A DNA stretch of 53,647 nt from NCBI GenBank assembly GCA_017547845.1, contig JAFYNZ010000023.1, positions 1 through 53,647 of the forward strand, written 5' to 3'. A program made the translations under genes and the position numbers. This DNA comes from Muribaculaceae bacterium (GTDB lineage Bacteria; Bacteroidota; Bacteroidia; Bacteroidales; Muribaculaceae). Within the stretch, counting starts at the first letter, position 1. Every line of letters starts with the position of its first letter. The notes below the pieces were generated by a model, which saw nothing but the letters and a program-made list of their open reading frames with translations, did no database searches and had not been told where the DNA came from. Shown one piece after another: positions 1 through 53,647 of this stretch.

Positions 1-33
1 AACACAAATTTACTAAAAATCCATGACATGACA

Positions 34-76
34 AAGGCTTTCGCGCTGAAAATCAGCATGAAAGCCTTATTTTTTT
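34..76 (+). terminator. Intrinsic terminator of a gene left of the window
   Basis: Nine-base arms AAGGCTTTC (34-42) and GAAAGCCTT (60-68) enclose a second stem GCTGA/TCAGC, and a run of seven T follows at 70-76. The T run lies on the plus-strand side, so it ends a rightward transcript that begins outside the window. Confidence 0.8.
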
Positions 77-96
77 CGTTGTTTTTTGCAGTACAA

Positions 97-137
97 CAAA
101 AATAGAGGCCGACTAACGGACTTGTTAGACAGCCTCT
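97..137 (-). terminator. Second minus-strand terminator, about 340 bases beyond rpoC
   Basis: Read on the minus strand, AGAGGC and GCCTCT (104-109 and 132-137) pair, with an inner stem CTAAC/GTTAG, followed by ATTTTTG. It is separate from the terminator directly behind rpoC, so either it is a backup terminator or it ends a short transcript that starts between the two. Confidence 0.55.
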
Positions 138-142
138 CTCTC

Positions 143-404
143 ACCTTAAACCTATTTTCAAATGGCCTCGTAGCCTTACTTCTTTGCTGTCATCTTAGTC
201 TTCCGGCTACGTTAGAGCATTTCTCCCTTTTAGCCTTGTGGGCCTTTGCCCTACACTTCCCTATATTCCTTAAACTCCCTAAACTCTCTCCCTCCCTCTC
301 GCATGGGACACTACGGACAATCACAGACACCCGGACAGGGACAGGACACTCGAAGACATCCATAACACCTATCTTATCTATTGCGACCCTTGGCAGGTGG
401 CTAC
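143..404. other. Intergenic stretch between two minus-strand terminators
   Basis: I see no convincing gene here. A 126-codon open frame runs through it on the plus strand, but it is Leu/Ser/Thr-rich, has no recognisable domain, starts inside the upstream terminator zone and runs over the rpoC terminator. The plus strand is pyrimidine-rich (many ccct and ctct tracts), like the other non-coding stretches of this window. A small RNA on the minus strand ending at about position 97 cannot be excluded. Confidence 0.5.
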
Positions 405-443
405 AAAAAAAGGGATGTACCCTGATGATGGATACACCCCTTT
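405..443 (-). terminator. rpoC intrinsic terminator
   Basis: On the minus strand AAAGGGGTGTATCC pairs with GGGTACATCCCTTT over about 14 pairs, including two G-T wobbles, around the loop atcatca. Seven T follow (405-411 as A on the plus strand). It lies 34 bases past the rpoC stop and ends the ribosomal protein/RNA polymerase operon. Confidence 0.85.
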
Positions 444-476
444 GTGAGCAAAAATTAAAATTATGACTTTTCTATT

Positions 477-4742
<4,266 letters not shown>

Positions 4743-4769
4743 ATTAATGTTTTCTTTACGTCGTTTTGA

Positions 4770-7700
4770 TTAATCCATTGTTATGCTAAGACCGAGTCCG
4801 CGAAGTTCATGCAACAATACGTTGAGTGATTCAGGAATACCTGCATTTGGCATTTGGTCACCCTTAACGATTGCTTCATAAGCCTTGCTACGACCCACAA
4901 CGTCGTCACTCTTGATTGTGAGGATTTCTTGGAGAATGTGTGCTGCGCCGAATGCTTCAAGCGCCCAAACTTCCATCTCACCAAAACGCTGACCACCAAA
5001 TTGTGCCTTACCACCAAGAGGTTGCTGTGTAATCAATGAGTAAGGACCGATCGAACGTGCGTGCATCTTGTCTTCGACCATGTGACCGAGCTTAAGCATG
5101 TAGATCACACCCACTGTCGCAGGTTGGTCAAAGCGGTCGCCCGTACCACCATCGTAAAGGTAAGTCTTACCATAACGTGGGATACCTGCCTTATCTGTCC
5201 ATTCATTCAAGTCATCAAGCGTTGCACCATCGAAAATCGGTGTAGCAAACTTTTCACCCAATTCGCGACCTGCCCAACCCAATACGGTCTCGAAAATCTG
5301 ACCAAGGTTCATACGAGAAGGCACACCAAGAGGGTTAAGTACGATATCCACCGGAGTACCATCTTCGAGGAATGGCATATCCTCTTGACGCACTACGCGC
5401 GATACGATACCCTTGTTACCGTGACGACCCGCCATCTTATCGCCGACACCGATCTTACGCTTCTTAGCGATATAGACCTTAGCCATCTGCATGATACCTG
5501 ATGGAAGCTCATCACCGATAGAAATATCAAATTTCTTACGACGCAATTCGCTATCTATCTCCTTTGACTTGCGCAAGTAGTTGGTGATGACTGCGGCCAC
5601 CATGCCGTTGACACGCTCGTCATTAGTCCACTTGCTCAAGTTGACTGTCTCATAATTGATAGTTCCGAAGTTGAACTCATCGAAGCTTACACCCTTAGAG
5701 ATGATGTCTACACCGATGAAGTCCTTCACACCTTGCGATACCTGTCCGGCTGTGATAGTGTGGAGCTTTTCGATCAACACTGCCTTGAGATCAGCTTGCT
5801 TAGCTGCATACTCTTCATCCAAGATTGGGAGCTGAGCGTTAGCCTTAGCACCACGTTTCTTGATAGCACGAGAGAACAAGTTTGTGCCAATCACGACACC
5901 CTTCAACGATGGAGAAGCCTTCAATGAAGCATCCTTCACATCGCCCGCCTTGTCACCGAAGATTGCACGAAGCAACTTTTCTTCCGGAGTCGGATCGCTT
6001 TCACCCTTAGGAGTGATCTTACCGATCATGATGTCGCCAGGCACAACGTATGCTCCGACGCGGATGATACCTCTTTCGTCGAGGTCCTTGGTAGCGTCTT
6101 CGCTGACGTTAGGGATATCAGATGTCAATTCTTCCATACCGCGCTTAGTCTCACGCACCTCGAGAGTGTACTCATCGACGTGAACAGAAGTAAGGATATC
6201 TTCCTTCACCATGCGTTCGTTAAGCACGATAGCATCTTCATAGTTGTAACCCTTCCATGGCATGAACGCCACCTTAAGGTTGCGACCCAAAGCCAATTCG
6301 CCCTTTTCAGTAGAGTAACCTTCTGTCAAGATGTCACCCTCTTCGACTCTCTGACCGACCTTACAGATAGGACGAAGGTCGATAGTAGTGCCTTGGTTGG
6401 TGCGACGGAACTTAGGGATATTGTAATTCTTCACTGCAGATTCAAAAGACACATACTCTTGATCCTCAGTGCGGTCGTACTTGATACGGATTGTAGTAGC
6501 GTCGACGTATTCGATGATACCTGCACCCTCTGCCATAATCTGAGTACGAGAGTCGCGAATCAACTGACCTTCGATACCTGTACCCACGATAGGAGCTTCA
6601 GAGCGGATCAATGGAACTGCCTGACGCATCATGTTAGAACCCATCAACGCACGGTTAGCGTCATCATGCTCCAAGAATGGAATCAACGATGCAGCGATAG
6701 ATGCAATCTGAATAGGAGCAACGTCCATCAATTCCACATCAGCCGGAGCAGTGATTGGGAAGTCGGCGTCTTGACGAGTCTTAACCTTAGTGCGAATGAA
6801 CGTACCATCATCGTTAAGAGGAGCATTACCTTGAGCGATAATCTTGCCCTCTTCCATTTCGGCTGTGAGATAAATCACCTCGTCGTTGTTCAAATTCACC
6901 TTAGCATCTTCTACCTTGCGATAAGGAGTTTCGATGAAGCCCAAATTATTGATCTTAGCATACACACAAAGTGAAGAGATAAGACCGATGTTTGGACCTT
7001 CAGGAGTCTCAATCGGACAGAGACGTCCGTAGTGAGTGTAGTGAACGTCACGCACCTCGAAGCCCGCACGCTCACGAGAAAGGCCACCAGGACCGAGAGC
7101 CGACATACGACGCTTGTGAGTGATTTCGGCAAGAGGGTTGGTTTGGTCCATGAACTGAGACAATGCATTTGTACCAAAATATGTATTGATAACAGATGAG
7201 ATTGTCTTAGCGTTAATCAAGTCGATAGGAGTAAACACTTCATTGTCGCGCACGTTCATTCTTTCGCGGATAGTGCGTGACATTCTTGCAAGACCTACAC
7301 CGAATTGATTGTACAATTGTTCGCCCACTGTGCGCACACGACGGTTGCTCAAGTGGTCGATATCGTCGACATCCGACTTAGCATTGATAAGCTCAATCAG
7401 ATACTTGATGATTGCGATAATATCTTCGCGAGTCAACACGCGTACATCGACAGGAGTGTCGAGTTCGAGCTTCTTATTGATTCTATAGCGACCCACTTCA
7501 CCAAGGTCGTAACGCTTTTCGCTAAAGAACAAGTTGGTGATGACTTCACGCGCTGATGCTTCATCAGGAGCCTCAGCATTACGAAGCTGACGATAGATAT
7601 ATTCGATAGCTTCCTTTTCACTGTTGCTTGAGTCCTTCTGGAGAGTGTTGAAGATGATAGAATAGTCAACTGAATTGACATTCTCCTTTTGCAACGAGAT

Positions 7701-8579
7701 ATACTTAGCTCCAGACTCAATTATGGCATCGATGTGCTCTTCCGACAAGATAACTTCGCGATCAACGATCACATCGTTACGCTCAATCGAAACAACTTCA
7801 CCGGTATCTTCATCTACAAAGTCTTCGACCCATGAATTCAAGATACGCGCAGCGAGCTTGCGGCCCACAGCCTTTTTGAGATTACTTTGATTAACCCTGA
7901 TATCTTCAGAAAGGTCGAAAATTTCCATAATGTCTTTATCGCTTTCAAGACCGATAGCTCGCAACAAAGTTGTCACAGGCAATTTCTTCTTACGGTCGAT
8001 GTAAGCATACATGACATTATTGATATCTGTCGCAAACTCAATCCATGAACCACGGAATGGGATAATACGAGCAGAATAAAGCTTCGTACCATTGGCGTGA
8101 GTGCTCTGTCCGAAGAACACACCTGGCGAACGGTGAAGCTGAGATACAACGACACGCTCAGCACCATTGATAACAAATGTGCCCTGAGCAGTCATGTAAG
8201 GGATAGGACCCAAATATACATCCTGGATCACAGTATCGAAATCCTCATGATCTGGATCTGTGCAATAAAGTTTCAACTTTGCCTTCAAAGGCACACTGTA
8301 AGTGAGACCTCTCTCAAGACACTCATCGATGGTATAACGAGGCGGATCGATATAGTAATCCAAGAACTCCAACACAAAGTTGTTGCGGGTGTCGGCAATA
8401 GGGAAATTCTCTGCAAACACCTTGTAAAGTCCCTCATTCTTTCTATTCTCCGGTGGAGTATCAAGCTGGAGGAAATCGCGGAATGACTTTAGCTGCACTT
8501 CAAGAAAATCCGGAAATGGAAGTGGATTCTTGACAGAGCCAAAGTTAATGCGAGGCTTATCGGTTAAAGATACTGACAT
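4770..8579 (-). CDS. rpoB: DNA-directed RNA polymerase subunit beta
   Basis: Beta subunit of RNA polymerase, 1269 residues, intact. The rifampicin-binding region is recognisable at about residues 470-500 ([11 protein letters not shown]...[12 protein letters not shown]). It has the wild-type Asp, His and Ser at the usual resistance positions, so no known resistance change is seen. The conserved GRHGNKG motif near residue 1050 belongs to the active centre. It is followed by rpoC after 27 bases and preceded by rplL, with a strong hairpin in the 162-base gap that probably sets the ratio of L7/L12 to polymerase. Confidence 0.99.
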
Positions 8580-8682
8580 TTGGATGTGGTTTAAATTATT
8601 GTTTGAGAAGAGATTTTAAAAAATAACGCCGCGTTAAAATTTGTCAACGGACATTAAAAATCACAAAATTTCACTATATAAG

Positions 8683-8721
8683 CGAAAAAAGGTTAAGAAC
8701 GTAAATTACGCTCTTAACCTT
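8683..8721 (-). terminator. Attenuator-like hairpin between rplL and rpoB
   Basis: On the minus strand AAGGTTAAGAGCGTA pairs with TACGTTCTTAACCTT (arms at 8689-8703 and 8707-8721, one G-T pair), followed by TTTTTTCG. It has the form of a full intrinsic terminator but sits inside the operon, 21 bases after rplL. Partial read-through into rpoBC is therefore the natural reading. I found no clear TAnnTTTG promoter for rpoB in the remaining gap. Confidence 0.75.
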
Positions 8722-8741
8722 ATCTCCCTATGGGGATAATA

Positions 8742-9116
8742 TTATTTAAGTTCTACTTCAGCACCAGCTTCTTCGAGTTGCTTCTTCAAACCTTCAGCTT
8801 CAGCCTTAGGAAGAGCTTCCTTAACTGTGCTAGGAGCACCGTCTACGAGTTCCTTAGCTTCCTTCAAGCCAAGACCTGTAAGTTCCTTAACGAGTTTAAC
8901 AACTGCGAGCTTGCTTGCACCAGCTGACTTCAAGATTACGTCGAAATCAGTCTTTTCTTCTGCTTCAGCTGCTGCTGCACCTGGAGCTGCTGCTACTGCT
9001 ACTGCTGCAGCTGCTGGTTCAATACCATACTCTTCTTTCAAAATTTGAGCAAGTTCGTTTACTTCCTTTACTGTCAAGTTAACGAGTTGTTCTGCAAAAG
9101 CTTTCAAATCTGCCAT
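8742..9116 (-). CDS. rplL: 50S ribosomal protein L7/L12
   Basis: Stalk protein of the large ribosomal subunit that recruits translation factors, 124 residues. It has the expected layout: N-terminal dimerisation helix, an Ala-rich hinge (about residues 34-52) and a C-terminal domain with [20 protein letters not shown] and [12 protein letters not shown]. It follows rplJ after 40 bases and precedes the attenuator-like hairpin before rpoB. The hinge is rich in GCA/GCT repeats, which explains the open frames on the opposite strand. Confidence 0.98.
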
Positions 9117-9156
9117 TTTATTTAAGTTTTATTTGTTTCTAAATGTTGATAATTGA

Positions 9157-9675
9157 TTATTTGTTAGAGAGTGTTTCTAAGATGCCATGCAACTTATTGC
9201 CACCTGATTGGAGAGCCGAGATAACGTTCTTAGCAGGCGATTGCAACAATGCAACAACATCTGCGATGAGTTCGTTCTTGCTCTTGATATTGGCCAAAGC
9301 CTCCAACTGTCCTTCGCCAACGTATACAGATTCCTCAACGAATGCACCCTTCAACATTGGAAGTGTGTCATCTTTCTTGCGGAAGTTCTTGATGAGCTTA
9401 GCAGGTGCATTACCTGTGTTGCTTAACAAGAGAGTAGTCTCACCATGCAACAAGTCATAAAGACCGCTGTAGTCGAGTTCGCTATTCTTGAACGCTTCCT
9501 TCAAAAGAGTGTTCTTAACGCAAAGCATCTTGATATCACCCTTGAAGCATGCGCGACGAAGTTCGCTTGTCTTCTCTGCATTGAGACCTTGAGTCTGTAC
9601 AAGGTATACACAACTGTACTGTGACAATGTGTTACCGATCATTTCTATTACCTGAGCCTTATCTTCCTTTTTCAT
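9157..9675 (-). CDS. rplJ: 50S ribosomal protein L10
   Basis: Base of the ribosomal stalk: binds 23S rRNA and carries the L7/L12 dimers. It has 172 residues, normal for the family. The N-terminal rRNA-binding part (MKKEDKAQVIEMIGNTLSQY) and the C-terminal helix that docks L7/L12 are both present. It lies between rplA (16-base gap) and rplL (40-base gap). In many bacteria L10 with L7/L12 represses its own operon through the leader, but I saw no obvious L10 leader fold in the short 16-base gap. Confidence 0.98.
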   Translation of the reverse strand: MKKEDKAQVIEMIGNTLSQYSCVYLVQTQGLNAEKTSELRRACFKGDIKMLCVKNTLLKEAFKNSELDYSGLYDLLHGETTLLLSNTGNAPAKLIKNFRKKDDTLPMLKGAFVEESVYVGEGQLEALANIKSKNELIADVVALLQSPAKNVISALQSGGNKLHGILETLSNK

Positions 9676-9691
9676 CTTTAATTCAATTTAA

Positions 9692-10387
9692 TTATTCAGT
9701 AACAGCCTTGGTATCTACCTTAATACCCGGACTCATTGTACTTGAAAGATAAATACTCTTTATATATGTACCCTTAGCAGTTGCAGGTTTCAACTTGATC
9801 AATGTGTTGATAAATTCCTTAGCATTTTCAACCATCTTATCAGCAGAGAATGACACCTTACCGATTGATGCGTGAACGATACCGTTCTTGTCAACCTTGA
9901 AGTCAATCTTACCTTGTTTAACCTCTTTCACTGCCTTAGCAACGTCCATAGTCACTGTGCCACTCTTTGGGTTAGGCATCAAACCACGAGGACCGAGGAT
10001 ACGACCCAACGCACCGATCTTACCCATGATAGCAGGCTGTGTAATGATTACATCAACATCAGTCCAACCACCTTTGATTTTCTCGATATATTCATCGAGA
10101 CCTACATAGTCCGCACCAGCTTCCTTAGCAGCTGCTTCAGCATCAGGGCTACAAAGTACGAGTACACGCACTTCCTTACCTGTACCGTTAGGCAATGATA
10201 CAACACCACGTACCATTTGATCTGCTTTACGAGGATCCACTCCGAGACGTACATCGATATCGAATGACGCGTCAAACTTGGTATAAGTAATTTCCTTTAC
10301 CAATTCAGCGGCTTCCGCCAAAGTGTAACTCTTCCCAGCTTCAATCTTCGACAAAGCAATCTTTTGATTTTTTGTAAGTTTACTCAT
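9692..10387 (-). CDS. rplA: 50S ribosomal protein L1
   Basis: Binds 23S rRNA at the L1 stalk near the E site; 231 residues, complete. The two-domain L1 fold is recognisable, with [14 protein letters not shown] in the middle and the closing [11 protein letters not shown] segment. It starts 15 bases after rplK. Together they form the usual L11-L1 pair, which in other bacteria is autoregulated by L1 binding its own message. Confidence 0.98.
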
Positions 10388-10402
10388 TTCAATTGAAGTT
10401 TA

Positions 10403-10846
10403 TTAGTTTAATTCAGGGAATGCCCCTTTAACGGTGATACCCATGCTTCTAGCTGTACCAGCAACCATACGCATTGCTGAGTCTAATGTAAAACAGTTCA
10501 AATCAGGCATCTTGTCTTCGGCAATAGCCTTTACCTGCTCCCAAGTGATTTCAGCCACCTTGTTACGGTTTGGCTGAGCTGAACCACTCTTCAACTTAGA
10601 GATTTCCTTAAGTTGTACTGCTACAGGAGGAGTCTTAACGATGAAGTCAAAGCTCTTGTCTGTGTAGTAAGTGATTACAACAGGAAGTACCTTACCTGCC
10701 TTGTCTTGAGTGCGGGCATTGAATTGCTTGCAAAATTCCATGATGTTGATACCCTTAGAACCAAGAGCAGGTCCTACTGGTGGTGATGGATTTGCTGCTC
10801 CACCTTTAATCTGCAATTTGATCTGTCCAGCAATTTCTTTTGCCAT
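10403..10846 (-). CDS. rplK: 50S ribosomal protein L11
   Basis: Part of the GTPase-associated centre with the L10 stalk; 147 residues. The N-terminal domain shows the conserved proline-rich segment [12 protein letters not shown] at about residues 17-28, the part that contacts thiopeptide antibiotics and factors. The C-terminal rRNA-binding domain ends in [10 protein letters not shown]. It lies 67 bases after nusG and heads the ribosomal protein part of the operon. Confidence 0.98.
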
Positions 10847-10913
10847 TTCTTTTTGTTTTTAGCTATTTTTTAACTATTTGAGATAAGCAACATCTTGTGC
10901 GTAACCACATCTA

Positions 10914-11471
10914 TTACCCTCTCTCTACTTGTGAATTTTCCAACTCCAAGTCTGTCGGACGGCCAAAAATCTTGACCTCTACCTTCAGTTTCTTCTTCTC
11001 GTTGTTGACTTCCTTTACGACACCACAGAAACCGCTGAAAGGACCTTCTGTAACTTTGACCGGCTCACCGACCAAGTACTCATTGTCATATTCTTCAACC
11101 GGTTGCTGCAATTCATCGACAGCTCCGAGCATTCTACGCACTTCGCTTTCACGCAAAGGCTCAGGCATACTTCCCTTAGTTCTACCACGCAAAAAGTCAA
11201 TGACATTTGTCGTATTGCGGAGCTCATGAATCACTTCTCCCTGGAGATTAGCTTCGATGAAGACATAACCAGAATAAAGCGTGCGCTCCTTCAACACCTT
11301 CTTGCCATTGCGAGTGGTATAAATCTTTTCAGTCGGAATCAACACCTGTGAAACGTATTTACCAAGGTCAGTGTTCTTGATAGCTGCATCAAGCACTTCC
11401 TTAACCTTAGCTTCCTTACCTGAAATGGCACGCAATACGTACCATTCTTTCTTATTCTCAGTCATCGACAT
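10914..11471 (-). CDS. nusG: Transcription termination/antitermination protein NusG
   Basis: NusG binds RNA polymerase and couples it to Rho or to ribosomal protein S10. It has 185 residues with the NGN domain first (WYVLRAISGKEAKVKE) and a C-terminal KOW domain (EPVKVTEGPFSGFCGVVKEV). The start at 11471 gives MSMTENKKEW; a second ATG two codons later (11465) would also serve, and I cannot decide between them. It lies 12 bases after secE, the widely conserved secE-nusG-rplK order. Confidence 0.97.
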   Translation of the reverse strand: MSMTENKKEWYVLRAISGKEAKVKEVLDAAIKNTDLGKYVSQVLIPTEKIYTTRNGKKVLKERTLYSGYVFIEANLQGEVIHELRNTTNVIDFLRGRTKGSMPEPLRESEVRRMLGAVDELQQPVEEYDNEYLVGEPVKVTEGPFSGFCGVVKEVNNEKKKLKVEVKIFGRPTDLELENSQVERG

Positions 11472-11483
11472 CCGGCTTTAAGA

Positions 11484-11669
11484 TTATAGGCTGTACACCC
11501 AATTCATTAACGAGTTAAAACCTGTATCAACAAGCCATATGAATAGTGAGATGATGATGGAAGCTATCAACACCAATACAGCACTGCTGATCAATTGTTT
11601 CTGAGTTGGCCAAGAAACCTTGTACACCAATTCGTTGTACGATTCCTTGATATCATTGAGTAGTTTCAT
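11484..11669 (-). CDS. secE: Preprotein translocase subunit SecE
   Basis: Small membrane subunit of the SecYEG channel, 61 residues, with one transmembrane segment (SAVLVLIASIIISLFIWLV) preceded by the family's amphipathic stretch NELVYKVSWPTQKQL. I use the ATG at 11669. A longer reading would need a TTG at 11681, only 7 bases from the 3' end of tRNA-Trp. It is followed by nusG after 12 bases. Confidence 0.93.
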   Translation of the reverse strand: MKLLNDIKESYNELVYKVSWPTQKQLISSAVLVLIASIIISLFIWLVDTGFNSLMNWVYSL

Positions 11670-11688
11670 ATTTTCATTCAAAAATTAG

Positions 11689-11761
11689 CACGGGAAGAGA
11701 GGCTCGAACTCCCGACACCTGGTTTTGGAGACCAGTGCTCTACCGACTGAGCTATTCCCGT
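11689..11761 (-). tRNA. trnW: tRNA-Trp (anticodon CCA)
   Basis: A complete 73-base cloverleaf with acceptor ACGGGAA/TTCCCGT fully paired, D stem GCTC/GAGC, anticodon loop CTCCAAA giving CCA, and a T arm with the loop TTCGAGC. The 3' CCA is not encoded. It is embedded between tuf and secE on the same strand, so it is cut out of the operon transcript. Confidence 0.97.
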
Positions 11762-11766
11762 GTATT

Positions 11767-11795
11767 AGAGAGCTCCCACAGAGCAGAAGCTCTCT
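11767..11795 (-). other. Hairpin between tuf and tRNA-Trp
   Basis: Perfect eight-base arms AGAGAGCT and AGCTCTCT (11767-11774, 11788-11795) lie in the 55-base gap between tuf and tRNA-Trp. On the minus strand AATAC follows rather than a T run, so a full terminator is unlikely. A processing or mRNA 3'-end stabilising stem fits better. Confidence 0.5.
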
Positions 11796-11816
11796 CTATT
11801 ATGTGATGTTATCGAA

Positions 11817-13004
11817 TTAGTCTTCGATGATTTGAGTGATCTGACCAGAACCTACTGTGCGGCCACCTTCACGGATAGCGAAACGAAGACCTGCGTCGCA
11901 TGCTACTGGAGTGATCAATCTAACTTCAATCTCTACGTTGTCACCAGGCATTACCATTTCTACACCTGCAGGGAGAGTGATTTCACCTGTTACGTCAAGA
12001 GTACGGATGTAGAATTGTGGGCGATACTTGTTGTGGAATGGAGTGTGACGACCACCTTCTTCTTACTTCAAAACATAAACTTGAGCCTTGAAGTGATCGT
12101 GTGGGTGAACCTTACCTGGGTGGCAGATTACCATACCACGCTTGATTTCGTCCTTGTCGATACCACGGAGGAGAAGACCTACGTTGTCACCAGCTTCACC
12201 TTCATCGAGGAGCTTACGGAACATTTCCACACCTGTAACAACTGACTTCTTGTCAGCGCCAAGACCGAGGATTTGAACTTCTTCACCCATCTTGATGATA
12301 CCAGTTTCGATACGACCTGTAGCAACTGTACCACGACCAGTGATAGAGAATACGTCTTCAACAGGCATAAGGAATGGTTTATCGATATCACGTGGAGGAA
12401 GTGGAATCCAAGTGTCGCATGCTTCCATGAGTTCCATTACCTTTTCTTCCCATTCTGGTTCACCGTTGAGTGCACCGAGAGCAGAACCGCGGATGATTGG
12501 AGTTTCATCACCGTCGAATTCGTACTTAGAAAGAAGTTCGCGCATGTCCATTTCAACGAGTTCGAGCATTTCTTCGTCGTCAACCATGTCACACTTGTTC
12601 AAGAATACAACAAGACGTGGAACGTTTACCTGACGAGCGAGAAGCACGTGTTCGTATGTTTGAGGCATAGGACCGTCAGTTGCAGCACAAACGATGATAG
12701 CACCGTCCATCTGTGCAGCACCAGTTACCATGTTCTTAACGTAGTCGGCGTGACCCGGGCAGTCTACGTGCGCATAGTGACGGTTAGCTGTTTGATATTC
12801 TACGTGAGAAGTGTTGATTGTGATACCACGTTCCTTTTCTTCTGGAGCGTTATCGATTGAGTCGAAAGAACGCATTTCAGAAAGACCTCTCTTAGCCAAT
12901 ACTTGAGTGATGGCAGCAGTAAGAGTAGTTTTACCGTGGTCAACGTGACCGATAGTACCGATATTTACGTGCGGTTTCGATCTGTCAAATTTTTCTTTAG
13001 CCAT
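11817..13004 (-). CDS. tuf: Elongation factor Tu, interrupted by an in-frame TAA
   Basis: GTPase that brings aminoacyl-tRNA to the ribosome. The P-loop GHVDHGKTT (about residue 18), DCPGHADYV and NKCDMVD are intact. After VYVLK at residue 313 the frame meets TAA (12063-12065), then continues with [13 protein letters not shown] and ends at [11 protein letters not shown] before the true stop at 11817-11819. Read through, the protein is 395 codons, normal length. Relatives have Lys at the interrupted position, so one base change (AAA to TAA, plus-strand base 12065) explains it. A 313-residue product would lack most of the C-terminal barrels. No second tuf copy is present in the window. A sequencing or assembly error is the most likely cause. 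Confidence 0.95.
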
Positions 13005-13061
13005 AATTCTTTGCTATGTTTATTGATTAATGTTAACTTGTTCTGTCGAGAAGAAATTAAG

Positions 13062-13133
<72 letters not shown>

Positions 13134-13145
13134 GGTTAAAAATAG

Positions 13146-13218
13146 AGCGGAAGACGGGGCTCAAACCCGCGACCCTCAGCTTGGAAGGCTGATGCTCTAT
13201 CGACTGAGCTACTTCCGC
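13146..13218 (-). tRNA. trnG: tRNA-Gly (anticodon TCC)
   Basis: A 73-base cloverleaf: acceptor GCGGAAG/CTTCCGC fully paired, anticodon stem TCAGC/GCTGA with loop CTTCCAA, T arm GCGGG/CCCGT with one wobble. The CCA end is not encoded. It lies 12 bases from tRNA-Thr(GGT). Confidence 0.97.
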
Positions 13219-13240
13219 AAGTATCTTCCTTAGAGAAGTG

Positions 13241-13323
13241 TGGGCGAAGATGGATTCGAACCACCGAAGGCATAAGCCAGCAGATTTACAGTCTGCCCCA
13301 TTTGGCCACTCTGGTATTCGCCC
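13241..13323 (-). tRNA. trnY: tRNA-Tyr (anticodon GTA)
   Basis: An 83-base class II tRNA with the long variable arm expected for Tyr. The acceptor GGGCGAA/TTCGCCC is fully paired, the anticodon loop is CTGTAAA and the T loop is TTCGAAT. It is the second tRNA of the four-tRNA leader of tuf. Confidence 0.97.
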
Positions 13324-13334
13324 TAAAAACTTTG

Positions 13335-13408
13335 AGCCTCTTGTCGGATTCGAACCAACGACCCCGAGATTACAAATCACGTGCTCTGGCCAACTGAGCT
13401 AAAGAGGC
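13335..13408 (-). tRNA. trnT: tRNA-Thr (anticodon TGT)
   Basis: A 74-base cloverleaf: acceptor GCCTCTT/AAGAGGC, D stem GCTC/GAGC, anticodon loop TTTGTAA, T arm GTTGG/CCGAC. A single T-T mismatch sits in the anticodon stem (CGTGA/TCTCG); I believe it is usual for this Bacteroidales tRNA. First gene of the tRNA-tuf operon, 50 bases behind its promoter. Confidence 0.96.
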
Positions 13409-13457
13409 ATTAAGTTTTTTTGACCTCGCGTTCACAGTTCGAACTCGAAATCGGATG

Positions 13458-13487
13458 CAAAGTTAGACATTATTTTTAATCTGACAA
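13458..13487 (-). promoter_or_regulatory. Promoter of the tRNA-tuf-secE operon
   Basis: On the minus strand TTG (13485-13487), 19 bases, TAACTTTG (13458-13465), an exact match to the Bacteroidetes housekeeping pattern. Transcription should start about 7 bases further left and run through the four tRNAs into tuf. Confidence 0.8.
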
Positions 13488-13505
13488 AATAATTTTCAAA
13501 AAAAA

Positions 13506-15350
13506 TCACTCTACCGTCACAGATTTTGCTAAATTTCTCGGCATATCCACGTTTTTACCCTTATTTATGGCTATATAATAGGATAAAAGCTGCAATGGAA
13601 CCGATGTAATTATCGGGGTCAGACACTCAGGCACCTCCGGAACTTCCAAAACATGATCTGCCAACTCCTTGATGACAGTGTCTCCCTTGGTCACTATTGC
13701 GATAATAGATCCGCCACGCGACTTTATCTGCTGAACGTTGCTGACAATCTTATCATACAAGTGATCCTTCGGCGCAATAATCACCGTCGGCATCTCGCTG
13801 TCGATAAGTGCTATCGGTCCATGCTTCATCTCTGCAGCCGGATAACCTTCGGCATGAATGTAGGAAATCTCTTTCAATTTCAAAGCTCCTTCCAACGCCA
13901 CCGGATAACTATATCCACGACCGAGATACATAAAGTTACGCGCGTACGTATATATAAGGGAGAGATGACGTATCTTCTCATCGAGTGCCAATGTCTCTTC
14001 GACCAACTCCGGCACTCTCACAATGTAGCTTGCAAAATCCTTAATTTGCTCCTCTGTCAATGTGCCTCTCAACTTTGCAACTGACAACGCCAACATTGTA
14101 AATACCATAACCTGACCGGTGAATGCCTTCGTTGAAGCCACGCCGATCTCCGGTCCGACATGGATATATGTACCGCTATCTGTCTCGCGAGGGATTGACG
14201 ACCCTACGACGTTGCTGATACCAAACACAAACGCGCCCTTGCTTTTCGCAATCTGTATAGCAGCGAGCGTATCGGCAGTTTCGCCTGACTGCGACACAGC
14301 TATCACTATGTCGCGATCGGTAATCACAGGATTGGAATATCGGAATTCGCTCGCATACTCCACCTCTACTGCAATCTGACACATATCCTGAATCAGTTGC
14401 TTACCGAGCAATGAAGCATGCCACGATGTGCCACACGCTACGATTATGATGCGATTTACGTTTTTAAATTTGTCGATATTAGTAAAGACACCGTTGAGCA
14501 TCACGTGCTCTCCACCATTGACTACTCTACCGCGAATACAGTCGGTCAATGTCATCGGCTGCTCAAATATCTCCTTGAGCATAAAGTGAGGGTAGCCACC
14601 TTTTTCCAACTGAGATATACTCAACTGAAGCTGATCGACATTCACTTTCGATTCCTTGTTGTTGAAATCAACCAATTTCAACGGCTCACCTCTGCGGATA
14701 ATGGCAATCTCTTCGTCCTTAACATAGACAACGTTCTTAGTATATTCTACGAATGGCGTACCATCTGATCCGAGGAATGTCTCGCCGTCTCCGATACCGA
14801 TAACGAGCGGACTGCTCTTGCGGGCTGCGATTATCTGGTCCGGATTATCGCGTTCAACTACTGCAATGGCATATGCACCGACCACTTGCTTCAGCGCTTC
14901 ACGCACAGCATCAATCAACTCGCAATTGTTTTGCACCTTGATGTATTCTATCAATTGCACCAACACTTCGGTATCAGTCTCTGTATAAAAGTTGCAACCA
15001 TGCTCGGCAAGCGCATCCTTGAGTATCTGATAATTTTCTATCGTGCCGTTATGAACGATTGCCAGCTTGCCATCCTCGCTGAAATGAGGGTGTGCATTAT
15101 TGTCGCATGGCTCGCCATGAGTAGCCCAACGAGTGTGAGCGATACCAAGTACTGCTTGTGTATCCTTTTGCGCACAATAGGCTTCAAGATTGCTAACTTT
15201 GCCCATCGTCTTAAACACATTGAGCTGACCTGACTCTGCTACGAGAGCCACGCCGGCACTATCATAACCACGATATTCCAATCGCTTCAGACCGCTAATC
15301 AGAATATCATACACGTTACCATGTCCTATATATCCTACAATACCACACAT
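13506..15350 (-). CDS. glmS: Glutamine-fructose-6-phosphate aminotransferase (isomerizing)
   Basis: Makes glucosamine-6-phosphate from fructose-6-phosphate and glutamine, the entry to peptidoglycan and LPS amino sugars. It has 614 residues. The N-terminal glutaminase starts MCGIVGYIG, with Cys2 as nucleophile, and two SIS sugar-binding domains follow (VACGTSWHASLLGKQ and the C-terminal AEGYPAAEMKHGPIAL). The chain ends NLAKSVTVE, the usual C-terminus. It has its own promoter and stands alone between tsf and the tRNA cluster. No glmS ribozyme-like leader is evident in the short upstream region. Not to be confused with the glutamate mutase S subunit at 46141, which shares the symbol. Confidence 0.98.
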   Translation of the reverse strand: MCGIVGYIGHGNVYDILISGLKRLEYRGYDSAGVALVAESGQLNVFKTMGKVSNLEAYCAQKDTQAVLGIAHTRWATHGEPCDNNAHPHFSEDGKLAIVHNGTIENYQILKDALAEHGCNFYTETDTEVLVQLIEYIKVQNNCELIDAVREALKQVVGAYAIAVVERDNPDQIIAARKSSPLVIGIGDGETFLGSDGTPFVEYTKNVVYVKDEEIAIIRRGEPLKLVDFNNKESKVNVDQLQLSISQLEKGGYPHFMLKEIFEQPMTLTDCIRGRVVNGGEHVMLNGVFTNIDKFKNVNRIIIVACGTSWHASLLGKQLIQDMCQIAVEVEYASEFRYSNPVITDRDIVIAVSQSGETADTLAAIQIAKSKGAFVFGISNVVGSSIPRETDSGTYIHVGPEIGVASTKAFTGQVMVFTMLALSVAKLRGTLTEEQIKDFASYIVRVPELVEETLALDEKIRHLSLIYTYARNFMYLGRGYSYPVALEGALKLKEISYIHAEGYPAAEMKHGPIALIDSEMPTVIIAPKDHLYDKIVSNVQQIKSRGGSIIAIVTKGDTVIKELADHVLEVPEVPECLTPIITSVPLQLLSYYIAINKGKNVDMPRNLAKSVTVE

Positions 15351-15403
15351 TGATTTATGTCTTATTTATGGTATGAACTATTTCTCATTACTATATTAGG
15401 GAA

Positions 15404-15434
15404 CAAAATTAGCAAAAAATCAGTAATTTCACAA
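15404..15434 (-). promoter_or_regulatory. Promoter of glmS
   Basis: Minus-strand TTG (15432-15434), 20 bases, TAATTTTG (15404-15411), about 54 bases ahead of the glmS ATG. Confidence 0.7.
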
Positions 15435-15460
15435 ATCGTCAGCGACATTCAGCTGTTAAT

Positions 15461-15500
15461 AAAAGCAAAACAGGTGATTATCGACTGACAATCACCTGTT
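15461..15500 (-). terminator. tsf terminator
   Basis: Arms AACAGGTGAT and ATCACCTGTT (15469-15478, 15491-15500); on the minus strand they are followed by TTGCTTTT. It ends the rplM-rpsI-rpsB-tsf unit 21 bases past tsf, between it and the glmS promoter. Confidence 0.85.
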
Positions 15501-15520
15501 CCGATATACTAACTTCTAAA

Positions 15521-16345
15521 TTAGTCTGCGTTAAGGTTTACACGCTTGAATGTAGTAACCTTCATGCCCTTAACTTCGCTGTCGAGGTATTGAGCGACAG
15601 TAAGTTTAGCATCGCGGTGGTATTCTTGTTCCATAAGAACTGATTCCTTGTAGAACTTACCGAGGCGACCTTCAGCGATCTTATCGAGGATAGCTTCTGG
15701 CTTACCTTCTTCGCGAGCCTTTTCGCGACCGATCTTCAATTCTTGCTCAACGATTTCAGCAGGAACATCTTCACGGTTAGCAGCGATTGGGTTCATTGCA
15801 GCAACTTGCATAGCCACTTCGCGACCTACAGCTGCGTCAACGCCTTCAGCTGTAAGACCTACGATAGTAGCGAGCTTGTTACCAAGGTGGTCGTAAGCAG
15901 CTACAGTAGGAGCTTCGATGCATTCGTAAGCACCGAGTTCCATCTTTTCACCTGTCTTACCGATTTCGTCTGTAATCTTTTCAGCTACAGTACGATCGCC
16001 GATCATAAGACCCATGAGTTCTTCAGTAGTCTTAGCGTTGTTGTTCATAGCCACTTCGAGGATATCCTTAGTGAGCTGAACGAAAGACGAGTTGCGAGCA
16101 ACGAAGTCTGTTTCACACTTGAGAGCTACGATTGCACCGAAACCTGGCTTAACAGCTGAAAGTACGCAACCTTCAGATGCGCTACGGTCTTGACGCTTTG
16201 CAGCGACAGCTTGACCCTTCTTACGGATGATTTCGATAGCTGCATCGATATCGCCGTTAGTTTCTGCCAATGCGCTCTTGCAGTCCATCATACCCGCACC
16301 TGTCATGTTGCGGAGTTTTTTGATGTCTTCTATAGATACTGCCAT
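15521..16345 (-). CDS. tsf: Elongation factor Ts
   Basis: Nucleotide exchange factor for EF-Tu, 274 residues. The N-terminal UBA-like helix bundle has the signature LRNMTGAGMMDCKSAL (about residues 11-26), and the core contacts EF-Tu through the KCETDFVARNSSF segment. It follows rpsB after 35 bases, the common rpsB-tsf pairing, and an intrinsic terminator closes the unit. Confidence 0.98.
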   Translation of the reverse strand: MAVSIEDIKKLRNMTGAGMMDCKSALAETNGDIDAAIEIIRKKGQAVAAKRQDRSASEGCVLSAVKPGFGAIVALKCETDFVARNSSFVQLTKDILEVAMNNNAKTTEELMGLMIGDRTVAEKITDEIGKTGEKMELGAYECIEAPTVAAYDHLGNKLATIVGLTAEGVDAAVGREVAMQVAAMNPIAANREDVPAEIVEQELKIGREKAREEGKPEAILDKIAEGRLGKFYKESVLMEQEYHRDAKLTVAQYLDSEVKGMKVTTFKRVNLNAD

Positions 16346-16380
16346 AGTTGTAATTCTTAGATTGTTAATGATTAATTTAA

Positions 16381-17178
16381 TTATTCTGCGCTTTCTTCAG
16401 CCTTAGCTTCTTCGTTGCGACGAACGCGACGACGCTTAGGAGCTTGAGCTGCTTCAGCTTCTTCTGCTTCAGGTGCATCAAGTTTTTCAACCTTACGTTC
16501 TTCCATACCTTCAGCCATAGCTGCGCATACAGTGTCGAGGATGATTTCCACGCTCTTAGATGCGTCATCGTTAGCTGGGATTACGAAGTCTACGTTTGAT
16601 GGATCTGAGTTAGTATCCACCATAGCAAATACAGGGATACCGAGACGATTAGCTTCAGCAACAGCGATGTGTTCCTTCATTACGTCAACTACGAAAAGTG
16701 CAGATGGGAGACGGTTAAGGTCAGCGATTGAGCCAAGAGTCTTTTCGAGTTTTGCACGTTGACGAGTGATCTGAAGTTTTTCGCGCTTTGACAAGTTGTC
16801 GAAAGTACCATCCTTAAGCATCTTGTCGATAGTAGTCATCTTCTTAACTGCCTTACGGATAGTAGGGAAGTTAGTAAGCATACCACCTGGCCAGCGTTCG
16901 ATAACGTATGGCATGTTGATAGATGCAGCCTTATCAGCGATCACTTGCTTAGCTTGCTTCTTAGTAGCTACGAAGAGAACCTTCTTACCGCTCTTAGCGA
17001 TTTGCTTCAATGCAGCAGCAGCTTCTTCTACTTTAGCAGCTGTTTTGTAAAGGTCGATGATGTGGATACCATTACGCTCCATGAAGATGTAAGGAGCCAT
17101 TGCAGGATTCCATTTTCTTTTGAGGTGGCCGAAGTGACAGCCAGCTTCCAACAATTGTTCAAATGTAGGTGTTGCCAT
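16381..17178 (-). CDS. rpsB: 30S ribosomal protein S2
   Basis: Small-subunit protein at the head-body junction, 265 residues. It begins MATPTFEQLLEAGCHFGHLKRKWNPAM and carries the family motifs APYIFMERNGIHIIDL and RWPGGMLTNF. An acidic and basic tail (about residues 225-265, ending AKAEESAE) is longer than in E. coli but usual in this phylum. It is separated from rpsI by 236 bases, which contain a hairpin that may be a leader or attenuator. Confidence 0.98.
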   Translation of the reverse strand: MATPTFEQLLEAGCHFGHLKRKWNPAMAPYIFMERNGIHIIDLYKTAAKVEEAAAALKQIAKSGKKVLFVATKKQAKQVIADKAASINMPYVIERWPGGMLTNFPTIRKAVKKMTTIDKMLKDGTFDNLSKREKLQITRQRAKLEKTLGSIADLNRLPSALFVVDVMKEHIAVAEANRLGIPVFAMVDTNSDPSNVDFVIPANDDASKSVEIILDTVCAAMAEGMEERKVEKLDAPEAEEAEAAQAPKRRRVRRNEEAKAEESAE

Positions 17179-17414
17179 TTTTAATTAATTTGTTTACTTT
17201 CTTTTTTAATAATACAACCGACAAGTAGGGGCAAATGTCCATCTTGAAGGTTTAGATACTAAACTCTATTGTAATGTGATTACAATCTTTTGTTGTGATT
17301 GACGGGGTGATTGAGGCTCAACAACAAGACAGAGGAGATAGAATCCTACCCTCTGTCCTTATATATGTTATTAAGCGATTTCTTTTTTCAAGCTCAAACT
17401 GCCAAAGGCAAATA
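17179..17414 (-). promoter_or_regulatory. rpsI-rpsB intercistronic region with a hairpin
   Basis: This 236-base gap is long for a ribosomal operon. On the minus strand GACAGAGG pairs with CCTCTGTC (17328-17335, 17350-17357), followed by TTGTTGTTG, an imperfect T tract. It could be a partial terminator, or a folded leader through which S2 controls rpsB, as S2 does in other bacteria. I found no exact TTG-N19-TAnnTTTG promoter here. Confidence 0.4.
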
Positions 17415-17801
17415 TTAACGTTTGCTGAACTGGAAGCGCTTGCGAGCTTTTGGACGACCTGGTTTCTTACGTTCTACAGAGCGTGGGTCGCGAGTCATGA
17501 AGCCTTCTGCACGGAGAGCAGACTTGTCTTCAGGATTGATCTTAACGAGTGCACGAGCGATAGCAAGACGGAGAGCTTCAGCTTGACCCTTGTAACCGCC
17601 ACCCTTAAGATTTACTTTAATGTCATACTTTTCAACAGCTTCAAGTGTATTGAGAGGTTGCTTTACAATATATTGAAGAATTGAAGAAGGGAAATATACT
17701 TCAAGCGCACGTTTGTTGATTGTGATTACGCCTGTACCTTCGCTTACATATACGCGAGCGACTGCTGCCTTACGGCGACCGATTGCATTAATTCTTTCCA
17801 T
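17415..17801 (-). CDS. rpsI: 30S ribosomal protein S9
   Basis: Small-subunit protein whose C-terminal tail reaches the P-site tRNA; 128 residues. It shows the family start NAIGRRKAAVARVYV, the GGGYKGQAEALRLAIARAL core, and the basic tail ending KRFQFSKR. It lies 7 bases after rplM, the near-universal L13-S9 pair. Confidence 0.98.
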   Translation of the reverse strand: MERINAIGRRKAAVARVYVSEGTGVITINKRALEVYFPSSILQYIVKQPLNTLEAVEKYDIKVNLKGGGYKGQAEALRLAIARALVKINPEDKSALRAEGFMTRDPRSVERKKPGRPKARKRFQFSKR

Positions 17802-17808
17802 CTTCTAA

Positions 17809-18288
17809 TTATTTCAATTTATTGATATCAATTACTTTTGGGCTTTGAGCAGCGTGTGGGTGCTCAGAAGAGTTGTAAACGTAAAGGTTGCTGAGTTGAC
17901 GAGCGCCGAGCTTAGTCTTTGGGAGCATACCCTTTACAACCTTCAAATACAAAGGATGCTTACCAGCCTTGATGTGCTTGTTTTCTGATTTCTTCATCAA
18001 CACTTCTGGAGTGCATTCACGTTGACCACCAGGATAGCCAGTGTAGCTATAATAGATGCGATCTGTGAACTTCTTACCAGTCATGATGCATTTGTCTGCA
18101 TTGATGATGATAACGTTGTCACCACAGTCCATGTTTGGAGTGTAGTTAGTTTTGTATTTACCGCGGAGCAACTTTGCAACTTTTGCGCAAAGACGACCGA
18201 GCACTTGATCTGTTGCATCAACTACTACCCATTCTTTTTCGATTGTTGCAGGAGTAGCTGAAATTGTCTTGTAACTTAAAGTATCCAC
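17809..18288 (-). CDS. rplM: 50S ribosomal protein L13
   Basis: Early-assembling large-subunit protein, 159 residues. It contains WVVVDATDQVLGRLC near the start and MLPKTKLGARQLSNLYVY near the end. The start codon is GTG (VDTLSYKTIS, read as Met); the same N-terminus is familiar from other Bacteroidales L13 proteins, so I keep it. It is the first gene of the rplM-rpsI-rpsB-tsf unit, about 105 bases behind a good promoter. Confidence 0.97.
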   Translation of the reverse strand: MDTLSYKTISATPATIEKEWVVVDATDQVLGRLCAKVAKLLRGKYKTNYTPNMDCGDNVIIINADKCIMTGKKFTDRIYYSYTGYPGGQRECTPEVLMKKSENKHIKAGKHPLYLKVVKGMLPKTKLGARQLSNLYVYNSSEHPHAAQSPKVIDINKLK

Positions 18289-18392
18289 TTAATTAATTTG
18301 TTTTAATAATTAACTTATCGTTCCCTTCTACCCGTTTGGCCAAAAACCGATAGAATTTCCCGATTTTTTACTGATTGGATATAATCGGCGTG

Positions 18393-18422
18393 CAAAATTA
18401 CAATTTATTTTTGACATGGCAA
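18393..18422 (-). promoter_or_regulatory. Promoter of rplM-rpsI-rpsB-tsf
   Basis: Minus-strand TTG (18420-18422), 19 bases, TAATTTTG (18393-18400). The 100-base leader that follows before the GTG start of rplM could hold an L13-type control element; I cannot resolve a fold by eye. Confidence 0.75.
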
Positions 18423-18492
18423 AACTTTTTTTGTTTTTACAATTTTTTTTGCACGATTAAAGCCCAAAATCAGCACTTAAACATTCTTTATA

Positions 18493-19911
18493 TCAACCAT
18501 TTACGACTGTCAAGCCAAATTCCGGCGCAATTTTAAGCATGTATTCGTAAGCAGCATCATGGTCATTAGGTATATCTCCGTCAAGGATTGCGTCTTTGAT
18601 ACGCTCTTTTAGCTGACCGATGGTGTTGCATGGCTCGATTCCGAACACCGTCATAATCTCCTTGCCATCGACAGGCGGCTGGAAATTGCGAATGCGGTCC
18701 TTCTCTTCGATTTCGACCATGCGCTGACGCACAAGCTTGAAATTCTCAAGGATACGTCTGACTTTATTAGGATTTTTTGACGTGATATCCGCTTCGGCAA
18801 GCAACATCAAGTCGTCGACATCTTCACCTGCGTCAAACATCATGCGACGCACTGCAGAATCCGTCACTCCATCTTCACCTATCGACTGAGGACGCATATG
18901 CATACCGACAAGCTTTGCCACATATTTCATCTTCTCGTTCGACGGCATTTTCATCTTGCGGAAGATGCGAGGTATCATTTTTTCACCTATATAATTATGG
19001 TTGTGGAAAGTCCATCCCAATTTAGCATCGTATCGCTTAGTGACCGGCTTGGCAATGTCGTGCAACAATGCTGCCCAACGCAACCACTCATTGTCGGTCT
19101 TGTCGCAAATATTGTCGACCACTTGAAGCGTGTGATAAAAATTATCCTTGTGGCCTTTGCCCTCCATCGTGTCGACTCCCTTTAGTGCATGCAGCTCAGG
19201 AAATATCAATTCGAGCAATCCGCATGTCTCAAGCAACGTAAATCCGATAGATGGGCGACGACTGCGAATTATCTTGCCAAGTTCATCGTTGATACGCTCT
19301 TTGGTGATAATCTCTATTCGCTCCTTATTGCGAACGATTGCATCATAGGTTTCGGGAAGGATTTCAAACTCCAACTGTGTGGCAAATCTGATGGCTCGCA
19401 TCATGCGCAACGGGTCGTCGCTGAACGTGATGTCGGGATCCATCGGAGTGCGTATCGTCTTATGATGAAGGTCGATCAACCCATTGAAAGGGTCGACAAG
19501 TTCGCCAAATCGATCGCCGTTGACACAGATAGCCATTGCGTTGATAGTGAAATCGCGTCGTTTCTGATCATCTTCCAATGTGCCGTTTTCCACGATTGGA
19601 TTACGGCTGTCGCGAGTATACGACTCTTTGCGCGCACCGACAAATTCCAATTCCAATCCCTTCCACTTGACTTGCGCCGTGCCATATGTGGCAAACACCG
19701 AGAGATGGGCACCCTTTCCGAGAAGTGACGCCACTTTCTGAGCCAACTCAATTCCACTGCCTACGGTGACAAAGTCAATGTCTTTGGATGTGCGATTGAG
19801 AAAAATATCGCGCACATAACCACCGACGACATAGGCCTCGCGACCCATCTCGTCAGCAGCTTGTCCTATAAGATGAAATATCTGTTTATCTATGTCTTGC
19901 TTGAGATTCAT
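18493..19911 (-). CDS. cca: CCA-adding-type tRNA nucleotidyltransferase with HD domain
   Basis: Member of the class II polymerase beta-like family that adds CCA to tRNA 3' ends (poly(A) polymerases share the fold); 472 residues. The N-terminal catalytic part has VVGGYVRDIFL (29-39) and DIDFVTVG with the metal-binding acidic residues, then RRDFTINAMAI and DDPLRMMRAIRF for nucleotide recognition. An HD domain follows near residue 284 (LLHDIAKP). None of the tRNAs in this window encodes CCA, so the activity is needed. It starts just after the M24 peptidase gene ends. Distinguishing CCA addition from poly(A) addition from sequence alone is not certain. Confidence 0.9.
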   Translation of the reverse strand: MNLKQDIDKQIFHLIGQAADEMGREAYVVGGYVRDIFLNRTSKDIDFVTVGSGIELAQKVASLLGKGAHLSVFATYGTAQVKWKGLELEFVGARKESYTRDSRNPIVENGTLEDDQKRRDFTINAMAICVNGDRFGELVDPFNGLIDLHHKTIRTPMDPDITFSDDPLRMMRAIRFATQLEFEILPETYDAIVRNKERIEIITKERINDELGKIIRSRRPSIGFTLLETCGLLELIFPELHALKGVDTMEGKGHKDNFYHTLQVVDNICDKTDNEWLRWAALLHDIAKPVTKRYDAKLGWTFHNHNYIGEKMIPRIFRKMKMPSNEKMKYVAKLVGMHMRPQSIGEDGVTDSAVRRMMFDAGEDVDDLMLLAEADITSKNPNKVRRILENFKLVRQRMVEIEEKDRIRNFQPPVDGKEIMTVFGIEPCNTIGQLKERIKDAILDGDIPNDHDAAYEYMLKIAPEFGLTVVNG

Positions 19912-19912
19912 A

Positions 19913-21085
19913 TTACAATTCAGCCATCTCTTCAGGGAACGGAGTAAGATTTTCCAAACCCTCTGATGTCACTACATAAGTATTTTCTACGCCGACAGCA
20001 CCAACGTGAGGAATGACAAACTTAGGCTCGATAGCGATTGTCATATTTGCTTCCAACACATCTTTGCTTCGTGGAGTAAGCACCGGCATTTCGTTGAGTT
20101 CGATACCGACACCGTGACCGATGAACGCTGCCTTCTGAGTGTGGCCCATAAAGTAGTCGGCAAGTCCGGCTTCTTCCTCAATCTCGATAGCACGATTGTA
20201 CATATCAGCCACCTTGCATCCAGGCACACCCATCTTCTCCATTTCACGCAAGATCTGACGAGAAACTTCGTGAGCTTTTTCAGTCATCTCGTCGACCTTT
20301 CCGATACGCCATACGCGTGTGATGTCGCTCTGATGGCCATTGAAATTACCGTTCATATCGACCATCACTGTTGTACCATCAAGCATCTCTTTGCCGTTAG
20401 CACCGACAGGCAACGACTGATTGACACCCGAACCACCGACCGCGAAATCAAATGGTGTCGGAGCATCTGCATTCTCACCGTTGAGTACGCTACCGAGGTT
20501 AATTTCCATCAAGTGACCTGATACACGAGCAAAACCGATGCTACCTTCGAGACGCAATACGCGTTCCAATTCGATTTGAAACTGCAAGTCGGTCATGCCT
20601 TTCTTGTAGATTTCTGGCACTTTGGCGTAAGCTGCTGTCTGATGGCGACCATCTTCACGCATCTTAGCGACTTCAAGATCGGTCTTCACCATACGCGCAC
20701 CTTTGAGCACACCTGTCGAGTTGCACACCTCTGCTTCAGGGAAGACAGATGAGAGACGTTTAGCGTCATTGAATGTCAACCAATCCAATTCAAGGCCCAA
20801 CTTTTTAGGCATATCGATGCCAAGTTTCACCAATTCTTCTGCAATCTGCTCAGGCTTTCTGACATAAATCACGTTGTCGCCTTTCAAGCCGACAGGACGG
20901 ATAACGAAATAGATTGGCTCGCCCTCTTGGCGAACGAACACATATCCGCGAAATACTCTGTCGGAAATGTAGTACAAATTGGCATTACCTGCGATGAGAC
21001 ATGCATCGATGCCTTGTGCGATCATTTTGTCTTGAATCTTTTTGGTGCGGAGCAACAACTCCGACTTCAAATCTGCTCTATACAT
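19913..21085 (-). CDS. M24 family (Xaa-Pro aminopeptidase-like) metallopeptidase
   Basis: Creatinase/prolidase-fold protein, 390 residues. The N-terminal domain (about 1-130) is the creatinase type. The C-terminal pita-bread domain contains plausible metal ligands in TTVMVDMNGNFNGHQSDITR, in GHGVGIELNEMP and in MTIAIEPKF. In these the usual second Asp, the His and the two Glu can be placed, which fits a dinuclear metal peptidase. The true substrate (X-Pro peptides or another) is not shown by sequence. It lies two bases ahead of the nucleotidyltransferase gene and 15 bases behind gldH, so it is probably in one unit. Confidence 0.88.
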   Translation of the reverse strand: MYRADLKSELLLRTKKIQDKMIAQGIDACLIAGNANLYYISDRVFRGYVFVRQEGEPIYFVIRPVGLKGDNVIYVRKPEQIAEELVKLGIDMPKKLGLELDWLTFNDAKRLSSVFPEAEVCNSTGVLKGARMVKTDLEVAKMREDGRHQTAAYAKVPEIYKKGMTDLQFQIELERVLRLEGSIGFARVSGHLMEINLGSVLNGENADAPTPFDFAVGGSGVNQSLPVGANGKEMLDGTTVMVDMNGNFNGHQSDITRVWRIGKVDEMTEKAHEVSRQILREMEKMGVPGCKVADMYNRAIEIEEEAGLADYFMGHTQKAAFIGHGVGIELNEMPVLTPRSKDVLEANMTIAIEPKFVIPHVGAVGVENTYVVTSEGLENLTPFPEEMAEL

Positions 21086-21100
21086 AATATAATAGTCTTT

Positions 21101-21601
21101 TTAATTATTTCTTCTTTTGATTACGATTCCTATGTCGTTGACACCGACGAGTGGATTTTCTCGCATCGCATGACCGACTGTCCACAAGTGGTCGGCACTA
21201 AGCGTCACATTTCTGCAAAGCGTATCGACCACTTCGTATAATCGGCCGCTACCTCTACCCTGCCATTCACCCGAAGGCGTAGCAAGTGGAATTTCGATAG
21301 TGTCAACCTTCACATCATGCCTCAGCGACATCTCTTCGACCATCAGACATAGTGAACGATAGCGATATTCATTGGAATGTCGCACTACGAGCAACACGTC
21401 GCATCTATTATCGACATTGACCGCTGAGTCAAGTTTAAACTCTACACACCCCATTCGCTCCCAACCCGAAGCATCTATCGCAGCAAACTGCGTATAGACC
21501 ACCTCATCGGATTTACCACATCCGACTAAAATTAGGCAAAAGGCGGCAATAAATGATATGGCCGCCCTATGGATAGTGTTATTGAGTTTTCTCTGTGTCA
21601 T
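21101..21601 (-). CDS. gldH: GldH-type lipoprotein
   Basis: Predicted outer-membrane lipoprotein of 166 residues. Starting at the ATG at 21601 (MTQRKLNNTIH) gives a signal peptide ending in a lipobox (LILVGC), with the lipidated Cys near residue 28. An earlier ATG at 21670 would add 23 residues that push the signal peptide inward, so I reject it. The body shows the GldH pattern: a beta-rich domain with WERMGCVEFKLD and the end DIGIVIKRRNN. GldH belongs to the gliding/type IX secretion set of Bacteroidetes, but it is also kept in non-gliding Bacteroidales, where its role is unclear. It overlaps the end of ricT by 23 bases. Confidence 0.8.
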   Translation of the reverse strand: MTQRKLNNTIHRAAISFIAAFCLILVGCGKSDEVVYTQFAAIDASGWERMGCVEFKLDSAVNVDNRCDVLLVVRHSNEYRYRSLCLMVEEMSLRHDVKVDTIEIPLATPSGEWQGRGSGRLYEVVDTLCRNVTLSADHLWTVGHAMRENPLVGVNDIGIVIKRRNN

Positions 21602-22898
21602 TATTTCGCTTTTGTGATTCACCATTGCGAGAATGTCCTCTCTTAGGTCTTCTTTTCTGACGACCACCATCGGCTAAATCATTTTTCTGCTTATTAGCTG
21701 TCGGGACTTCTTTCGCCTCGTTCTTTTCGGCATTACCCTTTGGAGGTTGCTGTTTCGGAGCAGCTTCCGACTTAGACGACTTGCCCTTCTTCTTTTTCTT
21801 CTTTGCCTTGTCAAAACGATTGATGTTGTCTTGACCGACAATTTCGACAAACTCCTTACGTTGCTCCTTGACTTGGCCATCGCGCTGAAGCTTTTCGACC
21901 TTCACACCCTTATTGTTGAGCGAAATGATTTCGAATGCACGACCGGCGTCGATTGTAACGCAGTTGACCGGCATCTGCTTATCGGTAGAATATGTAATCT
22001 CACGTTTGAGAATATCGGCCTTGAAGTAATAGTATGAGCCGTCTTGCGTCTCAAGCACTGTATCTTTTGAAGGCATCTTCTTCGACGACTCCATATAGAC
22101 ATCGACTTCGAAGTTGAGACAACACTTCAACTTTGCACACTGACCCGCGAGCTTCTGCGGATTCATCGAGATGTCTTGAAATCGTGCCGCACTTGTGCCG
22201 ACCGAAACGAAGTTGGTCATCCAGCTTGAACAACACAATGGTCGACCACACGGACCGATACCACCGATGCGACCTGCTTCTTGACGTGCACCGATCTGCT
22301 TCATCTCGATGCGCACCTTGAATGTATCAGCCAAGACACGAATCAACTTACGGAAGTCGACACGCTCATCGGCTATATAATAGAAGATGGCCTTGCCACA
22401 GTCGCCTTGATACTCGACGTCGCCAATCTTCATATTGAGTTGCAACTCTTCAGCAATCTTGCGAGAACGAATCATTGTGTCGTGTTCACGCGACTTAGCC
22501 TCTTCATATTTCTCGAGGTCGCTTTGTCGAGCCTTGCGGAAGACACGCTTGATCTCATAGTCGGGATGAAGGTTGGCTTTGCGCATCTGCAATGCCACCA
22601 ATTTACCGACCATCGTCACCTGACCGATGTCATGGCCCGGGCTTGCTTCGACAGCCACCATGTCGCCTATGTGTAGATCGATGTGCTGACTATTCTTGTA
22701 GAAGCCCTTGCGAGTATTCTTAAACTGCACTTCGACTACATCGTAGTTGCTGCTATCGGAAATCCCATCGAGCCAGTTGTAGCAATAGAGCTTGCCACGA
22801 GGCTCTTCTTTGGACTTCGTCACCACAGCCTCCTCCTGTGATTGTGTATCCGAAGGAGCGACTTCGTCGAGGTTGTTTTTTACTGCTTCATCACTCAT
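21579..22898 (-). CDS. ricT: PSP1-domain protein, RicT-like
   Basis: 439-residue cytoplasmic protein with a PSP1 C-terminal-type domain. The central segment has the cysteine pattern CGRPLCC followed by CAKLKCCLNFE (around residues 217-266), which in RicT/YaaT proteins binds an iron-sulfur cluster. RicT acts in Bacillus with YlbF and YmcA to steer RNase Y. Here the next gene upstream is rny, which supports a link to RNA turnover. The last 80 residues are a lysine-rich, low-complexity tail. It overlaps gldH by 23 bases and starts 13 bases after rny. Confidence 0.85.
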   Translation of the reverse strand: MSDEAVKNNLDEVAPSDTQSQEEAVVTKSKEEPRGKLYCYNWLDGISDSSNYDVVEVQFKNTRKGFYKNSQHIDLHIGDMVAVEASPGHDIGQVTMVGKLVALQMRKANLHPDYEIKRVFRKARQSDLEKYEEAKSREHDTMIRSRKIAEELQLNMKIGDVEYQGDCGKAIFYYIADERVDFRKLIRVLADTFKVRIEMKQIGARQEAGRIGGIGPCGRPLCCSSWMTNFVSVGTSAARFQDISMNPQKLAGQCAKLKCCLNFEVDVYMESSKKMPSKDTVLETQDGSYYYFKADILKREITYSTDKQMPVNCVTIDAGRAFEIISLNNKGVKVEKLQRDGQVKEQRKEFVEIVGQDNINRFDKAKKKKKKGKSSKSEAAPKQQPPKGNAEKNEAKEVPTANKQKNDLADGGRQKRRPKRGHSRNGESQKRNNDTEKTQ

Positions 22899-22911
22899 CG
22901 TTCAACAGTGT

Positions 22912-24453
22912 TTATTTTGCAAAACTTACTGCACGAGTTTCACGGATAACAGTAATCTTAACCTGACCCGGATATGTCATTTCGTCCTGAATCTTCTTAG
23001 CGATTTCAGCAGAGAGTTGTTCGGTCTCTACATCTGAAATCTTTTCAGCACCGACGATTACGCGCAATTCGCGACCTGCCTGGATAGCATATGTCTTGAT
23101 AACTCCGGGATAAGAGAGAGCCAATTGCTCGAGATCGTTAAGACGCTTGATGTAGGCTTCGACGATTTCTCGACGTGCACCCGGACGAGCACCTGAGATG
23201 GCGTCACACACTTGTACGATAGGAGCCAACAATGATGTCTGCTCGATTTCATCGTGGTGAGCACCGATGGCGTTGCATATTTCAGGTTTTTCTTTGAACT
23301 TTTCAGCGAGTTTCATACCCAAGATTGCGTGTGGCAATTCCGGTTCATCATCAGGCACTTTGCCTATATCGTGCAACAATCCGGCGCGACGAGCCTTCTT
23401 AGGGTTGAGACCGAGCTCTGAAGCCATGACAGCACAAAGGTTGGCAGTCTCACGAGAGTGTTGGAGAAGGTTCTGACCATAACTTGATCTGTACTTCATC
23501 TTACCGACCATACGGATCAATTCAGGGTGCAAGCCATGGATACCCAAGTCGATAGCTGTGCGCTTACCTGTCTCGATGATTTCTTCTTCGACTTGACGAC
23601 GCACCTTAGCCACCACTTCTTCGATACGAGCAGGGTGGATACGGCCGTCAGCCACCAACTGGTGCAACGCAAGGCGTGCAATCTCGCGGCGCACAGGGTC
23701 GAAGCCCGACAATACGATAGCTTCAGGAGTATCGTCCACGATGATCTCGATACCTGTCGCTGCTTCAAGAGCGCGAATATTGCGACCTTCGCGACCGATG
23801 ATACGACCCTTGATTTCGTCGTTCTCAATATGGAAGACAGTCACTGAGTTTTCTACTGCAGTCTCAGTTGCTACGCGTTGGATAGACTGGATAACGATAC
23901 GCTTTGCCTCCTTGTTGGCAGTCATCTTCGCGTCGTCCATAATGTCGTTGATATAACTTGCAGCTGCGCTACGAGCTTCATCTTTGAGAGAGTCAATCAA
24001 CTTTTCCTTTGCTTCTTCAGCAGAAAGACCTGAAATGTGCTCGAGAGTCTCTTGAGCCTCTTTGTGCATCTTATCGACCTCAACATTCTTCTTTTCAAGC
24101 TCTTGAGTTTGATTGTCGATGTTGGTCTTAAGAGTGTCGAGTTCATTCTTGCGCTTTGCAAGGTCGCTCTGTTGCTGATTCAATTGGAGTTCACGTTGTT
24201 TAAGGCGAGCTTCTGTGGTCTGAAGTTTCTGCATCTTTTGGTTTGACACCTTTTCAGCCTCATTGAGGAGTTGCATTTCTTGCTCCTTAGCTTCAAGGAT
24301 TTTCTTCTCCTTAATCACTTCTGCTTCACGACGAGCATCGTCGATGATACTATTAGCTCTCGATTTGGCCATATTTTTACTGATGGCCATTGCGACTGCA
24401 TATCCGGCCGCCAATGCTGCCACTGCAATCAAGATCCATATTATTTCACTCAT
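22912..24453 (-). CDS. rny: Ribonuclease Y
   Basis: Membrane-anchored endoribonuclease that starts mRNA decay; 513 residues, usual length. One N-terminal transmembrane helix ([20 protein letters not shown]) is followed by a long coiled coil (about 30-190). A KH RNA-binding domain comes next ([15 protein letters not shown] near 215). The catalytic HD domain has LLHDIGK near residue 361. A candidate 6S RNA lies in the 147 bases upstream, and ricT follows directly. Confidence 0.97.
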
Positions 24454-24486
24454 ATAATAACTACTTAATTTTTATTTGTTAATACT

Positions 24487-24600
24487 AATTAATTCTAAAA
24501 CAAAAACACACCATCATCATCTCGCCAAAGGCAAGAAAACGTGGTGCGAAACGCAACATGGACACATCCATGCATTATTCTCAAAAAGTATCGACCGCGA
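24487..24600 (-). ncRNA. ssrS: Candidate 6S RNA (6S-Flavo type)
   Basis: The 147-base gap between zapA and rny holds a structured minus-strand segment. An internal hairpin CATGGA-TGTG-TCCATG lies near 24557-24572. At the 3' end CACCA pairs with TGGTG around an inner stem CTTGCC/GGCGAG, followed by TTTTTGTTTT. In proteobacteria, and as far as I recall in Bacteroidetes, the 6S RNA gene lies next to zapA. I could not match the Rfam 6S-Flavo consensus by eye, so the name rests on position and structure, and the 5' end is approximate. Confidence 0.45.
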
Positions 24601-24909
24601 CTATTCGTCGGTCTTCTCCAATGTCATATCAATATTTTTCTCAAATTCCTTCAGACTGGCGACCACATCATCTTGACGGTGACGCAGTGCCATATAGTAC
24701 ATCGCAAACTGATATGCAATCATGGCAAGCAATTCGGAGACACTTTTCTTCGGAAACATCTGTCGCCACTCATCATACAATCTGACGACCTGCGACTCTG
24801 CTTCTCTGACAGCATCTTGCTCATCATAATCCACCGTGAGACGAATCTTCTCTCCGGCTATATTGATATACATCTTAACTTTTTCTCTATCTGCCATAGC
24901 ATCATTCAT
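24601..24909 (-). CDS. zapA: Cell division protein ZapA
   Basis: Small FtsZ-ring-associated protein, 102 residues. It has the ZapA pattern: a short beta-rich head (VKMYINIAGEKIRLTVDYD), an acidic helix (QDAVREAESQVVRLYDEW) and a C-terminal coiled coil. The start at 24909 overlaps the upstream coiled-coil gene by 8 bases; an alternative ATG lies four codons later. The neighbour may be its partner at the division site. Confidence 0.85.
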   Translation of the reverse strand: MNDAMADREKVKMYINIAGEKIRLTVDYDEQDAVREAESQVVRLYDEWRQMFPKKSVSELLAMIAYQFAMYYMALRHRQDDVVASLKEFEKNIDMTLEKTDE

Positions 24910-25195
24910 TTAATTGAGAGATGCACTTGTCGATATTTCGCACCAATTCGGTGATCAATGCTTGACTGGCTTTGACATCTTCAGCTGTCGGTGCAATCTT
25001 ATGCGACACCTTTAGATATTCGTTCTCGATTCGCATTTTCTCCAATTCCGCCTTGAGTTTGGAATTTTCTTCCGTCAAGGCTTCATTGCGCGACTGCAAG
25101 TCATCTGACTTCGCTTTCAGCGTGCTGTAGCGCTCCGCCAAAAGTTCGCTCTTGCGCAATAAGCGCTGCAATAGTTCAGATAAATTTGTAGTCAT
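24902..25195 (-). CDS. Small coiled-coil protein upstream of zapA
   Basis: 97 residues, almost entirely heptad-like coiled coil (about residues 5-70: LLQRLLRKSELLAERY, then LQSRNEALTEENSKL), with no signal peptide. I do not recognise a named family. Size, fold and translational overlap with zapA suggest a ZapB-like role, but that is inference from position. It has its own good promoter and heads the transcript through zapA. Confidence 0.8.
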   Translation of the reverse strand: MTTNLSELLQRLLRKSELLAERYSTLKAKSDDLQSRNEALTEENSKLKAELEKMRIENEYLKVSHKIAPTAEDVKASQALITELVRNIDKCISQLNE

Positions 25196-25210
25196 ACCAC
25201 CAAATTTTTA

Positions 25211-25241
25211 CAAAATTAGCACTTTTTTTTGCTTTATCCAA
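25211..25241 (-). promoter_or_regulatory. Promoter of the coiled-coil gene and zapA
   Basis: Minus-strand TTG (25239-25241), 20 bases, TAATTTTG (25211-25218), directly ahead of the start at 25195. The leader would be only a few bases long. Confidence 0.7.
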
Positions 25242-25482
25242 GAATATCCGACATTTTTTATTGCAAAAATCAAACATTTTTTCGCACCAATCCTCTCGCA
25301 CGAAACTCCCCAATCAACCGAAACAATTATTGCTCACGCAATTACGTTCGTCTCGACCGACATCTGTCAATCATAAAAAATTCCAAAAATAATTCGTCCA
25401 ATGTAACTTTTCGCATCAGTTATTGTCGTTATATTAAAATTAATTCGTAACTTTACCAACAATTTAAATTATTGTCCACACG

Positions 25483-25812
25483 ATGACTTCAAGATTTTCA
25501 AAAATATTAATCAGTCTGCTTCTTTGCACAACGACATTCCTTGCCGTTGCCGATAAGAATTGGCAGTCGGTTAATCCGGAGAAAATCGCCGAAGCAAAAA
25601 TTGTGGCAAGCGGCAACGAGATCGAAGTACGAACCCAAAACGGTGCTATCATCGTCTCTACAAATGCACCGACACAGATCAAAGTCTATACCATTTTGGG
25701 ACAACTCGTATCGCAAGAGAACCTCCCCGCCGGAGTATCGCGTCTTCACATTGGCACCCATGGCGTCTTCATCGTCAAGGTCGGCGGCCTGACTTGCAAA
25801 GTCGCCCTCTAA
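25483..25812 (+). CDS. Secreted mini-protein that is mostly a T9SS-like sorting domain
   Basis: 109 residues. A signal peptide (MTSRFSKILISLLLCTTTFLA) is followed by about 20 linker residues. A beta-rich C-terminal region then has the type A sorting-domain pattern: KVYTILGQLVSQENLPAG, then a Gly-rich turn and VFIVKVGGLTCKVAL. Type IX secretion signals of this kind usually end proteins of several hundred residues; here almost nothing precedes it. It could be a remnant of a larger exported protein, a small surface protein, or a member of a related Bacteroidales beta-sandwich family. The upstream region has a weak TAACTTTA element (25448-25455) but no good -33 box. Confidence 0.7.
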   Translation: MTSRFSKILISLLLCTTTFLAVADKNWQSVNPEKIAEAKIVASGNEIEVRTQNGAIIVSTNAPTQIKVYTILGQLVSQENLPAGVSRLHIGTHGVFIVKVGGLTCKVAL

Positions 25813-26027
25813 TACATATATATCAGCTCTAAGCAGTCAAGATAAAAGATCTTGCGACATAAGTTGATCAAAATTTCAAGATCGACTATACCAATAAATA
25901 ATATCAACTACAAGTCAGCAGAAGATAGAAAACAATTAATTGTCTACTCATTAATGTGAGTGAAACAGACACACATATTCTGACAACTAACTTTATTAAA
26001 ATACGACTTACAAAAAACTTAAACAAC

Positions 26028-26660
26028 ATGAAAAAACTTTTACTTCTCCTATTGCCATTGCTTCTTCTGAGTTGCAACAACATTTCATTTTCATCAAGTG
26101 ATGGACACAATCCCGAAGAAATATACGATTATGTACCGGAAGAAATCGTGAAAGAAGCATATAGGTATTGCCGAAATCACAACTATAATACCGACATTTG
26201 CGTTTTTGTCAACTTCTCCATCACATCCGACATGAATCGCTTTTTCGTATACAACTTCGACGACAGAGAGATTCTGATCAAATCATTTTGCGCCCATGGC
26301 TACGGGAAAGGCAGCACAACAGAAACCCCTGTATTCAGCAATGAAGTCGGAAGCTACTGCTCATCAATAGGCAAATACGTGATTTCAGGTTATCGAAAGA
26401 TGGTTCGCATCAATGAAAATTGCTTCGAACTCAAAGGTCTCGACTCCACAAATAGCAATGCCTACCGACGAGGGATTTTAATTCATCCGTCTTATCTGGT
26501 CGACCTATGTCAATTTTCCAACGGAGTGTCATACATCCCTTTGGGATTGACAAGTCAGGGTTGCTTTTCGATAAATCATAATGCGTTGGAAGAGTTGGCA
26601 AAATTATATCAAGCACAAACAAATAAAAGAGTCCTACTCTATGCCTTCACCACAGAGTGA
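26028..26660 (+). CDS. Lipoprotein of the YkuD_2 (L,D-transpeptidase-like) family
   Basis: 210 residues from the ATG at 26028, which gives a clean lipoprotein signal (MKKLLLLLLPLLLLSC); an in-frame ATG 24 codons earlier would bury it. The body resembles the murein L,D-transpeptidase catalytic domain family. It has FVNFSITSDMNRFFVYNF, a HGYGKGSTTETPVFSN segment and the closing SQGCFSINHNAL with a conserved Cys as likely nucleophile. Family members are thought to act on peptidoglycan, though activity is rarely proven. It stands alone between two intergenic regions. Confidence 0.75.
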   Translation: MKKLLLLLLPLLLLSCNNISFSSSDGHNPEEIYDYVPEEIVKEAYRYCRNHNYNTDICVFVNFSITSDMNRFFVYNFDDREILIKSFCAHGYGKGSTTETPVFSNEVGSYCSSIGKYVISGYRKMVRINENCFELKGLDSTNSNAYRRGILIHPSYLVDLCQFSNGVSYIPLGLTSQGCFSINHNALEELAKLYQAQTNKRVLLYAFTTE

Positions 26661-26824
26661 ATAGATTTATTTGACACCAAAAATATAAATATGAGAAAGC
26701 ACAGATGAAGGGCGAATGTACTGAGCCGAGACATTTCCACAACCGTAAATGGTCAAAAGCGAACAATTTAACGCGATAAATCGAAAATTACACAATTAAA
26801 TTTTTCAGACTCAAAATTTAGTAT

Positions 26825-26832
26825 TACCTTTG
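26825..26832 (+). promoter_or_regulatory. -7 element of ilvE
   Basis: TACCTTTG (26825-26832), 23 bases before the ilvE ATG, matches the Bacteroidetes TAnnTTTG element. The expected TTG box about 19 bases upstream is not there (TTT instead), so only half of the promoter is convincing. Confidence 0.55.
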
Positions 26833-26855
26833 CGTAATCTAAAATCTAAATAACA

Positions 26856-27881
26856 ATGAAAGAAACAAACATCGATTGGTCGAGCCTTCCGTTCGGCTAT
26901 GTAAAAACAGACTACAACGTACGTTGCACATTTAAGAATGGTGAATGGGGTGAAATCGTAGTGACTGATTCTGAAGAAATCACTATGCACATGGCTGCTA
27001 CTTGCCTCCACTATGGTCAAGAAGCTTTCGAAGGTCTCAAGGCTTTCCGTGGCAAAGATGGCAAAATCCGTGTATTCCGCACAGAAGAAAACGGTAAGCG
27101 TCTCCAAGACAGTGCAAGAGGTATCATGATGGAGCCAATTCCATTGGATCTCTTCAAGAAGATGGTTCTCATGGCTGTTAAGCTCAACGAACGCTTCGTT
27201 CCTCCTTACGGTAGCGGTGCTTCTCTCTACATCCGTCCATTCGAAATCGGCACAAGCGCACGCGTTGGTGTTAAGCCAGCTGACGAGTACACTTTCATCA
27301 TCTTGGTAACACCTGTAGGTCCTTACTTCAAGAATGGTTTCAAGCCAACTAACTTCGCTATCATGCGCGAATTCGACCGCGTTGCTCCTAAGGGTACAGG
27401 CCGCATCAAAGTTGGTGGTAACTACGCAGCAAGCCTCGTAGCCGGTGAAAAGGCTCACGACCTCGGCTTCTCTGGCGTTCTCTACTTGGATTCTAAAGAA
27501 AAGAAATATCTTGACGAATGTGGTGCTGCCAACTTCTTCGCTATCAAGGACAACACTTACATCACTCCTTACAGCGAATCTATCCTTCCTTCAATCACCA
27601 ACAAGAGTCTTACTCAAATCGCTGAAGACCTCGGCATGAAGGTTGAACGTCGCCCTATCGAAGTTGAAGAACTCGCTACATTTGAAGAAGCAGGTGCTTG
27701 CGGTACTGCTGCTGTATGTACTCCTATCGGTGAAATCGTTGACCTTGACAACGACATCAAGTACACATTGTCAAAGGATGGCAACCCTGGCGAAATGACT
27801 ACTAAGCTTTACACTCACCTTCGCGGTATCCAAGATGGCGAAATCGAAGATATCCACGGCTGGTGTGACTTCGTAGAATAA
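26856..27881 (+). CDS. ilvE: Branched-chain amino acid aminotransferase
   Basis: PLP enzyme (fold type IV) that exchanges amino groups between glutamate and the 2-oxo acids of Val, Leu and Ile; 341 residues. Recognisable are YGQEAFEGLKAF near residue 53, the Schiff-base lysine K185 in RIKVGGNYAAS, and the cofactor loop DECGAANFFAI. Codon use is strongly biased (ctc, atc, ggt), as in highly expressed genes. It is monocistronic, with a strong terminator 29 bases after the stop. Its use of 2-oxoglutarate/glutamate links it to the glutamate theme of this region only loosely. Confidence 0.97.
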   Translation: MKETNIDWSSLPFGYVKTDYNVRCTFKNGEWGEIVVTDSEEITMHMAATCLHYGQEAFEGLKAFRGKDGKIRVFRTEENGKRLQDSARGIMMEPIPLDLFKKMVLMAVKLNERFVPPYGSGASLYIRPFEIGTSARVGVKPADEYTFIILVTPVGPYFKNGFKPTNFAIMREFDRVAPKGTGRIKVGGNYAASLVAGEKAHDLGFSGVLYLDSKEKKYLDECGAANFFAIKDNTYITPYSESILPSITNKSLTQIAEDLGMKVERRPIEVEELATFEEAGACGTAAVCTPIGEIVDLDNDIKYTLSKDGNPGEMTTKLYTHLRGIQDGEIEDIHGWCDFVE

Positions 27882-27909
27882 TCCGTCTACAATGCTCAAA
27901 AAATAATTT

Positions 27910-27946
27910 CACGCAGCATCGGGTCACCCGGTGCTGCGTGTTTTTT
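27910..27946 (+). terminator. ilvE terminator
   Basis: Fourteen-base arms CACGCAGCATCGGG and CCCGGTGCTGCGTG around loop tca, followed by six T. One of the strongest terminators of the window. Confidence 0.95.
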
Positions 27947-27991
27947 AATAGACTTACCACTTTCCAACAACCTCTCCCCCTCATCAAGACC

Positions 27992-28537
27992 ATGATTGAC
28001 GCTAAAGCAATCCTTCTGAAATATTACGAAGAAAAGAGCGACCTATTTCGTTCGCTATGGATTCACAGTGAATGCGTGATGCAGAAAGCACTTCGATGTG
28101 CCAAGCACTGCACGCTCGACATCGATATAGACTTTGTCGCTGAGGCTGCATTGCTTCACGACATCGGCATCTTCCGTTGCAACGCCCCCGACATCTACTG
28201 CGTCGGCGACCTCCCCTACATCTGCCACGGCATCGAAGGACGCAAAATCCTTGAGCAAGAAGGGCTCGACCGACACGCCCTCGTCTGCGAACGTCACACA
28301 GGTGCCGGTCTTTCCGCCGACAATATCATCAACCAACACCTTCCCTTGCCGCATCGCGACATGTTGCCTCTCAGCGTAGAGGAGAAACTCGTCTGCTATG
28401 CCGACAAGTTTTTCTCAAAATCGGGCAACCTTACTGAAGAGAAAAGCGTCGAACACGTTATGCAGCAGATGAAAAAATTTGGTGACGACTCACTTCAACG
28501 CTTCCTCGCCATGCACAGCCTCTTCTCTCACCCATAG
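27992..28537 (+). CDS. HD-domain (HDIG) protein
   Basis: 181 residues from the ATG at 27992 (MIDAKAILLKYY); a start 18 codons earlier would lie inside the tail of the ilvE terminator. It contains the HD metal-binding motif ALLHDIGIF (about residues 53-61) and further His/Asp residues (CHGIEG, CERHTGAG, YADKFF). These fit the small HDIG family of putative phosphohydrolases. Substrate unknown. It lacks GGDEF or other signalling domains. Confidence 0.8.
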   Translation: MIDAKAILLKYYEEKSDLFRSLWIHSECVMQKALRCAKHCTLDIDIDFVAEAALLHDIGIFRCNAPDIYCVGDLPYICHGIEGRKILEQEGLDRHALVCERHTGAGLSADNIINQHLPLPHRDMLPLSVEEKLVCYADKFFSKSGNLTEEKSVEHVMQQMKKFGDDSLQRFLAMHSLFSHP

Positions 28538-28821
28538 TCCATCATCTCCCATCAAATCAATACTACAAAAAATGTGATTACGCAAATTGTTGTTACTAAA
28601 AGCCAAGCCGGTGCTCAGAAGAGTATGTCGGTGCTCAATACATGGCGTTGTAACACAAAGTGTGTTTACATTTTTTGTAACATCACAATCGAATGTAGCG
28701 ACATAGCATCATCTATCATTATGCGACAATAATTGCGCAATAAATACGTAGTATTTACCATAAAAACAGACGCAATTCACAAAAAATCTAAAAAGCAACG
28801 ACTATTCCTGCCTAAAATTGA
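28538..28821. promoter_or_regulatory. Upstream region of lptD with repeats that look like operators
   Basis: No gene seen. CGGTGCTCA occurs twice, at 28609-28617 and 28629-28637, exactly 20 bases apart, so both copies would face the same side of the helix. About 12 bases further is an imperfect palindrome, TGTAACACA-aag-TGTGTTTACA. Such spacing suggests a regulator site ahead of lptD, but the distance to the lptD promoter (about 170 bases) is large. Confidence 0.3.
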
Positions 28822-28850
28822 TTGCATTAGAGAGAAAATGCTTAATTTTG
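28822..28850 (+). promoter_or_regulatory. Promoter of lptD
   Basis: TTG (28822-28824), 18 bases, TAATTTTG (28843-28850). The expected start of transcription is about 20 bases before the GTG start codon. Confidence 0.65.
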
Positions 28851-28877
28851 TAGTTTGAAAACATCTAAGCATCAAGT

Positions 28878-31817
28878 GTGAGACGCCCATTAATATACAT
28901 ATTAGGCATCGTGATAATAGGGCTGGTCATAGCATGCAACCCTACTCGCAAAAGCAGACTCAATCATAACAGAGAGAGTCAACCCTCTAACACCCTTGTC
29001 TCACCACTTCAATCAATCATCAACGACAGCTCTGCACTTGACATCAAGTCAATGCTTGAGGATAGCACTTTGAACATTGACAGCACGCTGACAGATATAG
29101 CGGCCATAGATAGCGTTGCCGATGTAGACAGTACGCTGTGGCAAGAATCGCCGTCAGACTCTATCGCATCAAAGAGTGCAGTTCTCAACAAAGCGACAAA
29201 GCTCAATGAGCAGAACGACTCACTTAGCACTGAGTCTGATTCTGTCACACAAGATCGCTCATCATTCAAACGCATTCGTCGCCAAGAGGTAGACCTCGAC
29301 AATACGGTCAACTTCTCGGCTAAAGACTCGTTGGTGATGATAGGTCAGAGCAATGCTTTCATGTATGGTAGCGGTAGCGTGACTTATGGCGACATCAAAC
29401 TCAATGCTGCACAAATTCGCATGGAGATGGACAGCACCAATGTCTATGCGATGGGACACACCGACAGCATTGGCAACACTTCAGAAAATCCTGTCTTCAG
29501 CGACAAGAGTGGCGAATATGAGTCAAAGACCATGAAATACAATTTCAAGTCGCAGCGAGGATATATCACCGACGTAATCACCGAGCAAGGCGAAGGCTAC
29601 CTCCAGGGCGGTGCAGCCAAGAAGATGGACGACGGCTCGTTCTTTATCAAAGATGGTAAATACACCACATGCAGCGACCACGATTGTCCCCACTTCTACA
29701 TGCAAATCACCAAGGCCAAAATGAAACCTAAGTCCAACATCGTGACCGGTCCGGCCTACATGGTGCTTGCCGACGTACCACTGCCACTCGCCGTGCCATT
29801 CGGCTACTTCCCATTCTCACAAGACTACTCAAGCGGTATCATATTCCCTACATTCGGAGAAGACTACAATCGTGGTTTCTACATTCGCGACGGCGGCTAC
29901 TACTTTGCACTGAGCGACTATGTCGACCTCGCACTTCGTGGAGAGGTCTATACGAAGGGCTCGTGGGGTATCAACGCACACTCATCTTACACTAAGCGCT
30001 ACAAATTCCGCGGTACGTTCGACATCAGTTATATCACCACTGTCACAGGCGACAAGGGCACACCCGACTACTCGAAGCAAAACAACTTCAAGGTGGCATG
30101 GACTCACACCCAAGATGCTAAAGCCAACCCCAACATGAACTTCTCTGCAAGCGTTGACTTTGCGACAAGTGGTTACTCACGCAACGACCTCAACAGCTAC
30201 TACAACAACTCGTTCACCGAAAACACCAAGAGCAGTACAGTCAATATGACCTACCGCTTCCCGGGAACAAAGTGGAGCATCTCAGCTACCGGCAACGTAT
30301 CTCAGCGTACACAAGACTCTACGCTCTCAGTGTCATTGCCAAACCTCACAGTCACTCTCTCGCAAGTAGCACCATTTAAACGCAAACGCAAAGTCGGTGG
30401 CGAAAAATGGTATGAAAAGATCAAACTCTCCTACTCCGGTCAGTTCCAAAACTCATTGACCGCTCACCAAGACGAATTCTTCAAGAAAAACCTCATCAAA
30501 GACTGGCGAAACGGCATGAAGCACTCTGTGCCTATCTCTGCCACATTCAGTCTTTTCAAATACATCAATGTCTCTCCATCGATTTCGCTCAACGACCGCA
30601 TGTATTTCAGCAAGGTTAAGCGTCAGTGGGACCCCGTGGCATCAGCAGAGGTTGCCGACACAGTATTCGGATTCTACAACGTCTTCGACTTCAACGCATC
30701 GATTTCGATGGATACGAAGCTCTACGGTTTCTACAAGCCGATGAAATTCCTTGGCGACAAGGTGCAGATGATTCGCCACGTCCTCACACCGTCTATCAGC
30801 TTCAGTGCAGCGCCTGACTTCGGGTCCAAATTCTGGGGTTACTATGACTCTTACTCCTACACCAATGCCAACGGACAGACCGTCACTCGCGACTACAGCT
30901 ACTTCCAGAATGCACTGTTTGGCGTACCGGGCAGAGGCAAAAGCGGTATCGTATCAGTCAACATTGCCAACAACCTTGAGATGAAAGTCAAGAGTGATGC
31001 CGACACCACCGGCGTCAAGAAGGTTTCGCTTATCGAGAACTTCACCATCGGTCAGTCCTACAACTTCGCAGCCGACTCACTCAACTGGAGTAATATCAAC
31101 ACCTCTATCCTCTTACGTCTTGCAAAGAATTTCAACTTCAATATCAGCGCTACTTGGGACCCTTACACATATCAGTTGAGTCCAAGTGGTTCGCCGGTCA
31201 GAGTAAACAAAACTCGCCTCTCGGTAGGCAAGGGCTGGGCTAAACTATCAAGCACCGGCACATCGTTCTCCTACACGTTCAACAACGACACTTTCAAACG
31301 CAAAGACAAAGACAACAAGAAAGGCATGGGAAACGACCTCGATTCAGAAGAGGATGAAGATTTGACATCATCAGAAGAAGAATCAAAGGCAACCCGTCGT
31401 CGCAGAGAAGAGAGCGAAAACACTTCGCAGAGTGACGCTGATGGCTACGAAAAGTGGGAAATACCGTGGAGTTTGACCTTCAACTACTCTATCAGTTACG
31501 GCTATGGCACATTCAACAAGGAGAAAATGGAGTATGACAGCAAGATTACCCAAAACCTCTCCCTCAACGGCTCGATACGCCCTACCAAAAACTGGAACTT
31601 CAACTTCTCTGCGTCCTACAATTTCGAGACCAAGAAACTCGCTTACATGAACTGCTCTATCAGTCGCGACCTCCACTGCTTCACGATGACTGCATCGTTT
31701 GTGCCTGTCGGTCCTTACAAGTCCTACAACTTCCACATCGGTGTCAAGTCGTCAATGCTCAAGGACCTCAAATACGACAAACGCTCATCGACAAGCAACG
31801 GTATCACTTGGTACTAA
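28878..31817 (+). CDS. lptD: LPS-assembly protein LptD-like outer-membrane protein
   Basis: 979 residues. An N-terminal hydrophobic segment (LIYILGIVIIGLVIAC) is followed by a Ser/Asp-rich linker (30-130). Then comes an OstA-type jellyroll (about 135-230: SGSVTYGDIKLNAAQIRMEM, then SDKSGEYESKTMKYNFKS) and a large beta-barrel with alternating aromatic strands to the C-terminus. This is the form LptD takes in Bacteroidetes, where it inserts lipopolysaccharide into the outer leaflet. The LVIAC end of the hydrophobic segment resembles a lipobox, which would be unusual. An acidic Ser/Glu insert lies at about 815-860. The start is GTG; an in-frame stop 12 bases upstream leaves no other choice. Confidence 0.85.
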   Translation: MRRPLIYILGIVIIGLVIACNPTRKSRLNHNRESQPSNTLVSPLQSIINDSSALDIKSMLEDSTLNIDSTLTDIAAIDSVADVDSTLWQESPSDSIASKSAVLNKATKLNEQNDSLSTESDSVTQDRSSFKRIRRQEVDLDNTVNFSAKDSLVMIGQSNAFMYGSGSVTYGDIKLNAAQIRMEMDSTNVYAMGHTDSIGNTSENPVFSDKSGEYESKTMKYNFKSQRGYITDVITEQGEGYLQGGAAKKMDDGSFFIKDGKYTTCSDHDCPHFYMQITKAKMKPKSNIVTGPAYMVLADVPLPLAVPFGYFPFSQDYSSGIIFPTFGEDYNRGFYIRDGGYYFALSDYVDLALRGEVYTKGSWGINAHSSYTKRYKFRGTFDISYITTVTGDKGTPDYSKQNNFKVAWTHTQDAKANPNMNFSASVDFATSGYSRNDLNSYYNNSFTENTKSSTVNMTYRFPGTKWSISATGNVSQRTQDSTLSVSLPNLTVTLSQVAPFKRKRKVGGEKWYEKIKLSYSGQFQNSLTAHQDEFFKKNLIKDWRNGMKHSVPISATFSLFKYINVSPSISLNDRMYFSKVKRQWDPVASAEVADTVFGFYNVFDFNASISMDTKLYGFYKPMKFLGDKVQMIRHVLTPSISFSAAPDFGSKFWGYYDSYSYTNANGQTVTRDYSYFQNALFGVPGRGKSGIVSVNIANNLEMKVKSDADTTGVKKVSLIENFTIGQSYNFAADSLNWSNINTSILLRLAKNFNFNISATWDPYTYQLSPSGSPVRVNKTRLSVGKGWAKLSSTGTSFSYTFNNDTFKRKDKDNKKGMGNDLDSEEDEDLTSSEEESKATRRRREESENTSQSDADGYEKWEIPWSLTFNYSISYGYGTFNKEKMEYDSKITQNLSLNGSIRPTKNWNFNFSASYNFETKKLAYMNCSISRDLHCFTMTASFVPVGPYKSYNFHIGVKSSMLKDLKYDKRSSTSNGITWY

Positions 31818-32185
31818 TCTATCTTTTCGTTTCTTGATTCCTTCGCAGTCTTGATTGCAGCACCTATTCTACCCCGATCATGGGTGCGCATAAACCACAG
31901 TCTCATATATCTAAGTCTGTATCCAATTCGCCTTATTGGTCTAAAAATTGATGTACTACCCTCTTCGGGTTGGTGCACCGGTGTAGGTATCTATTCTCGG
32001 ATGGCATCTATCCACGGGTAACACTCGCTGTCTTCTCGCTTACACACGATAACCAAAGTGCCCCACATTCAGAGTGTCCCTCTTTTCTTTAGGTGTCCCA
32101 CATTCGGAGTGTCCTTGGTGTCCCACGCCCTTTATATATTGGACCATAGGCTAACACAGCGAAGCAGTTTATAGGAGATTGCTTA
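31818..32185. repeat. Intergenic region with short direct repeats
   Basis: No gene seen. A 22-base unit beginning GTGCCCCACATTC (32058-32079) recurs with two changes at 32093-32114, and a third partial copy GTGTCCCAC lies at 32118-32126. Just before them are mirrored fragments (ACCCTCTTCGGGTTGG and CATCTATCCACGGGTAAC), of a kind I associate with scattered intergenic repeats of Bacteroidales. Convergent genes end on both sides, so this is a place where repeat debris is tolerated. Confidence 0.5.
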
Positions 32186-32226
32186 AAGGAAAAGAGGCGG
32201 ATAATCCTTACGGACATCCACCTCTT
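32186..32226 (-). terminator. Terminator of the two-lipoprotein unit
   Basis: Minus-strand arms AAGAGGTGGAT and ATCCGCCTCTT (11 pairs, one wobble) followed by TTTTCCTTT. It lies 25 bases past the stop of the gene at 32252. Confidence 0.75.
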
Positions 32227-32251
32227 GCGTTGTTTTTATCTTTAAGAAAGA

Positions 32252-32662
32252 TTACTTGTTGCGGCTTTCTTTCCAGTTGTTGCGAGCAGCCTTTTCAGCT
32301 TCTTCAGCTTTCTTGTCAACAGCTTCTTTAGTGTTCTTAACTGCAGTTGACATAGAAGACTTCACTTCGTCAGTTACTTGAGTTTTAGCACCGCCGATTT
32401 GAACATTTTCCTTTTTAACTACTGTTTCAGAACGTTTAGGTTCTTCCTTAGCAGGTTCTGCTTTTGGTTTAGCAGGTTGAGCCTTAACTTCCGCAACTTC
32501 TTCAGCTACTGTGTCGATTGCCACTGTATCAGGACTGCAAGTATCAACTGCTACTACTGTGTCTTCACAGCAAGTGTCTACTGTTTCAGCTTGTTTGTTA
32601 CCACATGCAGCCATCACTACTACCAAAGCGGCTGCGCTAAGCATTGAAAAAATCTTTTTCAT
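32252..32662 (-). CDS. Low-complexity lipoprotein
   Basis: 136 residues. A signal peptide ending in a lipobox (VVVMAAC) is followed by a Cys/Asp/Val-rich stretch (DTCCEDTVVAVDTCSPDTVA), a Lys/Pro/Glu spacer (AQPAKPKAEPAKEEPK) and a charged helix at the end (TAVKNTKEAVDKKAEEAEKA). No known domain is recognised. The spacer looks like one that would span the periplasm or wall. It begins 12 bases after the Ig-like lipoprotein gene and shares its terminator. Confidence 0.75.
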   Translation of the reverse strand: MKKIFSMLSAAALVVVMAACGNKQAETVDTCCEDTVVAVDTCSPDTVAIDTVAEEVAEVKAQPAKPKAEPAKEEPKRSETVVKKENVQIGGAKTQVTDEVKSSMSTAVKNTKEAVDKKAEEAEKAARNNWKESRNK

Positions 32663-32674
32663 GTCTGTATAATA

Positions 32675-33409
32675 TTATTTTCTATTTACGAGAACCGACT
32701 TGTCAAGATCAACATTCTTGAACATTTCTTTGATATCACCTGAGCGAGTTTCTTCTGTCAATGGCATAAATGTAGCGATGATAGAATCTTCGTCATTCCA
32801 ACCATATTGAACTGCGATAGTAGCTTCTGCAACTGTGTTGCCATTAATAAGGTAGAACCATTCTTCGTCTTCTTCGAGGTCTGCATAGTATTGATACATA
32901 AATGCTTCCCAAGCGTCAGTCTCGTTGATATCAACTACGATAGAGTTAGCAATCAAGGCATCTGCATCAAGATAGTAAACATAACCAGGGAATGTATTGC
33001 CTGTCAAATAAGTGAGAATATAACCACCTTCACCATCAGCGTATTCTTCGAGCAAAGTAAGGTTAGAGTTGAAAGACTTCACAGTGTAAAGGTCAGAACC
33101 CCAGACCATGAATGGGAAAGTGTAAGATGTATTTACGGGTTTAACGTTAACCTTGCAAGAAGCTGTTCTATCGCCATCAACTACAGTGATAACAGCATCA
33201 CCAACGTGATGAGCAGTGATGTTGCCCTTCTTGTCAACTGTTGCAACAAACTCATTGCTTGATGTCCAAGTGCCTGACACTTCCAAAGCGTGAGATTCAT
33301 AAACATTTACATCTACTCTTGAAGGCAAATCGATTGGTTCGTCATTGCCGTTGCAAGAAGTGAAGACTAATGGCAAAGCGAATGCCATTGCTACAAAAAA
33401 TTTCTTCAT
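32675..33409 (-). CDS. Lipoprotein with one bacterial Ig-like (BIG2-type) domain
   Basis: 244 residues. A lipoprotein signal (MKKFFVAMAFALPLVFTSC) is followed by a BIG2-like domain at about 30-95. In it, SGTWTSSNEFVATVDKKGNI and GDAVITVVDGDRTASCKVNV show the typical 'contrast value, then constant' pattern. The remaining 150 residues are acidic and aromatic with no family I recognise. Likely exposed at the cell surface. Probably co-transcribed with the next lipoprotein gene. A TATCTTTG element (33452-33459) sits upstream without a clear TTG box. Confidence 0.75.
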   Translation of the reverse strand: MKKFFVAMAFALPLVFTSCNGNDEPIDLPSRVDVNVYESHALEVSGTWTSSNEFVATVDKKGNITAHHVGDAVITVVDGDRTASCKVNVKPVNTSYTFPFMVWGSDLYTVKSFNSNLTLLEEYADGEGGYILTYLTGNTFPGYVYYLDADALIANSIVVDINETDAWEAFMYQYYADLEEDEEWFYLINGNTVAEATIAVQYGWNDEDSIIATFMPLTEETRSGDIKEMFKNVDLDKSVLVNRK

Positions 33410-33557
33410 TGTCTTAATTTGTTTAATTTAGGTTATAGGATAAATTTAGTGCAAAGATAATATGATTTGTGCAAACCACACATATATCGAAGCACAAATA
33501 TTAATGCCTAAGGATTTTTTTACAATTCGAAGATGTATACAACCTCGGCAGCTAGAC

Positions 33558-33588
33558 AAAAATAGGGAGGCCGTTGCGGTCTCCCTAT
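33558..33588 (-). terminator. rpsA terminator
   Basis: Minus-strand arms ATAGGGAG and CTCCCTAT with inner pairing CCG/CGG, followed by TTTTTG. It lies 25 bases past the rpsA stop. Confidence 0.9.
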
Positions 33589-33612
33589 CTTTATGGTATA
33601 ATCATCGGATGA

Positions 33613-35388
33613 TTACTTCTCGTTCTTTGAGAGTTGTTCCTTAAGAGCTTGAAGAGCATCGAGGTCGCCGAGAGTAGTCTTCTCGATTTGAGGAGCTACG
33701 TTTTCTTCTTCCTTCTTAGCTGCTTTCTTAGGAGCTGCCTTGCGAGCTTCTGCCTTAGTAGCGTCTTCAGCGATGCGGCTGTGGCTAAGGATGATGCGCT
33801 TGTTGTCCTTATTGAATTCGATCACCTTGAAGTCGAGCTTTTCGTTAAGACCGGCTTGTGAGCCATCTTCCTTCACGAGGTGCTTAGGAGTTGCGAAACC
33901 TTCAACGCCTTGTTCGAGAGCGATCACAGCACCCTTGTCCATAACTTCTGTGATAGTACCTTCGTGGATGCTACCTACAGAGAAGATGTTTTCGAATACA
34001 TCCCATGGATTTTCTTCGAGTTGCTTGTGGCCGAGGCTCAAACGACGGTTGTCCTTGTCGATTTCAAGAACTTGAACTTCGATGTCGTTACCCACTTGAG
34101 TAAATTCGCTTGGGTGCTTGATCTTCTTAGTCCAAGAAAGGTCAGAGATGTGGATAAGACCATCTACGCCTTCTTCGATTTCCACGAATACGCCGAAGTT
34201 AGTGAAGTTGCGAACCTTAGCAGTGTGCTTGCTACCGATAGCATACTTTTCTTCGATGTTTTCCCATGGATCGTTCTTGAGTTGCTTGATACCGAGGCTC
34301 ATCTTGCGTTCGTCGCGATCGAGAGTGAGGATCACAGCTTCCACTTCGTCACCTACCTTCATGAAGTCTTGTGCGCTGCGGAGGTGTTGGCTCCAGCTCA
34401 TTTCGCTAACGTGGATAAGACCTTCTACGCCAGCAGCGATTTCGATGAATGCACCGTAGTCAGCCATAACGACTACCTTACCCTTCACGCGGTCGCCAAC
34501 CTTAAGTTCTGCATCGAGTGCATCCCATGGGTGAGGCATAAGTTGCTTCAAACCGAGAGCGATACGCTTCTTTTCATCGTCGAAATCAAGGATAACAACG
34601 TTGAGTTTTTGGTCGAGTGCAACCACTTCTTTTGGATCGCTAACGCGGCCCCAAGAGAGGTCTGTGATATGGATAAGACCATCTACGCCACCGAGGTCGA
34701 TGAACACACCGTAAGGAGTGATGTTCTTAACTGTACCTTCGAGTACTTGACCCTTTTCGAGCTTAGAGATGATTTCTTTCTTTTGTTGTTCGAGTTCAGC
34801 TTCGATGAGTGCTTTGTGAGACACAACAACATTCTTGAACTCTTGGTTGATCTTAACAACCTTGAATTCCATTGTCTTGTCAACAAATACATCGTAGTCG
34901 CGGATAGGACGAACGTCGATTTGTGAACCAGGAAGGAACGCTTCGATACCAAATACATCAACGATCATACCACCCTTAGTGCGGCACTTAACATAACCCT
35001 TGATGATTTCGTCGTTTTCGAGAGCTTGGTTAACACGATCCCAGCTACGAGAAGCACATGCTTTCTTGTGAGAAAGGATTAACTGACCCTTCTTGTCTTC
35101 TTGATTTTCAATGAATACTTCTACCTTGTCACCTACCTTGAGGTCTGGGTTGTAACGGAATTCATTGATTGAGATGATACCATCTGATTTGTAGCCAATG
35201 TTAACCACTACCTCACGCTTGTTCATTGAGATAACAGTACCTTCGGTTACTTCTTTGTCTTTTACTGTGTTCAAAGACTCGTCATAAGTTTTTGTCAACT
35301 CTTCACGTGTCTTGTCACCAGCTGTTTCGCCTCTTTCAAAGGCTTCCCAATCGAAATCTTCGATTGGTGAATTTTTAAATTCGCTCAT
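33613..35388 (-). CDS. rpsA: 30S ribosomal protein S1
   Basis: RNA-binding protein of the small subunit, 591 residues. S1 (OB-fold) domains follow one another from about residue 45 to 530. The clearest are those with VKNITPYGVFIDLGGVDGLI, VVMADYGAFIEIAAGVEGLI and VRNFTNFGVFVEIEEGVDGL, each ending in an IH-DLSW or VSEMSW segment. A Lys/Ala/Glu-rich tail closes the chain. Length is that of other Bacteroidales S1 proteins, which also lack the ispH fusion seen elsewhere. A promoter with a hairpin right at the expected mRNA 5' end lies upstream. Confidence 0.97.
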   Translation of the reverse strand: MSEFKNSPIEDFDWEAFERGETAGDKTREELTKTYDESLNTVKDKEVTEGTVISMNKREVVVNIGYKSDGIISINEFRYNPDLKVGDKVEVFIENQEDKKGQLILSHKKACASRSWDRVNQALENDEIIKGYVKCRTKGGMIVDVFGIEAFLPGSQIDVRPIRDYDVFVDKTMEFKVVKINQEFKNVVVSHKALIEAELEQQKKEIISKLEKGQVLEGTVKNITPYGVFIDLGGVDGLIHITDLSWGRVSDPKEVVALDQKLNVVILDFDDEKKRIALGLKQLMPHPWDALDAELKVGDRVKGKVVVMADYGAFIEIAAGVEGLIHVSEMSWSQHLRSAQDFMKVGDEVEAVILTLDRDERKMSLGIKQLKNDPWENIEEKYAIGSKHTAKVRNFTNFGVFVEIEEGVDGLIHISDLSWTKKIKHPSEFTQVGNDIEVQVLEIDKDNRRLSLGHKQLEENPWDVFENIFSVGSIHEGTITEVMDKGAVIALEQGVEGFATPKHLVKEDGSQAGLNEKLDFKVIEFNKDNKRIILSHSRIAEDATKAEARKAAPKKAAKKEEENVAPQIEKTTLGDLDALQALKEQLSKNEK

Positions 35389-35425
35389 TAAAATTGTTAA
35401 TAAATAAAGTTAATAATTCTCTACA

Positions 35426-35446
35426 CTTAGACCACTATAGTCTAAG
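35426..35446 (-). promoter_or_regulatory. 5' stem-loop of the rpsA message
   Basis: Perfect seven-base arms CTTAGAC and GTCTAAG around a seven-base loop, placed 6 bases after the -7 element. The rpsA transcript should therefore begin at, or within a base or two of, this hairpin. It could protect the 5' end or serve as an S1 autoregulation site; which one is not shown. Confidence 0.5.
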
Positions 35447-35452
35447 CGGGTG

Positions 35453-35483
35453 CAAAGTTACTACTTAATTCCGAATTACACAA
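35453..35483 (-). promoter_or_regulatory. Promoter of rpsA
   Basis: Minus-strand TTG (35481-35483), 20 bases, TAACTTTG (35453-35460). Confidence 0.75.
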
Positions 35484-35513
35484 CAAGTTACCCCCGTTTT
35501 TTTCTACTAAAAT

Positions 35514-37286
35514 TCACAAAGCCAATAGATTATTATGCTCGCTGAGCATTTCGCGGCTTCGCAATCTGTCGGCTTCGATGTCGGCATCAAATTGTAGGGC
35601 AGCGGCTTCTGCTTCCGACATCTGCTCTGCCCAACCTTGCTCAAGCACCCATTTCACCCAGCGAAGTTCCGCTGATGAGTAGTCATTGTAGGCCTGATTG
35701 AATGCTTCACTGATTTCGTCAAGGCTTTCCATTTCATATATATCGTTGAGAATGCTGCGCGGCATTATCTGCCCGGCAAGGTCCACCCAGTCTATTTGCT
35801 CCGCCTCAATGGTCGACATATCGATGTCGCGAGTCTTGTCGTAGAGATATTTCAACACTGCTATGCGATAGACTTCTCTGCCCTTAATAAGCGACGAATG
35901 CTTGATGCGCAAGCCATTGTAATGATACATGCCATCCGACTCCTGACCTTTCGCTTCAAGCTCATCAAAGACGCGCAATGCTTCGAGCATCGACGACACG
36001 ATAGGAGGGTTTAAGACATCAAACACTATGTTGTCATGTCGTGGCAGACGCTTCTTGACTCGTTTGTCGCGTGCAGGCCACTTGGTCTCGTCACGCTTCA
36101 GTCCGCAACTCTTCATCATTACGCCCGGAACGACTATGGTATAGCCATCGTTGTCGGCAAAGAGATAAGAGAATGGGAATAGGGCTGTGTCGGCATGACG
36201 CTTGTGAGCACCCATCAGCAAGGAGAATGCACCCACTCGTCCACCCCACATCATGTAGGCTCCGCTAGAGGTCTTTACGCCTCGCTGCATCACGCCCCAA
36301 TGGATAGGACCGAGTTTGTACATATGATTAGATGAGTTGGTGCCACTGCCGGCATTCATGAATGAGTATTGTCCGCCGATAAGCAGTGTCGACTTGTGCA
36401 TTGTCACCGTGTAGGGACCGGCAAAGACAGCACAAGCCTCGCCGTTCTCACACGCACAGTTGGCAAAGAAGAGTGAATCGTGTGCAGTAAAACCTTTGTC
36501 GAGCACAGCACCCTGACCGACAAAGCAATTGCGCATCACTACGCCATTGGCCACAACGCCATCTTCTATGATAAAATTCTCGGCATTGACTCCGTGTCCG
36601 ATATGAGCCAGACACGAGCCTTTGGGTGCATTGTTGATGACAGCGCCATTGCGCAGGTTGATAGCACCCTCTATCGCCACCTCTCTGTCAACACTCACAT
36701 TGACCATGCAGACAGTGTCGACGACCGAGGCATCGTCGCCAATCATTGTCGGCAACGGATTCTCGATGAAATAGTCTTGGAGCATCGTGTGCAGATGCTC
36801 TTCGGTCCATCGCGGTTTATAGGCCATCAAAGAGGCCATCTGAGCCGTCAGTCGGGGATAGATGTAGACAGGTCGCGACCCGGTCTCGTCAAAGACACCG
36901 ACAGCCACCCCCTGTCCGCAATCAGCCTCAGCATCAAATACGATGCGACCGACATTTTCGATACGCACACGCTTCCCTACGGTGCAACCACGCATCTCGC
37001 CTGCCACATTGCTGATGTAGCAATTGTCGCCGATGACACAGTCACGAACAACGGCATTGTAGATGCCTTGCAAATGCTCGGCATCAGATTGGAGTTCACC
37101 TATCTGAACATCGCCATAGAAACGCACGCCACGCACCAGCGACAAGTCGGTCTTATCGCTGACCATCACCCTTGTCCAATCCGGGGATTGACAACCTTGC
37201 TGTTCAAGGCGGGCTATTTGCGACGCGTCGAGGCTGACGGTCTTAGTCGGTGAAATCTTCGTCATATTTTTGGAACAAGAAATCAT
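35514..37286 (-). CDS. DUF4954 family protein (left-handed beta-helix)
   Basis: 590 residues. The first 350 residues contain hexapeptide-like repeats (CVIGDNCYISN, GCTVGKRVRIENV, GAINLRNGAVINNAP, NCFVGQGAVLDKG) that predict a left-handed beta-helix as in sugar acyltransferases. The rest is mixed helix with IVVPGVMMKSCG and DVLNPPIVSSMLEALRVFDE. This full-length arrangement matches DUF4954, a Bacteroidetes family of unknown substrate. The start at 37286 overlaps hflX by 44 bases; the ATG at 37265 (MTKISPTKTV) is equally possible and overlaps by 23. Translational coupling to hflX is likely. Confidence 0.8.
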   Translation of the reverse strand: MISCSKNMTKISPTKTVSLDASQIARLEQQGCQSPDWTRVMVSDKTDLSLVRGVRFYGDVQIGELQSDAEHLQGIYNAVVRDCVIGDNCYISNVAGEMRGCTVGKRVRIENVGRIVFDAEADCGQGVAVGVFDETGSRPVYIYPRLTAQMASLMAYKPRWTEEHLHTMLQDYFIENPLPTMIGDDASVVDTVCMVNVSVDREVAIEGAINLRNGAVINNAPKGSCLAHIGHGVNAENFIIEDGVVANGVVMRNCFVGQGAVLDKGFTAHDSLFFANCACENGEACAVFAGPYTVTMHKSTLLIGGQYSFMNAGSGTNSSNHMYKLGPIHWGVMQRGVKTSSGAYMMWGGRVGAFSLLMGAHKRHADTALFPFSYLFADNDGYTIVVPGVMMKSCGLKRDETKWPARDKRVKKRLPRHDNIVFDVLNPPIVSSMLEALRVFDELEAKGQESDGMYHYNGLRIKHSSLIKGREVYRIAVLKYLYDKTRDIDMSTIEAEQIDWVDLAGQIMPRSILNDIYEMESLDEISEAFNQAYNDYSSAELRWVKWVLEQGWAEQMSEAEAAALQFDADIEADRLRSREMLSEHNNLLAL

Positions 37287-38469
37287 TGTAAGGGAAACGC
37301 TCGGTGTGAATCTCTTTCGCTTTCTGATAGAGCATCTCCTTGAGTTCTTCGATATTGACCTTCTGCTTGGCTGAAATGAATACGCAATTGTTGTTCATCT
37401 TAGCCATATAGGTGTCGCGAAACTCTTCCAACGGTATGTTTTCGCGAGTGCGAGGAGTGAGGTCATCTTCAGCCTTAGGCGTATAGGCGAATGCGTCTAT
37501 CTTGTTGAACACAAGTATCATAGGCTTCTCGCTTGCACCACACACCTCCTGCAAAGTCTTATTGACCACCTCGATTTGCTCCTCAAACTGAGGGTGGCTC
37601 ACATCGACCACATGCACCAACACATCGGCATCTCTCACCTCATCGAGAGTCGACTTAAACGAGTCGACCAAGTGAGTCGGGAGCTTACGAATAAATCCGA
37701 CCGTATCGGTAAGGAGGAAAGGCAGATTGTCGATAATCACCTTACGCACCGTTGTGTCGAGCGTTGCAAAGAGCTTGTTTTCAGCAAAAACATCACTCTT
37801 GCTGAGAAGGTTCATAAGCGTCGATTTACCGACATTGGTATAACCCACCAATGCAATGCGAGTCAACTTGCCACGATTTTTGCGTTGAATACTTTTCTGC
37901 TTATCGATGCTCTTCAACTCCTCTTTGAGACGCGAAATCTTATCGAGGATAATACGGCGGTCGGTCTCAATCTGAGTTTCACCCGGACCACGCATACCGA
38001 TACCACCACGCTGACGCTCCAAGTGAGTCCACATTCGAGTCAATCGAGGCATCAAGTATTGGTATTGAGCAAGTTCCACCTGAGTACGCGCTGTCGCAGT
38101 CTGCGCACGCTTGGCAAAAATATCAAGGATCAGACTTGTTCTATCGAGGATTTTCACTTGAAGTTCGCGCTCAATATTTGACACTTGCTTGGTCGATAGG
38201 TCATCGTCGAAAATCACCATACCGATCTCGTTGTCCTCCACATATTGGCGGATTTCCTCCAACTTACCTTTGCCGACATATGTCTTCGGATTCGGATAGT
38301 CGAGTTTCTGCACAAAGCGACGCACCGGATCAGCACCGGCTGTCTCTGCAAGAAAAGCCAATTCGTCGAGATACTCGTTGGCCTTCACTTCGTTTTGCTG
38401 CTGAGTCACAAGGCCCACAAGCACCGTACGCTCGTTCGCCTCCTTATTTATAATATTATCTTCAATCAT
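37243..38469 (-). CDS. hflX: GTPase HflX
   Basis: Ribosome-associated GTPase that splits stalled or hibernating ribosomes; 408 residues. An N-terminal HflX domain (about 20-190, with GGIGMRGPGETQIETDRR) precedes the G domain: P-loop GYTNVGKST near residue 211, DTVGFIRKLPTHLVDSF as switch II, and NKID as the guanine motif. Complete. The DUF4954 gene overlaps its end. Confidence 0.96.
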   Translation of the reverse strand: MIEDNIINKEANERTVLVGLVTQQQNEVKANEYLDELAFLAETAGADPVRRFVQKLDYPNPKTYVGKGKLEEIRQYVEDNEIGMVIFDDDLSTKQVSNIERELQVKILDRTSLILDIFAKRAQTATARTQVELAQYQYLMPRLTRMWTHLERQRGGIGMRGPGETQIETDRRIILDKISRLKEELKSIDKQKSIQRKNRGKLTRIALVGYTNVGKSTLMNLLSKSDVFAENKLFATLDTTVRKVIIDNLPFLLTDTVGFIRKLPTHLVDSFKSTLDEVRDADVLVHVVDVSHPQFEEQIEVVNKTLQEVCGASEKPMILVFNKIDAFAYTPKAEDDLTPRTRENIPLEEFRDTYMAKMNNNCVFISAKQKVNIEELKEMLYQKAKEIHTERFPYNDFLFQKYDEDFTD

Positions 38470-38560
38470 CTATTATTCCTAATTTATTGCGAAATTAAGA
38501 CAATTTCAGCAATTCTGCAAATTCCACCCTATAATGTTGCCGATTATTGCAGCAGACAGA

Positions 38561-38633
38561 CAAAAAAGAGTCAGATGTATCATCGCAAGGTACGGGGAAC
38601 AAGTCCTTAACTCCATTGCTAACATCTGACTCT
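38561..38633 (-). terminator. Terminator with an unusually large, partly structured loop
   Basis: Minus-strand arms AGAGTCAGATGT and ACATCTGACTCT (12 perfect pairs: 38622-38633 with 38567-38578), followed by TTTTTTG. The loop is 43 bases and contains a further GCAA/TTGC stem, unlike the 3-8 base loops of the other terminators here. It lies about 97 bases past the OmpH-like gene and ends that unit. Confidence 0.75.
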
Positions 38634-38730
38634 CGTAATAGAAATACCACTTCGCCGTCAAAGACAAAGTGGCACTGATATTTTTAAGGGAACTTCTATT
38701 AATTCCCGAGTTTGGTCGATTATTTAAGGA

Positions 38731-39327
38731 TTATTTTTTCACCTTGTTGTAGCGAGCATTGAGGCCCTTGATGACATCGTCGGTGATATCCAAACGTGGA
38801 TCGATGTAAAGCGTTGCACCCTTTAGAAGGATTGCATCATAGCCATACTTCTTGTTGTATTCCTTGATGAAAGATGAGATAGAGTCGTTGACAGTCTTCT
38901 GAGCTTCCATCTGCGCATTAAGAATATTGTTTTGAAGTTTAGCGATTTCGTTTTGCGCATTAGTCTGCATCTTAGTCAACTTCTGCTCGTCTTGACGATA
39001 GCTTTCTTCAGTGAGGTAGCCATTGTTTTGCATCTTCTGCTGCATCTTGTTCATTTCCGACTGGATAGCACTTTCGCGTTGGCGAGCAGTGTTTTCAAAG
39101 TTGGTCTGCATACGAAGCATTTCTTCGTTGTAGTCCTTAGCAAGGTTGTAAGCTGCAAGCACAGAGTCGCTGTCTACGTAACGATAGTTAGGGAGGACAA
39201 CTTCTTCTTTAGCTTCAGGAGCTTTGTTATCGGCAGCCTTGTCGGCTTTGTTGTCGTTGCATGATGTAGCGAACGTCATCAAAAGAGTCAACGCAAGAGC
39301 GCTGATTTTAAGTAAAGTTTTTTTCAT
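38731..39327 (-). CDS. OmpH/Skp-like lipoprotein
   Basis: 198 residues. A signal peptide with lipobox (LLMTFATSC) is followed by a charged linker and then an OmpH-type chaperone domain. The opening strand is YRYVDSDSVLAAYN, a long coiled-coil 'tentacle' follows (about 65-150: MLRMQTNFENTARQRE, QKLTKMQTNAQNEIAKLQN), and the closing segment is KKYGYDAILLKGATLYIDP. Skp-like proteins hold unfolded outer-membrane proteins in the periplasm; a lipid anchor is a Bacteroidetes variant. It lies 15 bases behind a small membrane protein gene. Confidence 0.85.
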   Translation of the reverse strand: MKKTLLKISALALTLLMTFATSCNDNKADKAADNKAPEAKEEVVLPNYRYVDSDSVLAAYNLAKDYNEEMLRMQTNFENTARQRESAIQSEMNKMQQKMQNNGYLTEESYRQDEQKLTKMQTNAQNEIAKLQNNILNAQMEAQKTVNDSISSFIKEYNKKYGYDAILLKGATLYIDPRLDITDDVIKGLNARYNKVKK

Positions 39328-39342
39328 CTTTTATTTATGGTT

Positions 39343-39501
39343 TTATTTTTGTCCAACAACTGACTTTCTCTGATTGTTTTTGCTTGTCAGCTTGCAAGCG
39401 TGAGAGTCGGGAAATTTTCCATCTTTTTTCGACCAAATTTTCACCGACATGATTAGCACCGCAATGCCCACTAAGACAATAGCAATCAAGATAGTTTTCA
39501 C
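39343..39501 (-). CDS. Small single-pass membrane protein (52 residues)
   Basis: GTG start at 39501, stop at 39343-39345. One N-terminal membrane helix (KTILIAIVLVGIAVLIMSV) is followed by a cytoplasmic or periplasmic tail with KDGKFPDSHACKL. The GKFP.SH pattern after a lone helix recurs, as far as I recall, in uncharacterised small membrane proteins of other Bacteroidales. An in-frame stop lies 15 bases upstream of the GTG, so no ATG start is available. The gene sits behind a very good promoter and 15 bases ahead of the OmpH-like gene, which supports that it is real. Function unknown. Confidence 0.65.
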   Translation of the reverse strand: MKTILIAIVLVGIAVLIMSVKIWSKKDGKFPDSHACKLTSKNNQRKSVVGQK

Positions 39502-39544
39502 ATTAAAAAGTGTTATTTACGGGGTAAAACCCTTAAATTTGGTG

Positions 39545-39574
39545 CAAATATAGTGACTTTTTTTGACATCTCAA
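39545..39574 (-). promoter_or_regulatory. Promoter of the small membrane protein and OmpH-like genes
   Basis: Minus-strand TTG (39572-39574), 19 bases, TATATTTG (39545-39552). Its -33 side overlaps the rightward promoter of the first pepD, so the two genes are divergently and perhaps competitively transcribed. Confidence 0.8.
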
Positions 39575-39592
39575 CAATTTTGTGTACCTTTG
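39563..39592 (+). promoter_or_regulatory. Promoter of the pepD-muramidase-pepD unit
   Basis: TTG (39563-39565), 19 bases, TACCTTTG (39585-39592), 47 bases before the first pepD ATG. It shares about 12 bases with the divergent promoter. Confidence 0.8.
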
Positions 39593-39639
39593 GGTGATTT
39601 TAACAACGATAACATTAATTCAAACCTATAATCAGACAA

Positions 39640-41097
39640 ATGGAAGTAAAAGATTTGAAGCCAGCTTTGATCTGGCAATGCTTTGACGAAATTACTAAAG
39701 TGCCTCGTCCTTCATGCCATGAAGAACAAATCAGAGAATACCTTCTCGACTTTGCTAAGAAGAACAATATCGAAGCAAAGACAGACGATTGTGGCAACGT
39801 TGTGATGACTAAGGCTGCAACTGCAGGTTGCGAAAATGCTCCTACTGTGATCCTCCAAGCTCACATGGACATGGTGGCAGAAAAGAACAACGATGTTGAA
39901 CACGATTTCCTTAAGGATCCTATCCAAACTTATATCGATGGCGAATGGGTGAAGGCTAAGGGTACAACTCTCGGTGCTGACAACGGTATCGGTATGGCCG
40001 GTGCACTCGCTGTGCTTTTGGACAACACTTTGGAACACGGTAAGGTGGAATGCCTCTTCACTATCAACGAAGAAATCGGTCTCGAAGGTGCTCAAAACCT
40101 CGGTAAGGACATGATCACAGGCTCTATGCTCATCAACCTCGACTCTGAAGATGATGGCGAAATCTTCGTAGGTTGTGCAGGTGGTATCGACACTACTGCT
40201 TACTTCAATTACACTCCTATAGCAGCTCCTGAAGACCTTTGCTACGTGAAGGTTGCTATCAGCGGTCTCCTCGGTGGCCACTCTGGTTCTGACATCAACA
40301 CTGGTCGCGGTAATGCCAACAAGCTCATCGCTCGTTTCGTATGGAACATCTCTAAGGATATCGAGCTCAAGCTCGCTTCATTCGACGGTGGCAACTTGCG
40401 TAACGCTATCCCACGTGAAGCACACGCTATCCTTGGTGTAGCTGCTGACAAGAAGGCTGAAATCGAAGCTCGTCTCGCTGAATACACTAAGGAAATCGAA
40501 AACGAATACAAGGGTATCGAGCCAGTAGTGAAATTCACTCTCGAAGCAGTAGAACGCCCAGCATTCATCGTTGACGATGCAACTGCTAAGGCTCTCATCC
40601 TTTCACTCTACTCAGCTCCTCACGGTGTCTACTCTATGAGCCGTGACCTTGAAGGTCTTGTAGAAACTTCTACCAACCTCGCTGCAGTGAAGTTCATCGA
40701 CGGCAACAAGATTAAGGTGACTACTTCTCAACGTTCATCTGTTGAGTCTCGCAAGCACGACATCGCTGCTCAAGTAGAAACTCACTTCTTGCTCGCAGGT
40801 GCTGAAATCGACCACTCTGACGGCTACCCAGGTTGGGCTCCAAACATGGACTCTACTATCATGCGCGTTTGCTCAGAAGCATACGAAGAACTCTACAACG
40901 TGAAGCCTGCTATCAAGGCTATCCACGCAGGTCTCGAATGCGGTCTCTTCCTCGCTAAGTATCCACACCTCGACATGGTGAGCGTCGGTCCTACTATGAC
41001 AGGCGTACACTCTCCGGACGAAAAACTCTACATCCCACACGTAGAAAAGTTCTGGCACCACCTCGCTCTCACCCTCAAGAAAGTGGCTAAACTATGA
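39640..41097 (+). CDS. pepD: Aminoacyl-histidine dipeptidase, first copy
   Basis: Zinc metallopeptidase of family M20C that cleaves Xaa-His and related dipeptides; 485 residues. Metal and catalytic residues are in place: H75 and D77 in QAHMDMVAE, D114 in LGADNGIG, the E144-E145 pair in TINEEIGLEGA, and D168 in INLDSEDDG. The lid domain begins at GGHSGSDIN. No signal peptide, so cytoplasmic. Codon bias is strong, as for a highly expressed gene. Its TGA stop overlaps the ATG of the muramidase (ATGA). Confidence 0.95.
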   Translation: MEVKDLKPALIWQCFDEITKVPRPSCHEEQIREYLLDFAKKNNIEAKTDDCGNVVMTKAATAGCENAPTVILQAHMDMVAEKNNDVEHDFLKDPIQTYIDGEWVKAKGTTLGADNGIGMAGALAVLLDNTLEHGKVECLFTINEEIGLEGAQNLGKDMITGSMLINLDSEDDGEIFVGCAGGIDTTAYFNYTPIAAPEDLCYVKVAISGLLGGHSGSDINTGRGNANKLIARFVWNISKDIELKLASFDGGNLRNAIPREAHAILGVAADKKAEIEARLAEYTKEIENEYKGIEPVVKFTLEAVERPAFIVDDATAKALILSLYSAPHGVYSMSRDLEGLVETSTNLAAVKFIDGNKIKVTTSQRSSVESRKHDIAAQVETHFLLAGAEIDHSDGYPGWAPNMDSTIMRVCSEAYEELYNVKPAIKAIHAGLECGLFLAKYPHLDMVSVGPTMTGVHSPDEKLYIPHVEKFWHHLALTLKKVAKL

Positions 41098-41909
41098 TTA
41101 AACGCCTAATATCGGCAACATCAATTCTGACAATAGTTGTAGGCATCGGTTTTTCCGGTGCCTACATCAATAGTCAGGCTCAAACACCAAGTAGCAATTC
41201 TCTCAAAGAATCCACGACGGACTCTTTGACCACTGACTCTATCGCTATGTGCGACACTATCTGCGCTGCTGATAGCCTCGTCGCCGTCAATGACTCATTA
41301 AGATATACGACACTCTCAGATGCCGACTATAGACGTGTGGCAGAAGAATTGGGTGTCGAAGTAGCAGCCATCAAGGCAGTCGTGCTTATCGAAGCCGGTG
41401 CTGCCCTTGAAGGTTTCCTCGCACCGGGCGTCCCGGTCATCAATTTCGATGCCGTAATGTATCGAAAGATGAAGAGCAAAGACACTCGCAAAGCACCTTC
41501 TGATGCCAAAATCCCTGAAGGCATCAAAAGCGCCTACGGCAGAAAGGAATGGCAGCAACTCATCAATGCTCGCAAAACAAATATCGACAAAGCCAATATG
41601 GGCACATTCTGGGGAATGTTTCAGATTGGCGGATTCAACTACAAACTCTGTGGATGCCAGTCGGTCGATGAATTTGTCGAAAAGATGAGCCACTCCGAAT
41701 CAGCACAACTCGAACTATTTGCCAAGTTAATCGTTAATGCTAAGCAAGTCGACTACCTTCGTCGTAAGGATTGGAGTGGATTTGCAAGACGATACAACGG
41801 CCCAAGCTATGCCAAGCGTGGCTACCACACCAAGATGGCTAACGCTTACCGCAAATTTAAAGCCCAAGAAAAACAACAAGAACAACAACAAGAAAACGAA
41901 CAACCATAA
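41094..41909 (+). CDS. Secreted N-acetylmuramidase (DUF3380-type)
   Basis: 271 residues. An N-terminal signal segment (LISATSILTIVVGIGFSGAY) and a Ser/Thr/Asp linker are followed by a muramidase-like domain from about residue 77. VVLIEAGAALEGFLAPGVPV contains the likely catalytic Glu, then come NMGTFWGMFQIGGFNYKLCG and DWSGFARRYNGPSYAKRGY. A Gln-rich tail closes it. Such domains cut the glycan of peptidoglycan. It is translationally coupled (ATGA) to the first pepD and ends 17 bases before the second. This suggests a link between wall turnover and peptide use, which is inference. Confidence 0.85.
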   Translation: MIKRLISATSILTIVVGIGFSGAYINSQAQTPSSNSLKESTTDSLTTDSIAMCDTICAADSLVAVNDSLRYTTLSDADYRRVAEELGVEVAAIKAVVLIEAGAALEGFLAPGVPVINFDAVMYRKMKSKDTRKAPSDAKIPEGIKSAYGRKEWQQLINARKTNIDKANMGTFWGMFQIGGFNYKLCGCQSVDEFVEKMSHSESAQLELFAKLIVNAKQVDYLRRKDWSGFARRYNGPSYAKRGYHTKMANAYRKFKAQEKQQEQQQENEQP

Positions 41910-41926
41910 AAACACTATATCAAACT

Positions 41927-43378
41927 ATGAAAGTTACAGATCTCAAGCCGGCATTAATCTGGCAATGCTTTGATGAAATCACTAAAGTGCCTCGTCCTAC
42001 TCACCACCTCGACAAGATGAAAGAGTTTCTCGTGGACTGGGCCAATCGTCATAACATCCCTGTAAAGACCGACGCCGTAGGCAATGTCGTAATGACCAAG
42101 CCTGCTACTCCGGGTCACGAAAACGCACCGACTATCATTCTCCAAGGTCACCAAGACATGGTCGCTGAAAAGCGCAATGACTCCAACCATGATTTCTTCA
42201 ACGACCCTATCGAGACTATCGTTGACGGCGACTGGGTGAAGGCTAACGGCACAACTCTCGGTGCTGACAACGGCATCGGTTGCGCAACCGGCATGGCTGT
42301 TCTCCTTGACGACACTTTGGTGCATGGTCCTATCGAAGTGCTCATGACAGTCGACGAAGAGCAAGGTCTCATCGGTGCAAATGGTCTCGAACCGGGCATG
42401 ATCAGCGGCTCAATTCTTCTCAACCTTGACTCTGAAGAGCATGGTCAACTCGTTATCGGTTGCGCCGGTGGCAAGGTGACTGTCTGCACATATAAGTACG
42501 CTACAGAAGCTGCTCCTGCTGACTACAAATACTTCGACGTTCACATCAACCACATGATGGGTGGTCACTCAGGTATGGAAATCGGTCTCGGTCGTGGTAA
42601 CGCCAACCAGCAACTCGCTCGCTTCATCTGGGAAATGTCGCAGTCTTGCGATGTAGTAGTGTCACGCATCGATGGTGGCAACCTCGCAAATGCTATCCCA
42701 CGCGAAGCTATCGCTACTATCGGTATCCCTGCCGACAAAGAAGCTGAATTGATGGCTTACGCTGCCGAATTCAATAAGACTATCCACTCTGAATTTGCAT
42801 TGGCAGAAAACCCTGACTTCACATTTGATGTCACTGCAGCTGCTACTCCTGCAACCATCATCGACAAGAAGCAATCATCAGCTTTGATCGCTACAATCTT
42901 CGCTACACCTAATGGCGTGCAAGGCATGTCAAACGCTGTGCCGGGCTTGATCGAGACTTCTTGCAACCTCGCAAGCGTCAAGATGCAAGACGACAAGATT
43001 GTCATCACAGTTCACCAACGCTCATCTGTCGACAGCCGTCGTGACGAAATCGCCGACCGCATCAAGGCTCTCTACCAAATGATCGGTTGCGAAGTTATCT
43101 TCGAAGATGCATACGTAGGTTGGGCTCCAAACCCTGAATCAAAGGTATTGAAAGTGGCAGAATCAAGCTTCTTCGACCTCTTTGGCGAAAAGCCACGCGT
43201 TGAAGCCCTCCACGCAGGTCTCGAGTGTGGCCTCTTCCTCGAAAAGATGCCTAACCTCGACATGATTTCGTTTGGTCCTACTCTCAAGGATATCCACTCT
43301 CCAAGCGAAAAGGCCAACATCCCTTCAGTCGCTAAATACTGGGAGCTCCTCACCGAAATCCTCAAGCGCTTGGCTTAA
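41927..43378 (+). CDS. pepD: Aminoacyl-histidine dipeptidase, second copy
   Basis: 483 residues, a close paralogue of the first copy, with the same opening pattern (LKPALIWQCFDEITKVPRP) and the same residue numbering for H75, D77, D114, E144-E145 and D168. Differences cluster around the substrate pocket: QGHQDMVAE instead of QAHMDMVAE, TVDEEQGLIGA instead of TINEEIGLEGA, and another lid sequence (GGHSGMEIGLG). Both copies look catalytically intact, so different dipeptide preferences are likely. A hairpin follows the stop. Confidence 0.94.
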   Translation: MKVTDLKPALIWQCFDEITKVPRPTHHLDKMKEFLVDWANRHNIPVKTDAVGNVVMTKPATPGHENAPTIILQGHQDMVAEKRNDSNHDFFNDPIETIVDGDWVKANGTTLGADNGIGCATGMAVLLDDTLVHGPIEVLMTVDEEQGLIGANGLEPGMISGSILLNLDSEEHGQLVIGCAGGKVTVCTYKYATEAAPADYKYFDVHINHMMGGHSGMEIGLGRGNANQQLARFIWEMSQSCDVVVSRIDGGNLANAIPREAIATIGIPADKEAELMAYAAEFNKTIHSEFALAENPDFTFDVTAAATPATIIDKKQSSALIATIFATPNGVQGMSNAVPGLIETSCNLASVKMQDDKIVITVHQRSSVDSRRDEIADRIKALYQMIGCEVIFEDAYVGWAPNPESKVLKVAESSFFDLFGEKPRVEALHAGLECGLFLEKMPNLDMISFGPTLKDIHSPSEKANIPSVAKYWELLTEILKRLA

Positions 43379-43398
43379 TCATCTATCCGACATATCTT

Positions 43399-43436
43399 AC
43401 ACAATGCTGCCTCTCGAGGTGGCATTGTGTGTTTAT
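43399..43436 (+). terminator. Terminator of the second pepD
   Basis: Arms ACACAATGC and GCATTGTGT (43399-43407, 43422-43430), continuing inward through two wobbles into CCT/AGG, with a short GTTTAT tail. Good stem, weak T tract. Confidence 0.6.
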
Positions 43437-43565
43437 AGCAATACTCATCTTCCAAATTGCTACAAAAACCATTATTTTCAGCCAATCCATAGCAATCTAA
43501 CACCACACAGCCACACCAGCATGGAAACAAATCATAGCAATTTGATAAAAAAAGAATTGCATTTT

Positions 43566-43596
43566 TTGGTAGTTAGGATTTTTAACCGTACCTTTG
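43566..43596 (+). promoter_or_regulatory. Orphan promoter
   Basis: TTG (43566-43568), 20 bases, TACCTTTG (43589-43596): as good as the promoters of known genes here, yet no recognisable gene follows. Confidence 0.65.
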
Positions 43597-43660
43597 TTGC
43601 GGAAATGTGAAACACACATTGACACATGGATTTTCCGGATGATGCTAATGCATCGGGATT

Positions 43661-43849
43661 GTGACGAAGATAGTTGTCTCACTCAATCAATATTTGCGTA
43701 AACTAAACTCTATCTTTGAAACTAATACCAGGAACATAAAAGGCCGTGATTGGCTAATTCCTACAAACAAACAAGGACAACTTGGAAAACAGCTATTAAC
43801 AACGAATCTCTCTCAACTACGGATTTCGGTCCGAATGTTATTGAGATAA
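43661..43849 (+). CDS. Possible small protein behind the orphan promoter
   Basis: 62-codon frame with a GTG start (MTKIVVSLNQYLRKLNSIFE...), basic, no signal peptide, no family recognised. It is preceded by a 12-codon frame, ATG at 43626 (MDFPDDANASGL), whose TGA overlaps the GTG in a GTGA arrangement typical of coupled genes. A small hairpin GATGC-TAAT-GCATC lies inside the 12-codon frame. Codon use does not resemble the strongly biased neighbours. It may be chance or a regulatory leader. Confidence 0.2.
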   Translation: MTKIVVSLNQYLRKLNSIFETNTRNIKGRDWLIPTNKQGQLGKQLLTTNLSQLRISVRMLLR

Positions 43850-44208
43850 GCATAAAATCAACTACCATTGAAAAGCTTAGGTGAATAGAATTATCCTAAG
43901 TCACAATCCCCGGACAATCCTAAGCGGCCCTCCCCCACTACGACATCACTATCTCAACCCATGGCATCGCTCCCAATCACGAGCGACACTTACTTGCACC
44001 ATTAAGTCTTCACCTTACTTCGCAGCACAGCAATACCCACACTCACCTCCATCCATGTCCGACAAGTTTTTCTCGCAGTCGACCTCTTTGCATCTACACC
44101 TATATTATATATAAAGGGACGAAATCTATCGTCCCCGGTAACCCTTCAGCACACAATGACCAATCCCCCCGAGAGGATTGTATTCATAGTGCTTTAATCT
44201 CAGCTATC
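43850..44208. other. Intergenic region, no gene seen
   Basis: Plus strand rich in C and poor in G from about 43905 to 44105 (tracts such as GGCCCTCCCCCACTACGAC). Short inverted repeats are visible: CTTAGG/CCTAAG (43876-43881, 43895-43900) and GGGACGA/TCGTCCC (44116-44122, 44129-44135). The second is followed by TTTAT on the minus strand and could be a further terminator behind fumarase. No long open frame has coding character. Confidence 0.5.
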
Positions 44209-44243
44209 AAAAAAGAAGGTGAGATCGCACAGACCTCACCTTC
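44209..44243 (-). terminator. Fumarase terminator
   Basis: Minus-strand arms GAAGGTGAG and CTCACCTTC (44235-44243, 44215-44223), followed by TTTTTTG. It lies about 30 bases past the fumarase stop. Confidence 0.9.
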
Positions 44244-44272
44244 CCATATCTGATTACAATTACCGACCTATA

Positions 44273-45916
44273 TTATCTACCGCAGACAGGCCATGGCTTG
44301 AGCTGCTTAAAGAAGTCGTTGCCCTTATCATCAACGAGGATGAATGCAGGGAAGTTTTCAACGCGGATTTTCCACACAGCTTCCATACCGAGTTCTGGGT
44401 ATTCTACGCATTCGATTGACTTGATATTGTCTTGAGCCAATACCGCCGCAGGACCACCGATTGAGCCGAGGTAGAAACCACCATGCTTGTGACAAGCATC
44501 TGTCACTTGCTGGCTACGGTTGCCCTTCGCAATCATAATCAACGAGCCACCTGCTGCTTGGAATGGATCTACATATGGGTCCATGCGTTGCGCAGTAGTT
44601 GGGCCCATTGAGCCGCAAGGCATACCTGCAGGAGTCTTAGCAGGACCTGCATAGTATACAGGGTGATTCTTGAAGTATTCAGGGAGACCATCGCCTGATG
44701 TGAGGCGTTCGAAGAGCTTAGCGTGAGCGATGTCGCGAGCTACGATGATTGTACCGCTCAAAAGCACGCGTGTTGACACAGGATATTTTGACAACTCTTT
44801 GCATACGTCGCGGATAGGTTGATCCAAATCGATGTGAATAGCATCGCCTTCGCCTGCTTGACGCAATTCTTCAGGGATGAGTTCGTATGGTTTGTCATCA
44901 AGTTTTTCGATCCAAAGACCATGCTTGTTGATCTTGGCCTTGATGTTACGGTCGGCCGAACAGCTCACACCCATACCGACAGGGCAAGAACCACCATGGC
45001 GAGGGAGACGGATTACGCGAATATCGTGGCAGATATACTTACCACCGAATTGAGCACCAAGACCGATGCGTTGTGCTTCTTCTGTGAGAATCTTTTCAAG
45101 TTCTACATCACGGAATGCGCGACCTGTTTCGTCGCCTGTAGTAGGAAGATTGTCGTAGAAGTGAGTTGAAGCCATCTTCACAGTCAAAAGGTTGCGTTCA
45201 ACACTTGTGCCACCTACTACGAATGCAATGTGGTAAGGTGGACAGGCAGCTGTACCGAGCGACTTAATCTTATCTACGCAAAATGGAATCAATTTCTCAG
45301 GATTGAGCAATGCCTTAGTCTCTTGGTAGAGGTAAGTCTTGTTGGCAGAACCACCACCCTTAGCGATGAACAAGAATTTGTACTCATCACCCTCTTCAGC
45401 GTGGATATCGATTTGAGCAGGGAGGTTGCAACGAGTGTTGACTTCATCATACATTGTCAACGGAGCATTCTGCGAGTATCTCAAATTTTCTTGAGTGTAG
45501 ACATTGTAGACACCTCTTGACAATGCTTCTTCATCGCAGCAATCAGTCCATACACGTTGACCCTTTTCGCCGTGGATGATAGCTGTACCGGTATCTTGGC
45601 AGATTGGCAATTGACCCTTGCTTGCTACTTCAGCGTTGCGGAGCATTGACAAAGCGACATATTTATCGTTGTCAGAAGATTCCGGGTCATGGAGGATCTT
45701 AGCCACTTGCTCGTTGTGAGCACGACGCATGTGGAACGACACATCGTAGAAAGCTTGTTGTGTCAAACGTGTCAAAGCTTCAGGAGAGACCATAAGAATC
45801 TCTTTGCCATTGAACTCGCTGACAGAGACACCTTCACTTGTCAAAAGATAATATTCTGTTTCATCCTTTCCGGTCTGAAACATTGGAGCATACTTAAATT
45901 CAGGTACACCAGCCAT
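44273..45916 (-). CDS. Class I (iron-sulfur) fumarate hydratase, candidate mesaconase
   Basis: 547 residues, both domains of the oxygen-sensitive class I enzyme. Likely [4Fe-4S] ligands are C106 ([12 protein letters not shown]), C225 ([10 protein letters not shown]) and a Cys in [14 protein letters not shown] (C311 or C319). The C-terminal domain carries [15 protein letters not shown]. It interconverts fumarate and malate. Class I fumarases, including those of E. coli, also hydrate mesaconate to citramalate. Because the gene is divergent, by 224 bases, from the methylaspartate operon whose product is mesaconate, it may do both. This type is also the ordinary fumarase of Bacteroidales, so a housekeeping role alone is equally possible. 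Confidence 0.95.
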
Positions 45917-45966
45917 AGTTGAAAGTTTTTTAAATGATAGTTTTGTTGTTGTTGAATCTTAGACTG

Positions 45967-45997
45967 CAAAAATAGTCTATTTTGGCAAAATTAACAA
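45967..45997 (-). promoter_or_regulatory. Promoter of the fumarase gene
   Basis: Minus-strand TTG (45995-45997), 20 bases, TATTTTTG (45967-45974). Confidence 0.7.
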
Positions 45998-46076
45998 ATA
46001 AAACCTCTAAAAATCAATGCAAAAAATGATTATCACACCAAAATATATGCAATTGCGAAAAAACAAACTTTAATTT

Positions 46077-46107
46077 TTGCTAGATAGTGAAAAAAATTTT
46101 ACCTTTG
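46077..46107 (+). promoter_or_regulatory. Promoter of the methylaspartate operon
   Basis: TTG (46077-46079), 20 bases, TACCTTTG (46100-46107), 33 bases before the ATG of the mutase S subunit. No cobalamin riboswitch fold can be placed in so short a leader, although the mutase needs B12. Confidence 0.8.
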
Positions 46108-46140
46108 CACATTGTTTTTAAAAGCATAACATAACATACC

Positions 46141-46551
46141 ATGGATAAGAAAACTATTGTAATCGGAGTAATTGGTGCTGATGCGCATGCGGTCGGCAAC
46201 AAAATCATTGATTTAACACTCACAAACGAAGGTTTCAACGTTGTAAACCTCGGCGTGATGGTATCACAAGAAGAGTTTATCGAAGCTGCTGTCGAAACTA
46301 ATGCCGATGCTATCCTTGTATCATCACTTTATGGTCACGGTGAAATCGACTGTATGGGCCTTCGCCAAAAGTGTGACGAAGCAGGTCTTGTAGGTCTTCC
46401 TCTCTTCGTAGGTGGTAACCTCGTTGTAGGTAAGCAAGAATTCGACGATGTGAAGCAACGCTTCCTCAACATGGGCTTCGACTTCGTATACCCACCAAGC
46501 ACTCCTATCGAAAATACTATCGTAGATATTAAGAAAACTTTAGGTATCTAA
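46141..46551 (+). CDS. glmS: Glutamate mutase (methylaspartate mutase) S subunit
   Basis: Small cobalamin-binding subunit of the B12 enzyme that rearranges L-glutamate to (2S,3S)-3-methylaspartate; 136 residues. The base-off motif DxHxxG is D14-A-H16-A-V-G19, where His16 coordinates cobalt. SSLYGHGE and GGNLVVG complete the nucleotide-tail pocket. It is the first gene of the operon, 15 bases ahead of glmL. The symbol is shared with the unrelated aminotransferase gene at 13506. Confidence 0.97.
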
Positions 46552-46566
46552 TCAATACTTAAGACA

Positions 46567-47970
46567 ATGAAGATTCTAACGGTTGATGTAGGCAGCACTT
46601 ACACTAAGCTGACAGCAATCGATAGCGATAGACGTTCTGTTTTAGGTACTGCACAAGCTTTTACCACTATTGAGACAGATGTGATGCAAGGATTCGAAAC
46701 AGCCCTTGCTCTACTCAAGCAAAACCTTGAGAACGACAACATCTCTGATTTCAATTACGATAAATTGCTCGTGTGCAGTTCCGCTGCAGGAGGTCTCAAA
46801 ATGGTTGCATTGGGATTAGTGCCTGACCTTACGGCTAAAGCCGCAAGGACAGCAGCATCTAATGCCGGTGCAAAAGTCGTTAATACATACGCCTACGAAA
46901 TCAGTAACGCTGAGCAGCAAGAGATTTACGACATCAACCCCGACCTTGTGCTACTTTGTGGTGGCACTGATGGTGGCAACAAAGAGGTCATCATAGCCAA
47001 CGCTCATCGCCTCTGTGCCATCGATCGCCAATTCACCACAGTCGTTGCCGGCAACAAAAGCGCTGCTGACGAAATCGCTGAGATTTTCTCCCAAGCAGGC
47101 AAAAACTTTGTCATCACCGAAAACGTGATGCCGGTATTCAACAGACTCAACATCGAGCCTGCTCGCGATGCCATCAGAAACGTTTTCATCTCTCGCATCA
47201 TCGAAGCCAAGGGGCTCAACAAGATCCAAGCTATGGCTGCTGCGGAAATCATTCCGACTCCGCTCGCTGTGCTCAACGCTTGCGAACTCCTAAGCAAAGG
47301 CACTAAGTCGCAGCAAGGCAAGGGCGACCTTCTTGCTGTAGATATAGGTGGCGCAACTACTGACGTCTACTCTATGGCTTCCGGCCTTCCGACTGTCGAC
47401 AACACTATGACTAAGGGTCTCCCTGAGCCATGGAGCAAACGCACTGTCGAAGGAGACTTGGGTATGAGATACAGTCTCAAGCATGTCTATGATCAGCTCC
47501 CAAGCCACAACCCTGATGACGAGAAAATGCGTGAAGTCAAAGAGTGGGTAGAACTATGCTCGGCTAAGCCCGACACATTGGCTTTGCCGGACTCTGAAGA
47601 AGAAAAGATTGAAGAGTTTCTCGGTCAGTCGGCTGTCTCGATAGCTGTCGAACGCCACTGCGGAAAATTTGCCGACGTCTACACTCCTCTCGGATTGATG
47701 CACACTCAAGAAGGCAAAGACCTTATGGAAGTGCCTACCGTAATCGGTATCGGAGGCGTGCTCCGCAATAGCCGTCACCCTAAAGAAATCCTCAAAGGCG
47801 CGCTCTATAGCTTCACCTCTCCGGAAAGCACCAAACCAAAGAATCCTCATTTCTATCTTGACCAAAGATATATTTTTGCATCAATGGGTCTATTGAGCTA
47901 TCTCGATCCCGAACTTGCATTCGAATTGCTCGACAAAGAGACCGTCGGTCTCGGCAAAGCAGGCGAATAA
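46567..47970 (+). CDS. glmL: Glutamate mutase accessory protein GlmL (MutL)
   Basis: 467 residues, an ASKHA-fold ATPase. Phosphate loop 1 is VDVGSTYTKL (6-15) and phosphate loop 2 is VDIGGATTDVYS near residue 258. Between the two mutase subunits in most such operons lies this protein, thought to reactivate the enzyme by exchanging damaged cobalamin. It is not the DNA mismatch-repair MutL. It lies between the S and E subunit genes with gaps of 15 and 52 bases. Confidence 0.95.
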   Translation: MKILTVDVGSTYTKLTAIDSDRRSVLGTAQAFTTIETDVMQGFETALALLKQNLENDNISDFNYDKLLVCSSAAGGLKMVALGLVPDLTAKAARTAASNAGAKVVNTYAYEISNAEQQEIYDINPDLVLLCGGTDGGNKEVIIANAHRLCAIDRQFTTVVAGNKSAADEIAEIFSQAGKNFVITENVMPVFNRLNIEPARDAIRNVFISRIIEAKGLNKIQAMAAAEIIPTPLAVLNACELLSKGTKSQQGKGDLLAVDIGGATTDVYSMASGLPTVDNTMTKGLPEPWSKRTVEGDLGMRYSLKHVYDQLPSHNPDDEKMREVKEWVELCSAKPDTLALPDSEEEKIEEFLGQSAVSIAVERHCGKFADVYTPLGLMHTQEGKDLMEVPTVIGIGGVLRNSRHPKEILKGALYSFTSPESTKPKNPHFYLDQRYIFASMGLLSYLDPELAFELLDKETVGLGKAGE

Positions 47971-48022
47971 CCCATTGCATCAGACAACTAAATTGAAATA
48001 AACGAAATAACAATATAACATC

Positions 48023-49477
48023 ATGTCAACAGAATTAAAGAACCAAAGAATTTCGGAAGCCGACTTCATGGCGGAACGCGCAGAAGTTCTTCAACAATGG
48101 CCTACCGGTAAAGACATCGATTTCAAAGAAGCAGTAGACTATCAATTGTCTATCGCTCCTGAAAAGCGTTTCGGTGAAAAATTGGCTAAGGCTCAAAAAG
48201 AAGGTGTGACTCTCATTCAGCCACGTGCCGGTGTTGCTCTCTACCAAGAACACATCGAATTGCTCCAATACCTTGAAAACAAGGGTGGCGCTGACCTTCT
48301 CCCTACTACTATCGATAGCTACACTCGTCTCAACCGTTACAACGAGTGCCAAGTAGGTATCGAAAAGAGCCAAGAAGCTGGTCGCTCAATGTTGAATGGT
48401 TTCCCTGCTGTAAACTACGGTGCACAAGTTTGCCGCACAGTGACTTCAGCTGTTAAGAACCCTGTTCAGATGCGCCACGGTACTCCAGACGCTCGTCTGC
48501 TTACTGAAATCGCAATCGCCGGTGGTTTCACTTCTTACGAAGGTGGTGGTATCTCTTACAACATCCCTTACTCTAAGAACCACTCTATCGAAAAGACTAT
48601 CAAGTACTGGCAATATGCCGACCGTCTTGTAGGTATGTACGAAGAAGCTGGTGTAAGCATCAACCGCGAACCATTCGGTCCGTTGACTGGTACTCTCATT
48701 CCTCCATGTATCTCCAACTCTGTAGCAATCATCGAAGCTCTCTTGGCTGCTACTCAAGGCGTAAAAGACATCACTGTAGGTTATGGCCAAATCGGTAACC
48801 TTATCCAAGACGTTGCCGCTATGCGTTCACTCGAAAACATGACTCGCCAATACCTCGCAAAATACGGTTTCAACGACGTTCGCGTTACAACAGTATTCCA
48901 CCAATGGATGGGTGGCTTCCCACAAGACGAATCTAAGGCTTATGGCGTTATCTCTTGGGGTTCGGCTGCTGCTGCATTGTCAAAGGCTACTAAGGTTATC
49001 GTTAAGACTCCTCACGAAGCTTACGGTGTGCCTACTAAGGAAGCTAATGCTGCAGGTCTTAGAGCTACTAAGCAAGTCATCTCTATGCTCCGCGACCAAG
49101 ACCTCCGCGAAATCCCTCACGTTGTAAAGGAATGCGAAATCATCAACGCTGAAGTGAAGTGCATCATGGACGCTGTCGAAGAACTCGGTAAGGGCGACAT
49201 CGCAATCGGTACAGTTGCTGCATTCGAAGCAGGCATCCTCGATATCCCATTCGCTCCTAACAAGTACAACGCCGGCAAGGTGCTCCCTGCTCGCGACAAC
49301 GATGGCGCTATCCGTATCCTCGAAATGGGCAACCTCCCATTGACAAAAGAAATCAAGGACTTCCACCGCGCGAAACTCGAAGAACGTGCTAAATTCGAAA
49401 ACCGCCAAGTATCATTGCAAATGGTAATCGACGACGTTAGCGCAATCGAAAAGGGTAGACTCGTAGGCCGTCCATAA
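48023..49477 (+). CDS. glmE: Glutamate mutase (methylaspartate mutase) E subunit
   Basis: Catalytic TIM-barrel subunit that binds glutamate and, with the S subunit, adenosylcobalamin; 484 residues, as in clostridia. Conserved stretches include [43 protein letters not shown] and [13 protein letters not shown]. They carry the arginines and Glu known to hold the substrate. Codon bias is strong, so the pathway is probably highly expressed. The next gene makes the following enzyme. Confidence 0.97.
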
Positions 49478-49505
49478 TTTTAACAACATCTAAAACATAT
49501 ATAGT

Positions 49506-50744
49506 ATGAAAATCAAGAAAGTGGTTTGTTCTGCCGGAAAGACAGGTTTCTATTTCGACGACCAAAAAGCAATCAAAGCCGGAGCTAAAAACGACGGTAA
49601 CTTCTATGTAGGTGAGCCAATGACTCCTGGTTTTACTTCAGTAAGACAAATGGGCGAATCAATCTCTGTAATGTTCATCCTCGAAGACGGACAAGTAGCA
49701 TTCGGCGATTGTGCAGCTGTTCAATACTCAGGTGCAGGTGGTCGTGACCCATTGTTCCTCGCTAAGAACTTCATCCCTGTAATCGAAAAAGAAATCGCTC
49801 CTCTCTACGAAGGTCGCGAAATCACAACATTCCGTGAACTCGCTGACATCGTTGATAAGATGGAATCTCCTTCTACAGGCAAAGTTTACCACACTGCTAT
49901 CCGTTACGGTGTGTCACAAGCATGTCTTGACGCTGTAGCTAAGAGCCAACACAAGATCATGGCGGAAGTTATCGCTGAAGAATATGGCACTCAAGTTAGC
50001 GACACTATGATTCCTATCTTCACTCAATCAGGTGACGACAGATACATGAACGCTGACAAGATGATCATGAAGGGTGCTGCTGTATTGCCTCACGCTCTCT
50101 TCAACCACGTTGAAGAAAAAGTTGGTCTCAAGGGTGAAAAGATTGAAGCTTACATCGAATGGCTCCGCAACCGCGTACTCGAACAAAAACCATTTGAAGA
50201 CTACAACCCAATCTTCCACATCGACGTATATGGCACACTCGGTCTTGTATTCGACAATGACTTCGAAAAGATCGCAGAATACATCTACGGCCTTGAAAAG
50301 ATCGCTGCTCCATTCCACCTTCGCGTAGAAGGACCAGTAGATATGGGCGAAAAGCAAGCTCAAATCGAAGCATTGGCTGCTATCCGTCGCTTCATGGAAG
50401 AAAAGGGCTCTAAGGCTGAAATCGTTGCTGACGAATGGTGTAACACATTCGAAGACGTTATCGACTTCACTAAGGCTAAGGCTGGTCACATGGCTCAAAT
50501 CAAGACTCCTGACTTGGGTGGTATCAACAACTCTATCGAAGCTGTACTCTACTGCCGTCAAAACGGTATGGGTGCTTACCTCGGTGGTACTTGCAACGAA
50601 ACCAACCGCTCAGCTGAAGTGTGCGCTCACGTAGCAATGGCTACTCAACCAAAACAATACCTCGCTAAGCCTGGTATGGGTGTTGATGAAGGCTACATGA
50701 TCGTATTCAACGAAATGTCTCGCATCCTCGCATTGAAAAAATAA
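49506..50744 (+). CDS. mal: Methylaspartate ammonia-lyase
   Basis: Enolase-superfamily enzyme that removes ammonia from 3-methylaspartate to give mesaconate; 412 residues, one fewer than the clostridial enzyme. Magnesium ligands D240 (FHIDVYG), E275 (RVEGPVD) and D309 (VADEWC), the general base K333 (QIKTPDLGG) and H196 (LPHALF) all correspond to the known residues with an offset of two. Third enzymatic component of the operon. A 100-base gap with a hairpin separates it from the AtuA-like gene. Confidence 0.97.
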   Translation: MKIKKVVCSAGKTGFYFDDQKAIKAGAKNDGNFYVGEPMTPGFTSVRQMGESISVMFILEDGQVAFGDCAAVQYSGAGGRDPLFLAKNFIPVIEKEIAPLYEGREITTFRELADIVDKMESPSTGKVYHTAIRYGVSQACLDAVAKSQHKIMAEVIAEEYGTQVSDTMIPIFTQSGDDRYMNADKMIMKGAAVLPHALFNHVEEKVGLKGEKIEAYIEWLRNRVLEQKPFEDYNPIFHIDVYGTLGLVFDNDFEKIAEYIYGLEKIAAPFHLRVEGPVDMGEKQAQIEALAAIRRFMEEKGSKAEIVADEWCNTFEDVIDFTKAKAGHMAQIKTPDLGGINNSIEAVLYCRQNGMGAYLGGTCNETNRSAEVCAHVAMATQPKQYLAKPGMGVDEGYMIVFNEMSRILALKK

Positions 50745-50779
50745 GTAGGATAAACACATTATTAACACAACAACATTCT

Positions 50780-50823
50780 TAAGGTGATAATTGCTTTGAC
50801 CACTCAAAGTGCTTATCACCTTA
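50780..50823 (+). other. Intercistronic hairpin before the AtuA-like gene
   Basis: Perfect eleven-base arms TAAGGTGATAA and TTATCACCTTA (50780-50790, 50813-50823), with an inner stem TTTGA/TCAAA, ending 21 bases before the next ATG. There is no T run, so it is not an ordinary terminator. It may mark an mRNA processing or stability boundary that lowers expression of the last two genes, or a protein site. Confidence 0.55.
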
Positions 50824-50844
50824 CAGACAAAAATAACAACACCT

Positions 50845-52203
50845 ATGAAAGAAATTCGCGTATTATCACCGACAGCCATCCTCGGTTACGGCTTCCCTGA
50901 AGAATCATTCATCGAGGGTATGCGTCGCAAACCACACGTTATCGCAGTAGACGCTGGTTCAACTGACCCAGGTCCATACTACCTTGGCGCAGGATACTCT
51001 TTCACCGATCGCAACGCCGTTAAACGCGACCTCGCAATCATGATTCCTGCTGCCCTCGAAGCCGGCATTCCGGTCATGATCGGTACAGCAGGCGGTAGCG
51101 GTGCTCGCCCTCACGTAGAAGAGACAGTAGATATCATCAAAGAAATCGCAAGCGAGCAATCTCTCCACTTCAAATTAGTTATCCTCCAATCTGAATTCGA
51201 AAAAGAATTCGTCAAAGAAAAAATCCGCAAAGGCGACATCATGCCTCTCGGCCCGGTTGACGAACTCAAAGAGTCAGACGTAGACGAATCAATCCACATC
51301 GTAGCTCAGATGGGTGAAGAGCCATTCATCAAAGCCCTCGAAAGCGGTGCAAACGTAATCCTCGCCGGTCGTAGCTACGACCCATGCGAATTCTCTGCTC
51401 TCGCTATCCAACAAGGCTTCGACAAAGCATTGGCTATCCACATGGGTAAAATCCTTGAATGTGCTGCCATCACAGCCCTCCCAGGTAGCGGTAGCGACTG
51501 TATGCTCGGCACACTCAGAGAAGACAGCTTCGTAGTTGAGCCACTCAACCCTATCCGTAAGTGTACAGCTCTCTCAGTAGCAGCTCACTCACTCTACGAA
51601 AAGTCTAACCCATACATCCTCCCTGGCCCTGGTGGTGCTCTCGACCTTCACGAGACTAAATTCAACCAACTCTCAGACACTCAAGTAGAAGTAAGCGGTA
51701 CTAAATTCATCCCTACAGAAGAATACTTCGTTAAACTCGAAGGCGTTCGTCGCGTAGGCTATCGCACAATGTCACCTGCTGCAACTCATGACCCAATCAT
51801 GATCTCGCAAATCGATACAATCATCGAAAAGGTGCGTGAACGCGTTATCGACAACTTCCGCAACTCAGGCATGAAAGACTTCTACCTCGACTTCAAGATC
51901 TATGGTAAGAAGGGTGTGATGAACATGTTCCCTAAGACAGCAGATTCAACATCTGACGAACTTCTCATCATCATCGAAGCTGTAGCACCAACACAAGAAC
52001 AAGCCAACACCATCTGCGGTTTCGCTCGCTCTACAATGCTCCACTACGGCTACGAAGGACGTATCTCAACTGCCGGAAACCTCGCATTCCCATTCTCACC
52101 AAGCGACTGCAAAATGGGCGCAGTATACGAATTCAACGTATATCACCTCATGCGCATCGAAGACACATGCGAACCATTCCCAATGTCATTCATTGAATTC
52201 TAA
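50845..52203 (+). CDS. AtuA-like protein (DUF1446 family)
   Basis: 452 residues from the ATG at 50845; a frame open from 50809 would add 12 residues overlapping the hairpin and is not preferred. It shows the family's Gly-rich motifs VDAGSTDPGPYYLG (35-48), GTAGGSGARPH (80-90) and AGRSYDPCEF near 175. AtuA of Pseudomonas belongs to acyclic terpene use, but its reaction is unproven, and relatives occur in many fermenters. Here it ends the methylaspartate operon with the DUF4387 gene. A role after mesaconate, for instance on citramalate or its thioester, is inference. Codon use differs a little from the upstream genes (more AAA for Lys). Confidence 0.85.
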   Translation: MKEIRVLSPTAILGYGFPEESFIEGMRRKPHVIAVDAGSTDPGPYYLGAGYSFTDRNAVKRDLAIMIPAALEAGIPVMIGTAGGSGARPHVEETVDIIKEIASEQSLHFKLVILQSEFEKEFVKEKIRKGDIMPLGPVDELKESDVDESIHIVAQMGEEPFIKALESGANVILAGRSYDPCEFSALAIQQGFDKALAIHMGKILECAAITALPGSGSDCMLGTLREDSFVVEPLNPIRKCTALSVAAHSLYEKSNPYILPGPGGALDLHETKFNQLSDTQVEVSGTKFIPTEEYFVKLEGVRRVGYRTMSPAATHDPIMISQIDTIIEKVRERVIDNFRNSGMKDFYLDFKIYGKKGVMNMFPKTADSTSDELLIIIEAVAPTQEQANTICGFARSTMLHYGYEGRISTAGNLAFPFSPSDCKMGAVYEFNVYHLMRIEDTCEPFPMSFIEF

Positions 52204-52226
52204 CCCTCTAATTCGTAAGATAAAAC

Positions 52227-52547
52227 ATGGCAAAATACAAATTGACAGAACTTGCATCTGTAATCAGAAGTAAAAACTCAGGTCCTTACGAATTGACATT
52301 CGACGTAATCTTCAAGGACTTCGAGACATTCTACAAAGTCAAAGAAGCTCAAGCTATCAACAAGCAAAACTTCTGCGAAATCTACGGCATTCCAGAAAGC
52401 GACATCTTCCACCTCGTATACTTCGACCCTGCAAAGGCAGTCAAAGTGACAATCCGTCGCCCAATCGCAAGCGGTGCCCTCGGTGAAACAGATGTATACG
52501 GTGCACAACAACACGCACCATTGATGGCATTAGAAATCGAATTCTAA
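52227..52547 (+). CDS. DUF4387 family protein
   Basis: 106 residues, no signal peptide. It has the family pattern LASVIRSKNSGPYELTFDVI near the N-terminus and VTIRRPIASGALGETDVYG near the end. It appears next to AtuA-like genes in many genomes and seems to match the small C-terminal domain present in longer AtuA proteins, so it is probably the second subunit of the AtuA-like enzyme. It lies 23 bases after it. Activity unknown. Confidence 0.85.
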   Translation: MAKYKLTELASVIRSKNSGPYELTFDVIFKDFETFYKVKEAQAINKQNFCEIYGIPESDIFHLVYFDPAKAVKVTIRRPIASGALGETDVYGAQQHAPLMALEIEF

Positions 52548-52568
52548 TCAATAGAATACACCATCTAA

Positions 52569-52599
52569 AAGGGGATGCCTCGCATTGAGACATCCCCTT
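52569..52599 (+). terminator. End of the methylaspartate operon
   Basis: Arms AAGGGGATG and CATCCCCTT (52569-52577, 52591-52599), 21 bases after the DUF4387 stop. The sequence after it (AATCTATC) has no T run, so termination may be inefficient. Confidence 0.6.
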
Positions 52600-53513
52600 A
52601 ATCTATCAAAAAAAATGCTTATTGGCCAAAAGAAACAAATCCGAAAACGTGACTACGCGCATATTACAGCCTAAAAACATAAAAATATACTCGACACCAC
52701 ACTGACCACAAAAAACGAACACAGAAGATCGTAGGCATCTCAAATAAAGTCATAGACAACAAAGCACAACCAATGACAACAAAGCACTTCAACAAAGGCA
52801 AGGAATAGAGCTCAAGACAACTGACTATAACCTACAGAAAAGGAACACCCTCACCATCTCAACTCCTGCATCAATCCTCACCCCCTGCACCCCATCAATC
52901 TCATCTTCACTATCAAACAGCACCCTTATTCCTACGTCAATCACCATCTCCTCTAACAACACGCTACCTTAATCTTATATCAATCTCACAATCACTACGA
53001 TAATATAAATTCGATCTATTCCGTACGCCGTCATCCCATTCTGTCCTTTAGCACTCTTGAATTCCTTTAGGCATTAAGGGCTTTGAGGGCATTGAGACCC
53101 ATCAGTCAGCAAGTGCATCATAGCATCTTCCTCCTCTACCCATTCAACTCCATCCTCGCAGCCCGACCTTACAGCCCTCATGGGCATTTAGAATCGTAAG
53201 TTCATAGATCTTAAACCAGTGATAGCATCGCCATCATCAATCCCTTCATCGCATTTATCCTTTCATTTCAATTTCCATTCCATCATCTAATAGCAGCCCC
53301 ATCTTCCTTTTGAGCATTGAGACCACATAGCTCCTAAACCGGTGATAGCATCTTTCTACTCTACCCACCGACGCATCTTTCCCTTCAATTCCGTCTATTC
53401 TTTCCGTCACACCTATCGCATTGCCCTTGACACTTAGTATTATATCTTCCGCCCCTTCCTCCCTTCTATTCATCTATTGCATCTATGCTATCTATTTCAT
53501 CTATTGTATGTCT
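52600..53513. repeat. Gene-free, G-poor region with degenerate repeats
   Basis: About 900 bases without a recognisable gene. Strand composition is very uneven: in 52861-52920 there are 3 G against 26 C. Three degraded repeat units start with GGGCATTGAG (53087), GGGCATTTAG (53182) and GAGCATTGAG (53312). Units 2 and 3 share TAAACC(A/G)GTGATAGCATC, and units 1 and 3 share TAGCATCTT followed by CTCTACCCA. Nothing in any frame looks coding; a 72-codon minus-strand frame at 53255-53473 consists of translated repeat. Confidence 0.6.
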
Positions 53514-53647
53514 TGTCCTAAAATAGATTGACTTCGGAATTAAACTAAATTCAGTATGAACAATCAAAAAGGAAAGTCCTTTACGGACGAAGAACGGCGA
53601 GCAATTGTACAAGAATATCTAGACCTAGGTCCAGGACGGTGGAAAAA
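53514..53647 (+). mobile_element. Left end of an insertion sequence, cut by the window edge
   Basis: TGTCCTAAAATAGATTGAC begins at 53514, about 40 bases before a transposase-like start codon. I recall similar TG-started ends from IS3-type elements of Bacteroidales. The inserted DNA has a composition unlike the pyrimidine-rich region before it. The exact left boundary and the target duplication cannot be fixed because the right end is missing. Confidence 0.6.
53556..53647 (+). CDS. Transposase N-terminus, partial (OrfA-like)
   Basis: Open from the ATG at 53556 to the window end, 30 codons: MNNQKGKSFTDEERRAIVQE, then YLDLGPGRWK. The 'FTDEERRAIVQEYL' pattern is that of the first helix-turn-helix of IS3-family OrfA proteins. 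Truncated only by the window edge as far as can be seen. Confidence 0.6.
   Translation, partial: MNNQKGKSFTDEERRAIVQEYLDLGPGRWK

Follow-up and report, generated by a model that had tools for sequence, protein, structure and literature searches.

The methylaspartate operon of a Muribaculaceae bacterium raises the question of which enzyme carries out the last step of the pathway. In the window, the whole stretch of 53,647 nucleotides that was analysed, the genes glmS-glmL-glmE-mal (46141-50744) are followed by a gene of the AtuA family and a gene for a DUF4387 protein, the last two before the window ends. A citrate or citramalate lyase gene was not found in the operon, neither in the list of open reading frames nor with Pfam, as an earlier note on this DNA had pointed out. 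We consider the pair to be a citramalate lyase with two subunits, of the CmlAB type, at a probability of about 0.9. From homology, fold, gene order and the absence of other lyases from the assembly we infer the activity of the window protein. The features are listed in the table.

Table. Predicted features of the methylaspartate operon and its surroundings in the window
Feature	Position	Strand	Basis
Single-chain class I fumarase, candidate mesaconase, divergent from glmS	44273..45916	-	PF05681, PF05683
glmS, glutamate (methylaspartate) mutase subunit S	46141..46551	+	NF002612, TIGR01501 over cut-off
glmL, mutase accessory protein	46567..47970	+	NF040745 over cut-off
glmE, mutase subunit E	48023..49477	+	TIGR01503 over cut-off
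mal, methylaspartate ammonia-lyase	49506..50744	+	TIGR01502 over cut-off
AtuA-family protein, 452 aa, probable citramalate lyase subunit A (CmlA type)	50845..52203	+	ATG start, intact ORF
DUF4387 protein, 106 aa, probable citramalate lyase subunit B (CmlB type)	52227..52547	+	ATG start, intact ORF
Perfect 9-bp inverted repeat with 13-base loop, 3' of the last gene, possible transcript end	52569..52599	+	read directly from the letters

The models behind the glmS, glmL, glmE and mal calls are NCBIfam equivalog models. The mechanical open reading frame of subunit A opens at a GTG at 50809, the alignment of its relatives at the ATG that was adopted; a gap of 23 bases separates the genes of the two subunits. 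The inverted repeat behind the operon is not in the list of the terminator scan, which had a loop limit of 8 and required a T run. At Rfam gathering scores the window gave five matches, all of them tRNAs, and no B12 riboswitch, whether before glmS or elsewhere.

Subunit A matched the Pfam family AtuA (PF07287, E 3.9e-18, 65.9 bits against a cut-off of 22.8), subunit B the family DUF4387 (PF14330, E 6.4e-40). Both match the chains of PDB entry 9erq that are named citramalate lyase subunits A and B, with 56 % (A) and 47 % (B) identity to the solved CmlAB. The homology of subunit A to 9erq_A spans nearly the full length, that of subunit B to 9erq_B residues 3-106 of 106 (phmmer, E 5.2e-29). The invariant columns of the family are identical in 9erq at 81 of 85 positions in subunit A and at 23 of 25 in subunit B; of the remaining four in subunit A, three differ in 9erq and one lies past the printed 9erq letters. 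A structure search with models of both window proteins gave 9evf as the best match, and other rows were not clearly above the rest, which does not show that the fold is new. By its title, PDB 9evf is CmlAB in complex with ADP and pyruvate. The reaction of CmlAB is known here from the names of the PDB entries and their molecules alone. Subunit A of 9erq is 93-94 % identical to E. coli and Salmonella proteins over 288 residues and stands among the enterobacterial rows of an 81-row tree. This tree, in which several deep joins on long branches are unsure, places the window protein in a group of 48 with support of 100/99, most of whose rows are Bacteroidota.

The enterobacterial cluster was reported in 2015, and in that report (PMC4682846) the DUF1446 gene after mal is of unknown function, no citramalate lyase activity was detected in cells on citrate, acetate or propionate, and the fate of citramalate is termed unclear. 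The PDB entries 9erq and 9evf point to an answer. A paper describing CmlAB was not found in the literature searched, a collection that lacks most subscription journals and preprints. The enterobacterial clusters share with the window an AtuA-family subunit A and a DUF4387 subunit B of the same fold with nearly all invariant residues, placed after glmS-glmL-glmE-mal. They differ in the position of the fumarase gene, downstream there, upstream and divergent in the window, and in their transporter, glutaminase and cobO genes, none of which was found in the window operon. The pair had been regarded in the earlier note as the best candidate in the window for an undescribed system, which it is not, the enzyme type being already on record in these PDB entries. 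The proposal of a two-subunit enzyme acting on citramalate, as an alternative end of glutamate fermentation, agrees well with the named lyase chains.

The resulting route would convert glutamate to methylaspartate by glutamate mutase, methylaspartate to mesaconate by Mal, mesaconate to (S)-citramalate by a class I fumarase in the putative role of mesaconase, and citramalate to pyruvate and a C2 unit by CmlAB, with no need for an acyl-carrier subunit or the maturation genes CitC, CitX and CitG. A retro-aldol cleavage releasing free acetate is hard, and the classical lyase uses an acetyl thioester on its carrier subunit. The ADP in 9evf points to an activation of the carboxylate by CmlAB with ATP in place of the thioester. 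In the likeliest mechanism, the CH2-carboxylate of citramalate would be phosphorylated to citramalyl phosphate, retro-aldol cleavage of this acyl phosphate would yield pyruvate and acetyl phosphate, and acetate kinase could then recover the ATP. For this chemistry of ATP and acetyl phosphate we see roughly even chances. An acetate kinase is present in the window's assembly; it also occurs in 9 of 14 control genomes and is thus weak evidence.

The candidate mesaconase has both class I fumarase domains, and its divergent position is kept in nine related loci (L002-L006, L008, L009, L028, L041). According to PMC4682846, E. coli FumA, FumB and FumD can act promiscuously as mesaconases. The window's genome encodes a second single-chain class I fumarase on another contig (C33, locus L094, about 691-2817), 72 % identical to the one at the operon; one of the two may be specialised as mesaconase.

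Gene order was compared in 73 related loci, which were gathered by similarity and are uninformative on frequency. The DUF4387 gene came next after the subunit A gene in 69 of them, the four misses (L033, L051, L066, L073) all lying at contig ends. A PGSGxD stretch, also present in 9erq, was found in 53 loci. This arrangement goes beyond chance: mal lies directly upstream of the pair in 47 of the 53, and if only the 48 loci with 1,200 or more upstream bases are counted, in 45. Of the three exceptions in the 48, L020 and L034 come from genomes with glmE at another place, L050 from one in which none was found. The other 20 loci comprise three hits truncated at contig ends (L058, L067, L073) and a distant group of 17 loci, of which 16 bear the titles of diverse Proteobacteria and one that of a Bacillota. 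A gene for a TctC-type carboxylate receptor lies near the pair in 9 of these 17, the query's own locus counted in. Searches for glmE were positive in 8 of 28 genomes and negative in all 16 searched genomes of the distant group as well as in G335 (L010), G333 (L049), G334 (L050) and G350 (L067). G335, G333 and G334 have a pair of the PGSGxD type without glmE, which counts against the reading as a lyase of the methylaspartate pathway. In L010 of G335, mal nevertheless adjoins the pair. This contig is titled Burkholderiaceae, its mal-pair segment groups inside Bacteroidota and is 82 % identical to the window; it is either a transfer or a misbinned contig. One Klebsiella and one Neorhizobium plasmid carry the pair with genes for class I fumarase and dehydrogenases, and the stretch displayed has no glm genes; this would agree with mesaconate and citramalate being reached by a different route. 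The Klebsiella pneumoniae plasmid (L078), where the dehydrogenase genes are those of an aldehyde and an alcohol dehydrogenase, was typed as conjugative and bears resistance genes. Within the window's class the pair is rare: of 295 genomes drawn from it, one had DUF4387, namely the window's own.

The classical citramalate lyase of glutamate-fermenting Clostridia, CitDEF with CitC, CitX and CitG, performs the same step at the same operon end with proteins of other families; its acyl-carrier subunit and maturation genes are absent in the window. The window's assembly (89.8 % complete) yielded no full CitF; the sole match there, a partial one of 31.1 bits, belongs to an acetyl-CoA hydrolase/transferase. 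A protein of the HpcH/HpaI family (CitE type, PF03328), which is also the family of citramalyl-CoA lyase, gave no match in this assembly. Among 35 pair-bearing genomes searched for CitF, 17 had matches at E up to 0.001 and five had matches over the cut-off. Four of the five are full-length (three Prevotella and Terrisporobacter), the fifth is the acetyl-CoA hydrolase/transferase of the window's assembly, and 12 more are partial and under the cut-off; in 31 of the 35 a full-length CitF was not found. In two Prevotella loci (L140 of G301, L141 of G302) citDEFXCG lies immediately past the divergent fumarase at the glm-mal-pair locus, hence a coexistence of the two lyase types is possible. A tree built from 11 CitF proteins, from which those of G376, G436 and G533 were left out, separated the six glm-linked clostridial CitF (100/100) from E. 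coli citrate lyase and the CitF of the three Prevotella and of Terrisporobacter.

In Clostridia, glmE was found in 14 of 245 genomes, in 13 of them over the cut-off; G553 with a match below it was dropped. DUF4387 occurred in 7 of the 13 and CitF over the cut-off in 10. Around glmE, the end mal-AtuA-DUF4387 was found in L127, L128, L129, L133 and L138, and apparently also in a sixth case, which a contig break splits into L137 and L145. Six other glm-mal loci (L130, L131, L132, L134, L135, L136) end with mesAB and citDEF. Thus the 12 clear operons have the pair in six, mesAB-citDEF in six, and both in none; the thirteenth locus, L139 with a divergent GlmE, was left out of the 12. A strict exclusion of the pair and the cit genes at the genome level was rejected, CitF being present in four of the seven DUF4387 genomes (G326, G376, G436, G533), and is also contradicted by the two Prevotella loci. 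The exclusion holds in the 12 clear clostridial operons only.

Several other explanations for the pair were weighed. A CmlAB homologue may have come to act on a related C5 acid or CoA ester, e.g., mesaconate or citramalyl-CoA, and no longer cleave free citramalate. The degree of identity to the solved enzyme leaves room for such a shift, and the distant branch, with its TctC-type genes and without glmE, indicates that other substrates probably occur in the family. Against this, the window pair has the gene neighbours of the enterobacterial clusters, agrees with 9erq in the PGSGxD stretch and in almost every invariant column, and for a CoA-ester route the HpcH/HpaI-family protein was not found in the assembly. 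We regard a substrate shift as improbable. Of the substrates named in the earlier note, free citramalate is now more likely than mesaconate or a CoA ester.

Citramalate could also be cleaved by a classical CitDEF-type lyase whose genes are missing from the incomplete assembly, which would leave the pair an accessory role. The incompleteness of the assembly and the cit genes adjoining the locus in the two Prevotella relatives speak for it, yet most of the pair-bearing genomes searched were without a full-length CitF, the CitF of the four exceptions falls with E. coli citrate lyase and away from the glm-linked clostridial proteins, and the homologous pair is itself named citramalate lyase; a hidden classical lyase is very improbable. 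The earlier note had named a complete citramalate lyase elsewhere in the genome, together with random association of the pair, as the outcome that would speak against it, and neither the window's assembly nor the comparison showed this. Hardly any credit is due to a function in acyclic terpene utilisation, as the Pfam name AtuA and the homology to fused AtuA proteins would have it: AtuA_ferredoxin was matched neither in subunit A nor in the window's assembly, and the neighbours are glutamate mutase and methylaspartase genes.

The relation to the AtuA proteins is real in the main domain, which is homologous to that of fused AtuA proteins encoded in the L071 (Reyranella soli) and L053 genomes (hhalign probability 98.5 %). 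The one fused protein that was scanned carries AtuA_ferredoxin at the C-terminus, whereas the window has a separate DUF4387 protein, for which no sequence similarity to it was detected. The view that DUF4387 is the detached C-terminal part of a Pseudomonas-type AtuA found no support in the sequence comparison (hhalign probability 0.1 %, E 0.43), in which one of the two profiles was thin, with two sequences. Taken as a whole, the earlier reading is partly supported.

With the pair as citramalate lyase, the last step of the methylaspartate pathway would be assigned in Bacteroidota and Clostridia that have a glm-mal operon without citDEF, and the same operon end would be served in turn by two lyases of different families. 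The database name "acyclic terpene utilization AtuA family protein" is misleading for the CmlAB branch and is corrected here. New are the Bacteroidota member of CmlAB, part of the distribution and the swap with the classical lyase; for the remaining AtuA and DUF4387 branches a function becomes testable. Tentatively, and with considerable doubt, the whole AtuA superfamily may consist of nucleotide-dependent C-C lyases that combine acyl-phosphate activation with retro-aldol cleavage of tertiary-alcohol acids, DUF4387 and AtuA_ferredoxin being alternative small subunits or domains. If so, the products would be acetyl phosphate or acetate, with citramalate as substrate of the CmlAB branch, and the proteobacterial TctC-linked branch would cleave other branched acids. 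In terpene degraders the 3-hydroxy-3-isohexenylglutaryl-CoA step releases acetate, and their branch would then catalyse this step.

Some minor observations concern the surroundings. Many glm-mal clusters encode a protein of 314 aa (L076:10868-11812) that has a P-loop-like stretch, GDAGSGKSS, and matches no Pfam family. It was not detected in the nearest relatives of the window (L002-L009); relatives occur in L011, L014, L127, L129 and L131, the last a cluster with the classical lyase. In the window, two peptidase genes (39640-41097, M20 family, and 41927-43378), 53 % identical to each other, flank an N-acetylmuramidase gene. The region 52548-53540, about 1 kb with no listed open reading frame of at least 80 aa, is G-poor on the plus strand (117 of 993 bases) and contains short imperfect direct repeats.
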